From contig JAAFJS010000011.1 in assembly GCA_013298985.1 (NCBI GenBank), positions 1 through 49,147 of the forward strand: a DNA stretch of 49,147 nt, in the 5' to 3' direction. The DNA comes from Cytophagales bacterium (GTDB lineage Bacteria > Bacteroidota > Bacteroidia > Cytophagales > Thermoflexibacteraceae). Positions 1 to 49,147 of this stretch are shown one piece after another (the first letter of the stretch is position 1; each line of letters begins with the position of its first letter). The translations under genes and the position numbers were made by a program. Under the pieces are notes generated by a model, which was not told the DNA's origin, made no database searches, and saw nothing but the letters and a program-made list of their open reading frames with translations.

Positions 1-284
1 GTCCCGTCGTTACTTTAACGCCTTTTGAAACGACCGCAGAGGCAATAGAGTATGCCAATTCCACGCAATATGGGCTGGCGGCAACCATCTGGACAGAAAA
101 CTTGACAACGGCGCATCAGGTAGCTCACCAACTCCAAAGCGGCATTGTTTGGATAAACTGCTGGTTATTAAGGGATTTACGCACTCCTTTTGGAGGCGTG
201 AAAAATTCAGGGCTTGGGCGTGAGGGCGGCTTTGAGGCTTTGCGCTTTTTTACAGAAGAAAAAAATATTTGCCTAAAATACTAA
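1..284 (+). CDS. Aldehyde dehydrogenase, C-terminal fragment (2-aminomuconate / 2-hydroxymuconate semialdehyde dehydrogenase-like)
   Basis: The reading frame is open from the left edge (codons in phase with base 3) to TAA at 282-284, so only the last 93 or so residues are present. The end carries the aldehyde dehydrogenase C-terminal signature RTPFGGVKNSGLGREGG, followed by EALRFFTEEKNICLKY. The WINCWLLRDLRTPFGG stretch resembles the NAD-dependent semialdehyde dehydrogenases of the kynurenine and meta-cleavage pathways. These oxidise 2-aminomuconate or 2-hydroxymuconate semialdehyde. The catalytic Cys and Glu lie outside the window, so the substrate is an inference. No kynurenine-pathway gene is visible to the right. 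Confidence 0.85.
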   Translation, partial: PVVTLTPFETTAEAIEYANSTQYGLAATIWTENLTTAHQVAHQLQSGIVWINCWLLRDLRTPFGGVKNSGLGREGGFEALRFFTEEKNICLKY

Positions 285-347
285 GAAACAAGTAGTTATG
301 AATTACAAACGATTCGCCGCTGCGATTATGAATTAATAATGTTTTTG

Positions 348-436
348 GCACACAGATAACACCGATTTTACGAATAAAACACGGATTTTTAAATTTTTAT
401 CTGTAAAAATCTATTAAATTTGCCTTATCAGTGTGC
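348..436. repeat. Dispersed inverted repeat, CACAGATAAC family, copy 1
   Basis: The left arm GCACACAGATAAC (348-360) is complementary to TTATCAGTGTGC (425-436) with one mismatch. The interior repeats ACxGATTTT-type words. A second copy lies at 40877-40945. The repeat lies just downstream of the aldehyde dehydrogenase and fills most of the 176-base gap before the convergent DUF393 gene. Its role is unknown. Confidence 0.6.
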
Positions 437-460
437 TTAATTTGATATTTTAATCAAAAA

Positions 461-868
461 TCATAAAAACTTTGCTTTCAACTCAGGCGTAGGCATACGG
501 CAGGATTCTTGTTTGCCAAAAATCTTATATCTATTCTTGGAAATTAGCGTGTAAATGCCATCGCGCAAAAAAGTAGGGACAATCTTGAAAACAGATAACC
601 ACGCCCACGCGCCTCCCAATATACGCACCACTTCCAATGCACCTCCCGAACGCATAAACAATGTTCCTTTTTTGAGAAAAATAAAGGTGTCAAAATTAGC
701 CATATCCATCTGATACTCTTTTAAGATGGCTTGCCCAACCTCAGATTGTAAAGAGGCAAAATGCAATTTATTGTCTTTGTCCCTGTCTATCAGGAAGTTC
801 ACTGCGCCATTGCAAAGATTGCAAACGCCATCAAAAAGCACAATATTTTTATCTTTATAATTTTCCAT
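461..868 (-). CDS. DCC-family thiol-disulfide oxidoreductase-like protein (DUF393)
   Basis: A 135-residue protein. It opens with the hallmark of the DUF393/YuxK family, VLFDGVCNLCNGAVNFLIDRD, which holds a CxxC pair (CNLC) in a thioredoxin-like context. The family's DCC name comes from this DxxCxxC arrangement. There is no signal peptide, so a cytoplasmic protein is expected. The length is typical of the family. The family is thought to act in thiol-disulfide chemistry, but substrates are not established. It lies 9 bases downstream of the histidine kinase gene on the same strand and may be cotranscribed with it. Family assignment is strong and function is weak. Confidence 0.85.
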   Translation of the reverse strand: MENYKDKNIVLFDGVCNLCNGAVNFLIDRDKDNKLHFASLQSEVGQAILKEYQMDMANFDTFIFLKKGTLFMRSGGALEVVRILGGAWAWLSVFKIVPTFLRDGIYTLISKNRYKIFGKQESCRMPTPELKAKFL

Positions 869-877
869 ATATAAAAT

Positions 878-2803
878 TTAGCTAATTTTCAGCGTAAAAT
901 AAAACGTACTTCCTTGGTTTTTAATGCTTTCTACCCAGATTTTTCCACCATTTTTTTCTACAAATTCCTTACAAAGAGGCAAGCCCAAGCCCGTTCCTTT
1001 TTCGCCCGCAGTGCCAAGCGTACTGCTTTTATGCCCTACATCAAAGATATTTTGCATAAAAGCTGCGTCCATGCCCTTGCCCGTATCTTTGATAGCGATT
1101 TCGATGGCTTTATCTTTGGGAGTTGCGCTTATCACGATTTGTCCCTGCTGTGTAAATTTGAGGGCATTGGCTATGAGGTTTCTGAGGATAAAATCCAAGT
1201 GATTTTCATCTGCCCAAACCTTCAAATCAGGCGTTAAATTACTGACAAGTGTATTGCTTTTTGCTTGGGCTGTTGGCTGGAACAGGGCAAGCTGGTCTTT
1301 GATAATCGTATTCAAGTCAATCAAAACAGGGTTAAAATCAATGCTTTCCATTTGCAGACGCGCCCAAGTGAGCAGGTTGTTGGTCAGGTCAAGCGTATTA
1401 TTTACAGATTGATTGAGGTCTGTGGCTATCTTCTTAATTTCTTCCGCGCTCATGCCCTCAGCATACGTTGCCAGCAGGCTGGAAAAGCCTTTGAGTGAGT
1501 TCATTGGGCTTTTGAGGTCGTGAGAAACAATGGAAAAAAACTTATCTTTGGTTCTATTCATCTTTTCCAACGCTTGCTTTTGTGCTTCTATTTCCTTATT
1601 TTTACTTTCCAGTAATGTGTTGATTTTCTTTTGATTACGTTGATTTTTATAAAAAATAAAGGCAATAATGATAATAAAAAACAATGAAATGCCTAACAGA
1701 TATTCCAAATAGGTCTGCTGTTTCATTTTTAGCTCTTGTACTATTTTCTCACTTTTTAATGCCAAGATTTCTTTTTCCTTCTTTTCGTTTTCGTATTGCG
1801 CTTGCATATCTGCGACCTTTTTGATGCTTTCTTCGTTGAGGATAGAATCATTGAGGCTGATGTATTTTTTTTGAAAATCGTAGGCTTGTGCTATGTTGTT
1901 TTGGAGTCCATAAATCTCCGCCAACAGTTTGTAGCTATCCCTAATTCCAGCTTTCATCTCAATTTTTTTTGCATTTAACAGTGCTTTGGGGGCATAGTCA
2001 AGGGCAAGTGCCGTCTGATTTTTTTTCAAATACACACGCGCAAATGTCAAGTAAGTATCGTATAAGATGATATGTATGCTTTCATCACCAATGGACTTAC
2101 TTACCTGCTCTCCTTCGGTTAGTACAACGAGTGCAGAATCATAAGAGCCTTGTTTGAAGTACAAAGAACCCAGATTATTCAGGTTATGTGCCAAGCTAAT
2201 TTTGGCTTGTTTTGTTGTGAACTTACGATTAATCGCCTGAGCCTGAATGAGATAGATAGCTGCTTGCTTGTAATCTCCTTTATCTATTAAGATATTGGCG
2301 AGGTTATTCAGGCAAGAGGCGATGCGACCCTGCTCGCCCAGTGGTTCGAAAATTAGCAAGGCTTTTTGGTAATAATCATAGCTAAAAGGTTTGTTGCCCT
2401 GCCTACTATAAATATTGCCCAAAATCAAATACGTATTGGCTATACCCAGCGAATCTTTGAGGTTGTCAAAGATTGTTAAGCCCGCCAATGCGTTTTCTGC
2501 GGCGACCGTATAGTTGCCTATATTCCAGTGAATACTCGCTTTGGTACGCAGGGCATACGCCAATCCTTGCTGAAAATCAATGCTTTCTGCCAGCATAATC
2601 GATTCTGCTATATATTTGAGTGCCTGATGCTGTGCCACATTTCGGTATTCCCACCCCAACAAATTTAACGTTTCCACACGCTGCCTGCCTTCTACCGTTT
2701 TTAATACCTGTATCAGGCTGTCAGTAAAAACATTCAAAGATTTCCCCTTAGCAAAAGACAAAGGCAGGAACAGCAAAAAGAATAAAATAATTTTAAAAGC
2801 CAT
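878..2803 (-). CDS. TPR-containing sensor histidine kinase
   Basis: A 641-residue membrane sensor kinase. An N-terminal signal sequence (MAFKIILFFLLFLPLSFAKG) precedes several TPR repeats, roughly residues 60-330, expected in the periplasm. A single transmembrane segment (about 362-386) leads into a coiled coil (KNKEIEAQKQALEKMNRTK) and the kinase core. The H-box is FFSIVSHDLKSPMNS with phospho-acceptor His428. The ATPase domain has an N-box (NLIANALKFT) and G-boxes (DTGKGM and GTGLGLPLCKEF). Periplasmic TPR sensors coupled to HisKA/HATPase domains are common in Bacteroidota. No receiver domain or response regulator gene is adjacent, so it is an orphan kinase and its signal is unknown. Confidence 0.92.
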   Translation of the reverse strand: MAFKIILFFLLFLPLSFAKGKSLNVFTDSLIQVLKTVEGRQRVETLNLLGWEYRNVAQHQALKYIAESIMLAESIDFQQGLAYALRTKASIHWNIGNYTVAAENALAGLTIFDNLKDSLGIANTYLILGNIYSRQGNKPFSYDYYQKALLIFEPLGEQGRIASCLNNLANILIDKGDYKQAAIYLIQAQAINRKFTTKQAKISLAHNLNNLGSLYFKQGSYDSALVVLTEGEQVSKSIGDESIHIILYDTYLTFARVYLKKNQTALALDYAPKALLNAKKIEMKAGIRDSYKLLAEIYGLQNNIAQAYDFQKKYISLNDSILNEESIKKVADMQAQYENEKKEKEILALKSEKIVQELKMKQQTYLEYLLGISLFFIIIIAFIFYKNQRNQKKINTLLESKNKEIEAQKQALEKMNRTKDKFFSIVSHDLKSPMNSLKGFSSLLATYAEGMSAEEIKKIATDLNQSVNNTLDLTNNLLTWARLQMESIDFNPVLIDLNTIIKDQLALFQPTAQAKSNTLVSNLTPDLKVWADENHLDFILRNLIANALKFTQQGQIVISATPKDKAIEIAIKDTGKGMDAAFMQNIFDVGHKSSTLGTAGEKGTGLGLPLCKEFVEKNGGKIWVESIKNQGSTFYFTLKIS

Positions 2804-2990
2804 ATTTTTAATACCAATTCAAAAAGAGAAAATACAAGTAGCAAAAAATATGCGAATATTCGTTTGTTTTTCCTATTTTTGTTTTGATACACGTAAGAAA
2901 CCAACACGTTTTGATAAAAAAATAGACTTCCTGTAATCTTAGTAATTTCCAAAAATTGGAGAATCAGTGTAATTTATCTGTTTTTTTCTT

Positions 2991-2998
2991 TATATTTG
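2991..2998 (+). promoter_or_regulatory. Possible -7 box (TATATTTG) for the TPR protein gene
   Basis: TATATTTG matches the Bacteroidota -7 consensus TAnnTTTG and lies 40 bases before the favoured start codon at 3039. No clear TTTG element is seen at the expected spacing, so the call is weak. Confidence 0.35.
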
Positions 2999-3038
2999 TT
3001 TTTTTCAAAAAAATGCAATGACTTTTAGCCCACTTACC

Positions 3039-4832
3039 ATGATGCAAACCAAACAAAATAAATTATTCATCAGCTTTTTCTGCGCCTTATTCCTATTGTC
3101 TGCGGTAGAAATGTATGCCCAACAAGACAAAAAAGACCCCAAACAAGACAAAAAAACAGGCAAAGAAGAAGGCAAACAGGAAGAAGACGAGGACGCTTTC
3201 GGCGCGGAAATGACGAATGAAAACTTCATTTTTGGAGATGCAATGGAAAAATATTTGCTTGAAAGCATGATGAGCCAAGGGTTTAAAAAATCACTTCCTT
3301 TGTTTTTGACTGTGGTGAAGCTATACCCCACCAATGCCGCCGCGCACTTCAAAATCGCCGAGATTTATCTCAAAAAAGACAGTATAGGCAAGGCAAGCCC
3401 TTACGCCGCCAAAGCACTGGCTCTGAACCCCCAAAACAAATATTACTACACCTTGCTCGGAGAGATACAACAGAAACAAAATCAGTTCTCTAATGCCATA
3501 GAAACCTATCAAAGCCTGATTAAAAATGTACCCAACAGCGAAAGTTATTACTACAATATTGCTACTATTTATCTTTACCAAGAACGCTACAAGGAAGCAA
3601 TAGAAATGTACGATAAATTAGAAAAAAAAATAGGTATAGACGAAGAAATTACGCGCAAAAAGCAAAAAGTCTATTTGGCACTCAAAGACCCCCACGGCGC
3701 ACTCCGCGAAGGGCAGAAATTGATAGATGCTTTCCCTGACATGGTAGAGTACAAGGAAGCACAAGCAGAGCTACTGTTGAATCAGGGAAAAATAGAAGAA
3801 GCAAAAAAAATATTACTCACTGTCATAGAAACTTCTCCTGACAATTCTTTTGCAAGGGTCTTGTTATCAGATATTTACCAGCAACAAGGGGATATACAAA
3901 ACCAGTTAAAAGAACTGGAAGTAGCTTTTGCAAATCCAGATTTAGACTTAGAAGCCAAACTTCGCGTGTTGGTAGGTTATTACATGGTTTTGGATAGAGA
4001 GGACAAGCGAAAAACGGCTGTCAAACTGGCAGCACTGACTGTAAAACAGCACCCCGAAAGTGGGAAAGCTCATTTTTACTATGGAGATTTTCTGCGAATT
4101 GATAACTACCCCAAAGAAGCTCGCACCGCCTACCTCCAATCACTGGAATTGGACGGAAATAATTATCAGGCATGGACAAGTTTGCTCGACTTGGACGCAA
4201 AGCTACAAGATTATGACGGCTTGGTCAAGCACTCAGAGCAGGGCTTGGAACTGTTCCCCAATCATGCTGTTTTTTGGTACATGAATGGCGTAGGGAAATA
4301 CTTTAAACGCCAGTTTGATGAGGCACTGCAATCTTTGGAACAGGCAAAAATGCTTGCTTCGGAAAATAAGGAATTGATAGGTGAGATTCACAAATACTTA
4401 GGCGAGGCTTATAACGCCACCCGCGAATACGCCAAATCTGATGCCGCCTACGAGGAAGCACTTAGCCTGAACCCCAATGACCCTTTTGTGCTGAACAATT
4501 ATAGCTATTACTTGTCTTTGAGAAAAGAAAAACTCGATTTGGCAAAGGAACTTGCCGCCAAACTCATCAAGATTTCGCCCAATCAGCCTTCTTATTTGGA
4601 CACTTATGGTTGGATTTTGTATGTAGCTGGTGATTACAAAAATGCCAAAATCCACTTAGAAAAAGCAGCACAACTAAGCAATGATGGGACTGTCTTGGAG
4701 CATTATGGAGATGTACTTTATAAGCTGGGGCAGGTGCAGGAGGCTATCGCGCAGTGGCAAAAGGCAAAAGTCGCAGGCGGGACAAGCAACCTGATAGACA
4801 AGAAAATAATGGATAGGAAGCTATATGAATAA
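3039..4832 (+). CDS. Secreted TPR-repeat protein
   Basis: A protein of about 597 residues built almost wholly of tetratricopeptide repeats. The Met at 3039 is preferred because MMQTKQNKLFISFFCALFLL then forms a clean signal peptide ending near MYAQQ. An upstream ATG at 3018 would add seven residues. A charged, low-complexity linker (about residues 30-55, rich in Lys, Asp and Glu) precedes at least ten TPR units with typical A/G/Y/F/A/L/P spacing, such as the one around YKEAIEMYDKLEKK. Expected location is the periplasm or outer membrane. It is divergent from the TPR kinase across a 235-base region. TPR proteins are scaffolds, and no specific partner can be inferred. Confidence 0.85.
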   Translation: MMQTKQNKLFISFFCALFLLSAVEMYAQQDKKDPKQDKKTGKEEGKQEEDEDAFGAEMTNENFIFGDAMEKYLLESMMSQGFKKSLPLFLTVVKLYPTNAAAHFKIAEIYLKKDSIGKASPYAAKALALNPQNKYYYTLLGEIQQKQNQFSNAIETYQSLIKNVPNSESYYYNIATIYLYQERYKEAIEMYDKLEKKIGIDEEITRKKQKVYLALKDPHGALREGQKLIDAFPDMVEYKEAQAELLLNQGKIEEAKKILLTVIETSPDNSFARVLLSDIYQQQGDIQNQLKELEVAFANPDLDLEAKLRVLVGYYMVLDREDKRKTAVKLAALTVKQHPESGKAHFYYGDFLRIDNYPKEARTAYLQSLELDGNNYQAWTSLLDLDAKLQDYDGLVKHSEQGLELFPNHAVFWYMNGVGKYFKRQFDEALQSLEQAKMLASENKELIGEIHKYLGEAYNATREYAKSDAAYEEALSLNPNDPFVLNNYSYYLSLRKEKLDLAKELAAKLIKISPNQPSYLDTYGWILYVAGDYKNAKIHLEKAAQLSNDGTVLEHYGDVLYKLGQVQEAIAQWQKAKVAGGTSNLIDKKIMDRKLYE

Positions 4833-5156
4833 ACACTCTTCTAATAGATTTGTAGTTATTTAGTCCTCATAGTACCCATTTTTTTAGACACACAATTTAA
4901 TCTTCTATGGCTATCTTTACATCACCTTCTCAAACTTGACCAAACGCACAAATTTAGGTTTGTTGGTTTTTAACTGTGTTTTGATATGAACTAAATACAA
5001 TTAGTTTGAAAACTAAAATACGCAAGCGACTAAACCCACGAGAAGATTGGTACGGTATAGCAAGTTTCTCCTTGTATTTTTAAATTTATCAAAAATAAAC
5101 TATAATTTTACTAAAAAATGAATATTCGCTTAATTTTTTTACAAAATATATAAGAA
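4833..5156. other. Intergenic region without recognised features
   Basis: A 324-base AT-rich stretch between the TPR protein and the RND-TolC gene. It holds no convincing reading frame, RNA fold, terminator or TAnnTTTG box. A weak palindrome around CAAATTTAGGTTTG was seen and is not interpreted. Confidence 0.5.
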
Positions 5157-8100
5157 ATGATAGATAAAATTATTGCTTTTAGTGTGCGTAATCCTATTTT
5201 GATTGGTATTTTGGTGGGCATACTTATTATTTGGGGAAGTTTTTCGCTGAGTAATCTCCCCATTGATGCCGTTCCTGATGTAACCAGTAATCAGGTGGAC
5301 ATCATCACCAATACGCCCAGCCTTGCGCCACTCGAAATGGAAATGTTTGTTACAGCCCCTATCGAGATGGCAATGTCCAATATTCCAGGACTGATAGAAA
5401 TGCGGTCGATTTCTAAGTTTGGCTTGTCAGTAGTCAAGGTAGTATTTACTGATGAAACCGACATCTACTGGGCGCGACAGCAAGTATTCGAACGCTTAGA
5501 GGCGGTCAGTAGCGAAATCCCCGAAAATGCAGGTAAGCCGTACATGGGTCCCGCCTCTACGGGCTTAGGAGAGGTGTTTCAGTACATCATTCGCCCAAAA
5601 AATCCCAAAGACAAATCATTTTCACCTATGGAGATTCGCACCATGCAAGACTGGACGATTCGCAGGCAGCTACTGGGTGTAAGAGGCATTGCTGAGGTAA
5701 GTGGCTTTGGTGGTTTCAAGAAAGAATATCAGGCAAAGCTGAACCCCGAACGCATGAAATCTCTCAATGTTACTATTGATGAACTCTTTGATGCGCTGCG
5801 AGATGGGAATAGCAATACAGGTGGAGCATACATAGAAAAACAAAATAAAGCCTTCACTATCAGAGGTATAGGCTTGGCTTCTAACTTAGAAGAAATTGGG
5901 AATACAGTGGTCAAGATGAATGATAAGATTCCTGTGCTGGTACGCGATGTAGCTGACGTAGATTATGGAAGTAGTATTCGTTACGGCGCAATCACTTATA
6001 ATGGAGAAGGCGAAACCGTAGGGGGGATTATTATGATGATGAAAGGCGCAAACGGCAGCGAAGTCATCACACGAATCAAAGCTAAAATGAAGGAAATCGA
6101 GGCAAAACTACCCGAAGGATTAATCATTGAACCTTTTATTGACCGCTCGAAATTAGTAAATAATGCAATTAAAACCGTAATGACAAACTTGGTCGAGGGT
6201 GCGCTGATAGTCGTTTTGGTGATTTTAGTGTTCTTGGGCAACTGGCGGGCAAGTTTGCTGGCGGCTTCGGTGATTCCTTTGGCGATGCTTTTTGCCTTTG
6301 GCTGGATGAAATATTTTGATGTAGTAGGCAATATTATGAGCTTGGGGGCAATAGACTTTGGGCTATTGGTCGACCCTGCGATTATTGTGGTAGAAAGTGT
6401 GGTATTTTTCTTGGCTCATGCCGTAGCCAAACAGCACAGTGCAGGTCATAAAGTAGATACATTTGCGGCGCGCCAAGAGGTAGTCATCGAGGCGGCGCAG
6501 GAAGTCAAAAAATCAGTCGTTTTTGGTGGGTTAATCATTTTGATTGTTTATTTCCCTATTTTGACTTTGGAAGGTATTGAGGGAAAAATGTTTGGACCAA
6601 TGGCTAAAACGGTGGGATTTGCCATTTTTGGGGCATTACTTTTGTCCGTTTCTTATGTACCCATGATGAGTGCCTTGATTTTGCGCCCACCCAAAGACCC
6701 ACACGACCATGGTATTTCCGAAAAAGTGGTTTCTTGGGTGTATAATAAAATTGTAGGTCCTGCGGTTGCTTTTTGTTTGCATAGAAAATTTGTAGCCATA
6801 GGGCTTGCTATATTTATCTTAATAGCAGGCGGTTATGGTTTTAGCAAAATTGGGGGCGAGTTTATCCCCAAACTCCAAGAAGGCGATTTGGTAATTGAGG
6901 TAAATTTGCCCGTAGGAACTTCGATGACCGAAGCCATTAACTTAGGCGATAAGATTCAGGTAAGGTTGATGAAAGAATTTCCTGACGAAATAGAAAGAAT
7001 CGTATCTAAAATCGGTACTTCCGAAGTACCCGTCGACCCGATGCCACTGGAAGCGCAGGAAATCGTGGTAGTTTTGCATGACAAAAAGCAGTGGAAAAAG
7101 GCAAAAGCCCAAGAAGACCTTTCTGATTTGGTTTCTGAGGTATTAAAAGAGTTCCCAGGCATTGTCGTTTCTATTCAACAACCAATTGAAAATCGCGTAA
7201 ACGAGTTAATGAGTGGTGCGCGAACGGACGTAGTAGTCAAACTTTTTGGCTATAATTTAGATACGATTGTGGCAAAAAGTAACCAAATTATTGAGATTAT
7301 CAAAACCATAGATGGGGCAGTAGATGTGCAGGAAAACAAAATTTTTGGTCTGCCTCAAATCAATATCAAATACGACCGCAAGCAAATGGCAGTGTATGGA
7401 GTAACCGTCGCACAAATGAATCGTGCTATTCAGGTCGCTTTTGCAGGCGCATCTGCGGGACTTATTTATGAAAATGACAAACGCTTTGAACTTACAGTAC
7501 GCCTTGCCAGTGATGACCGCGCAAAGATAGAAAATATCAAAAACTTACTTATCAATACAGGAACTGGCGCAAGGATTCCCCTGCGCGAACTGGCTGATAT
7601 TCAGGAAAAAATAGGTCCCTCAGAAATAGGGCATGAAGACCTCAAACGCAAATCAAACATTGGTTTTAATGTGCGCGGACGCGACTTAGAATCCATTGTA
7701 AATGACTTGATAGTAAAGGTCGAGGCAAACGTAACCATTCCCAAAGGCTACGAAGTAGAGTACGGCGGCGAGTTCGAGAACTTCCGTCGGGCAAAATCGC
7801 GACTGGGAATTGTCGTGCCGATTGCGCTTTTTATCATCTTTTGCTTACTTTTTGCCTCTTTTGGCAATATTGCAGATAGTTTGCTCATTTATACAGTTGT
7901 ACCTTTGTCTGCGGTGGGTGGCGTTTTTTCCTTACTTTTGAGAGATATGAACTTTAGTATTTCCGCAGGTGTGGGCTTTATTGCCCTGTTTGGAGTAGCC
8001 GTTTTAAACGGTATTTTGTTGGTCGAGCATTTTAATCAGTTGGGCGAAAATGGTGTTAAAAAACCTGAAGACCGCGTATTGAAGGGCTTGCCTGACCGTT

Positions 8101-9590
8101 TTCGCCCTATTTTGATGACCTCTGCCGTTGCTGCCTTGGGCTTTATGCCTATGGCACTTTCTACCAGTGTAGGCGCGGAAGTCCAGAAACCTTTGGCTAC
8201 GGTAGTGATTGGTGGCTTGCTTACCACTACAATTCTAACTTTGCTGGTTTTACCTGTTCTGTATTGCCTTTTCAAGAAAACCAAAGAAGAAGATGAAGAT
8301 GATGAGCAAGACATCGAGTCCTTGTTACACAATCAGCAAGAGCCTGTGATTACTAATCATTATGCCGAAGCCCCCAATAATTTACTTGCTACACTTGCAC
8401 TTTTGCTTGTGTCGGTGGGGGTTTGTTTTGCACAAACAAAACCTATTTCACTACAAGAAGCTGTAACAAAAGCAATAGAGAAAAATCCTCAAATGCGCTT
8501 GGCAGACCAAAAAATTCAGCAACAAGTATTGCTCAAACCCACAGCCTATAACCTTGAAAACCCCGAACTCATTTTCGAAGCTCCCACAGGCAGCGTAATG
8601 CGCCCAGGCGTGATGCAGCGGTTTCAGTTCCCAAGTGTTTATACAGCGCAGGCAGATGCCCAAGAAAAACGCGTAGGCTTGGCAGAGGCAGAGAAACAAA
8701 TTTCGTCTAACAACTTGGTTTATAGAGTAAAAGTTGCCTATACCAATTTGCAATTTGTCATCGAAAAGGTAAACTGGCTCAGAAGGCAAGATTCAGTTTA
8801 TCGCGACATTATTCGCGTCAATGACGTACGCTATCGCGTAGGGCAAATCACTAATTTAGAGAAAATTAACGGGGAGTCGCAGTACAAAAAAATACTCTAT
8901 AACCTGCGCCAAGCCGAAGTAGAATTGAGAAATACCAAACTCCAATTTGGCTTGCTCTTGGGCAGCGCAGCAGATACCACACAAACTCCAAGCGAAAGAC
9001 TAATCAAATTGCCTGAACTACCAGCCGCGTATCGTATTGATACTACGGCATTTGCAAGTAATCCTATCTTGACTTTTAACTATCAAGTGGAGAGTTTGAA
9101 CAAGAGTTTGGTCAAAGTAGAAAAACGAAAGCGTTTGCCCAATTTGTTTGTAGGCTTTTTAAATCAAGGTGCTACAAACCCAAGCGATATTGGCTATGCA
9201 CCTTTCCAAAACCGCCTGCGCTATGGTATTTCTGTACCGCTTTGGCTTTGGACGCAAAACGCCTTTGTGCGTGCTACCGCCAAAGAAGTAGAAATTTCGC
9301 AAACACAAACGCGCATCAATACGCTGCAACTCAATACAGAATATACCAATGCACTTGCGCTTTACCGTCAAGCCGATGAAAACCTTAACTATTTTGAAAA
9401 CGTAGGTCTGCGAGAGGCAAGCGAAATCCTGCGCGACGCACGTGAAAGCTACCGTTTGGGAAGCATTACCTACTATGCTTATTTACAAAACTTAGAATTG
9501 GCTTTCCAAATCGAGGGAAATTATTTGGAAACGCTAAAAAACTATAACCAATCTATTATTTATATCCAATACCTCAAAGGAGAGAGATAG
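5157..9590 (+). CDS. CusA/CzcA-family heavy-metal RND efflux pump fused to a TolC-like outer-membrane factor
   Basis: A 1477-residue fusion. Residues 1 to about 1040 form a full HME-RND transporter: first helix (about 10-30), NLPIDAVPDVTSNQV motif, and the TM4 proton-relay motif DFGLLVD...E with D400, D406 and E413, matching the CzcA D-D-E triad. Position 407 is Pro in VDPA, where CzcA-type pumps usually have Gly. A cytosolic acidic linker (about 1043-1060) is followed by a hydrophobic segment ending VCFAQ (about 1073-1092), then an outer-membrane efflux domain of the TolC type (about 1095-1477). Such fusions are known in Bacteroidota. The segment before the TolC part looks like a signal peptide and might be cleaved. 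It would export monovalent or divalent metal ions by proton antiport. No adaptor (CusB/CzcB) gene is adjacent. Confidence 0.93.
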   Translation: MIDKIIAFSVRNPILIGILVGILIIWGSFSLSNLPIDAVPDVTSNQVDIITNTPSLAPLEMEMFVTAPIEMAMSNIPGLIEMRSISKFGLSVVKVVFTDETDIYWARQQVFERLEAVSSEIPENAGKPYMGPASTGLGEVFQYIIRPKNPKDKSFSPMEIRTMQDWTIRRQLLGVRGIAEVSGFGGFKKEYQAKLNPERMKSLNVTIDELFDALRDGNSNTGGAYIEKQNKAFTIRGIGLASNLEEIGNTVVKMNDKIPVLVRDVADVDYGSSIRYGAITYNGEGETVGGIIMMMKGANGSEVITRIKAKMKEIEAKLPEGLIIEPFIDRSKLVNNAIKTVMTNLVEGALIVVLVILVFLGNWRASLLAASVIPLAMLFAFGWMKYFDVVGNIMSLGAIDFGLLVDPAIIVVESVVFFLAHAVAKQHSAGHKVDTFAARQEVVIEAAQEVKKSVVFGGLIILIVYFPILTLEGIEGKMFGPMAKTVGFAIFGALLLSVSYVPMMSALILRPPKDPHDHGISEKVVSWVYNKIVGPAVAFCLHRKFVAIGLAIFILIAGGYGFSKIGGEFIPKLQEGDLVIEVNLPVGTSMTEAINLGDKIQVRLMKEFPDEIERIVSKIGTSEVPVDPMPLEAQEIVVVLHDKKQWKKAKAQEDLSDLVSEVLKEFPGIVVSIQQPIENRVNELMSGARTDVVVKLFGYNLDTIVAKSNQIIEIIKTIDGAVDVQENKIFGLPQINIKYDRKQMAVYGVTVAQMNRAIQVAFAGASAGLIYENDKRFELTVRLASDDRAKIENIKNLLINTGTGARIPLRELADIQEKIGPSEIGHEDLKRKSNIGFNVRGRDLESIVNDLIVKVEANVTIPKGYEVEYGGEFENFRRAKSRLGIVVPIALFIIFCLLFASFGNIADSLLIYTVVPLSAVGGVFSLLLRDMNFSISAGVGFIALFGVAVLNGILLVEHFNQLGENGVKKPEDRVLKGLPDRFRPILMTSAVAALGFMPMALSTSVGAEVQKPLATVVIGGLLTTTILTLLVLPVLYCLFKKTKEEDEDDEQDIESLLHNQQEPVITNHYAEAPNNLLATLALLLVSVGVCFAQTKPISLQEAVTKAIEKNPQMRLADQKIQQQVLLKPTAYNLENPELIFEAPTGSVMRPGVMQRFQFPSVYTAQADAQEKRVGLAEAEKQISSNNLVYRVKVAYTNLQFVIEKVNWLRRQDSVYRDIIRVNDVRYRVGQITNLEKINGESQYKKILYNLRQAEVELRNTKLQFGLLLGSAADTTQTPSERLIKLPELPAAYRIDTTAFASNPILTFNYQVESLNKSLVKVEKRKRLPNLFVGFLNQGATNPSDIGYAPFQNRLRYGISVPLWLWTQNAFVRATAKEVEISQTQTRINTLQLNTEYTNALALYRQADENLNYFENVGLREASEILRDARESYRLGSITYYAYLQNLELAFQIEGNYLETLKNYNQSIIYIQYLKGER

Positions 9591-9616
9591 AAAGGGAGAA
9601 CACTTATCTATTCTTG

Positions 9617-9680
9617 TAACTTCGGCAACGGCTTTATGCCTTGCCGACAGTTATAAGAAGTTACCAAAGTTGTAAGAAAT
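9617..9680. repeat. GGCAAC-family palindromic repeat, copy A
   Basis: Between two convergent genes. CGGCAA (9623-9628) and GGC (9630-9632) pair with GCC (9638-9640) and TTGCCG (9641-9646) to give a compact hairpin with one bulged C. Weaker outer arms (TAACTT and AAGTTGTAAG) surround it. The core resembles sequences near 16036 and 37375. It could end transcription from either side, but there is no clear T-tract. Confidence 0.5.
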
Positions 9681-9696
9681 GAAAATCACTAATTTT

Positions 9697-10575
9697 TTAT
9701 ACTGCAAATTCTTTTAAAGCAAGCTCTATTTTTGCCTTCAAGGTTGCCGAAGCACTGTCCATAGGCGGTCTAACCGTTGCCTCGCAGATGCCCAATATTT
9801 CCATCACCATTTTAATACCTACGGGATTGCCTTCTACATACATCAAGTCATTCAGAGCCAAGAACTTAAATAATAAACGGCTTGCTTGTTCATACTCATT
9901 TTGTAAGGCAAAACCGACCATCTCACAAAATTCTTTGGGAAAAGCATTTGCCAACACAGAAATTACGCCCACCGCACCAAAACTTACAGAAGGCACAGTA
10001 AGAATATCATCACCCGAAAGCAGTAAAAAATGCTCAGGCTTGTCCTTGGCTATCTGCATACATTGCACCAAGTTGCCCGATGCTTCCTTGATTCCCAGTA
10101 TGTTAGGGTGTTTTGCCAACTCCAATGTTGTTTCTACGGAAATATTGGACGAAGTGCGTCCAGGCACATTGTAAAGCATGATAGGCACAGGCGAAGCATC
10201 AGCAATGGCAGTATAATGCTTTACAATCCCACTTTGTGAAGGCTTATTGTAATAAGGTGAAACAGATAAAATTGACCCAACTCCTTTAAAATCAATACTT
10301 TTGAGTTCTTCTAAGAGTTGCTTTGTGTTATTGCCTCCTAATCCGTACATGATAGGTACATTGCGGGGGTTATTTGCCTTGACAAATTGTAAAATCTCTG
10401 CTTTTTCTTGGGCAGTAGTGGTCGCAGCTTCCCCCGTAGTGCCATGCACCACCCAGTAATCTACTTGATTTTCAGTATGTTGTAATAATTTTAGTAGGCT
10501 TTTGTAGTCAATGGATTCATTGGCATCAAAGGGAGTAACCAAGGCTACGCCTACGCCTTTCCAATCTGTTTTCAT
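9697..10575 (-). CDS. dapA: 4-hydroxy-tetrahydrodipicolinate synthase
   Basis: DapA condenses pyruvate with aspartate semialdehyde in the diaminopimelate/lysine pathway in the cytoplasm. The 292-residue length is standard. The sequence starts WKGVGVALVTPFDANESIDY, carries the VVHGTTGEA loop, the MLYNVPGRTSSN motif with the catalytic Tyr, and Schiff-base Lys163 in ILGIKEASG. Its ATG overlaps by one base the stop codon of the upstream gene (TAATG arrangement at 10573-10577), which suggests translational coupling. It is likely expressed from a promoter upstream of that partner gene. Confidence 0.97.
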   Translation of the reverse strand: MKTDWKGVGVALVTPFDANESIDYKSLLKLLQHTENQVDYWVVHGTTGEAATTTAQEKAEILQFVKANNPRNVPIMYGLGGNNTKQLLEELKSIDFKGVGSILSVSPYYNKPSQSGIVKHYTAIADASPVPIMLYNVPGRTSSNISVETTLELAKHPNILGIKEASGNLVQCMQIAKDKPEHFLLLSGDDILTVPSVSFGAVGVISVLANAFPKEFCEMVGFALQNEYEQASRLLFKFLALNDLMYVEGNPVGIKMVMEILGICEATVRPPMDSASATLKAKIELALKEFAV

Positions 10576-11111
10576 TAGTTATAAATAATTGATTGTGTGT
10601 AATGTAGTGCTTGTTTTGTAAAAATATCAATGTCTTGTTCGGGTGGCAAATCAATCATCAGTTCATAAAAAGTAGCATTTTCTTTTTTATAAGCTCCCAC
10701 CCTGCACTTTGCCTTACTTTTTGCCAAAATATATTGAAAAATAATTTCATCATCTTTGCTTATACAGTACAGATAATCAAAGGGTTGCCCAATAAAAGTT
10801 TCTGTAATTTCCGAATTCAAATTGCCCCAAGTATCAATGTCTTTTTCCGTAATCACATAATGTTGGAAGTTAAAAGTTACTGTATTTTCAGGCTTGGGGA
10901 GGTATGCCAAAACGGTTACTTTTTTTCCGTCTTTGGTCAGTTGCTGAATAAAATGCTGCACTGCGAGTCCCATAGCGTCTTGCTCAGTTTTGAGTAAAAT
11001 GCCAATGGTACTTGCTTCGTCATAGTTTGGGGTAGGGCGTTTGATGGCTTTTTGCGCTTTCAAAGCCTGCTTTACTTTCCACGTGAGGAAAAACTTTTTG
11101 ATTTGATTCAT
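10575..11111 (-). CDS. Conserved hypothetical protein upstream of dapA (DUF6913-like)
   Basis: A 178-residue soluble protein without signal peptide or membrane helix. It starts with a basic region (KKFFLTWKVKQALKAQKAIKR) and continues with a mixed alpha/beta pattern: a stretch TIGILLKTEQDAMGLAVQHF, then VTVLAYLPKPENTVTF. This fold pattern fits what I recall as DUF6913, a Bacteroidota family found near dapA, but I cannot confirm the family by search. It shares a one-base stop/start overlap with dapA, so both are probably made from one mRNA. No catalytic motif is evident. Confidence 0.7.
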   Translation of the reverse strand: MNQIKKFFLTWKVKQALKAQKAIKRPTPNYDEASTIGILLKTEQDAMGLAVQHFIQQLTKDGKKVTVLAYLPKPENTVTFNFQHYVITEKDIDTWGNLNSEITETFIGQPFDYLYCISKDDEIIFQYILAKSKAKCRVGAYKKENATFYELMIDLPPEQDIDIFTKQALHYTQSIIYN

Positions 11112-11139
11112 TCACTTCATACATTAAATTTAAGCACCG

Positions 11140-11147
11140 CAAATTTA
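11140..11147 (-). promoter_or_regulatory. Possible -7 box (TAAATTTG) for the dapA pair
   Basis: Read on the minus strand this is TAAATTTG, matching TAnnTTTG, 28 bases upstream of the first gene of the pair. A TTTTTG word lies upstream but only 11 bases away, so the -33 element is uncertain. Confidence 0.4.
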
Positions 11148-11347
11148 AGGATTTTTGTCAAAAACTTTCTTTAAAAGGTTTTTAGTAGTTATAAATTATT
11201 AGTTATAAATTATGAATGTATATAAAAAATTGATATTCAGTATTTTATATACATTTTGACTTTTTTAATAAACTAATTTTTGCCTAAGCACTTAAAATGA
11301 CTTAATTTACGCTGTTTTAGAAGCTAATATCAAAAACTTTATTCCAA

Positions 11348-11599
11348 ATGTACGATATTACCTTGTGTGATGGTGGAGATTGTCCCCTCAAAAATGCTTG
11401 TTTTCGATACACCGCAGCGATATTGGGGAGGCAAGATTTCTTTGGCAGTCCGCCTTTTGTGGGCATGGATTGTGAGCATTTTTTGGACAATAAACCGCAA
11501 ATAAGTGCGCGTGCTTACCAAATTTGGCTGGAAAGCGGAAAGCCAGCACAAGAACATCTCTCGCACTGGCTCCAAGCAGAAAATGAAGTAAGAAAATAA
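11348..11599 (+). CDS. Small cysteine-containing conserved hypothetical protein
   Basis: An 83-residue protein that opens MYDITLCDGGDCPLKNACFR, with Cys at positions 7, 12, 18 and 42 (the last in GMDCEHF). The pattern C-x4-C-x5-C plus a distant Cys could bind a metal ion, but no known metalloprotein family is recognised. The C-terminal half is helical and ends in a charged tail. I believe similar short proteins occur in other Cytophagales, but this is memory, not a search. No signal peptide is present. The gene stands alone between two minus-strand genes and ends 13 bases before the convergent lipoprotein gene. Confidence 0.7.
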   Translation: MYDITLCDGGDCPLKNACFRYTAAILGRQDFFGSPPFVGMDCEHFLDNKPQISARAYQIWLESGKPAQEHLSHWLQAENEVRK

Positions 11600-11612
11600 G
11601 TCGCTTTATTCC

Positions 11613-12146
11613 TTATCTTTTTCCATAAATCCATCGCTCCCCATTGACCGTTAGTGCAAAAATGAGGTTATTAATGGGTGTTTTAGGACTTTTGGTGTCT
11701 TTGGCATCAAATGCCTCGAACACGCCTTGTATTCTTTCTGTTTCTAAGCCAGGATAGATAATGCCTTGATAAGTAGCATTACTGATGGTTTGTGAAGGAA
11801 TACTTAGCTTAACTGCATTAGAAGCCGCTTTTGGCTCTATGAGTGTTACGCGATAAGTTACAGTTACAGGTCGGTTATTTTGTCTGAATGTTTCTTCGAA
11901 CAACACCTCGTTGGGCGTGGCAGATTTCTTGACGACAATGCTCGTGTTGCGCGACTTAAACAGCCTATCATCTGCCGTTCCGTTGTCGAATACCTTGAAA
12001 AGCCTGAAAGAATCTACTTTGGTCATAATATCAATATAATCTGGCGGAGGGATTTCGACGATATTGGTTTTTGTGCAAGCACTGTTAAGCACCAAAGAGC
12101 CAATCGCAAAGAGGCTTATCAATACAGAAAATATGTTTTTTTTCAT
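11613..12146 (-). CDS. Hypothetical lipoprotein
   Basis: A 177-residue protein with a lipoprotein signal peptide: MKKNIFSVLISLFAIGSLVL followed by the lipobox NSAC, with the modified Cys near residue 24. The mature part starts TKTNIVEIPPPDYIDI and is beta-rich, with little else recognisable. It would be anchored in the inner or outer membrane. There are no obvious enzymatic motifs. It is convergent with the small Cys protein and divergent from nuoB. Proteins of this shape are common and family-specific in Bacteroidota. Function is unknown. Confidence 0.8.
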   Translation of the reverse strand: MKKNIFSVLISLFAIGSLVLNSACTKTNIVEIPPPDYIDIMTKVDSFRLFKVFDNGTADDRLFKSRNTSIVVKKSATPNEVLFEETFRQNNRPVTVTYRVTLIEPKAASNAVKLSIPSQTISNATYQGIIYPGLETERIQGVFEAFDAKDTKSPKTPINNLIFALTVNGERWIYGKR

Positions 12147-12305
12147 TTTTTTAAAGCTATTTTTTATTTTGTTAGTACAAAATTAATAAAAATATGGAAG
12201 TCATTTTACTTTTAACCAAATAAATAAATGGGAATAGGTAAAAAATGCTAAATTTGCCTTTGTAATATTGACGAATAAAATAAAGGATTGGTTGCAATCG
12301 CGAAA

Positions 12306-12836
12306 ATGAATTTTGCAGAAAAAATAAAAACAGGAGATGGAGGCATTATCATCACCAAATTGGACGATTTGCTCACTTGGGCGCGCCTGTCTTCGCTGTG
12401 GCCTATGGGCTTTGGATTGGCTTGTTGCGCCATTGAGATGATGAGTGCCTACACTTCAAACTACGATTTGGACAGGATTGGCGTATTTCCGCGTGCCTCG
12501 CCGCGACAGTCTGATGTGATGATAGTAGCAGGAACAGTAACCTTTAAGATGGCTGACCGCCTTCGCCGTTTGTACGAGCAAATGTCTGAGCCTCGCTACG
12601 TTATCTCGATGGGTAGCTGCTCAAACTGCGGTGGACCTTACTGGGAGCATGGCTATCACGTAGTCAAGGGCGTGGACAGGATTGTCCCCGTAGATGTATA
12701 TGTACAGGGCTGTCCGCCGCGACCAGAGGCTCTGATTGGTGGCTTTTTAAAACTCCAAGAAAAAATGAGGCAAAAAGAAAACAAAGCACCCGTTTTGATA
12801 GAAAAATTGCTAACGCAAATGGAAAATAAAGGATAG
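12306..12836 (+). CDS. nuoB: NADH-quinone oxidoreductase subunit B
   Basis: NuoB is the complex I subunit that holds iron-sulfur cluster N2, the last electron carrier before quinone. The protein is 176 residues from ATG 12306. A TTG at 12288 in frame would add six residues and is disfavoured. All four N2 ligands are present: C40 and C41 ([10 protein letters not shown]), C105 (MGSCSNCGG) and C136 (VQGCPPRPE). This matches the E. coli pattern. The flanking genes are a lipoprotein and a NifU-type protein. No nuoA, nuoC or nuoD is adjacent, although nuo genes usually form one long operon. The adjacent NifU-type gene may help insert its cluster. Confidence 0.94.
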
Positions 12837-12928
12837 GTGATGAACTCAAAAATGATTTTGATTGTAACATTTGTATAGTACACAAGATTTTTAGGTAGTG
12901 CTTTCAAATGTATGATACTTAAAACTTC

Positions 12929-12999
12929 ACCTCCCCCTAACCCCCTCAGAGAGGGGGAAACAGTATTATGTCCCCCTTTGGAGGGGGTTGGGGGGAGGT
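12929..12999. repeat. GC-rich nested palindrome (CCCCCT/AGGGGG repeat family), copy 1
   Basis: ACCTCCCCCTAACCCCCTC (12929-12947) pairs with GAGGGGGTTGGGGGGAGGT (12981-12999) with one mismatch. An inner pair CTCAGAGAGGGGG and TCCCCCTTTGGAGGGGG adds further hairpins. It stands out strongly from the AT-rich gap between nuoB and the NifU-type gene. A half copy occurs inside the transglutaminase-like gene at 31231-31259 with 26 of 29 bases identical. The 270-base gap holds nothing else that is clear. Confidence 0.75.
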
Positions 13000-13106
13000 T
13001 ATCATACGTTATCATACAATCAGAATCACCACCGATTTTGAAAGTAAGAAAATACTACTTCAAAATTATTTTTATAGCCTTATGTATTGTTACTTGATTT
13101 TAAAAA

Positions 13107-13355
13107 ATGATGAAAATAGATTTAATACAAAAAGTAGAAACTGCCCTCGACCATATCAGACCCTATCTGGAAGCAGATGGCGGCAATGTGAAGCTCTTAG
13201 ACATCACCGACGAGATGGTGGTGCAGTTGGAACTGCTGGGCGCGTGTGGCTCCTGCCCTATGTCCATGATGACCTTAAAGGCAGGCGTGGAGCAAACTAT
13301 CAAGCACGAAGTCCCTGAAATTAAGGGAATTACAGCAATAAATGCACTACATTAA
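13107..13355 (+). CDS. NifU C-terminal-domain protein (Nfu-type iron-sulfur scaffold)
   Basis: An 82-residue single-domain protein of the Nfu type. It holds the HIRPYLEADGGNVKLLDI start motif and the cluster-binding CxxC at C47 and C50 (GACGSCPMSMMTLKAGVE). These proteins carry a 4Fe-4S cluster between two monomers and hand it to target enzymes. The length fits a stand-alone domain without the A-type N-terminus of NfuA. It lies 270 bases after nuoB on the same strand and 35 bases before the sorbosone dehydrogenase-like gene. Complex I maturation is a plausible but unproven use. Confidence 0.92.
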   Translation: MMKIDLIQKVETALDHIRPYLEADGGNVKLLDITDEMVVQLELLGACGSCPMSMMTLKAGVEQTIKHEVPEIKGITAINALH

Positions 13356-13390
13356 AAGTAAAAATCACCAATCTCAAACGCATATTTGGT

Positions 13391-14536
13391 ATGAAAATCT
13401 CATTTATTTTTCCTATTTTCCTGATGCTTGCGTGCAGTAGCGGCAAAGATACTGGAAATCAAGTCCAGAAATCACAACTACCAGGCAATGAACTCGTTAA
13501 AAAATATCCTTTGGACAAAATCAAATTGCCCGCAGGTTTCAATATAGCCATCTATGCCGAAGTAAATAATGCGCGTTCTATGGCACTTAGCCCCAGTGGG
13601 ACGCTGTTTGTGGGCAATCGTTCGGGCGACAAGGTGTATGCTGTCGTAGATAAAAATGCTGATTTTAAGGCAGATGAAGTCCACGTGATTGCCTCAGATT
13701 TGAATATGCCTTGTGGCGTTGCTTTCCGCGAGGGAAGTCTGTACGTGGCAGAGGTAAACCGAATTTTGAGGTTTGACAATATAGAGCAAAACCTGAAAAC
13801 ACCGCCTAAACCTGTGGTAATCAATGACAAACTCCCTACGGACAAACATCATGGCTGGAAATTTATCTCCTTTGGCGCAGACGGCAAACTCTACGTACCC
13901 GTAGGCGCGCCCTGCAATATTTGTGAAAAAGAAAATCCTATTTATTCCTCCATTGCGCGCATGAACCCAGACGGTTCGGACTTGGAAGTTTTCGCACATG
14001 GCGTTCGCAATAGCGTGGGCTTTGATTTTCACCCCGAAACCAAAGAATTGTGGTTCACAGACAATGGCAGAGATATGCTCGGTGATGACTTGCCCTCTGA
14101 CGAACTCAACCGCGCACCCAAAGCAGGCTTGCACTTTGGCTATCCGTACTGCCACCAAGGAGATTCTCCTGACCCCGAATATGGCAGCAAACGTAGCTGT
14201 GCCGAATTTGAGAAACCTGCCCAAAAACTTGGCGCGCACGTAGCCTCGCTGGGTATGCGCTTCTACACTGGCAATCAATTCCCTGCAAGCTATAAAAACA
14301 ACATTTTCATAGCCTTGCATGGCTCATGGAATCGTTCGGCAAAATCAGGCTACAAAATAGCACTCGCTAATGTCGAAAACAATAAAGTGGTGAGCTATAC
14401 CACTTTTGCCGAAGGCTGGCTTCAAAACCAAGACAACTGGGGCAGACCTGTGGACGTACAGCAAATGGCGGACGGTTCTTTGCTCGTTTCTGATGACCAA
14501 GCCAATGTGATTTATAGAATTAGTTATGGGAAGTAA
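13391..14536 (+). CDS. PQQ-dependent glucose/sorbosone dehydrogenase-like lipoprotein
   Basis: A 381-residue exported protein. MKISFIFPIFLMLACSSGKD gives a lipoprotein signal with lipobox LMLAC. The rest fits the six-bladed GSDH beta-propeller: LPAGFNIAIYAEVNNARSMA near the start, then HHGWKFISFGADGKLYVPVG, FAHGVRNSVGFDFHP and ELWFTDNGRDMLGDD. The family oxidises sugars or aldehydes with PQQ and Ca, but many members have no tested substrate. Extra Cys residues (CNICEKEN; PYCHQG; RSCAEF) may form disulfides or bind metal. It would be tethered in the periplasm. No PQQ biosynthesis gene is visible here. Confidence 0.88.
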   Translation: MKISFIFPIFLMLACSSGKDTGNQVQKSQLPGNELVKKYPLDKIKLPAGFNIAIYAEVNNARSMALSPSGTLFVGNRSGDKVYAVVDKNADFKADEVHVIASDLNMPCGVAFREGSLYVAEVNRILRFDNIEQNLKTPPKPVVINDKLPTDKHHGWKFISFGADGKLYVPVGAPCNICEKENPIYSSIARMNPDGSDLEVFAHGVRNSVGFDFHPETKELWFTDNGRDMLGDDLPSDELNRAPKAGLHFGYPYCHQGDSPDPEYGSKRSCAEFEKPAQKLGAHVASLGMRFYTGNQFPASYKNNIFIALHGSWNRSAKSGYKIALANVENNKVVSYTTFAEGWLQNQDNWGRPVDVQQMADGSLLVSDDQANVIYRISYGK

Positions 14537-14612
14537 TTTTTGGGTAGTGATGAATTATGCGCTAATGTAATTTGTTTATAATCAATGCTTTAAATTAATT
14601 TATAACTCATCA

Positions 14613-15725
14613 CTACTTAATACACTGCAAATACTTCTGAATCACAATACTATGGTCAAATTTGGAAATGGCGAGCAAACGACTTTCCCTGCCCATTGCC
14701 AAGCGTTTCTGCGGGGAAAGTGTAAGCATTTGCCGCATTTTCTCTGCCAAATCTTCTCCACTTTTCACCGCACACAAAAAACCATTCACGCAGTCCATAA
14801 CTGTTTCCTTGCAGCCAGCTACATTGGTGGCTATCAAGGGTTTACCCATGCTTGCTGCCTCCAGCAGTGTGCGCGGCGTACCTTCGCGATAGGAGGGAAG
14901 CACCACACAATCAGCATTTTGGATAAAAGGGCGAATGTCGTGTGTTGTTCCCAAATAATCGACCAAACCTTCACCTATCCAGCCTTCCAGCATTTCCTGC
15001 GTAACGCCCAAGCCTTTATCCGTTTCTATCTTGCCAAGTAGCTGAAAAACAGGAGTTTGTTGGTGATTTTTTGTTTTTAAGCATCTAATTGCCTCTATAT
15101 ATTCTAAAATTCCCTTGTCGTAGAGCAAGCGCGCAATGAGCAGAAAAGTGAACGTTTTTTTCGGATTTTCGTCAAATTTGGTTTCTTGTGGTTTAAATTT
15201 TTCAGTATCAATGCCTGAGCCTGGGAGCAAATCAGTAATTTTTTTTGCAATCAAGTTTTTGCTTAAAAACAAATCCAAATCGTCTTGATTTTGGAAAAAT
15301 ACCTTGCGAGGGAAGCGAAAAGCAACGCGATAAAGCAAGTGAGCAATGCGGGAAGTCAAGTTGGGGCGCAGAAAAACTGTTCCTAAACCTGTAACATTAT
15401 TGATAGATGGCAAATGAAGCAGGCGCGCCGCCAGCGTGCCATAAATATTAGGTTTAATCGTAAAATGCAAGGCAATGTCCAACGTTGCTTTCCTATAAAT
15501 CTGATACAATTCCCAAGTCAAAAGCAAGTCTTTCAGGGGGTTAGCTCCCTTTCTTTCCATTTCTACGGCATAAAATTCACAATTTTTTTCGCGCAACTCC
15601 CTCACAAACCCATCATCAGGCGCAATAGCCACTACCTGATGACCCGCCTCCAAAAAAGCCTCTACCAGCCCCAGCCGAAAGTTGTAAATATTCCATGATG
15701 AATTGACAATCAGACCAATACGCAT
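14613..15725 (-). CDS. Glycosyltransferase family 4 (GT-B fold)
   Basis: A 370-residue cytoplasmic or membrane-associated sugar transferase. The N-terminal acceptor domain starts MRIGLIVNSSWNIYNFRLGL, and the INNVTGLGTVF motif is typical of the PglA/WcaL-like branch that works on lipid-linked sugars. The C-terminal donor domain has LIARLLYDKGILEYIEA and the GT4 motif SYREGTPRTLLEAASMGKP, with the conserved Glu residues that bind the nucleotide-sugar. It probably acts in O-antigen, capsule or glycan assembly. It is an isolated gene; no polysaccharide cluster surrounds it, so donor and acceptor are unknown. Confidence 0.92.
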   Translation of the reverse strand: MRIGLIVNSSWNIYNFRLGLVEAFLEAGHQVVAIAPDDGFVRELREKNCEFYAVEMERKGANPLKDLLLTWELYQIYRKATLDIALHFTIKPNIYGTLAARLLHLPSINNVTGLGTVFLRPNLTSRIAHLLYRVAFRFPRKVFFQNQDDLDLFLSKNLIAKKITDLLPGSGIDTEKFKPQETKFDENPKKTFTFLLIARLLYDKGILEYIEAIRCLKTKNHQQTPVFQLLGKIETDKGLGVTQEMLEGWIGEGLVDYLGTTHDIRPFIQNADCVVLPSYREGTPRTLLEAASMGKPLIATNVAGCKETVMDCVNGFLCAVKSGEDLAEKMRQMLTLSPQKRLAMGRESRLLAISKFDHSIVIQKYLQCIK

Positions 15726-15771
15726 AAAAGGGAAGTAGAAAAGTTGAAATTTTTGCCATTTAGATTCAAAA

Positions 15772-15805
15772 CAAAAGTACAGGAAAAGTCTATAAAATTT
15801 GGCAA
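15772..15805 (-). promoter_or_regulatory. Candidate promoter of the glycosyltransferase gene
   Basis: On the minus strand, TTG (15805-15803) is followed after 23 bases by TACTTTTG (15779-15772), which fits the Bacteroidota TTTG / TAnnTTTG pattern. It lies 47 bases upstream of the ATG. Confidence 0.5.
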
Positions 15806-15845
15806 CAAGGTCAAGTTTTTGAAATTTTGAAAAAATATATTAAAT

Positions 15846-15975
15846 AAATGTTTAAACTTTAAATGTTTAGACATAAATTTGTATCGTTAAATTCACACAT
15901 ATAAAATAAATATGCCTTTGTAAACTTTTCTAAGATTACAAGGGCTTTATTTTAAACTTTTAAATGTTATAACAT
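15846..15975. promoter_or_regulatory. Repeated AAATGTTTA words and a palindrome upstream of the marR gene
   Basis: Part of a 456-base gap (15726-16181). AAATGTTTA occurs at 15846-15854 and 15861-15869, and a perfect 12-base palindrome ATGTTATAACAT lies at 15964-15975. TAAATTTG and TATGCCTTTG words in between could be promoter elements. MarR proteins bind palindromes of about this size and often repress their own gene, so these are candidate operators. The rest of the gap holds the GGCAAC repeat at 16036-16114. Confidence 0.35.
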
Positions 15976-16035
15976 ATATTGTTTAACCTTTAAAATGTAA
16001 AATCACGAGCAAGGTAGTCCTGTTTTTGCAAATCT

Positions 16036-16114
16036 GGCAACGGCTAACAGCTCAAAGTAGAACGCTTGCTGACAGTTAGGTACATCTGTTGGCAAAGTTT
16101 TCAACTGTTGCCAA
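16036..16114. repeat. GGCAAC-family palindromic repeat, copy B
   Basis: GGCAACGGCT (16036-16045) and GCTTGCTGACAGTT (16064-16077) match the core words of copies A (9617) and C (37375). An extra hairpin follows: TTGGCAA (16089-16095) pairs exactly with TTGCCAA (16108-16114) around a 12-base loop. It lies 68 bases before the marR start. Confidence 0.45.
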
Positions 16115-16181
16115 AGATATGTTTTCAGCAGGAACTAATTTTTACATTTATTGTTGTAACGTTTGATGTTTACCAAAAGCA

Positions 16182-16655
16182 ATGATAGAAATGAAAATAG
16201 ATGATGCCATTCAAAGTAAGTTCCGTAGTGAAAAGCACAGGGTAGCAGTGAATCTTATCTATACGACCAACTGGTATATGGGTCAGATAGAAACGATTTT
16301 TAAGGCGCAAGACATTACACACCAGCAGTTTAACATTCTGCGGATTATTCGCGGCGCACACCCCAAGCCCGTTACGGTCAAGTATATTCGCGAACGTATG
16401 CTCGACAAAATGTCTGACGTTTCGCGCATTGTAGAAAAATTGCGCGAGAAAGGCTGCCTCGAAAGGAAGGAATGTGCTGATGATAGGCGCAATGTAGATA
16501 TTACGATTACTGAAAAAGGCTTAGAAAATTTGCAAGTGTTAGATAAACTCATAGAGCCTTTGGAGGCACTTTTTGATATTTTTTCGCCTTTGGAATTAAC
16601 TATGTTTAACGAATTATTGGACAAATTTCGTGGTCAAGAAGAAAATTTAGCGTAG
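16182..16655 (+). CDS. MarR-family transcriptional regulator
   Basis: A 157-residue winged-helix regulator. The core includes ITHQQFNILRIIRG, the recognition-helix region MLDKMSDVSRIVEKLREKG, and the wing LERKECADDRRNVDITITEKG. This is the standard MarR layout with dimerising helices at both ends. MarR proteins are dimeric DNA-binding repressors that often sense small ligands or oxidants, and no sensing Cys is obvious beyond C144-type positions in the wing region. It lies 49 bases upstream of the ABC ATPase gene on the same strand, so it may regulate the ATPase and DUF5916 genes. The ligand is unknown. Confidence 0.93.
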   Translation: MIEMKIDDAIQSKFRSEKHRVAVNLIYTTNWYMGQIETIFKAQDITHQQFNILRIIRGAHPKPVTVKYIRERMLDKMSDVSRIVEKLREKGCLERKECADDRRNVDITITEKGLENLQVLDKLIEPLEALFDIFSPLELTMFNELLDKFRGQEENLA

Positions 16656-16704
16656 TTTTGCCTTTCTTTCCATCAAGTGAAATCTCAGCGATAAATGGTT
16701 TTTT

Positions 16705-17385
16705 ATGAGCAGTATCTTAGCGGTCAATGATTTAAGTAAAATATACAAAAGTGGCGACCACACGCTTACAGTGCTTGACAAAGTAAATTTTGCTATCGAG
16801 AAAGGCACTACGCTGTCAATCGTAGGCTCGTCGGGTAGCGGAAAAACGACTTTGCTGGGCTTATGTGCGGGGCTGGACAGGGCTACTGCAGGCTCAGTTG
16901 CCCTGAATGGCATCACATTGGACACACTTAGCGAGGACAAACGCGCCGCAGTCCGCAATCAATATGTGGGCTTTATTTTTCAAAATTTTCAGCTATTGCC
17001 CACCCTGACCGCCTTAGAAAATGTGATGGTGCCGCTGGAGCTGCGAGGAGAAAAAAACACCAAAAAATCTGCGATGGAACTGCTTTCCAAGGTCGGCTTG
17101 GCAGAACGGTACGACCATTATCCCACACAACTCTCTGGTGGTGAGCAACAAAGGGTCTGTATCGCACGAGCCTTTTCCAACAAACCACTCATTTTATTTG
17201 CCGACGAACCTACTGGAAATCTGGACAATGAAACCAGTGAAAAAGTCCAACAATTACTTTTCGAACTCAACAAAGAAGCAGGAACAACCTTAGTTTTAGT
17301 AACACACGACTTAGAATTGGCTAAGAAAACGCAAAGAATCATTCGCCTCAAAGGTGGGGTGGTGATTGCTGACCAAAGCCAATAA
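16705..17385 (+). CDS. ABC transporter ATP-binding protein (LolD/YbbA/MacB type)
   Basis: A 226-residue ATPase subunit. Walker A is GSSGSGKTT at residues 41-49. The Q-loop follows in FIFQNFQLLPTLTALENVMVP, the signature is LSGGEQQR from 143, Walker B is LILFADEPTGNLD with D167 and E168, and the switch His is in VTHD. The FQLLPTLTALENV motif places it in the group that serves lipoprotein release (LolCDE), the MacB pump and YbbA/YbbP. It must work with a permease, but none is encoded next to it. The next gene on the strand, 18 bases on, encodes a DUF5916 outer-membrane protein. Confidence 0.93.
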   Translation: MSSILAVNDLSKIYKSGDHTLTVLDKVNFAIEKGTTLSIVGSSGSGKTTLLGLCAGLDRATAGSVALNGITLDTLSEDKRAAVRNQYVGFIFQNFQLLPTLTALENVMVPLELRGEKNTKKSAMELLSKVGLAERYDHYPTQLSGGEQQRVCIARAFSNKPLILFADEPTGNLDNETSEKVQQLLFELNKEAGTTLVLVTHDLELAKKTQRIIRLKGGVVIADQSQ

Positions 17386-17403
17386 TCACACAATTTTTTT
17401 TTT

Positions 17404-19626
17404 ATGCTTATGAAGTTTGAAAACTTTACAAAAAGGTATTTTTTTGTTCTCTGTTTTATTTTTTCATTTTCTTATATCGTTTGCGCCCAAAAGAAAAACG
17501 AGCATATCCAATATCACATTCATCGCGCCGCTTCTCCTATCCAAATAGATGGTGTGGGTGATGATGCAGCTTGGGAAAAAGCGGATTTGGCAAGTAATTT
17601 TCATGCGGTTTTGCCGATGGATACCAGCAAGGCAAAGGTGCGAACCGAAGTCAAGATGCTGTATGATGATAAACATTTTTACCTGATGGCGACCAACTAT
17701 GATAAGATGGAGGGCGAATATATGGTTGAATCCTTGCGAAGGGATTTTAGTTTTGGGAGGAATGATAATTTTTTGCTCTTTATTGACCCTTTTGATGACC
17801 AAACCAACGGCTTTACTTTTGGCTCGAACGCCATGGGCGCGCAGTGGGACGGACAGCTTTTTGAGGGTGGGCAGGCTAACCTGAATTGGGATAATAAATG
17901 GGAATCCGTAGTCAAATCTGAGGACGACAAGTGGGTATTCGAGATGAGAGTTCCTTTCAAAAGTATCCGCTACAAAGAAGGCATCAAGCGTTGGGGGATA
18001 AATTTCAGCCGTTTGGACATGAAAACAACGGAAAAATCGGCTTGGGCGGCAGTGCCTCGCCAGTTCCCCACTTCTTCACTTGCCTTTACGGGTGTACTGC
18101 TCTGGGACGAAGCCCCGCCCAAGGCAGGAACAAATATTTCCCTGATTCCCTACGTGGCAAGCGGGCTAAACAAAAACTATGAAGCCAAAAGTGATACCAA
18201 AACGCAGCTACAAGTAGGCTTAGATGCCAAAGTAGCCGTTACGTCTTCGCTGAACTTGGATTTGACCATCAATCCTGATTTTTCGCAGGTCGAGGTGGAT
18301 AGACAAGTTACCAATTTAGACCGCTTCGAACTCTTTTTTCCCGAACGTCGCCAGTTTTTCTTAGAAAATGGGGATTTGTTTTCCAATTTTGGGTATCAGA
18401 CCATTCGCCCGTTTTTTTCGCGACGCATTGGGCTAAATGCGCCCATTCAGTTTGGGGCGAGATTAAGCGGCAAAATTGACAAAAAATGGCGAATAGGCGC
18501 GATGAATATGCAAACAGGCAAAAATAAAGACGGACTTCCCGCCCAAAATTTTGGGATTATTGCCCTGCAAAGACAAATTTTTGCGCGTTCTAATCTTTCA
18601 GCTATTTTTATTAATAAACAAACGTTTGATTATGAAAATGCGGTCAAAGAGAATCCGACACTGACCAAATATAACCGCAGTTTGGGTTTTGAGTACAATC
18701 TCGCGTCCTCTAATAACATCTGGACGGGAAAATTTCTTTTTCTAAAATCATTTTCTCCTGAAAAAAAGCCCAATGACCAGACCATTGCGGGGCATATTCA
18801 GCACAGTTCGCGGCACTGGAACTACCGCGTACAGTACGAGTATGTGGGGGCGGACTATCGCGCGGAGGTGGGCTTTGTGCCACGCCTAAACTACTACGCC
18901 ATTATCCCGCAGATAGGTTATTTGTTTTTTCCCAAAACAAAAGGTGCAATTTTGAGTCATGGACCTGCAATAGCAACTAATTTTTACTTTGATAAAAATA
19001 TTCAACAAACTGAAAATCTTGCAGCATTAAGCTATAGAATAAATTTTTATAATCGTAGCGATTTAACTATTTGGACTGCAAGCGATTACGTAAAACTACT
19101 TCGCCCTTTTGACCCTACCAACTTTGTGGGTGATACGCTTGCCACAGGCACAGAGCATAACTGGCACTCTGCTGGTTTTGATTATACCTCAAAGCCACAA
19201 ACTTTGTTTACTTATTCTATATCAGGGCGTTACGGCGGTTACTATGCTGATGGAACACGCATCAGACTTAATGGAGAGTTTGGTTATCGCTTTCAGCCTT
19301 ACGTGGCACTTTCGTTCGCATGGAACTACAATCACATCGACTTCCAAGATGCCGCAGTGCTGCCTGAAAATTTGAAAAATAAGAGCTATGATTTGTGGCT
19401 GATAGGCACGCGATTGGACATTACGCTGACGAACAAGCTATTTTTTACCAATTTCCTCCAATATAACAATCAGGTTCAGAATATTAACCTCAATACGCGC
19501 TTGCAGTGGCGTTATAGTCCCGCTTCTGACCTTTTCATTGTTTACACTGACAATTATTTATCGGACAATTTTAGCATCAGGAATCGGGCTTTGGTTTTTA
19601 AGTTTACTTATTGGTGGAATTTGTAG
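17404..19626 (+). CDS. DUF5916 outer-membrane protein with CBM9-like domain
   Basis: A 740-residue exported protein. The signal peptide is KRYFFVLCFIFSFSYIVCAQ; the start could be 17404 or the Met two codons later. Residues about 35-240 resemble a carbohydrate-binding family 9 domain, as in SPIQIDGVGDDAAWEKAD and LYDDKHFYLMATNYD. The remainder matches the DUF5916 pattern: LDLTINPDFSQVEVDRQVTN, then LFFPERRQFFLENGDLFSN, then alternating aromatic strands that end FKFTYWWNL, a typical C-terminal outer-membrane barrel strand. The family is common in Bacteroidota, and its ligand is not known. A role in glycan binding is inferred from the CBM9-like part only. Confidence 0.88.
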   Translation: MLMKFENFTKRYFFVLCFIFSFSYIVCAQKKNEHIQYHIHRAASPIQIDGVGDDAAWEKADLASNFHAVLPMDTSKAKVRTEVKMLYDDKHFYLMATNYDKMEGEYMVESLRRDFSFGRNDNFLLFIDPFDDQTNGFTFGSNAMGAQWDGQLFEGGQANLNWDNKWESVVKSEDDKWVFEMRVPFKSIRYKEGIKRWGINFSRLDMKTTEKSAWAAVPRQFPTSSLAFTGVLLWDEAPPKAGTNISLIPYVASGLNKNYEAKSDTKTQLQVGLDAKVAVTSSLNLDLTINPDFSQVEVDRQVTNLDRFELFFPERRQFFLENGDLFSNFGYQTIRPFFSRRIGLNAPIQFGARLSGKIDKKWRIGAMNMQTGKNKDGLPAQNFGIIALQRQIFARSNLSAIFINKQTFDYENAVKENPTLTKYNRSLGFEYNLASSNNIWTGKFLFLKSFSPEKKPNDQTIAGHIQHSSRHWNYRVQYEYVGADYRAEVGFVPRLNYYAIIPQIGYLFFPKTKGAILSHGPAIATNFYFDKNIQQTENLAALSYRINFYNRSDLTIWTASDYVKLLRPFDPTNFVGDTLATGTEHNWHSAGFDYTSKPQTLFTYSISGRYGGYYADGTRIRLNGEFGYRFQPYVALSFAWNYNHIDFQDAAVLPENLKNKSYDLWLIGTRLDITLTNKLFFTNFLQYNNQVQNINLNTRLQWRYSPASDLFIVYTDNYLSDNFSIRNRALVFKFTYWWNL

Positions 19627-19645
19627 AAAATAAAAATAAAATAAT

Positions 19646-19677
19646 ATTGCATTTAATTTATAAATAATTTACTTTTG
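19646..19677 (+). promoter_or_regulatory. Candidate promoter of the jetABCD operon
   Basis: ATTG (19646-19649) and TACTTTTG (19670-19677) are separated by 20 bases, matching the Bacteroidota consensus. The first ATG, at 19684, lies only 6 bases beyond the -7 box. If this promoter is used, the mRNA would have almost no leader. Confidence 0.45.
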
Positions 19678-19683
19678 AATTAT

Positions 19684-21048
19684 ATGCAGGAAAGAACTCT
19701 TTTAGAGCTTATTAAAGACAAATACAGTCAAATTATTCCCGAACAAAAGATTGGGGTTGTATTATTCAAAATGTATGATTTAGAGAAACAGAAAGTTGAA
19801 AAGACATTTTCTGAGAAAGAAATATTTGATATTATTGATAGTTTTTCTACAACTGATTCAGAAAGAGATTATTTTATTTATAAGAACCAAATAGTCCAAG
19901 ACCTCTCTAAATTTTTTATAGAAAAGGATAAGAGAAGAAATTATCGCTTGACTGATTTTGCAAAAGAGTTTTGTAGATTGATAGAGAAGGAGTTGAATTT
20001 AAAACTTAATCCTTCTGATATAGAAAAAACAATTCAAGATTTGATAGAACTACTTAGAAATAGGATTGCTTCTGTTGAAGATTTTAACCATTGGTATGAG
20101 CATAGTTTTGAATCTGATAAAATAAATGTAAGTAACCAAATAAGAGCATTGGAAATGCAAGTGAAGCTTACTATAGAAAGCATGAATGAGCTGATTTTTA
20201 GTCATAAAGATGATTTTACCACTATGCTTGATATTTGCAAGGAGAAGTTGAATAATGTGAAGGCACAAGCAGATAAGCTAAGTAATGCACTTGATTTGAA
20301 GGAAGAAATTAGAGAAATATTGAGTGCTGCCAACTTAGAAGATAGAAATTTTAGGGATAAGAAAAAATTGATTAATGACTTTTTACATGAGATAGATACT
20401 AAGTTAATTAGTATTAGCCACCAAATAGATAGTATCAAGCCAAAACTCAATCGTCTTTTTAATGATATCAATAAAAGGGAATATGATAGGAAATTGGAAA
20501 ATTTTTTATCCTATCTTTTTCAAAATAGTAGTAGTGAAAAATTGAAAAATAAGAAATTAAAAAAGGAAGGTGAAGAACGTCGTGAATATGAAATAAATAT
20601 TCATTTCCCCCAAAATGTACCAGAAAAATTTATAATAGACCTAAATATAAAATTTGAGGCTATATTTTATGCTAATTTTCTAAATCAAACATCGATTTCA
20701 GCAAAAGAGAACGCAGATAATGAGGCGGAAGTACATAGACAATTGGTAGAAAAAGAAAGAAAAACCTTACAACAATTAAAGGCAATACGTTGGTTTGAAA
20801 AACTTAAAAATCAGATAGATGTAGAAGGCAACATTTCATATTCCCATTTCTTCTATCAAATTATGCAAGAAGAAAATGATATAGAGATAGCAATAAAAAC
20901 TACAGATGAAGTTCTAAAATCTTTTACAAATGAAAGATATGAAGAAAGCCAAAGGTATAGTTTAAATATAGAAAAAGAATTTGCTGAAGAAGTATCCCAA
21001 ACTAATACTATTTTATGGAAAATGAAAATTCAGAAAAGGGTTTTTTGA
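19684..21048 (+). CDS. jetA: JetA-like (MukF/kleisin-type) subunit of a Wadjet-type system
   Basis: A 454-residue, highly charged protein. ATG 19684 is preferred over an in-frame TTG at 19675. The N-terminal 130 residues look like winged-helix folds (LLELIKDKYSQIIPEQKIGV; YRLTDFAKEFCRLIEKEL), and the middle is coiled coil (about 150-290). This is the architecture of MukF, MksF and JetA kleisins, which bridge the SMC heads. I recognise it from layout and from its place as first gene of an operon with MukE-, MukB- and Toprim-like genes, not from a sequence match. Codon use is AT-rich compared with the genes on both sides. Confidence 0.75.
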   Translation: MQERTLLELIKDKYSQIIPEQKIGVVLFKMYDLEKQKVEKTFSEKEIFDIIDSFSTTDSERDYFIYKNQIVQDLSKFFIEKDKRRNYRLTDFAKEFCRLIEKELNLKLNPSDIEKTIQDLIELLRNRIASVEDFNHWYEHSFESDKINVSNQIRALEMQVKLTIESMNELIFSHKDDFTTMLDICKEKLNNVKAQADKLSNALDLKEEIREILSAANLEDRNFRDKKKLINDFLHEIDTKLISISHQIDSIKPKLNRLFNDINKREYDRKLENFLSYLFQNSSSEKLKNKKLKKEGEERREYEINIHFPQNVPEKFIIDLNIKFEAIFYANFLNQTSISAKENADNEAEVHRQLVEKERKTLQQLKAIRWFEKLKNQIDVEGNISYSHFFYQIMQEENDIEIAIKTTDEVLKSFTNERYEESQRYSLNIEKEFAEEVSQTNTILWKMKIQKRVF

Positions 21049-21695
21049 ATCACCTTAAACCAGAAGATTACAGCACTTTTGCGGAAGTAGATTTTTTGTT
21101 AAAGAGTGGAAAACATATTCAAAAAATTGAAAATAATCACTTTTTTGATTTTATACAAGCCTATGAGCCTGATTTAAAAGAGTTCTATAAAAATATTTAT
21201 CGAGTTCGTTTAGAAAGCCGTATCTCACAAATCGATAACGAAACTTATTATTTTTTGGATATTGAAAAAGATGAAAATAATATTGGTTTTGCAAAAACAA
21301 AAAATAGAAAGCGTTTTGAAAATAAATATGCACTTTTAGGGATTTTGCTTTTGTACCTTTATAGGGTCGAGCAAATTTTTTCTCCAGAAATAAAAAAAGA
21401 AGAACTTATCGAAACCCTTAAAAATGATGATAGATATAAAAACAAAGTCTATTTACTTTTTGGAAAGACAACTAAACAAGAAAGTACAGCAATCTCAGAA
21501 AACACAATTGATAGCTGGGTAGAAAATGCCTTATCTGAGTTTGAAGAATTAGGACTTGTAAATATAAGTAAAGATAGAAGTGCCTTTCAAATACTTCCAG
21601 CAATAGATAGATTAGCTGTTATGTATCAAAATGAAATCCAAAATATAGATAGATTAGTAGCAGAACTTCAACCTGAAAATGAAACTGATATATGA
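21015..21695 (+). CDS. jetB: JetB-like (MukE-type) subunit of a Wadjet-type system
   Basis: A 226-residue protein that starts 34 bases inside the end of jetA. It has two winged-helix-like segments, one around KYALLGILLLYLYRVEQIFS and one around WVENALSEFEELGLVNISKD, which ends in a short strand AFQILPAIDRL. This pattern and size fit MukE, MksE and JetB, the winged-helix partners of the kleisin. The FQILPAIDR end is similar to the end of DUF4194 members as I recall them. Its stop codon overlaps the jetC ATG by four bases, so the genes are translationally coupled. Confidence 0.75.
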   Translation: MENENSEKGFLNHLKPEDYSTFAEVDFLLKSGKHIQKIENNHFFDFIQAYEPDLKEFYKNIYRVRLESRISQIDNETYYFLDIEKDENNIGFAKTKNRKRFENKYALLGILLLYLYRVEQIFSPEIKKEELIETLKNDDRYKNKVYLLFGKTTKQESTAISENTIDSWVENALSEFEELGLVNISKDRSAFQILPAIDRLAVMYQNEIQNIDRLVAELQPENETDI

Positions 21696-24600
21696 GTCAA
21701 CTACGTACTGAAAAAGATTTTCCTCGCCTATTTTCTATTTCTACCGTTAATCTGCGTAATCACAAACACAGTGATTTCCTTTTTCACCCTTTGAGGACGG
21801 ATATTACTGGACAAAGTAATTTAGGCAAATCCACCATTGCTGCTGAAGCCTTGCAACTAATCTTTATTGCTAACAAAAATTATTGGAGTTCTCCCACAGA
21901 TACCACTCGCAGGATTAGTGGAATGGTACTGAAAAATGAGCAAGGAGATGGTGCTACGTATATTTTCACAAATGTAGAAGTTAAAGCAAATCAATTTCTT
22001 GCATTTGGTGTATATATCAGGGTAAATAGCGATACGCCTGAACCATTTATTGTGCAAGATAAGAGAAATCTAAATTGGGATATGGATAGTGATTTAGCTC
22101 CTTTCCGCAGGTTTTTATGCTATAAAGATTTTCTTACTGATAATATAATACCTTCTAAAGAGCAAATTAAGAGAAGGTTAGATATGAAGGGGTATAATCT
22201 TGAATTTTTTGATACAAGAAAATACCATAAATTTTTAGTTAAAAATCAGATTATTCCTTTTGATATTAACAATGAAAATGATTTAAAAATATATGCTGAA
22301 ATACTTCAATCATTTTCAAGAGGCAAAATTTTGGAAGATAAGGGCAAATCAATGTCTGAGAAATTAAAAAACTTCTTGTTTGCTGACAATAATGAGCAAA
22401 ATGATGAATATAAAATTCAAAAAAAAGAAATAGAAGAATCTCAAAAAAAATTTAGAGAGCAAAGCCAAACTGTAGAACTTATCGAACAGAAACAAAGCAG
22501 TTTATTAACACTGCTTGATTTCCAAGAAAAAAAAGAAAAGGCAAAGCAAACGGCTCTTTTTGTGGAAACTGCATATTATTATCAACAATATCAACAAAAA
22601 CTAAGTGAGTATAATAATTCCCAAGAAAAATTATGGAATACAGATTTTGCAATAGTATCCTATGAATATGTGATAAATGAAATGCAAGCAGAAGGATTAA
22701 ACGCTACTATTGAAAAAAAGAAAAATGAGATAATAAATATAATTGCTTTACTGAGAAATAGTAAGCGTGATTATGAAATATCTGAAAAACAGGTAGGTTT
22801 TCTTAAAGAGAACGTCAAAAATGCGGAAGAAGAATATAGAGATTGGCAACCCAAAAAGAAAAAAATTGAAAATTTTGAAGCCTTGATAAGAGTATACAAG
22901 GATATTTCTGTTATTGAACAAGTTTACCAAGAACAACAGAGCATTTTAGAAAAAAAAGAAAAGTTATATAAATTTTTAGAGTACTTATCTGGGCAAAATG
23001 AGCAAAATAAGTCTGTAAAAGAAGATTTTGAGAAATCTATGTATAAGGATGATTATAAACAAGCTAAATATAATTATGAGAATACATATAAGCAATTAAG
23101 TGAAGAAATTAGTCGCTTGGAGCAGTTAGAACCTCTTTTTGATAAAACAAGCCAAAATTCTTTTGCTCAATGGGCAATTCATGAAGCAAAAAGACTCAAC
23201 AGAGAGCAGGAATCTGTTTTGTTTCATTTCATAGACAAAACGCTTACGAAACCTACTCATCCAAAACCAAATGCACGATTTATCATTGAGCCAAAAAAAT
23301 TATTGGAAAATTTGGCAGTAATAGAAAGTGATGATAAAGGGTTCTGGGTTGAACTAAATGGCATAGGTGAATATATAAAAGCCGTAGAGAATCCACTTTT
23401 TAATAATCCAGAAACGCTGCCTGATGAGTTAAGGAAATATGGAGATAAGATAAAAGCAGAATTAGAAAATAAACAAGCAGAGTTTAACAACATAAAACGT
23501 TTAGATGACTTGCTTGTTAGCTTTGGTTTTAATCAATATTATACTGATTTATTTCAAAATCAAGAAAAAATAGCTAATTATCTAGTAGATGAACTTTTAA
23601 ACCTAAGCAGAAATGAATTTAAGGATTTAGTCAAAAACTATCTTGATAAACAAATTATAGAAGATAAATACTCAAAATCGACAGAAGCTCTCTCAATTGC
23701 CAATAGGAACTTATCTAAAAATCAAGAAATTAAAAATAGGGCATTTACAGATATTCATAGTAACAAAACTAAATTAAGGGAACTGTTAAATGAGTTAAAT
23801 TCTCAAAAATCTGAATTTGTTTTTTTTCAAAACAAAACAAAAGAAATAAATGTAAAATTTAATGAAAATAAAATTAAGTACAAAAATTTCCTAAAAAATG
23901 AATTTTCCTTAGAAGGACTTGTAATTATAGCCAAGAATAAATTTACTATTGATATAGAAATCGGCTCAAAAGAACTTAATTATCATCAAAGATTAGAAAG
24001 AATTAATAAGGAATTAAGAGAAGCAGAAGGCATAAAAGGTAGCTTAAATACTAATATTACCAGCTTAAGTGGGGAAGTACCAAAACTTAAGGAAAGCTAC
24101 CTAAACGCCTTTGATAACTACCAAAAATCATTGGGCATTGAATTTGACAAGGAAAAGATTGAAAAGAAATATACGATTGAAGATGTTAATACTACGGAAA
24201 ATGAAGCTAATAATACTCAGGCTAACTATAAAATAGAGTATTTAAAAGTGCTGAACGATGAACGCTTTAAGGTGGAGAAATCGGAAATTCTTTTTGAGCA
24301 AAAAAATAGTGAAGACCCTGATTTATATAGCTTGGCGAAGGTACTATTGACAGATAAGATTGTCATAAGCCCAGAAACCCTAAAACAAGATTTGGATAGT
24401 GGAGTAGCAGGTAAGTTAAAAGCGATAAGTGATGATTTATTGGAGTTAAGTAATAAAAATAAAAAGATTATTCGTCTATTATTTTCTCGTGTATATGACA
24501 TGATAGGCGAATATGAAAGCAAGGTAAAAAATTTGCAAGATTTTTTTGAGAAAAATCCAGTTGCTGGCAACTATCATGTGGAGCTTGAACGCACTGATTC

Positions 24601-25264
24601 AAAGGTTTATCCTAAGAATTGGATAGATAAGTTTAAAAAAAAATTCTTAGATGATGGTTTTGATAAAAGATGGCGCAATATGCACAAGTCGATTGAGAAT
24701 ACAGCAGATAACTTAATTATTGAGGTTTTTAAAGAAGTTACAGGGTTAGACTACAAATCAACCAACCCTCGCAATCTGCTCGAACCCAAATCTTATTTTG
24801 ACTTAGAGATTTACTTGAAAACACCTACGGGCAAGCGCACTTCTTATACAGGTGGTACAGGCTATGCGCTTTTGGCTTTGCTAAGTATAGCCCGCCTATC
24901 TGAAATAGACAAAGATAAAAATAGAGATGGCAAGAAACCACGCAAAGGTATCAGGTATATGGCAATAGATGAAGTTGCGGGACTTGGGGAAAACTTTGAT
25001 ATGCTTATTCAAGTTGCTAAACAATATGATTATCAAATAATTACTATGACTATTTCTTTTATAGGAAATATTGGAGAGGAAGGAATATACTATTACAATC
25101 TAATGCGAGGCACTGAAGATGAAAATGCTACCCCTTTTGCTATTTTACACAAACAAGGAATTACTAAAGAACAATTTGCAGAAGATGAATATAAAGCAGC
25201 ACAAAATTACACTCAAAATAAAGAAGAATATCAAAAACTCTTAGACAATTTGCAAAATGGATAA
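21692..25264 (+). CDS. jetC: JetC-like (MukB-type) SMC ATPase of a Wadjet-type system
   Basis: A 1190-residue SMC-like ATPase. Walker A is GQSNLGKST at residues 40-48. Long coiled coils (about 240-500 and 640-830) flank a central non-coiled hinge region (about 500-620). The C-terminal head has the ABC signature TGGTGYALLALLSIARL (G1054, G1055) and Walker B YMAIDEVAGLGENFDM with D1093 and E1094. The head-hinge-head plan is that of MukB, MksB and JetC. In Wadjet, JetABC extrudes a DNA loop and presents closed circular plasmid DNA to the JetD nuclease. GC content is visibly lower than in neighbours. It overlaps jetB by 4 bases and jetD by 8. Confidence 0.88.
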   Translation: MSQLRTEKDFPRLFSISTVNLRNHKHSDFLFHPLRTDITGQSNLGKSTIAAEALQLIFIANKNYWSSPTDTTRRISGMVLKNEQGDGATYIFTNVEVKANQFLAFGVYIRVNSDTPEPFIVQDKRNLNWDMDSDLAPFRRFLCYKDFLTDNIIPSKEQIKRRLDMKGYNLEFFDTRKYHKFLVKNQIIPFDINNENDLKIYAEILQSFSRGKILEDKGKSMSEKLKNFLFADNNEQNDEYKIQKKEIEESQKKFREQSQTVELIEQKQSSLLTLLDFQEKKEKAKQTALFVETAYYYQQYQQKLSEYNNSQEKLWNTDFAIVSYEYVINEMQAEGLNATIEKKKNEIINIIALLRNSKRDYEISEKQVGFLKENVKNAEEEYRDWQPKKKKIENFEALIRVYKDISVIEQVYQEQQSILEKKEKLYKFLEYLSGQNEQNKSVKEDFEKSMYKDDYKQAKYNYENTYKQLSEEISRLEQLEPLFDKTSQNSFAQWAIHEAKRLNREQESVLFHFIDKTLTKPTHPKPNARFIIEPKKLLENLAVIESDDKGFWVELNGIGEYIKAVENPLFNNPETLPDELRKYGDKIKAELENKQAEFNNIKRLDDLLVSFGFNQYYTDLFQNQEKIANYLVDELLNLSRNEFKDLVKNYLDKQIIEDKYSKSTEALSIANRNLSKNQEIKNRAFTDIHSNKTKLRELLNELNSQKSEFVFFQNKTKEINVKFNENKIKYKNFLKNEFSLEGLVIIAKNKFTIDIEIGSKELNYHQRLERINKELREAEGIKGSLNTNITSLSGEVPKLKESYLNAFDNYQKSLGIEFDKEKIEKKYTIEDVNTTENEANNTQANYKIEYLKVLNDERFKVEKSEILFEQKNSEDPDLYSLAKVLLTDKIVISPETLKQDLDSGVAGKLKAISDDLLELSNKNKKIIRLLFSRVYDMIGEYESKVKNLQDFFEKNPVAGNYHVELERTDSKVYPKNWIDKFKKKFLDDGFDKRWRNMHKSIENTADNLIIEVFKEVTGLDYKSTNPRNLLEPKSYFDLEIYLKTPTGKRTSYTGGTGYALLALLSIARLSEIDKDKNRDGKKPRKGIRYMAIDEVAGLGENFDMLIQVAKQYDYQIITMTISFIGNIGEEGIYYYNLMRGTEDENATPFAILHKQGITKEQFAEDEYKAAQNYTQNKEEYQKLLDNLQNG

Positions 25265-26123
25265 TGCAATAACTTGGAAAGAATTATCACTACTATTTGA
25301 GATATACCAAAGCGGGTTTTTAAAAGTAAAAGATAGCAGTTTTTCTTTTGTCCAACACTTAGAAAGACTTGGGTATTTGGTAATCGAAAATAAAAATATC
25401 ATTGCCAAAGAAGATTATAAAGCCTATTTTGAACAAAAATATTTAGAAAGCTACCAATTTGTTAATCGTTTTGCAAAAGACAATAATATTATCGATTTTA
25501 TACGTGATTTCTCCCTATTTGATATACTCATAATTGCTAAAATCCAAAGAGAAAAAGAATACACTTGTACCCTCACACGCAAACAACTATGCGCTCGCTA
25601 TTTCACCAATAGAGATGAAAAATACATCAAAGCAGGCTCAAATTTAGATAAAGTGATAAAAATATTACTCTCTATTGACGAGTTCTCAGAAGATAAAAAA
25701 GAGCAACAATTTTTATCTATCCTTCATGCAAGAAATACTCCTGAAAAAATAGTGCTTTGCGAAAACAAAGACCGTTTGATTAGCCCACGTCATGCAACTA
25801 TTGAGTTTTGGTATGCAGGTGGCAAAAATATTGATAAACTCAATTATGTACCTGCAATTCATTTCCCTATGTTTTATCTATGTGATTGGGATAGAGAAGG
25901 ATTATTAAACTTCTTAAATATTAAAAAAATCAAACAATTTGGTGATATTGAGTTAATTATTCCTAAAAATTATAGAGTAATAGCCAAAAGTATAGAACAG
26001 ACTGCTCATAAAAGCAGGTGGGGGAATTTTGATATTTTACCTTTTGAAAATGATGCAAGCGTAGTTATAAAACACCTAATCGATAACGATTTATGGATTA
26101 CAGAGCAAACTATTAATTTATAA
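25257..26123 (+). CDS. jetD: JetD-like Toprim nuclease subunit of a Wadjet-type system (short form)
   Basis: A 288-residue protein overlapping jetC by eight bases. The C-terminal half has the Toprim signature: IVLCENKDRL with E169, a Gly pair in WYAGG (G188, G189) and FYLCDWDREG with D210 and D212. These match the metal-binding Glu and DxD of the DUF2220 nuclease domain of JetD, which cuts plasmid DNA. The N-terminal half (about 1-160) is winged-helix-like and stands in for the DUF3322 arm. Known JetD proteins are, as I recall, nearer 350-400 residues, so this one is short. No other enzyme domain was seen. Toprim assignment is from motifs only. Confidence 0.78.
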   Translation: MDNAITWKELSLLFEIYQSGFLKVKDSSFSFVQHLERLGYLVIENKNIIAKEDYKAYFEQKYLESYQFVNRFAKDNNIIDFIRDFSLFDILIIAKIQREKEYTCTLTRKQLCARYFTNRDEKYIKAGSNLDKVIKILLSIDEFSEDKKEQQFLSILHARNTPEKIVLCENKDRLISPRHATIEFWYAGGKNIDKLNYVPAIHFPMFYLCDWDREGLLNFLNIKKIKQFGDIELIIPKNYRVIAKSIEQTAHKSRWGNFDILPFENDASVVIKHLIDNDLWITEQTINL

Positions 26124-26185
26124 TATTTCGTTTTGTGTAATTTTATTTCTAAATTTGTAATAGTAAGTAATTAGACAAATGTAAC

Positions 26186-26240
26186 TTCGTCTTTAGGCGA
26201 AGTAAGTAACTCATAATCAAATTATTCGCCTAAAGGTGAA
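26186..26240. repeat. Paired palindromes downstream of jetD
   Basis: TTCGTCTTTAGGCGAA (26186-26201) and TTCGCCTAAAGGTGAA (26225-26240) are each self-complementary and are also inverted copies of each other with two mismatches. They lie 60-120 bases after the jetD stop and before the IS remnant, and could end the operon's transcript. No T-tract follows either hairpin. Confidence 0.45.
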
Positions 26241-26268
26241 ATATATCATTATTCTACTTTTAGTATAT

Positions 26269-26857
26269 TTACTTCTACTTTGGCAGTCTGCTTGATTTAT
26301 CAAAAAAGGTTATTTTTGCGTTTATGAAAGACTTTAATGAAAAAAAATTAACTTGTACCTTGAAGGTTTTGGGACAGCCTTCCAATGTTATAGGACAGAC
26401 AACATGAGTAAATGTAGTCAATTTTTAGCAGGTTTACTGCACACTTGTAAAAGTAATATAGCGCGGATAACAGAAAAAGTATTGGATAGTAATTACGAGC
26501 AGATACATCATTTCATCAGTGAGTCTTGGGTGAGGTCGTGGCGGGCTTGGTATCATCATATAGCCTTGACTTTGATGGCTTTACATTTTATCTTGGAGCT
26601 TCAAGCAGAAGTAAAAGAGGAAGTACCTCTACTTTCTATCTCAGCTATCAAGTTCATTTTTGCTCAAAAATTAGCCAGTAAAATGAGCACAGAGCAAGGA
26701 TTAGAAAAAGCCATAAAACTCAGGCACAAACAAAGGAAAGCAGACATAGAAAGATATAGAAAAACTCCAAAATGATAGTAAATCAGTGATTTACAATTAT
26801 TTGAAACCAAAATGAAAACTCAATAAGTAAAAATACAGACTGCCAAAGTAGAAGTAA
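26269..26857 (+). mobile_element. Internally deleted insertion sequence with intact 22-bp inverted ends
   Basis: The sequence TTACTTCTACTTTGGCAGTCTG (22 bp) at 26269-26290 is repeated exactly inverted at 26836-26857. Between them lies a transposase remnant lacking its catalytic core. The 589-base element could still be moved by a full-length relative, like a MITE. The bases outside the two ends do not form an obvious target duplication. Confidence 0.8.
26324..26775 (+). pseudogene. IS701/IS4-like transposase remnant
   Basis: The N-terminal part reads FLAGLLHTCKSNIARITEKV then NYEQIHHFISES, typical of the first domain of IS701-type DDE transposases. It then jumps within a few residues to WRAWYHHIALTLMALHFILE, which belongs near the C-terminus. 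The whole DDE core between them is missing, leaving about 140 residues where about 400 are expected. The likely start MKDFNEKK at 26324 is in another frame and joins the main frame only if the A-run at 26340-26347 is shifted. So the gene has at least one large deletion and probably a frameshift, and it cannot encode an active enzyme. Confidence 0.75.
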
Positions 26858-26875
26858 GAGCCTTTTTAAATTTTC

Positions 26876-29164
26876 TTATTCCACTATCATCAACTTGGCA
26901 AAAGTAAGCAGTAAAGTTTTTTCGCCCACATTTTCAAATAAAATCGTGGCGCGCTTGTCCATGCCCTCCACATCTATTTTGAGGATTCTGCCAAAGCCAA
27001 ACTTCTGATGCTCTATCTTCATGCCTTCGCGCAGGCGGGCGGCGTTGGACGCTACAAAATTGGGCGAGGCTTTGTGGTTGCCTTGTGTGGTAGCAGATTT
27101 GAGAGGAAAAGTTTTAACGGAAGATTTGACGGAGCTAAAATCCTCAGCCTTACGCACCAGTGGCTTGCCAAAACCTGTCAAAGTGTCCTCTCCGCGTATC
27201 GTCGCGGGGCGATTGGTCTTTGAGGTCATATATTTGGTATCAATTTCATCTAAAAAACGGCTGGGTTCGCACATACGCAAGTTGCCAAAACGGTAGCGTT
27301 GGAGGGCGTAGGAAAGGTAGAGTTTCTTTTCTGCCCGCGTGATGGCTACATAAAAAAGTCGTCTTTCTTCCTCCAAATCTGCCCGACTGGACAGCATCAT
27401 TTGCGATGGAAAAAGGTCTTCCTCTACGCCTACGATATATACCACCTTGAATTCCAGTCCCTTAGCGGAGTGAATCGTCATCAGGGAAACGTAATCATCA
27501 TCTCCGTCCTTGCCTTCGTTTTCGTCGGCAGTGGTGATGAGGGCGACCTCTTGGAGGAAAGTGGCTAAACCCTTGTCTTCGCGCTCAGGATTATCGACAA
27601 ATTCCTTGACCGCATTGAGCAATTCCTGCACGTTTTCGTACCTTGCGCGTCCCTCAACGGTCTTATCCTCAAAGAGTTCGCGCAGTAGCCCTGAGCCTTT
27701 GGCGATGTGGGAAGTTGCCTCAAACGCATCTTTTTTAGATACAACAACCTGAAACTCCTTCATCATCAAAGCAAAATCTTCTATGGGGCTGACCCCGCGC
27801 CCTTTCCCCAAATATTTGCCTGCATCACTGACAACTTCCCAAATAGAAATATCGTTTTCGTGTGCCGCTACAATGATTTTTTGAACGCTGGTATCGCCAA
27901 TCCCGCGCTTGGGCTGGTTGATAATTCTGCGAAATGCCTCCTCGTCTTTTTGGTTAATCACAAAGCGCAAATACGCCAGCAAATCCTTGATTTCTTTGCG
28001 TTGGTAAAACGACAAACCGCCATACACCTTGTATTTGATGCCTTGCCTCCTCAGTGCCTCCTCAAAAGCCCTTGATTGATAGTTGGTGCGATAGAGAATG
28101 GCAAAATCGCGGTTATGAAAATGATTTTGCATTTTTTCCTCAAACATCGAGTAAGCAATTAACCGCCCTTCGTCGTTATCAGTTGCCGCTTTTAATACTT
28201 CTATATGTGTACCTTGCTCATTATCAGTCCAAACTAATTTTTGTAATTGGTCTTTGTTATTTTCAATCACCTTGTTGGCTACATGGACGATGGTTTTGGT
28301 AGAACGATAATTTTGCTCCAACTTCACCGTTTTGAGGTCAGGATAATCTTTGGCAAAATTTAGGATATTTTGAATATCTGCGCCGCGAAAAGCATAAATA
28401 CTTTGGGCATCATCACCCACCACACAAATATTTTGGTGAACGGCGGCTAACTTCTTGGTTATCAGGTATTGAGAAAGGTTGGTATCTTGGAACTCATCTA
28501 CTAATACGTAGCGAAACTTGTGCTGATATTTGTTCAAAACGTCCAAATGATTACGAAAAAGTACGTTGGTATTGAACAGCAAATCATCAAAATCCATAGC
28601 ATTTGCCTGAAAGCAGCGTTCGGAATAGGTTTTGTAGAGCCGTCCCATTTCTGGCTTCATTTCTGCAGCATCTTCGGCATAAAAAGTTGGATTATTCGTA
28701 TAATTTTGCCAAGAGATTAACCTATTTTTTGCCCCTGAAATTCTATTGAGAACGACAGAGGGTTTATAAATTTTGTCATCAAGGTTCAACTCCTTTAAAA
28801 TCTGCTTAATCAGGGATTTGGAGTCATCCGTATCATAAATGGTAAAATTGCTGGTATAGCCTAATTTTTCAGCCTCAATCCTCAAAATTTTAGAAAAAAC
28901 TGAGTGAAAAGTTCCCATCCAGAGGTTGCGCGCTTCGTTTCCTACTACTTTTTCTATGCGTTGCCTCATTTCTCGCGCTGCTTTATTAGTAAAGGTCAGC
29001 GACAAGATATGAAAAGGCTCTACGCCCAGCTCCATCAGGTGAGCTATGCGATAGGTAAGTACACGCGTCTTGCCTGAGCCTGCACCTGCTATAATCATCA
29101 ATGCGCCTTCGGTATGTGTAACTGCCTCACGCTGAGGCTCATTTAGTGCGTTTAAATAATCCAA
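26876..29164 (-). CDS. UvrD/PcrA-type superfamily 1 DNA helicase
   Basis: A 762-residue 3'-5' helicase. It starts LNALNEPQREAVTHTEGAL and has Walker A AGAGSGKT at residues 26-33, motif II VDEFQDTN, motif III VVGDDAQSIYAFRGA, motif IV EQNYRST, motif V SLMTIHSAKGLEF and motif VI FYVAITRAEKKLYL. The length and the C-terminal tail with a small tudor-like end (GMKIEHQKFGFGRILKID) fit PcrA/UvrD, which unwinds DNA in nucleotide-excision repair and clears proteins from replicating DNA. It is a housekeeping gene beside the IS remnant. It could be named pcrA or uvrD. Confidence 0.95.
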   Translation of the reverse strand: MDYLNALNEPQREAVTHTEGALMIIAGAGSGKTRVLTYRIAHLMELGVEPFHILSLTFTNKAAREMRQRIEKVVGNEARNLWMGTFHSVFSKILRIEAEKLGYTSNFTIYDTDDSKSLIKQILKELNLDDKIYKPSVVLNRISGAKNRLISWQNYTNNPTFYAEDAAEMKPEMGRLYKTYSERCFQANAMDFDDLLFNTNVLFRNHLDVLNKYQHKFRYVLVDEFQDTNLSQYLITKKLAAVHQNICVVGDDAQSIYAFRGADIQNILNFAKDYPDLKTVKLEQNYRSTKTIVHVANKVIENNKDQLQKLVWTDNEQGTHIEVLKAATDNDEGRLIAYSMFEEKMQNHFHNRDFAILYRTNYQSRAFEEALRRQGIKYKVYGGLSFYQRKEIKDLLAYLRFVINQKDEEAFRRIINQPKRGIGDTSVQKIIVAAHENDISIWEVVSDAGKYLGKGRGVSPIEDFALMMKEFQVVVSKKDAFEATSHIAKGSGLLRELFEDKTVEGRARYENVQELLNAVKEFVDNPEREDKGLATFLQEVALITTADENEGKDGDDDYVSLMTIHSAKGLEFKVVYIVGVEEDLFPSQMMLSSRADLEEERRLFYVAITRAEKKLYLSYALQRYRFGNLRMCEPSRFLDEIDTKYMTSKTNRPATIRGEDTLTGFGKPLVRKAEDFSSVKSSVKTFPLKSATTQGNHKASPNFVASNAARLREGMKIEHQKFGFGRILKIDVEGMDKRATILFENVGEKTLLLTFAKLMIVE

Positions 29165-29211
29165 GTTTTTTGAAAATTAGGAATAATAAATTAGAAATAA
29201 AGCTATTTAAA

Positions 29212-29225
29212 GTGCCGTCAGGCAC
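29212..29225. repeat. Small GTGCC/GGCAC hairpin
   Basis: GTGCC (29212-29216) and GGCAC (29221-29225) pair around a GTCA loop, within a longer word AAAGTGCCGTCAGGCACGACC. Short GC hairpins like this are dispersed in Bacteroidota genomes. It lies in the 275-base gap between the helicase and transglutaminase genes, just downstream of the putative helicase promoter. Confidence 0.4.
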
Positions 29226-29244
29226 GACCGTTTTATAGTAAATG

Positions 29245-29252
29245 CAAAGTTA
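29245..29252 (-). promoter_or_regulatory. Candidate -7 box of the helicase gene
   Basis: On the minus strand this is TAACTTTG, a perfect TAnnTTTG match and the same word as in the tRNA-like RNA promoters. A TTG lies 24 bases upstream, slightly further than usual. It is 80 bases from the helicase ATG. Confidence 0.45.
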
Positions 29253-29439
29253 CAAAAAGCCTCATGTTAAGTTTCACAAGGCGGTTGATTTTTTTGTAAA
29301 TGCGAAGATTCAATCACAATATTTTATGTTTTCATTCTTTTTATTATCTTTGTCAAAAACACACGCATAAAAAACTACTTTGGCTGTTTGGTTTTCCCCC
29401 AAGCACAAACTCAAAACTTATAACCCAACATTTCTTCAA

Positions 29440-32400
29440 ATGGCAATCCAAGTAGCAATCAATCATAGCACTTATTATCGTTACGACAAGCCCGTCATTT
29501 TGTCGCCACACGTTTTTCGCTTGCGCCCTGCGGTACATAGTCGTACCAAAATTTTAGGTTATTCCTTCAAAATAAAGCCTGAAAGCCACTTTATGAATTG
29601 GCAGCAAGACCCATTTGGCAACTTTTTGGGGCGCGTGGTTTTTCCTGAGCCTACTACCGAGCTGGCAATGGACGTGGAGGTAATTGCGGAGCTGGCAGTT
29701 ATCAATCCGTTTGACTTTTTCTTGGAGGAATATGCGGATAAATTTCCGTTTACGTATGACCAGCACCTGAAAAAGGAACTTGCGCCTTACTTGGAAATTA
29801 CGGAAAGTGGGGCATTATTAAAAGAGTGGGTGAACAAAGTCGATATAAGTCAGAGAATCCGCACAGTAGATTTTTTAGTAGCACTTAATCAACGACTTAG
29901 GCAAGACATTAACTATACGATTCGCATGGAGGTGGGCGTGCAGACCTGCGAAGATACGCTGAAGAAACAACTTGGCTCTTGTAGGGATTCGGCTTGGCTT
30001 TTGGTGCAGATACTGAGGCACTTGGGGTTGGCATCACGCTTTGTTTCGGGTTATTTGGTTCAGCTAACGGCTGACGTGAAGTCCTTAGATGGACCTTCGG
30101 GACCTGAGCAGGATTTTACGGACTTGCACGCGTGGACAGAGGTGTATGTGCCTGGCGCGGGCTGGATAGGGCTTGACCCTACTTCGGGGCTTTTTGCGAG
30201 TGAGGGACATATTCCGCTTGCGTGTACGCCCGACTTTGCCAGTGCTGCACCTGTAACTGGTTATTTATTAACCAGTTGTAATACAGAAGAATTTAGGTTT
30301 TCTAACATTGTAAAGCGTATTCACGAAGACCCACGTGTTACCAAGCCTTATACCGAAGACCAATGGCAGAAGGTGCTTGCGCTTGGTTATCAGGTAGATG
30401 AAGATTTGAAAAATGGAGATGTGCGCCTCACAATGGGCGGCGAGCCAACTTTTGTGTCGATTGACGACATGGAATCTACGCAATGGAATACCAAGGCGGA
30501 CGGCGAACACAAACGCAAACTTGCGGGGGAACTGTTGCTTAGGCTCAAAGATACTTTTGGCAAAAATGGTTTACTGCACTACGGGCAGGGCAAATGGTAT
30601 CCTGGTGAGCCAATTCCGCGCTGGCAGTTGGGGCTTTTTTGGCGCAAAGATGGTGTACCAATTTGGCGCAATGAAAAATGGATTGCCAAAGATGGTGTAA
30701 ACTACAACGATACCCAAGAAGAGGCTAAAAAATTCTTGGCGCACCTGTGTAAATACCTGAATGTAAATCCTTTGCACGTTAATCCTGCTTACGAAGATGC
30801 GCTTCATTATATAGCAGAAGAACAAAAACTTCCTGTAAATGTAAATCCCTTGACGTATGACTTGAAGGACGGTTGGCAGCGAAAAAATATAGCTGATGTT
30901 TTACAAAACGGCTTAGGAACGCCTACGGGCTACGTTTTGCCGTTGAAATGGAATGACTGGGACGGACGTTGGCAGACTTGTTTGTGGGAGTTTAGGCGTG
31001 GGAATTTGTTTTTGATTGCAGGAAATTCACAAATGGGTTTGCGGCTACCGTTGAACTCCCTGCCCCAAGCTGTCCCTGAGATTTTACCCGAAAATGACCT
31101 TTTTGCCGAAAAAGAAGCATTAGGAGATTATCATGGGAAATATAGCGGCGCGGCTGGCGAATATGATAAGTCGTCTGTGGGGACACAGACAACAGCAACA
31201 GAAGACACTGACAACGGCAAGGCGGATATATCCCCCTTTGGAGGGGGCAAGGGGGAGGTAAAAAAGCAACTTGTTACCACCATTCGCACTGCCCTTTGCA
31301 TAGAGGCACGCGAGGGTTGTTTGCATTTATTTATGCCACCTTTTACTTACTTAGAGCAATATTTGGACTTGGTGGCGGCAATAGAAAAAACAGCACAAGA
31401 CCTGCAAATGCCTGTGCGAATCGAGGGCTACGAACCGCCGAAGGATTGGCGCATGGAAAACCTCAAAGTTACGCCTGACCCTGGTGTGATTGAGGTCAAT
31501 ATCCACCCATCAAGCACTTGGGCAGATTTGGTGAAAAACACAGAATTGCTGTACGAGCAGGCACATTTGGCGCGTTTAGGCACAGAAAAATTTATGATAG
31601 ATGGCAGGCATACAGGCACAGGTGGCGGTAATCACGTAACGATAGGAGGGGTTACGCCTTCGGATAGTCCGATGTTGCGCCGCCCTGATTTGTTGCGAAG
31701 CCTATTGACGTATTGGCAACATCACCCAAGTCTATCTTACTTATTTTCAAGTGCTTTCGTGGGTCCTACCAGCCAAGCCCCACGCGTAGATGAAGGACGT
31801 TTGGAAAATTTGTATGAGTTAGAGATTGCTTTTAGCCAAATTCCAGAAGGCAAGGAAGTTCCTTTTTGGCTGACAGACAGGCTTTTTAGGCATTTGCTGA
31901 CTGACATTACGGGTAATACGCATCGCGCTGAGTTTTGCATAGACAAGCTCTATTCGCCTGATTCTGCCTCTGGGAGGCTGGGCATCGTGGAGTTTAGAGG
32001 TTTTGATATGCCGCCGCACTACCGCATGAGTTTAGTCCAAACCTTACTGGTTCGCACTTTGGTCGCCAGATTCTGGGAAAAACCATACAAACATAAGTTA
32101 GTACGCTGGGGAACAGAACTTTACGATAGATTTATGTTGCCTCACTACAATTTTTTGGATATGAAAGAGGTCGTAGAAGACTTGCAAAGTGCAGGCTACG
32201 GTTTTGATATTTCGTGGTTTGATGCCTTTTTTGAATTTCGTTTTCCACACTACGGCACAGTACAAATTGGCGATATTACGATAGAACTTCGCATGGCGAT
32301 AGAGCCTTGGCACGTACTCGGTGAGGAAGCAACTAACTCAGGAACAGCAAGATATGTAGATTCTTCGGTCGAACGTATCCAAGTCAAAATTTCGGGAATG

Positions 32401-32865
32401 ACGGACGGACGCTATATTTTGGTATGCAATGGGCGTGGGATTCCCCTCAAAAATACAGGGATTCAAGGGCAGTACGTCGCAGGCATACGCTACAAGGCAT
32501 GGCAACCTTGGTCGGCACTGCACCCCACTATTCCTGTGCAGTCGCCTTTGGTATTTGATATTTATGATACTTGGAACAAGCGTTCGATTGGTGGCTGTAC
32601 CTATTTTGTTTCGCACCCTGGCGGCAGAAGTTATGATGTTTTCCCTGTCAATGCCTATGAAGCGGAGTCGCGACGAATCAGTCGTTTTTGGAACAATAAT
32701 TATGAGCAATACCAAGAGCCTATCTATGCACCCCAAGCAACGGGCAGCAGCATAGGGCGTGTAGAACTCAAAGGCGCAGACCTTCAGCCCAAGTTTATTC
32801 CTACTGACCCCAAAGATGAGCTAAATATGGAATATCCTTATACACTGGATTTGAGGAAGATATAA
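29440..32865 (+). CDS. Transglutaminase-like / DUF2126 protein
   Basis: A protein of 1141 residues from ATG 29440. A TTG at 29380 in frame would add 20 residues but gives no better N-terminus than MAIQVAINHSTYYRYDKPV, which is typical of the family. The transglutaminase-like catalytic triad is complete: C181 in LGSCRDSAW, H230 in DLHAWTEV and D246 in IGLDPTSG. The C-terminal two thirds is DUF2126, as in RLTMGGEPTFVSIDDM and GGGNHVTIGG. Such proteins are found with circularly permuted ATP-grasp and alpha-E genes, which may act as peptide ligases; those partners are not here. Residues 598-607 come from an inserted repeat. The function is a protease- or ligase-like activity, unproven. Confidence 0.92.
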   Translation: MAIQVAINHSTYYRYDKPVILSPHVFRLRPAVHSRTKILGYSFKIKPESHFMNWQQDPFGNFLGRVVFPEPTTELAMDVEVIAELAVINPFDFFLEEYADKFPFTYDQHLKKELAPYLEITESGALLKEWVNKVDISQRIRTVDFLVALNQRLRQDINYTIRMEVGVQTCEDTLKKQLGSCRDSAWLLVQILRHLGLASRFVSGYLVQLTADVKSLDGPSGPEQDFTDLHAWTEVYVPGAGWIGLDPTSGLFASEGHIPLACTPDFASAAPVTGYLLTSCNTEEFRFSNIVKRIHEDPRVTKPYTEDQWQKVLALGYQVDEDLKNGDVRLTMGGEPTFVSIDDMESTQWNTKADGEHKRKLAGELLLRLKDTFGKNGLLHYGQGKWYPGEPIPRWQLGLFWRKDGVPIWRNEKWIAKDGVNYNDTQEEAKKFLAHLCKYLNVNPLHVNPAYEDALHYIAEEQKLPVNVNPLTYDLKDGWQRKNIADVLQNGLGTPTGYVLPLKWNDWDGRWQTCLWEFRRGNLFLIAGNSQMGLRLPLNSLPQAVPEILPENDLFAEKEALGDYHGKYSGAAGEYDKSSVGTQTTATEDTDNGKADISPFGGGKGEVKKQLVTTIRTALCIEAREGCLHLFMPPFTYLEQYLDLVAAIEKTAQDLQMPVRIEGYEPPKDWRMENLKVTPDPGVIEVNIHPSSTWADLVKNTELLYEQAHLARLGTEKFMIDGRHTGTGGGNHVTIGGVTPSDSPMLRRPDLLRSLLTYWQHHPSLSYLFSSAFVGPTSQAPRVDEGRLENLYELEIAFSQIPEGKEVPFWLTDRLFRHLLTDITGNTHRAEFCIDKLYSPDSASGRLGIVEFRGFDMPPHYRMSLVQTLLVRTLVARFWEKPYKHKLVRWGTELYDRFMLPHYNFLDMKEVVEDLQSAGYGFDISWFDAFFEFRFPHYGTVQIGDITIELRMAIEPWHVLGEEATNSGTARYVDSSVERIQVKISGMTDGRYILVCNGRGIPLKNTGIQGQYVAGIRYKAWQPWSALHPTIPVQSPLVFDIYDTWNKRSIGGCTYFVSHPGGRSYDVFPVNAYEAESRRISRFWNNNYEQYQEPIYAPQATGSSIGRVELKGADLQPKFIPTDPKDELNMEYPYTLDLRKI
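31231..31259 (+). repeat. GC-rich repeat inserted in frame in the transglutaminase-like gene
   Basis: This 29-base half-palindrome matches 12971-12999 at 26 of 29 positions (starting TCCCCCTTTGGAGGGGG). It encodes SPFGGGKGEV at residues 598-607 and is preceded by a low-complexity linker rich in Thr, Gly and Asp. The reading frame is kept, so it sits in a tolerant linker between two domains. Confidence 0.75.
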
Positions 32866-32866
32866 A

Positions 32867-33757
32867 CTATTTCACCCCTACCAAAATCTCTAAGCGATTG
32901 ATGGTAACGCCAACTTCCGCCATGGAAAGGGTAGGGGTATTCATGTCCACGCGCCTGAACTGGCTATCCTTGATGCCACCACTATTTAATGCCCTGACTA
33001 CCTCCAAAAATTGATACATTCCCGTTTCCCACTTGTCTTTTTCTGCGGCATCTTGGTTGGCATAGTTCAAAATAGTAATCTCTGTATCTGCCTCATTTTT
33101 AAGTGTTTTTGCAATGATGCTCAGGACAAACTTTCCATCTTCACTTAGTTTTTCTTGCTGAAACAATAGCTGATGTGCCAAGCCAATCTGAATTTTATTG
33201 CCTTGTCGTTGAAAGCTCAGTTCCTTACCTACAAAGTGCTTGATTTGCTTGTAAACCTTTGATGCTAAGGTATCTAAGCGAGCCATGCTCAGGCTGTCTT
33301 TGCTCGGAGCAATGGTAGCGGGCGGGTTCAGGCTTCTGAAATTACTCACCTCATCTGTAAGCCGCTGGTTTTCAGTGATTAACTCCTTGCTTTGGCTAAT
33401 AATCTGGCGTAGTAGCGTATCGCGTTGGGCAAGTTGGGTTTTATAATTTTGGTTATTTTTCTGAAAATCAAGGTTTTGCATAAATACATTTTTTTCCAAA
33501 TCAATATACGAAGTTTGTAAATCTGCATTTTTTTTCTGCAAAGAATCCAACTGCTTGTTTTTGAGGGCTATTTCCATATTCTTTTTCTGGATTGTTTCAC
33601 TTGCTATCTTCTTAGAAAGTAGCAGAGAATCAGTCAGTTGCTGTTTTTCTATACTACTTTTTTGCATGGACTGGACTAAGAGGTCATACTTTTTGGTGCT
33701 GACACAGCTTGTTGCCAAAACAATGATTACGAATAACTTACCACATATATTTTTCAT
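32867..33757 (-). CDS. Coiled-coil lipoprotein with an OmpA/MotB-like C-terminus
   Basis: A protein of 296 residues from ATG 33757. MKNICGKLFVIIVLATSCVS gives a lipoprotein signal with lipobox ATSC. An upstream ATG at 33790 would add 11 residues. Residues about 20-150 form a long coiled coil with many heptads (LDSLQKKNADLQTSYIDLEK). The C-terminal 140 residues (QGNKIQIGLAHQLLFQQEKL; EITILNYANQDAAEKDKWET) have the strand-helix pattern of OmpA/MotB peptidoglycan-binding domains, but the usual NxDxxGH-type consensus is not obvious. It is convergent with the transglutaminase gene, with one base between their stop codons. Role is presumably envelope structure. Confidence 0.75.
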   Translation of the reverse strand: MKNICGKLFVIIVLATSCVSTKKYDLLVQSMQKSSIEKQQLTDSLLLSKKIASETIQKKNMEIALKNKQLDSLQKKNADLQTSYIDLEKNVFMQNLDFQKNNQNYKTQLAQRDTLLRQIISQSKELITENQRLTDEVSNFRSLNPPATIAPSKDSLSMARLDTLASKVYKQIKHFVGKELSFQRQGNKIQIGLAHQLLFQQEKLSEDGKFVLSIIAKTLKNEADTEITILNYANQDAAEKDKWETGMYQFLEVVRALNSGGIKDSQFRRVDMNTPTLSMAEVGVTINRLEILVGVK

Positions 33758-33830
33758 AAACGCGCTACTGATTTTATTTTTGTGATTCATTTTTGCAAAT
33801 ATAATAGACTTCTTGTGAAAGTATCTATTT

Positions 33831-33880
33831 TCTCCTCTCAGCAGGAGAGGGCGGGGCGACCTTCGCAGGGTGAGGTGATA
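33831..33880. repeat. GC-rich palindrome, CTCCT/AGGAG type
   Basis: TCTCCT (33831-33836) and AGGAGA (33843-33848) pair, followed by a GC-rich tail (GGCGGGGCGACC and TTCGCAGGGTGAGGTGA). It stands out from AT-rich flanks in the gap between the divergent lipoprotein and DUF4178 genes. It looks like another dispersed repeat, distinct from the CCCCCT family. Confidence 0.4.
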
Positions 33881-33931
33881 AAAACAAGCACTTTTGCAAG
33901 TATAATTTTTTCACTCCTCTTTCTTATTTCG

Positions 33932-33939
33932 TATCTTTG
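33932..33939 (+). promoter_or_regulatory. Possible -7 box of the DUF4178 gene
   Basis: TATCTTTG matches TAnnTTTG and lies 58 bases before the ATG. A second match, TATATTTG, is at 33952-33959. No clear -33 element pairs with either one. Confidence 0.35.
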
Positions 33940-33997
33940 TCAAAAAAACAATATATTTGTGTTTTAGATATTGAGATACCCAAGCCCAAAATAGTAG

Positions 33998-35338
33998 ATG
34001 TCAGATACCTTCAAAGTACATAAGCAGTTCAAATGCAAAAGTTGTGGTGGTGAGCTTCGCCTCATCAACAAGCGGACGCGCTTTGTGGGCTGTCCTTATT
34101 GCGGTGCAGTAGCTGATGCCAACACGCAGGCGTACAAGGTCATCGCCCAAATGGAAAAACCAAGCGTATTTCCGCCTTACACCTTTTTGAGGATAGGCAT
34201 GATAGGCTCTTTCGAAGGCACAAAATATCAAATCATTGGCAGAACGCGTTTCACCTCTTCCTACAAAGAGTTTTGGGAAGAAGAAGGCGAAAAAGGCTAC
34301 TCAGACGAACGCTGGGAATATGATGAATGGCAGCTACTGGGCGAAGATTTTACCTACTTCTATATTATCGAGGACAAAGAAGGCTTCAAATCTTCTCATG
34401 TTTTTTACCCATCATTTCCTAACCTGCCCAAGGGAGATTTTATTCAAAACTTCAATACCAACAAGCAGCAGCGAGTACATGAATACGGAAGTTCGCGCAT
34501 CATTTACTTTGAGGGAGAGGCTACTTACGAAGTCAAAGTGGGCAATAATCATGCCTTCGCCATGTATAAAAGTGGCAAAGATTGCTACGAAGTCGAAACG
34601 CGACTCCCCAAGCGAGAAGAAAAAGAAATCAGTTTTTATAAAGAAAAAAGCTATAAAGTTGATGAAATTTTGGACGCTTTTGGCGAAGACGAAAAATTAA
34701 AAACTTTCAAACATTCTTTTGAAACCCTCAAACGCAGCCGCAGAGTCGTGCGCCTCATGTACACCGCCGCAACCATAGTATGTTTCTTTCTGATGTTTTT
34801 TTCCATTGCCGAAACTGATGTTTTCACCCAAGATTTCAAACTTTCTGACTATAAAATGGTGAGCCAGACAGATTCAATGACTGAATACGTGATTTACAGC
34901 AACTTTTTCGAACTCAAAGACGTGGAACGAGTGCATGGTTTTAACCTCACCGTCAATATGCCCGATAACATGGACAGCTATACGGAAATCACTGTGCAAG
35001 ACGAAAAAAAGAACGTAGTCAATGAGCTGGCAGGGAATTTTTATCGCGCATCAGGCGACGAGGCGTGGTCAGAAGATGGAGAAAGCGGAGTCGAACACTG
35101 GGAGGAAAGCGAAATTGCCCTCAATGAGCTTTACAAACTGGATAGTGCAGGCAGGTATCAAGTCAAAATAAACGTACAGTTAAGCCAAAATCAGCCTGAA
35201 CAAGTCCTATATACACTACACGTAACCCGAACCGACCTTTCTCGTTATTATACGATTGGTTTTTTTATATTTTGGTTCATGGCTATCTTTGCAAGCAGAA
35301 AACCCAACGTACTCAAAGAACTGAAAAAAACAAAATAA
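33998..35338 (+). CDS. DUF4178 protein with N-terminal zinc ribbon and two membrane segments
   Basis: A 446-residue protein. It starts with a zinc-ribbon motif, CKSCGG then CPYCG (two CxxC pairs about 18 residues apart). A DUF4178 domain follows (about 55-230), with RIGMIGSFEGTKYQIIGRT and the aromatic WEEEGEKGYSDERWEYDEW. Two hydrophobic segments (about residues 250-272 and 415-433) mark membrane helices, and the segment between them is probably extracytoplasmic. DUF4178 proteins often accompany polyamine aminopropyltransferase-like or DUF350 genes, none of which is here. The gene is 29 bases upstream of the MutA-like gene on the same strand. Function unknown. Confidence 0.85.
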   Translation: MSDTFKVHKQFKCKSCGGELRLINKRTRFVGCPYCGAVADANTQAYKVIAQMEKPSVFPPYTFLRIGMIGSFEGTKYQIIGRTRFTSSYKEFWEEEGEKGYSDERWEYDEWQLLGEDFTYFYIIEDKEGFKSSHVFYPSFPNLPKGDFIQNFNTNKQQRVHEYGSSRIIYFEGEATYEVKVGNNHAFAMYKSGKDCYEVETRLPKREEKEISFYKEKSYKVDEILDAFGEDEKLKTFKHSFETLKRSRRVVRLMYTAATIVCFFLMFFSIAETDVFTQDFKLSDYKMVSQTDSMTEYVIYSNFFELKDVERVHGFNLTVNMPDNMDSYTEITVQDEKKNVVNELAGNFYRASGDEAWSEDGESGVEHWEESEIALNELYKLDSAGRYQVKINVQLSQNQPEQVLYTLHVTRTDLSRYYTIGFFIFWFMAIFASRKPNVLKELKKTK

Positions 35339-35367
35339 TTTGATAAAACTAAAAACCCCGATGCCCT

Positions 35368-36513
35368 ATGTTTTCCGATTTTGATAAATACCTCAGCCAA
35401 ACTTGGCAAAAAGCCGCCCAGCAAGAACTCAAAGCCAAGAACTTTGAAGAACTTATAGATTGGAAAACAGAAGAAGGTTTTGTATTAAAAGCACTCTATC
35501 AGGCAAATAACCTCAAAAGTATAGACTATCTCAAAACCTTTCACCAATCACTTTACAATCCAAGCCAGCCCAAGCACAGCACGCGCAACTGCCAACAAAT
35601 TGCCGCAACCGATGCCCACAAAGCAAATCTGTTAGCACTTGAAGCACTCAATAATGGAGTAAATGAAATCGCTTTTATCATTGCCGAAGATGAAAATGAA
35701 TACGATTTATTGTTGGATAACTTACTCAAAAACATCTTATTACCTCATTGCGCGGTTTCGTTTGTATGCAGCGCGGGTCAGTCCTTAAAACTAATACAAG
35801 CCTACATCAGCTACGCAGAGAAATACGTTGTTGATTTGGAGCAAACCCTCTCTGGCTCACTGCTGATTACTGACCAACAAAACATAAGAAGCCAGCTATT
35901 AAAAATCTTAATAGAAGTTACTAAAAAATTTCCTAATTTTTTAGTAATCAATATATTAGAAAAAGACAGCCTAATTACAGACAGAAATGCAAAATTATTG
36001 GCAAATGCAGTAAATACAATTAATGAACTTGCAGAAAAAGGCGTTTCTCTAAAAAAGAGTATTGGAAAAATGCAATTTTCTGTGTATATCACCAATAATT
36101 ATTTCATGGAAATAGCTGGTTTGCGCGCCTTGCGAATGTTATTTACCGAAATAGCCAAAGAATACGGACTCCAAGATTACAAACCTTACCATGTTCATAT
36201 TCAAGCACTTACTACACTTGCCATTGATGAAAAAACGGTATCAGAACCAGACTGGAATATGCTCAGTAACACCACCCAAGCAATGGCGGCAGTGATTGGT
36301 GGTTGCAACATACTAACCGTTTTGCCGCATCGGCAACGCATAGAAGATGCTGACAGCTTCTCCTTGCGTATCGCGCGCAATGTGTATAATTTGCTGGCAG
36401 AAGAATCTTACTTCGAGGCAGGCACAGACATTGCAGCAGGTTCTTATTACATTGATATTCTGACAGATAAGGTAGCTGAAACGACTTGGGACAAGTTCAG
36501 GAAGCGTAGCTAA
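35368..36513 (+). CDS. Methylmalonyl-CoA mutase small-subunit-like protein
   Basis: A 381-residue protein with features of the MutA/MutB barrel: SDFDKYLSQTWQKAAQQELK near the start, DWKTEEGFVLKALYQANNL, and late motifs MAAVIGGCNILTVLP, DSFSLRIARNVYNLLAEES and EAGTDIAAGSYYIDILTD. The small subunit (MutA) does not bind cobalamin and supports the catalytic MutB. At 381 residues it is shorter than the MutA proteins I recall and ends at the barrel, without a B12-binding domain. MutB is usually next to mutA but is absent here, so the protein may pair with a distant MutB or have another role. The conversion of methylmalonyl-CoA and succinyl-CoA is the family's reaction. Confidence 0.82.
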   Translation: MFSDFDKYLSQTWQKAAQQELKAKNFEELIDWKTEEGFVLKALYQANNLKSIDYLKTFHQSLYNPSQPKHSTRNCQQIAATDAHKANLLALEALNNGVNEIAFIIAEDENEYDLLLDNLLKNILLPHCAVSFVCSAGQSLKLIQAYISYAEKYVVDLEQTLSGSLLITDQQNIRSQLLKILIEVTKKFPNFLVINILEKDSLITDRNAKLLANAVNTINELAEKGVSLKKSIGKMQFSVYITNNYFMEIAGLRALRMLFTEIAKEYGLQDYKPYHVHIQALTTLAIDEKTVSEPDWNMLSNTTQAMAAVIGGCNILTVLPHRQRIEDADSFSLRIARNVYNLLAEESYFEAGTDIAAGSYYIDILTDKVAETTWDKFRKRS

Positions 36514-36555
36514 AAATAGATAGAGCAATCAAATAAATCACCTAAGATGTTGTTT

Positions 36556-37146
36556 TTATCGCGTAGCTTTTACATCAATCTCCCAGTGTGCTGGTTTTCG
36601 CGTTTCTCCTTGCTGGGCTATATCTTCGCCCACATAATCCCCAAAACAAGCCAACACTTGCGTATAGTTTTCTAAGCGATTGGCGAGGTAGTCATCTATT
36701 TCTCTGAAAATTCCTTCCAAATCCTCTGATTTTTTAGCATTCCTAAAATCTATGAGCCATTTGCCTTTGAAGGTCTTCACACTTTTTTCGATAGGGCGAT
36801 TGATACGAATTTTGGGCATCAGGAAAAGGTCGAGAATCGAAAACCAATAATAACTTTTGTGTAAGTTATCCCTGACCACCAAGCCCGAAAAAGGCGCGTA
36901 GGCAAGCATTTTTCGCGCCGCCAAGTCATCAATGATAAATGTAAAAGGCTCATTATCTGCACTTACTAAATCCCAATTTTTCACATTGATTCTTTGTCTT
37001 TTCTCTTTGACATCTACAAACAAATCCCGCCCTTCGCAGTATTTGAGCAAGCGAAAGTCGGGCATTTTCAAAGACGACGAATGGTCATCAAACAAAAACT
37101 GCATTTCGTTCAAATGATTTTTGAACGCCTGTTCGAAGGAAATCAT
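36556..37146 (-). CDS. Hypothetical protein with a PD-(D/E)XK-like motif
   Basis: A 196-residue protein from ATG 37146; a longer frame reaching 37227 would run into the tRNA-like RNA and is rejected. The N-terminus reads MISFEQAFKNHLNEMQFLFD. The segment MPDFRLLKY then LFVDVKEKRQRI holds a PD and, about 14 residues on, DVK, which fits the PD-(D/E)xK core of restriction-endonuclease-like folds. The rest is YYWFSILDLFLMPKIRINRP and a helical C-terminus. No other recognisable domain or signal peptide is present. It starts 38 bases downstream of the 3' end of the tRNA-like copy 1, on the same strand. Nuclease activity is a guess from the motif. Confidence 0.6.
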   Translation of the reverse strand: MISFEQAFKNHLNEMQFLFDDHSSSLKMPDFRLLKYCEGRDLFVDVKEKRQRINVKNWDLVSADNEPFTFIIDDLAARKMLAYAPFSGLVVRDNLHKSYYWFSILDLFLMPKIRINRPIEKSVKTFKGKWLIDFRNAKKSEDLEGIFREIDDYLANRLENYTQVLACFGDYVGEDIAQQGETRKPAHWEIDVKATR

Positions 37147-37183
37147 TAGTAGGAAACTATTTTTTGGGTAGTTAAGTTTTAGC

Positions 37184-37341
37184 TGTAGGGGAAGGACTCG
37201 AACCTTCACAGAGTAGTTAGTCGGCAAAATGAAATGAGATGTTCTTCCAGAGGAGGCATCTCAATTTCTTTTATTGGATTTATTCTATTTCCTCCACCCC
37301 CGAGATAGGAGGGCATGGCTGCCAAATTTCATCACCCTACA
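37184..37341 (-). ncRNA. tRNA-like RNA with a giant variable region, copy 1
   Basis: Read on the minus strand, a 158-nt RNA. TGTAGGG (37341-37335) pairs with CCCTACA (37190-37184) as a perfect 7-bp acceptor. A 3-bp D stem (ATG/CAT) holds a 12-nt loop with GG. The anticodon stem CCCTC/GGGGG has a 7-nt loop CTATCTC. The T arm is GAAGG-TTCGAGT-CCTTC. Between anticodon and T arms lies an 84-nt variable region, where AAATTGAGATG (37267-37257) pairs with CATCTCATTT (37241-37232). The anticodon would read AUC, and base 37 is a pyrimidine, which is unusual. The next base, G, is the discriminator position; CCA is not encoded. Copy 2 lies at 37921-38076. Confidence 0.7.
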
Positions 37342-37374
37342 TTATTAAATTGTTGATACTTCACCTCGAACTTT

Positions 37375-37435
37375 GGCAACAGCTTTAGCTTTGCTAACAG
37401 TTCTATAACTTTACCAACAGTTCTAAAAACTTCGG
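37375..37435. repeat. GGCAAC-family palindromic repeat, copy C
   Basis: GGCAACAGCTTTAGCTTTGC (37375-37394), followed by TAACAGTT, matches the core of copy A. AGC and GGCAA pair with GCT and TTGCT around a short loop. Two further ACAGTTCTA-type words follow (37397-37405 and 37416-37424). It lies in the leader region of tRNA-like copy 1. Confidence 0.45.
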
Positions 37436-37450
37436 CATATTATTAAAAAC

Positions 37451-37483
37451 AAAAAAGGTATGCACAAGATGCACACCCTTTTT
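37451..37483 (-). terminator. Intrinsic terminator, minus strand
   Basis: On the minus strand AAAAAGGGTGTGC (37483-37471) pairs with GCATACCTTTTTT (37463-37451) over 13 positions around a 7-nt loop, followed by TGTTTTT. The only non-Watson-Crick pairs are G-U wobbles on this strand; on the plus strand they would be A-C mismatches, so minus-strand use is favoured. Confidence 0.75.
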
Positions 37484-37556
37484 CAACCTTAACCAATAAA
37501 CAACGCATAAAATAGACATTCTCTTTATGAAATAATTTGAGTTGTCTGCTTTATTG
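37484..37556 (-). ncRNA. Possible short transcript between a consensus promoter and a terminator
   Basis: The promoter at 37563-37594 and the terminator at 37451-37483 on the same strand would make an RNA of about 105 nt, of which this is the body. It holds no reading frame longer than a few codons. The end of it resembles the trailer after tRNA-like copy 2 (words like TTATTTTA and TTGTTTA before the terminator). It may be a real small RNA or a decayed copy of the tRNA-like unit. Confidence 0.4.
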
Positions 37557-37562
37557 TTGATG

Positions 37563-37594
37563 CAAAGTTAAAAAAGATTTTTTGATTTTACAAA
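37563..37594 (-). promoter_or_regulatory. Consensus Bacteroidota promoter, minus strand
   Basis: TTTG (37594-37591), 20 bases, TAACTTTG (37570-37563). Sequence and spacing are the same as in the promoter of tRNA-like copy 2, including the following GCATCA. Confidence 0.75.
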
Positions 37595-37761
37595 TATTTC
37601 AAAGAAAATTTCAAAAATTTTGTTTTTTCTAAAAAATTGAATGTTTTATTGAAAAAATAGCAATTTTGTTAAACAAAACATTTTTAGAGGTACTTTTCTC
37701 AAAGATTAATTGATTGTTGCCGATATTTTAAATCCTTGATTTTCAGGCACTTTTGATACTA

Positions 37762-37799
37762 ACAAAAAAGGTATGCCTTTGTATGCACACCTTTTTTCT
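37762..37799 (-). terminator. Intrinsic terminator after tRNA-like copy 2
   Basis: On the minus strand AAAAAAGGTGTGC (37797-37785) pairs with GCATACCTTTTTT (37776-37764), with one G-U wobble that would be a mismatch on the plus strand, followed by TGTT. It lies about 120 nt beyond the 3' end of copy 2 and resembles the terminator at 37451-37483. Confidence 0.7.
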
Positions 37800-37920
37800 G
37801 ATTGTCAGTAAACAATTCTTAAAATAAATACGTTTTTTACAATTTTTTTGGCATTTTTTTCAAAAGTTTGCATAAATTTCAAAGTTCGTTATTAATGTAG
37901 CAAACTTTAATGCCTTTGGC

Positions 37921-38076
37921 TGTAGGGGAAGGACTCGAACCTTCACAGAGTAGTTAGCCTTTCCAAAGGTGAGTTAATACAACGGCGAACCGTTAGCTCA
38001 CTTTCAGAGTAGGTTTATCCCAGCTTCTCCACCCTCGAGATAGGAGGGCATGGCTGCCAAATTTCATCACCCTACA
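37921..38076 (-). ncRNA. tRNA-like RNA with a giant variable region, copy 2
   Basis: A 156-nt minus-strand RNA with the same fold as copy 1. Its acceptor is TGTAGGG (38076-38070) with CCCTACA (37927-37921). The D arm and the anticodon loop CTATCTC are identical, and the anticodon stem is perfectly paired here as CCCTC/GAGGG. The first 50 nt differ from copy 1 at one base and the last 39 or so are identical, yet the middle 70 nt share almost nothing. The middle again forms a long stem, AAAGTGAG (38004-37997) with CTCACCTTT (37973-37965), holding an inner AACGG-TTCG-CCGTT hairpin. A consensus promoter lies 22 bases upstream. No known RNA family is recognised. Confidence 0.75.
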
Positions 38077-38097
38077 TTGATTATGTATTTGATGATG

Positions 38098-38129
38098 CAA
38101 AGTTAAAAAAAACATTCTTTTATTGCAAA
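38098..38129 (-). promoter_or_regulatory. Consensus promoter of tRNA-like copy 2
   Basis: TTTG (38129-38126), 20 bases, TAACTTTG (38105-38098), read on the minus strand. With a start about seven bases downstream, the leader before the RNA would be about 15 nt, suitable for RNase P processing. Confidence 0.8.
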
Positions 38130-38214
38130 TTTTTCAAAGAAAATTTTAAAAATTTGCATAAAATTTAATAAAACACCAATATTATTGAAAATTTCATAAA
38201 ATACTATTTGAAAA

Positions 38215-38694
38215 ATGGACAAAAATTTAGAAATTGATAATACGGATATTCAGATTTTGGCGGAGTTAATGAAAGATGCCAAGACTCCTTATACGGAGAT
38301 TGCAGACAAAATCAATGTTTCGGGGGGGACGGTTCACGTCAGAATGAAAAAATTGGAAAAGATGGGCGTGGTCAGGGGGGCTTCCTTAGATGTCGATTTC
38401 CACAAACTTGGCTATGATATTACTGCGTTTTTGGGGATTTACCTCCAAAAAAGCTCTTTGTATGTGCCTGTTTCTGAGGAACTTGCGGGTATTCCTGAGA
38501 TTCTGAGCCTACACTACACCACTGGCGCATACAGTATTTTTGCGCGTATTATCTGCAAAAACACCAATCACCTCTTAGATGTCCTTCACAATAAAATCCA
38601 AAAAGTCAATGGCATAGAGCGCACTGAAACTTTTATTATCTTAGAAGAAAAACTGAGCAGACCCTTGCAGTTGGACATGGATTTGTTTAAATAA
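38215..38694 (+). CDS. Lrp/AsnC-family transcriptional regulator
   Basis: A 159-residue regulator. The N-terminal helix-turn-helix is DNTDIQILAELMKDAKTPYT then EIADKINVSGGTVHVRMKKL. The C-terminal RAM/AsnC ligand-binding domain follows (about 70-150) with YDITAFLGIYLQKSS and ALHYTTGAYSIFARI-type strands. These proteins form octamers, bind amino acids and control amino-acid or energy genes. The recognition helix motif SGGTVHVRMKKLEKMGV is standard. It is divergent from tRNA-like copy 2 and upstream of scpA. Its ligand and targets are not visible. Confidence 0.94.
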   Translation: MDKNLEIDNTDIQILAELMKDAKTPYTEIADKINVSGGTVHVRMKKLEKMGVVRGASLDVDFHKLGYDITAFLGIYLQKSSLYVPVSEELAGIPEILSLHYTTGAYSIFARIICKNTNHLLDVLHNKIQKVNGIERTETFIILEEKLSRPLQLDMDLFK

Positions 38695-38862
38695 ATGCTT
38701 TTTCAGAAAATATTGTTTTTAGCATTTTTTGAGGCATTTACTTGTCATAAATAGTTCAACAAAATTAGCTTATATCATAGCTTTTTGTATAAAATATTGA
38801 TTATAAGGCATTTGCACAGCTCGCCGCAGCAATTAATTTATAACTTACTAACTCTCTTAATC

Positions 38863-39627
38863 ATGTCTTTTTCTATCAAACTTCCACTTTTTGAGGGACC
38901 TTTTGACCTCTTGCTTTTCTTTATAGAGAGAGATGAGTTGGACATTTATGATATTCCTATCTCGACTATTACGCACGATTTTTTGGATTATATTCATCAG
39001 TTAGGGCAGATGGACATGGAGGTCGCGAGTGAGTTTATCTTGGTGGCGGCTACGCTGATGCGTATTAAGGCAAAAATGTTGCTGCCGCGCACCCCCAAAG
39101 ACGAGGCGGGCAAAGACATAGACCCAAGAGATGAACTGATACGACACTTGTTAGAGTACAAAAAATACAAAGCCGTAGTGGGGCTTTTGGCAGATATGGA
39201 AGCAAGCCGATTGGCAATGGAAGTGCGTGGTAATGTGAATGATGAGGTGCGGCAGATAGCTGAAATAGCGAGCGCGGAGGCAGAGCTGGAAGACTTGGAT
39301 TTGTACAAATTAGTAAAAGCCTACCAAAAAGTATTGCAAAGACTGGAAGCCCAGCAAAATAGACCCATTCATACCGTTATGCCTTATCCTTATACGATTG
39401 AAGGGCAAAAAGAAAGGTTGAGAAGTTTATTCTTGCTACATAAATTGCTTACTTTCGAGGATATTGTGGCTGAAAACCCAAGCAAAATTGTGGTTGTTTT
39501 CAATTTTTTGGCAATCTTAGAAATGTTGCAATTAGCAGAAATTCGCTTGGTTCATGCTGATTCGGAGGCGCGCTACAACAACTTTGTGCTTGCCAAAACT
39601 CAAGAAAAAGAGGAAGTATTTGCTTGA
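38863..39627 (+). CDS. scpA: Segregation and condensation protein A
   Basis: ScpA is the kleisin that links the heads of the chromosomal SMC complex and helps compact and separate chromosomes. The start is ATG 38863, giving 254 residues; a longer frame upstream encodes a peptide unlike any ScpA N-terminus. Motifs are FEGPFDLLLFFIERDELDIY at the N-terminus, VAATLMRIKAKMLLPR, and the C-terminal winged helix with FEDIVAENPSKIVVVFNFLA and ILEMLQLAEIRL. scpB and smc are not adjacent. This is a housekeeping kleisin, separate from the Wadjet-type one at 19.7 kb. It is followed 41 bases on by the cysteine desulfurase gene. Confidence 0.95.
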   Translation: MSFSIKLPLFEGPFDLLLFFIERDELDIYDIPISTITHDFLDYIHQLGQMDMEVASEFILVAATLMRIKAKMLLPRTPKDEAGKDIDPRDELIRHLLEYKKYKAVVGLLADMEASRLAMEVRGNVNDEVRQIAEIASAEAELEDLDLYKLVKAYQKVLQRLEAQQNRPIHTVMPYPYTIEGQKERLRSLFLLHKLLTFEDIVAENPSKIVVVFNFLAILEMLQLAEIRLVHADSEARYNNFVLAKTQEKEEVFA

Positions 39628-39668
39628 AAATCAAAAAATCATTATTTTTGGGTCAAAAAACAAAAAAG

Positions 39669-40820
39669 ATGCGTGTATATTTAGACAATGCGGCAACTAC
39701 GCCCTTAGACAAAGAAGTGTTGGAGGCTATGCTTCCTTTTATGACGGATCATTTTGGAAATCCTTCGTCCATTCATGGGCATGGGAGCAAGGTGAGGGCG
39801 GGCATAGAGCAAGCAAGGAAAAAAATAGCAAGTCTGCTAAATACTTCCCCTTCTGAGATTTTTTTTACCTCTGGCGGAACGGAATCTGACAATATGGCTA
39901 TTCGCAGTGCCATCAGGACGCATAAACTCACACACGCGATTAGCTCGCACATAGAACACCACGCCGTAGAGCATACCCTGGGCGAATTGGAAAAAAATGG
40001 AGAAATTAAGTTGAGTTTTGTCAATATAGATGCAAAAGGAAATGTGGATTTAGCGCATTTGCGAGAACTTTTGGCTACTCACCCGCGCTCTTTGGTTTCG
40101 CTTATGCACGCAAACAATGAAATCGGCAATATACTTGATATAGAGGCAGTTGGAAATATTTGTGAAGAATTTAATGCTTATTTTCACTCTGATACCGTAC
40201 AGACTGTAGGGCATTTTCCGATTGATTTACAAAAAATAAAAGTGCATAGCATCAATGCGGCGGCGCACAAATTCCATGGACCCAAGGGCGTAGGCTTTAT
40301 TTATATTAAAAATGATGCAAAAATTCAGCCTTTTATTACAGGTGGCGCGCAGGAACGAAACATGAGAGGCGGTACTGAAAATGTATATGGAATTGTGGGC
40401 TTGGCAAAGGCTTTGGAAATTGCATCTAATGAAATGGAAAACCATACACATCACATTCTCAGCCTCAAAACCTATATGATTGACCGTTTGAAGGAAATTT
40501 TTGAGGGCGATATAGCCTTTAATGGCGAATCGGCAAATCTCTCGCATAGTTTATATACTGTTTTGAACGTTAGCCTGCCAGCTTCTGCGGATAACGACAT
40601 GATTTTGTTCAACTTAGACATTCACAAAATTTCTGCTTCGGGCGGAAGTGCCTGTTCCAGTGGCTCTGACGTAGGTTCTCACGTATTGCGCGCTATCAAG
40701 GCAAACCCTGCACGCGCCAATGTCCGTTTTTCGTTCAGTAAGTATAACACCAAAGAAGAAATAGACTATGTGGTAGAAAAATTAGCTGCGATTTATCACA
40801 TAGAAAATGTAATGGCGTAA
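39669..40820 (+). CDS. Cysteine desulfurase (IscS/NifS group)
   Basis: A PLP enzyme of 383 residues that takes sulfur from cysteine for iron-sulfur clusters and thio-modified tRNAs. ATG 39669 is preferred (MRVYLDNAATTPLDKEV); an in-frame TTG at 39624 adds 15 residues without family support. Key residues are the PLP Lys, K201 in AAAHKFHGPKG, and the catalytic Cys, C329 in GGSACSSGSDVGSHV. The motifs FTSGGTESDNMAI and LMHANNEIG are typical. No iscU or scaffold gene is adjacent. It is likely cotranscribed with scpA. Confidence 0.95.
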   Translation: MRVYLDNAATTPLDKEVLEAMLPFMTDHFGNPSSIHGHGSKVRAGIEQARKKIASLLNTSPSEIFFTSGGTESDNMAIRSAIRTHKLTHAISSHIEHHAVEHTLGELEKNGEIKLSFVNIDAKGNVDLAHLRELLATHPRSLVSLMHANNEIGNILDIEAVGNICEEFNAYFHSDTVQTVGHFPIDLQKIKVHSINAAAHKFHGPKGVGFIYIKNDAKIQPFITGGAQERNMRGGTENVYGIVGLAKALEIASNEMENHTHHILSLKTYMIDRLKEIFEGDIAFNGESANLSHSLYTVLNVSLPASADNDMILFNLDIHKISASGGSACSSGSDVGSHVLRAIKANPARANVRFSFSKYNTKEEIDYVVEKLAAIYHIENVMA

Positions 40821-40876
40821 ATACACCTTCTTTTTTGTATTGGACTTGTTTAGTTTAAGAAGTCATTATGTCTTTC

Positions 40877-40945
40877 GCACACAGATAACACTGATTTAAA
40901 AAATTTTATCCTTGAAAATCTGCCTAATCTGTGTTATCAGTGTGC
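40877..40945. repeat. Dispersed inverted repeat, CACAGATAAC family, copy 2
   Basis: GCACACAGATAACACTGATT (40877-40896) pairs with AATCTGTGTTATCAGTGTGC (40926-40945) with two mismatches. It shares arms and interior words with the copy at 348-436. It lies between the convergent cysteine desulfurase and coaE genes. Confidence 0.65.
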
Positions 40946-40988
40946 CTAATTTATTAAATAAACCTCCCAAGCAAGTTCATTATAAAAA

Positions 40989-41603
40989 TCATGCCACCTG
41001 AGCCAAAGCCACAAAACGCTGGTGAAGCTCTAAAACCTGTGGAATAAGTGCCTGCGCTCCGTCATTCTGAATCAAAAAATCTGCTTTGGTAATCTTTTCA
41101 TTTTCAGGCATTTGCTTGCCAATGATGGCTATTATTTCCTCGCGACTGCGCTGCGGGTCGCGTGCTTGTATGCGTGTGAGGCGGACTTCGAGAGGCGCAG
41201 TAACCACGATAATTTTGTCCAGTTCTTTGTAGCCGCCTGCCTCGTAGAGCAATGCCGCTTCCTTCAAAAGATATGAATATTTGCCTTTGTGTTCCTCAAA
41301 CCATGCTTCGGAATCCTGTCCTACTTTGGGGTGAACTAAGCTGTTCATTAACAGTGTTTTATCATTGTTTATAAATACTTTTTCTGCCAAATAGCGTCTA
41401 TTCAGTTCGCCATTGGGCAGGTATGCTTCCTCTCCAAAATTTTCTTTTATCTCGCTGATTAGCAATGGATTGTGCGTGATAAGCCACTTAGCTCGCGTAT
41501 CTGCATCATAAACGGGGATTCCTAATTGGCGAAATATCAGTGCCACTACGCTTTTACCCACCCCGATTCCGCCTGTTATCCCTATTTTTAAGGTTTTTTG
41601 CAT
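40989..41603 (-). CDS. coaE: Dephospho-CoA kinase
   Basis: CoaE phosphorylates dephospho-CoA, the last step of coenzyme A synthesis. The 204-residue protein starts MQKTLKIGITGGIGVGKSVV with the P-loop GGIGVGKS at about residues 11-18. It also has VYDADTRAKWLI near residue 31 and the LLYEAGGYKELDKIIVV and RIQARDPQRSREEI motifs. The length is typical. The gene overlaps the end of the YbbR-like gene by 50 bases and follows yajC. The yajC - ybbR - coaE order is common in Bacteroidota. Confidence 0.95.
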   Translation of the reverse strand: MQKTLKIGITGGIGVGKSVVALIFRQLGIPVYDADTRAKWLITHNPLLISEIKENFGEEAYLPNGELNRRYLAEKVFINNDKTLLMNSLVHPKVGQDSEAWFEEHKGKYSYLLKEAALLYEAGGYKELDKIIVVTAPLEVRLTRIQARDPQRSREEIIAIIGKQMPENEKITKADFLIQNDGAQALIPQVLELHQRFVALAQVA

Positions 41604-42531
41604 ATTTTAATTTGATTTTTGATGGTGTAAAACTACTACTTTTGATGCCTTTGGGCAAATAGACCATAGGAATAATCGTAGAATCAGTCAAATCTTTCTT
41701 TTTGAAGTCAATCATTGCCTTGATAGTATCTGCAAATATCTGGTTTTCATTTTCTTTTCTGAGCCAGTAGTGCAAAACAATAGATTTTTCGGAAATAGTT
41801 GCTGAGGAATCCGCAGGGAAATTAACTAACTGGACAGGAATAATTTGATTGCGCTGTACAAAATAAGCCACTTGAAAACTTACTTTTACCTGTTCTATTT
41901 CTGGTTTCAGCAGTAATTGATTTTGAGGCAAATAAGTCAGTGGGACATTTTTTTCATAATTTTCCTCTATTTCTTGGTCTTCTAACTGCAAAAACAAGGT
42001 ATCTGAAAACTGATTGAGTATGGAATTTGCACCCCTGAATATGACTTGGCTGGGCGTAATTTCTACCTTTGAGGTTACTTGATAACCTTCTTTGGTAGAT
42101 ATTTGTGCGCGGGGAAGGCTGATTTGGACTTTTTTTGTGGTGATTTTATCATATTCCAATACAAGTGTATCTGGGATAATATGGTGAATTTTTAGCTCTT
42201 TGAGGTGGTTGATAAAGTAGGGTATAAATTTTTTGGTATCGAACTTCTTGACTCTCAGCGCATTTATCAAATCAATGGAAATAGGCTCTACGCCAATCCC
42301 AAAATTTTTGCGGAACAAACTCCACCCTTGTCCCGTTACCTCTATGCTGAGGGTGGTAGGCGGTGGAGTAAGCGCAACGACCTGTTGCTGACTGGTTCTG
42401 AACACGACTGGATAAGCAATACGAGTGAGGTAGGTCTTATTCAGTGCATTAAAAAACCAAATAGCAGTCGCGGTAAGCACACAGAGGGCAATTGCCTTCA
42501 AGTCCCAATTTTTATTACGACTTTCTTTCAC
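41554..42531 (-). CDS. YbbR-like domain protein
   Basis: A 325-residue protein with one N-terminal transmembrane segment (about residues 10-28, LKAIALCVLTATAIWFFNAL). Repeated beta-rich YbbR units follow, as in TLSIEVTGQGWSLFRKNFGI and KVEITPSQVIFRGANSILNQ. It would be anchored in the inner membrane with the repeats outside. In other bacteria YbbR (CdaR) modulates a di-AMP cyclase, but no cdaA is next to it here. It overlaps yajC by 17 bases at its start and coaE by 50 at its end. Its C-terminal tail KNLKNRDNRRNRGG is read from the first bases of coaE in another frame. Confidence 0.88.
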   Translation of the reverse strand: MKESRNKNWDLKAIALCVLTATAIWFFNALNKTYLTRIAYPVVFRTSQQQVVALTPPPTTLSIEVTGQGWSLFRKNFGIGVEPISIDLINALRVKKFDTKKFIPYFINHLKELKIHHIIPDTLVLEYDKITTKKVQISLPRAQISTKEGYQVTSKVEITPSQVIFRGANSILNQFSDTLFLQLEDQEIEENYEKNVPLTYLPQNQLLLKPEIEQVKVSFQVAYFVQRNQIIPVQLVNFPADSSATISEKSIVLHYWLRKENENQIFADTIKAMIDFKKKDLTDSTIIPMVYLPKGIKSSSFTPSKIKLKYAKNLKNRDNRRNRGG

Positions 42532-42832
42532 CTAAATATGCCACTTTGGTTTGCTCTTGGGAAACGGCAGTTTTCTCAAATTTTAATTTGACACCATGGT
42601 CTGCCTCTACCCAAATTGTATTGCCTTCCAGTGACAAAACAGTTCCGTGCATACCACCAATCGTAACTATTTTATCTCCCCTTTTGAGGTTTTCCAAAAA
42701 AGTTTTTTGTTCTTTTTGCTTTTTCTGCTGAGGGCGAATCATAAAAAAGTAAAAAACAGCCACCATGCCCACAATAAAAAGGAGGTTAATCATGTTGCCA
42801 TTGCCGCCTGCTTGTAATAAAATTGAATACAT
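42515..42832 (-). CDS. yajC: Preprotein translocase subunit YajC
   Basis: A 105-residue inner-membrane protein that works with SecDF at the Sec translocon. The single membrane helix (about 15-33, INLLFIVGMVAVFYFFMI) is followed by the conserved RPQQKKQKEQKTFLENLKRG and then the KIVTIGGMHGTVLSLEGNTI domain. These are hallmark YajC features. It is the first gene of the yajC - ybbR - coaE unit. A candidate -7 box lies about 51 bases upstream. Confidence 0.96.
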   Translation of the reverse strand: MYSILLQAGGNGNMINLLFIVGMVAVFYFFMIRPQQKKQKEQKTFLENLKRGDKIVTIGGMHGTVLSLEGNTIWVEADHGVKLKFEKTAVSQEQTKVAYLGERKS

Positions 42833-42882
42833 TTTTTGTTAAAATTTTATATGATTGACTAAGATGAACCCTAAAAATCTCG

Positions 42883-42890
42883 CAAAGATA
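42883..42890 (-). promoter_or_regulatory. Candidate -7 box of the yajC operon
   Basis: On the minus strand this is TATCTTTG. A TTTG lies 24 bases further upstream (minus strand), slightly more than the usual gap. Confidence 0.45.
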
Positions 42891-42946
42891 ACAATAGCAC
42901 TAAAACTTAATAGACAAAATCTGTTTTTTAATTTGCAAGAGTAGTT

Positions 42947-42966
42947 CCCACCGTTAAAACGGTGGG
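42947..42966. repeat. CCCACCGTT/AACGGTGGG hairpin
   Basis: CCCACCGTT (42947-42955) pairs perfectly with AACGGTGGG (42958-42966) around AA. This short hairpin is of a kind found dispersed in Bacteroidota genomes. It lies in the 331-base gap between susD and yajC, which otherwise holds the terminator at 43092-43143 and a GC-rich stretch at 42990-43010. Confidence 0.6.
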
Positions 42967-43091
42967 TTAAAAATAATATTTCACTTGCGCCACAGTGGGG
43001 CTGGGGTACTTTTTATCAAAGAGCCTTTTTAATTTATTAGCAATTTGCAAAATATTTTTTTTACGAATTGGTTGTAAATAGCAACATAAAA

Positions 43092-43143
43092 AAAATCAGA
43101 CAAAGCTGAGGCATTATTCCTGCCCAAGTTTTTGTCTGATTTT
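43092..43143 (-). terminator. Terminator-like hairpin after susD
   Basis: AAATCAGACAAA (43093-43104) pairs exactly with TTTGTCTGATTT (43131-43142), 12 bp around a 26-base loop. It lies just after the susD stop (minus strand), and AT-rich bases follow the stem. The large loop makes the call moderate. Confidence 0.55.
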
Positions 43144-43163
43144 GTATTTTCTAACTGCTATTT

Positions 43164-44576
43164 TTATTTGTCAAACCACATGGGCGTATCCAAATTTAAG
43201 CCACTTGGCGTATTGGGATTGGAGTTTACCTCTTCGCTTCGGTAAAGTAACCTACGCAACAATCCACTCACAGGCGCGCCCTGCGGAACGGTCATCATCG
43301 GGATTTCTTGCCCCATATTTCCAGAACGGCGGTGCTGTGTCCATGCCTCGATAGGGCGCATGAATAGGTCAAGCCACTGCTGCTGTGCCAGTTGAGTACG
43401 GAAATTACTTGCATTTAACTCAGGTAAACCATTGGCATACGCCTGCGCCTCTGCCATAGGTACGCCAAAAGACATCAGCGATTCACGCACACCTGCACGA
43501 TAGCGTTCGTTTGCTACTGTAAAACCCCCACTTGCAAAACCGCGTGCATAAGCCTCCGCCTCAAAAAGCAACTGCTCAGAATACGAAAAAGAAACTTCGG
43601 GCAAATCGGCACGCAATAGGTTCATGTTCACCAAAGCAGAAGTAGCAGAAAAAGTTTCCACAGGCGTAAGTCCTATAAACTGACCTGCTTGCGCGCCAGT
43701 ACCAACTTGGTAAAAATAAGGAATACGAGGGTCTTTCAGCGTATTCATCAAGTCCAACACCACTTTTGAGCAGTACCAGTCTGACTGCACACCACCCCTG
43801 AAAATCGCTGTAAATGAGAATCTTGGGTTTTGGCGACCTGGCTGGTTAAAATAGCGGAACTGCATAGCATCTGCATTAGAAGAAATCATGCCGCCCTGCG
43901 AAACCAACTGACCAATCGCGGTGCTTTTGCTTGGGTCTGCCTCAATCATAGAAAATAAGATACGCATTTTCAAAGAATTAGCAAACTTACGCCATTTTGC
44001 CATGTCGCCTCCATAGTACAAATCATTTGGCGCAATAATGCGACCACTGCTTGCGTCCATCTGTCCTAATGCTTCATCAAGCAAGGCAACACAGCCACTC
44101 AATACGTCTTGCTGGCGGTCAAACTTGGGGAAATCTACTTTTCCACTTGCCGCTTCGGAGAAAGGAATATCGCCCCAAAGTAAGGAGGTTTGAGCAAAAG
44201 CAAATGCCTTTAAAATCTTTGCCTGAGCAATGGCATTTTTGGGAACAGGGTTCGTTTTTTCGGCTACATCAATCGCCACGTCCAGATTTTTGAGAACGTC
44301 CGTATAGGTACGCCCCCACGCGCTACGCACACGCGTCTGGTCGTACTGCGCCTGCTGCAAGCCCCAGCGTGCGCCCGAAGCCCACATTTGGGTAGAAAGT
44401 GCGACAGGCCAAGTAAGCTCTGCCACGCGCAACAAGGAAAACTGAGTAGCCGCCCCTGCAAAAAGCAAAGAAGCATCAACCGAAGTAGACCGATTGGGGT
44501 CTATGTTGATATCGCTGTTCTTAAAACAAGACGTAGTCAAAAAAACTACGGACAGCATAAAGATAAATTTTTTCAT
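43164..44576 (-). CDS. SusD/RagB-family outer-membrane nutrient-binding lipoprotein
   Basis: A 470-residue lipoprotein. MKKFIFMLSVVFLTTSCFKN gives a lipobox with Cys17. The mature start SDINIDPNRSTSVDASLLFA and the motif LLFAGAATQFSLLRVAELTW are typical of the SusD-like 2 group (PF12771). SusD proteins lie on the outer surface and hand glycans or peptides to a SusC channel. Here the susC partner is two genes upstream on the same strand. No glycoside hydrolase or protease is nearby, so the substrate is unknown. A terminator-like hairpin follows the stop. Confidence 0.93.
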   Translation of the reverse strand: MKKFIFMLSVVFLTTSCFKNSDINIDPNRSTSVDASLLFAGAATQFSLLRVAELTWPVALSTQMWASGARWGLQQAQYDQTRVRSAWGRTYTDVLKNLDVAIDVAEKTNPVPKNAIAQAKILKAFAFAQTSLLWGDIPFSEAASGKVDFPKFDRQQDVLSGCVALLDEALGQMDASSGRIIAPNDLYYGGDMAKWRKFANSLKMRILFSMIEADPSKSTAIGQLVSQGGMISSNADAMQFRYFNQPGRQNPRFSFTAIFRGGVQSDWYCSKVVLDLMNTLKDPRIPYFYQVGTGAQAGQFIGLTPVETFSATSALVNMNLLRADLPEVSFSYSEQLLFEAEAYARGFASGGFTVANERYRAGVRESLMSFGVPMAEAQAYANGLPELNASNFRTQLAQQQWLDLFMRPIEAWTQHRRSGNMGQEIPMMTVPQGAPVSGLLRRLLYRSEEVNSNPNTPSGLNLDTPMWFDK

Positions 44577-44716
44577 ATAATTTTTTCGTAAAATGTAAAA
44601 TGTATGAAATATAAATGGTGTTTTTTCTAAGTAATCAATGGATATAATTTTTTTTTAATCAATCATTAAAAAAACTCAAAACCAGAAACGCTTTAAAATG
44701 TTTGAAAAAGGAAGAT

Positions 44717-45430
44717 TTATTTCATATCTTCTATTTTTGTCTGTATTTTTCCTTTCCAGTAAATTGGTTTTTCTACATTTTTTGCACTTCCAAAATCAAA
44801 ACTAAAGTCAGCTTTGATAATTCCTTGTTTCCAACGTTTTTTGTCAATCCTAATGTAACCCTCCGTACAATAAAATACAGCATTATTATCAGAAACAATA
44901 CTATTCAACTCAATTTTTGCATAACAACTGTTTTTCACAATGTCCAGTTGCAAACTACAATGTGTTGCCATATTGGTCGCAGTCTGACAGTTAATGCGCT
45001 CCTGCCCTTTTCGCGATGCGCTGATAAAATCTGTTCCCGCCCATTCATAGCACCATGCCTCGCACTGAATGGTATGAAATAGGTGAGTAGTATCCAATAA
45101 CTGGTAAAATATGGCTATCGAATCTTTCAAAATATTTCCGTTACTATCCAGCATTGCTTCACATCGCGGCGGGCAAAAACCTCCATCAGAGCAACCAGCT
45201 CTACCGTTTTCTTTCATTTCTACGCCCATTGGGTAGCTCCATTTACTGGCAAATGAAAAATCACCCGCAAGCTCGCCCACCCACTGGACGTTGATAGGTA
45301 CTGATGTTTTATCTGTTTTTTTAGCACCCTGCGCCACTGACAGGCATGAGCTACAAAAAATAAGTCCTAAAATAATAAAACTGTTCCTCATCTTTTTGAC
45401 TCGTGCTTTTAAAACAACATCTATACTCAT
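44717..45430 (-). CDS. Cys-rich secreted hypothetical protein between susC and susD
   Basis: A 237-residue protein starting at ATG 45430, which overlaps the susC stop by one base (TAATG); the later Met 45391 would give a cleaner signal peptide. A hydrophobic stretch (about residues 18-33, FIILGLIFCSSCLSVA) marks an export signal. The mature part has about ten Cys, with several in pairs or close clusters (CSDGGFCPPRC; CEAWCYEW), so disulfides are likely. No known domain is recognised. Bases from 44577 to 44716 between it and susD hold no gene. The one-base overlap with susC suggests coexpression; an accessory surface role is an inference. Confidence 0.7.
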   Translation of the reverse strand: MSIDVVLKARVKKMRNSFIILGLIFCSSCLSVAQGAKKTDKTSVPINVQWVGELAGDFSFASKWSYPMGVEMKENGRAGCSDGGFCPPRCEAMLDSNGNILKDSIAIFYQLLDTTHLFHTIQCEAWCYEWAGTDFISASRKGQERINCQTATNMATHCSLQLDIVKNSCYAKIELNSIVSDNNAVFYCTEGYIRIDKKRWKQGIIKADFSFDFGSAKNVEKPIYWKGKIQTKIEDMK

Positions 45431-48400
45431 TAGAAAGTTACACGCAAGTTAAAACCAAAAGAGCGCGTACTTGGCACGCTACCTCGTTCTAAGCCTTCAC
45501 CAATGATACCTGTTCCGACTACGTTAGCCTCTGGGTCGACGTGCGGCACATTAGACTGAATCAGCCACAAATTGCGCCCTTCCACACCCAAATTGATGTT
45601 TCCAAAAGGTGTTTTGCTTACCCACGATTTTGGAAAAGCATACCCAAATCTTACCTCTCTCAATTTGATAAACGAAGCATCAAAGGTATTGGTTTCAGGA
45701 CTTACCGAATTATCTAAGCGATTCCAATACTGCTGCACAGTAGCCACTGGGCGGTCGTTAGGGCGGAAAGTACCATCTGCATTGCGAATTACGCCAGGGT
45801 CTATAAAAGGCTGACGACCGTTTTCTGCGGTTTCTGCGGCTAATCCACCCGAACGCAAAATGCCTGCGGTTTGTGAGTTAATCACGCCACCTTTGCGAAT
45901 ATCTATCAAGAAACTAAAATCAAAGTTCTTGAAAGTGAAGGAGTTATTGATACCCATCATCCAGTCAGGATAAATATTGCCCAGCAGTTTGCGCGGACCT
46001 GGAATACGCAAGCCCGTAGTTCCGTCCACCACGATATTGCCGTTAGGGTCGCGTAGCCAGCCCACGCCCTGAATATTGAAGGTTTCACCAGGACGAGCCA
46101 CCACAAAGATACCAAATCCATCGCCCGAAGTGGTGATAAACTCTTGCAAACCAGGGGCTAAGGACTCCACTCTATTCCTATTTCTATTAAAGTTAAAAGC
46201 TACGTCCCAGCGGAAACCTGAGCTACTTTTGATGGGATTGACTGTGAGCATTGCTTCTAAGCCTGTATTCGAAATCTCGCCCACATTGAGCCTACGTGCA
46301 GAATAACCTGTAGATTGCGGAACGGCAATAGAAATGATTTGGTCGTAGTTTAGTGTTTTGTACCAAGTCAGGTCTAAGCCCACTCTACCTCCAAAAAACT
46401 TCATTTCTGTTCCAAACTCGTAAGAAGTTTGTTGCTGTGGGCGCAAGTTGGTAGGCGGAATTACGTTGGTTGCACCAAAGGCAGACGCACCACCAATTGG
46501 GAATAAAATGTTAAAAGTATAAATATCATTTGCCTGAGTGAGAGGATTGTACGTAAAAGCCAACTGGTATGGGTCTTCGTCGCTACCCACGTTTGCATAG
46601 TTTGCCCTGAACTTGGCATAGCTCAAAATGTCTTTTTGCACAATACCTAAGTTTGGGAAAGCCTCTGTAAGTACAAACGACACACTTGCCGAAGGATAAA
46701 AATAAGAATTATTGCTTACGGGCAAGGTAGAACTCCAATCGTTCCTGCCTGTGAGGTTAAAAAACAAATAATTTTTGTAGTCAAAACTTACATCAGCATA
46801 CGCCCCAAAAATCTCTCTACGGCTGTAAAAATTGGAAGGGACGTTGGACTGGGCGTTGGCAAAGGTATAAAGTTGGTCAATATTTAAGCCTTCGGAAAGT
46901 ACGCGAGAACGGCGGATTGTTCTTTGGTTAAACTGATGCCCTACGATGCCTTTGAAACCCCAATTCGAGGAAATTTTCTTGGTAAAAGTACCAATAATGT
47001 CCGTTTGTAATTCTCTTTCAAAAATTTCATTGGTTTCAAAAAGACCATTCAAACGTCCTCGTGTGCCTCTACGCGTAACGGCACGCCTGTTTTCTGTAAA
47101 AAAGTCTGTTCCCACGCGTGCGGTAACATTAAACCAGCTTGTCGCATCATAGCTCAAACTTGACCCACCATAAATCCTATCTACCGAATTGGTAAAACGG
47201 TTAAACTCCGTAACCCAATATGGATTATTTTGTACGCCGTTCAAGTCAATGGAACGCGCCAAATCTCCTGTCCAGCCTGGTGGCACTGCCTGCTGAGTAG
47301 TCGCAAACAAATTATCGCGAAGTTCTTGCATATCAACAGTCATAGGCACGCCCGCCAAAATCGTAGTCAGTACGTTAGGTGTATTTGAGCCTTGTTGTGG
47401 ACGACCGCCGCTTGTAGTTCTGACATAGTTCACCCAAACCCGCGAAGTCAATTTGCTGGTAATTTTTCTGCCTGCATTGATGGAAATAGTATGCCTGCTC
47501 ATATCAGAATTAGGGACAACGCCTGTCTGCTGTAAGTTGGTATAGCCTATTCTGTAATCACCTTGCTCGTTTGCACCGTCAATAGAAATGCTGTTTATCA
47601 GGGTTTTACCTGTAACAAAAAAGTTCTTCCAGTTGTCAGGATAAGCACGTAGTGTAGTATTAACCCCTTTGTAATCAACTACTTGTCCTGTAACATCTGA
47701 GATTTTGGGTCCCCAGCCGTTAGCGGCTTGGTTATTATACACGCCCAAATTTCCCTGTGCATATTCACTTTGCAGATTGGGCAAACGCAATACGTTGTCC
47801 ACACGCGCAGAGGCATTGTAGGAAATATTCATTTTTTTTGCCCCTATTTTTCCACTTTTGGTCGTAATCACGATTACGCCATTTCTTGCGCGAGAGCCGT
47901 AAAGTGCGGAAGCTGCTGCGCCTTTTAGCACTGTCATGGTTTCGATGTCGTCAGGGTTTAGGTCACTTGCGCGGTTGCCCACGTCCACGCCACCTGTAAC
48001 AATGTCCGTTTCAGAGCCATTGAAAGACGAGTTGGAAATAGGTACACCATTGACCACAAAAAGTGGCTCACTCGCGCTGGAAATAGAGTTTGCGCCACGA
48101 ATCATCACACGCGAAGAACCTCCGACTGTTCCAGACTGCTGAGTAATTCGCACACCTGCAATGCGACCCGCCATCGAGTTCAGCACGTTGGGGTCGCGCG
48201 CTTTGATGAGTTCGCTGCCGCCCACTGTCGAAACGGCATAACCTAACTCCTTCTTTTCCCGCACGATAGCATTTGCAGTAACTACCACCTCGTCCAGATT
48301 GATAACATCAGTTTCTAAGGTAATATCAACCACGCTTCGGTCGCCAATTTCGACTTCTTTGACCTTAAATCCCACAAAAGAAAAGACCAACACTTTTCCA

Positions 48401-48597
48401 TTGGCAGGGACATTGAGCCTGTAATTGCCATCGACATCAGTAGCCGCGCCCACAGTTGTACCTTTGACCAAGACCGTAACGCCTGGCAGGGTTTCCTTGT
48501 TGGTGGCGGTAACTTTGCCCGAAACCACCTTGTCTTGCGCTTGGAGAGTCGCAAAGAAAAACAGGCAACATAAAAATACGAGTAGTTTTTGTTTCAT
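45430..48597 (-). CDS. SusC/RagA-family TonB-dependent outer-membrane transporter
   Basis: A 1055-residue outer-membrane channel driven by TonB. The signal peptide is MKQKLLVFLCCLFFFATLQA. A carboxypeptidase-regulatory-like domain (about 22-95) contains GKVTATNKETLPGVTVLVKG and is followed by the TonB-box-like LDEVVVTA. The plug has the conserved GRIAGVRITQQSG and the RGANSISSASEPLFVVNGVP motif, and SALYGSRARNGVIVITTKSG is the classic SusC end of the plug. A 22-strand barrel ends FGFNLRVTF. It works with SusD-type lipoproteins to import large nutrients. The two following genes lie on the same strand. Confidence 0.95.
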   Translation of the reverse strand: MKQKLLVFLCCLFFFATLQAQDKVVSGKVTATNKETLPGVTVLVKGTTVGAATDVDGNYRLNVPANGKVLVFSFVGFKVKEVEIGDRSVVDITLETDVINLDEVVVTANAIVREKKELGYAVSTVGGSELIKARDPNVLNSMAGRIAGVRITQQSGTVGGSSRVMIRGANSISSASEPLFVVNGVPISNSSFNGSETDIVTGGVDVGNRASDLNPDDIETMTVLKGAAASALYGSRARNGVIVITTKSGKIGAKKMNISYNASARVDNVLRLPNLQSEYAQGNLGVYNNQAANGWGPKISDVTGQVVDYKGVNTTLRAYPDNWKNFFVTGKTLINSISIDGANEQGDYRIGYTNLQQTGVVPNSDMSRHTISINAGRKITSKLTSRVWVNYVRTTSGGRPQQGSNTPNVLTTILAGVPMTVDMQELRDNLFATTQQAVPPGWTGDLARSIDLNGVQNNPYWVTEFNRFTNSVDRIYGGSSLSYDATSWFNVTARVGTDFFTENRRAVTRRGTRGRLNGLFETNEIFERELQTDIIGTFTKKISSNWGFKGIVGHQFNQRTIRRSRVLSEGLNIDQLYTFANAQSNVPSNFYSRREIFGAYADVSFDYKNYLFFNLTGRNDWSSTLPVSNNSYFYPSASVSFVLTEAFPNLGIVQKDILSYAKFRANYANVGSDEDPYQLAFTYNPLTQANDIYTFNILFPIGGASAFGATNVIPPTNLRPQQQTSYEFGTEMKFFGGRVGLDLTWYKTLNYDQIISIAVPQSTGYSARRLNVGEISNTGLEAMLTVNPIKSSSGFRWDVAFNFNRNRNRVESLAPGLQEFITTSGDGFGIFVVARPGETFNIQGVGWLRDPNGNIVVDGTTGLRIPGPRKLLGNIYPDWMMGINNSFTFKNFDFSFLIDIRKGGVINSQTAGILRSGGLAAETAENGRQPFIDPGVIRNADGTFRPNDRPVATVQQYWNRLDNSVSPETNTFDASFIKLREVRFGYAFPKSWVSKTPFGNINLGVEGRNLWLIQSNVPHVDPEANVVGTGIIGEGLERGSVPSTRSFGFNLRVTF

Positions 48598-48756
48598 AAA
48601 AATGTAATTTGATTAAAAAATAATACGTGTAATACAAAGTCATCAGTCCATGAGGCTGATGTTAAAAGGTTGAAATAGTTGAGGTTGCGTGTTTTATGGC
48701 TGTATGAAGAACTCCAAAATGATAAAGCAGAAAGAATAGCGTCTGATTTGAAAATA

Positions 48757-49147
48757 TTATCTTATTCTTACTACTTTATTGATAATCACTATTTTATCTA
48801 ATGCTTGTCCGTTGCTTCTGGGTGGTGCGCCCGTTTTGCCTTGTTGGATTTTACGAATGACTTTCATGCCCTTGATGACCTTGCCAAAGGCAGGGAAACC
48901 TTGACCGTCGGGGTTGCGCTTACCTCCAAAATCAAGCTGAGGCTGGTCGTTAATACAAAAGAAAAATTCAGAAGAAGCAGTGCCAGGATTGCTGCGCCCC
49001 ATCGAGATAGCCCCGTCCAAGTGTTTTAATCCTATCTTGTCAGTAGTTTCGTGGGTGATAGCAGGTAGCCTACGCTCGCGCAGCGTAGAATCCAGTCCGC
49101 CTTGAATCACCTCAATTTTTACATCATTATTAGGCTGGTTGTCCATA
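48757..49147 (-). CDS. Peptidyl-prolyl cis-trans isomerase (cyclophilin type), C-terminal part
   Basis: The frame is open to the right edge, so the N-terminus is missing; 129 or so residues are seen. The cyclophilin core is clear: HLDGAISMGRSNPGTASSEF, FFCINDQPQLDFGGKRNPDG, then FPAFGKVIKGMKVIRKIQ. These proteins turn prolyl bonds in protein folding. The start ATG at 49146 is only apparent, because the preceding residues before VIQGG belong to the longer protein. It is probably periplasmic or cytoplasmic; the missing N-terminus would decide. It is upstream of susC by 159 bases on the same strand. Confidence 0.9.
   Translation of the reverse strand, partial: MDNQPNNDVKIEVIQGGLDSTLRERRLPAITHETTDKIGLKHLDGAISMGRSNPGTASSEFFFCINDQPQLDFGGKRNPDGQGFPAFGKVIKGMKVIRKIQQGKTGAPPRSNGQALDKIVIINKVVRIR

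Follow-up and report, generated by a model that had tools for sequence, protein, structure and literature searches.

In bacterial Y RNAs a long stem is attached to a tRNA-like module. The tmRNA also combines a tRNA-like part with an extra domain, and tRNA-Sec, selC-like tRNA-Cys and allo-tRNAs are odd long-armed tRNAs that fall outside the standard models (PMC7609411). For bacterial tRNA-Asp, identity is conferred by G73, G34, U35, C36 and C38 together with G1-C72 and G2-C71, and the G1-C72 pair is strictly conserved and crucial for Asp identity (PMC9976931). GatCAB needs U1-A72, and both G1-C72 and U20a block it (PMC9976931, PMC4206432). In Escherichia coli, asnA is activated by the regulator AsnC, an effect that is abolished by asparagine (PMC4482635).

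The RNA described here is encoded in a window of 49,147 nucleotides, the whole stretch that was analysed, from a Cytophagales bacterium of the Thermoflexibacteraceae (assembly GCA_013298985.1, contig JAAFJS010000011.1, positions 1 to 49,147). That a tRNA-shaped RNA under selection exists at this locus is a solid conclusion from comparative sequence evidence. The RNA is found across a large part of one phylum and in large phages, and apparently escaped notice since programs for tRNAs and RNA families reject it; no description of it was found in the openly licensed literature, and an account elsewhere is possible.

Relation to known systems

Membership of tRNA-Asp, tRNA-Leu, tRNA-Sec/allo-tRNA, tmRNA and Y RNA was considered and rejected, as each fails a tested feature. 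The likeness to tRNA-Asp (GUC) lies in a majority anticodon loop that is the same except at position 37, in G73, G2-C71 and C38, and in a tRNA-type 3' end, whereas the RNA has U1-A72 rather than G1-C72, lacks A37, and carries a long, class II-like variable arm and a 3-bp D stem of the tRNA-Leu type. Its D arm is near that of the host's own tRNA-Leu (TGGCGAAATTGGCAGACGCA in Leu-TAG), and a long variable arm is a further likeness to tRNA-Leu, but the RNA has G73 in 91/91 copies where the tRNA-Leu genes of the same genome have A73, its loop is of the Asp type, and its variable arm is several times longer and contains an internal loop. With tRNA-Asn of the AspRS and GatCAB pathway it shares U1-A72 combined with G73, so that marks of aspartylation and amidation stand together (PMC9976931, PMC4206432); however, tRNA-Asn decodes AAY with U36, whereas the RNA has C36 and the decoding purine is lost.

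The long-armed tRNA-Sec and allo-tRNAs differ in their elongated acceptor-T branch (12-13 bp, the acceptor stem being longer), in contrast to an acceptor of 7 bp and a T stem of 5 bp in the RNA. Like tmRNA, the RNA occurs in phage tRNA arrays and joins an extra domain to a tRNA-like body, but it has an anticodon arm, no tag frame was found in it, and the host has an ordinary tmRNA too. The resemblance to bacterial Y RNAs, in a tRNA-like module with a long stem, does not extend to their partner Ro60/TROVE: the family (PF05731) is absent from the window's genome, is present in 13 of 59 relatives, and shows no co-occurrence with the RNA, which led to the rejection of this partner. As at the E. 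coli asnC-asnA locus, an AsnC gene stands beside a possible target with a link to asparagine, except that the RNA gene occupies the place of asnA. Overall, in its presumed mode of working the RNA comes closest to a non-canonical tRNA with a role other than decoding.

Structure of the RNA

The 6.06-Mb genome holds two copies of the RNA, both on the minus strand of the window (Table 1), and a genome search found no third. Copy 2 extends from 38076 to 37921 as far as position 72 and then has G73 and, ending at 37917, an encoded CCA; in copy 1 the corresponding stretch is 37341 to 37184, with G73 and CUA ending at 37180. A preliminary description of this DNA had reported two minus-strand copies with perfect 7-bp acceptors, D, anticodon and T arms and nearly identical ends, all of which are present, with one mismatch in the first 50 nucleotides (49/50 the same) and none in the last 39 (39/39).

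Table 1. Positions in the window of the RNA copies, their parts and the associated genes and signals.
Feature	Position	Strand	Basis or remark
AsnC-type regulator gene, head-to-head with the RNA gene	38215..38694	+	Pfam PF01037/PF13404; 2cg4; NCBIfam AsnC
Candidate AsnC operator TTGAAAAATTTGCAA, overlapping the -33 box	38123..38137	-	Putative; motif family ATATTTGC
Bacteroidota-type promoter of copy 2	38098..38129	-	TTTG 38129-38126, 20-nt spacer, TAACTTTG 38105-38098
Copy 2 of the tRNA-like RNA, U1 to encoded CCA	37917..38076	-	CM R1, 136.4 bits
Anticodon-like loop of copy 2, CUAUCUC	38037..38043	-	U35, C36, C38 kept; U37 replaces purine
Variable-arm stem P1 of copy 2, 5' strand GGAG	38027..38030	-	Covariation; partner 37947-37950
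Conserved internal loop of variable arm, copy 2, 5' side GAUAAA	38014..38019	-	Most copies have GAYAAA or nearly so
P2 hairpin of copy 2, variable	37958..38013	-	P3/P4 of fuller form absent
Conserved internal loop of variable arm, copy 2, 3' side CUAA	37954..37957	-	53/54 copies; invariant in 40-sequence alignment
Variable-arm stem P1 of copy 2, 3' strand CUCU	37947..37950	-	Covariation
Terminator-like hairpin and U run, 3' of copy 2	37764..37792	-	Sequence
Separate small transcript unit between the copies	37440..37570	-	Own TAACTTTGCATC box 37559-37570; terminator ~37451-37479
Copy 1 of the tRNA-like RNA, U1 to encoded CUA	37180..37341	-	CM R1, 135.2 bits
Anticodon-like loop of copy 1, CUAUCUC	37302..37308	-	Sequence

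Single-sequence folding of the two window copies is unconvincing alone (z = -1.0 and -1.9), and the structure is accepted because comparative evidence proves it. In an alignment of 40 sequences seven helices hold, and across the 31 proposed pairs 96.4% of cells are paired, compared with 47-55% when the partners are slid; double changes occur in 19/31 pairs versus 11.2 in shuffles. With 138 copies, in an alignment fitted to the model, the corresponding figures are 24/31 and 14.4. The covarying helices are those of the cloverleaf, anticodon arm pairs included, together with the variable-arm stems P1 and P1b. The selection on structure that had been suggested from the two copies alone is thus supported, and a covariation test had been among the checks proposed for it.

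According to 54 copies, the acceptor is UGURRGG/CCYUACA followed by G73, the D stem has 3 bp as in tRNA-Leu, the anticodon stem has 5 bp, and the T arm is normal. The cloverleaf features of an elongator tRNA are there, namely the 7-bp acceptor, the D, anticodon and T arms, U8, A14, G18-G19 and UUC/A58, as invariant or near-invariant columns. The variable arm in the same 54 copies is built of a 4-bp P1, a bulge of 3-5 nt, a 3-bp P1b, an internal loop GAYAAA/CUAA, which is near-invariant, and the P2 hairpin. Only over the P2 hairpin, about 56-58 nt, is the sequence unconserved, and this part is flanked by the covarying P1/P1b and the conserved loop. The preliminary description had stated that the middle of the RNA keeps its fold and not its sequence, with a comparable long stem in each copy. 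The P2 tips of the window copies are indeed unrelated in sequence, but the arm contains the conserved loop and P1/P1b, and the idea of comparable stems is not supported, since the predicted folds of the two tips differ.

In a fuller form of the arm, found in 102 of 262 distinct copies, the P2 stem is longer, P3 may be present, and a conserved hairpin (P4) contains a UNGA loop and a bulged A. Among the pairs of this hairpin, the core-adjacent one is constant, the next one forms in 82/102 copies and is of several types, and the outermost forms in only 46/102, which leaves the outer end of the hairpin uncertain. P3 and P4 have been lost from both window copies. Compact versions also occur, one of 79 nt without the arm extension in a relative (G023) and one of 98 nt in a viral contig (L231), and both keep the loop and acceptor identity bases save for A34 in the former. 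The large variable arm, which can be lost, is taken to be an accessory domain that probably serves as a binding platform. The 79-nt copy (L246, 736-814) has its own promoter-like box and a strong terminator, and lies on a contig other than that of AsnC.

In the whole window, Rfam 15 gave no family at gathering score and ARAGORN called no tRNA or tmRNA, which agrees with the earlier suggestion of a tRNA-derived RNA outside known families. Matches below the Rfam threshold (L20_leader, rli61 and STnc390) all map to the small unit lying between copies 1 and 2 and none to the RNA, and for one full-form bacterial and one viral copy Rfam returned no family up to E = 5.

Identity elements and the anticodon loop

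Loop statistics were obtained from 91 distinct copies collected without a loop constraint; the pattern used for named genomes fixes parts of the loop, so its matches were excluded. U35, C36 and C38 are each present in 91/91, whereas position 34 is G in 75 and A in 12, both window copies having A34. Position 37 is U in 80, C in 8, G in 3 and never A, that is, a pyrimidine in 88/91 and a purine in 3/91; because G37 occurs in 7 of the 262 copies, the position is not absolutely non-purine. Position 33 is free, with U33 in 63/91 and another base in 28/91. The family thus does not keep the U33 and purine 37 that mark elongator tRNAs, in line with the earlier view that a pyrimidine at 37 makes the RNA poorly fit for decoding. 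It had also been said that the loop CTATCTC would read AUC. The triplet at 34-36 of the window copies is indeed 5'-AUC-3', but it would pair with the Asp codon GAU, and most relatives have GUC.

The majority loop, CUGUCUC, compares with CUGUCAC in the ordinary tRNA-Asp of the window's genome and of several carrier phages. The RNA thus has a tRNA-Asp loop changed at 37, and position 33, on which decoding depends but AspRS does not, is free; the bases read by AspRS are kept while the needs of decoding are relaxed. U1-A72 and G2-C71 are each found in 90/91 copies and G73 in 91/91, and in viral copies, where acceptor pairs 3-70 to 7-66 vary with compensation, U1-A72, G2-C71 and G73 are kept in 25/25.

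The AspRS determinants G73, G34, U35, C36, C38 and G2-C71 are accordingly present in the family, with A34 in the window copies, where recognition by AspRS should be weaker; this is a point against charging. A further point against it is that the G1-C72 pair of tRNA-Asp, crucial for Asp identity, is absent and replaced by U1-A72. The RNA carries the marks for GatCAB, namely U1-A72 and a D loop of the form GG-Y-A with no 20a. Among 207 tRNAs called in the sequences analysed, U1-A72 is found in tRNA-Gln (12/12), tRNA-Ile (7/10) and tRNA-Asn (3/5), and otherwise only in two copies of the RNA, which ARAGORN labels as tRNA-Asp.

At the encoded 3' end of the RNA, C74 is fixed and positions 75-76 are free. 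The ordinary tRNAs of carrier phages (viral loci L217-L245) obey the same rule, with C74 in 196/196 and 75-76 free, and this rule for the encoded 3' ends of phage tRNAs is worth checking across Bacteroidota.

The AsnC-type regulator and transcription signals

Among the named-genome matches listed, AsnC is the first upstream gene, in head-to-head orientation, in 74 of 120 loci, and 13 of the remaining 46 have no upstream gene on the sequence piece; the next commonest neighbour family reaches 15 loci. In these loci, no Lrp/AsnC gene was found elsewhere around the RNA. Clustering of neighbours gave 39 further loci in which an Lrp/AsnC regulator is first upstream and divergent. Some host copies do not adjoin AsnC, and phage copies never do.

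The best solved match of the regulator is E. coli AsnC (2cg4, 118.8 bits), with the next match at 79 and E. coli Lrp at 37. NCBIfam AsnC (NF008384) is the best match for 7/7 regulators, with scores of 152-182 bits; these lie below the equivalog cut-off of 227, so the regulator is regarded as a diverged AsnC-type protein. It is the one PF01037 gene, and the sole gene of the Lrp/AsnC family, detected in the window's genome. The YTTG motif common to the regulator and E. coli AsnC is only suggestive of a response to asparagine.

The dedicated promoter that the preliminary description placed before copy 2 is of the Bacteroidota type, and copy 1 has no obvious promoter upstream. TAnnTTTG stands within 60 nt upstream of 87/167 first copies, compared with a background of 3.5%. 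A motif, ATATTTGC, occurs in 23/66 AsnC-RNA intergenic regions versus 1.4 expected when the loci are counted as unrelated, and its occurrence in the window is a candidate AsnC site.

Among the 15 relatives without the RNA, a close AsnC-type gene is present in four (L288, L290, L292 and L293), a weaker AsnC-like gene in one, and only distant Lrp-type genes in ten. In a sampled Flavobacteriaceae genome that lacks the RNA, a second subtype of AsnC-like gene adjoins tRNA-Asn (L300, 1372-1446), a neighbourhood absent from the other second-subtype loci examined.

Distribution in bacteria and phages

A BLAST survey gave matches in 41 of 59 relatives. Since it had missed some copies, covariance model (CM) searches were adopted, and these place the RNA family in 44/59 relatives and leave 15/59 without it; the homologues that the preliminary description proposed to look for are thus plentiful. 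True copies mostly score 96-147 bits and a few truncated or compact ones 67-95, whereas ordinary class II tRNAs reach about 60 or less. In a phylum sample of 296 genomes, the RNA is found in the order to which the window belongs, in three families of the class that lie outside this order and in one family outside the class; matches of 80-90 nt at 50-60 bits were taken as class II tRNAs from their length and the score gap and were left uncounted. A pattern scan of named genomes gave at least 120 loci, among them at least 113 from Bacteroidota and one from an Ignavibacteriales MAG, and the first 100 loci contain 136 CM matches of at least 96 bits. Carriers among the matches listed include Pedobacter, Mucilaginibacter, Chitinophaga, Dyadobacter, Spirosoma, Hymenobacter, Algoriphagus, Cyclobacterium and Saprospiraceae.

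In IMG/VR, 28 of 29 viral contigs were confirmed as carriers. Most of these have the RNA within or next to a tRNA array, with up to 25 tRNA genes and in some cases a tmRNA; in one contig (L225) the RNA is 5 nt from tRNA-Ser and 5 nt from tRNA-Leu, and the 636-kb phage genome LR756504.1 has one copy within its tRNA array. When compared with named phage and plasmid records, the window copy gave chance matches only; among the viral copies compared with named phage records, one huge-phage record was matched and two other viral queries matched none. Phage tRNA arrays may hold more than decoding tRNAs. In four of the phage contigs with such arrays, a tmRNA with a tag peptide is encoded as well (L227, 1363-1749; L229, 2331-2708; L232, 1840-2225; L231, 3960-4294).

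Possible function and alternative explanations

Among the roles offered in the preliminary description, that of a substrate of tRNA enzymes is favoured over a decoy or an odd tRNA gene because of the AsnC linkage, the Asp-type loop and the phage copies. More specifically, we tentatively propose an AsnC-controlled, AspRS-charged, non-decoding RNA, a reading to which we give a little less than an even chance. AsnC would set transcription of the RNA by the level of asparagine, as E. coli AsnC does for asnA, the precursor would be trimmed and provided with CCA like other tRNAs, and AspRS would load it with aspartate. With its pyrimidine at 37, the RNA would not be used for GAU/GAC and would have a role outside codon reading, in which the bound Asp or Asn might serve asparagine supply or act as an aminoacyl donor.

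Because U1-A72 replaces the G1-C72 of tRNA-Asp, GatCAB may amidate the RNA-bound aspartate to asparagine. In this fuller version, which we regard as possible though doubtful, the asparagine would be released or handed on under the control of AsnC, the RNA would be a non-translational RNA cofactor, and huge phages would bring their own copy within their tRNA kit. GatB_N, from the GatCAB subunit searched, is present in the window's genome and in 53/59 relatives and is not discriminating. AsnRS, asparagine synthetase and GatB occur in nearly all relatives, with or without the RNA, and a gap-filling role in asparagine metabolism was rejected, since near-universal enzymes leave no obvious missing function to fill; AsnA is found in 5/59 relatives, too few for a co-occurrence test.

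Several observations count against the proposal of an AspRS-charged RNA under AsnC control: the RNA is missing from 15/59 relatives, four of which keep an AsnC-type gene; there are copies not linked to AsnC, the phage copies among them; the near-universal AsnRS, asparagine synthetase and GatB leave it no obvious gap to fill; and the conserved arm loop and P4 hairpin are left unexplained. The same base set and the same AsnC linkage would also fit an RNA that is not usefully charged but sits on AspRS or on some other enzyme of the Asp/Asn branch, so that AsnC tunes aspartylation as asparagine changes, and regulatory RNAs that mimic the anticodon towards synthetases are known (review PMC9976931). 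This regulator would need no intact acceptor end, yet even phage copies with changes in the other acceptor pairs retain U1-A72, G2-C71, G73 and a tRNA-type 3' end, and we consider it unlikely. Rather improbable, to a similar degree, is a regulatory RNA that is never aminoacylated, whose arm and loop bind RNA or protein and whose tRNA shape serves only processing and stability. The large conserved arm with its internal loop and P4 hairpin, and the RNA's own promoter, would suit such a role, but in the compact copies it is the arm that is lost while the loop and acceptor bases stay, the opposite of what it predicts.

Phage carriage would be explained if the RNA were a decoy or stand-in against anticodon nucleases or similar enzymes that cut or inactivate tRNAs, as the position of most viral copies in tRNA arrays, some with tmRNA, might suggest. 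However, host copies are far commoner, chromosomal and tied to AsnC, positions 33-34 vary although nucleases needing U33/G34 should keep both, and U1-A72 would be unnecessary, which makes a decoy quite unlikely. We are equally sceptical of a real, if odd, decoding tRNA by which GAY codons would receive Asp or Asn under certain conditions, through regulated mistranslation or in a special context. Most copies do have a GUC or AUC anticodon, the determinants of the L shape are complete, the processing signals are tRNA-like, and phages hold the RNA beside large tRNA sets; against this stand the pyrimidine at 37 in nearly all copies, the lack of A37, the replacement of U33 in almost a third, and an ordinary tRNA-Asp in the same genome and in several carrier phages. 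The tandem copies might finally suggest that duplication has spread pseudogenes or tRNA genes in decay, but this explanation has a negligible probability, as it is refuted by strong covariation across many genera and at least two classes, besides the fixed gene context and the promoters.

Should the RNA prove to be charged and non-decoding, it would represent an aminoacyl-RNA dedicated to a non-translational role, with a regulator to itself, and the purpose of such RNAs would become testable in culturable carriers such as Pedobacter, Chitinophaga and Dyadobacter.

Associated small unit and other tRNA-like genes

The tail of the small unit between the two window copies stands directly 3' of the RNA in relatives. 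There, a segment, TGTTTATTTTATGTGTTGTTTATTGGTTAAGGTT, and a terminator are conserved about 7 nt after the RNA (L288, 1202-1276; L012, L013, L015, L018, L026, L028 and L037). In the window, the segment is part of a distinct unit that has a promoter to itself, and in one relative (G007) it is kept beside AsnC where the RNA has been lost; the unit is possibly a trailer-derived small RNA. Elsewhere in the window's genome, contig C304 carries two further tRNA-like genes of unusual form, 169 and 123 nt long (2418-2586 and 2192-2314, minus strand; L280), with the acceptor GAAAGCAG/CTGCTTTC and abnormal anticodon regions, which belong to a family different from the AsnC-linked RNA.
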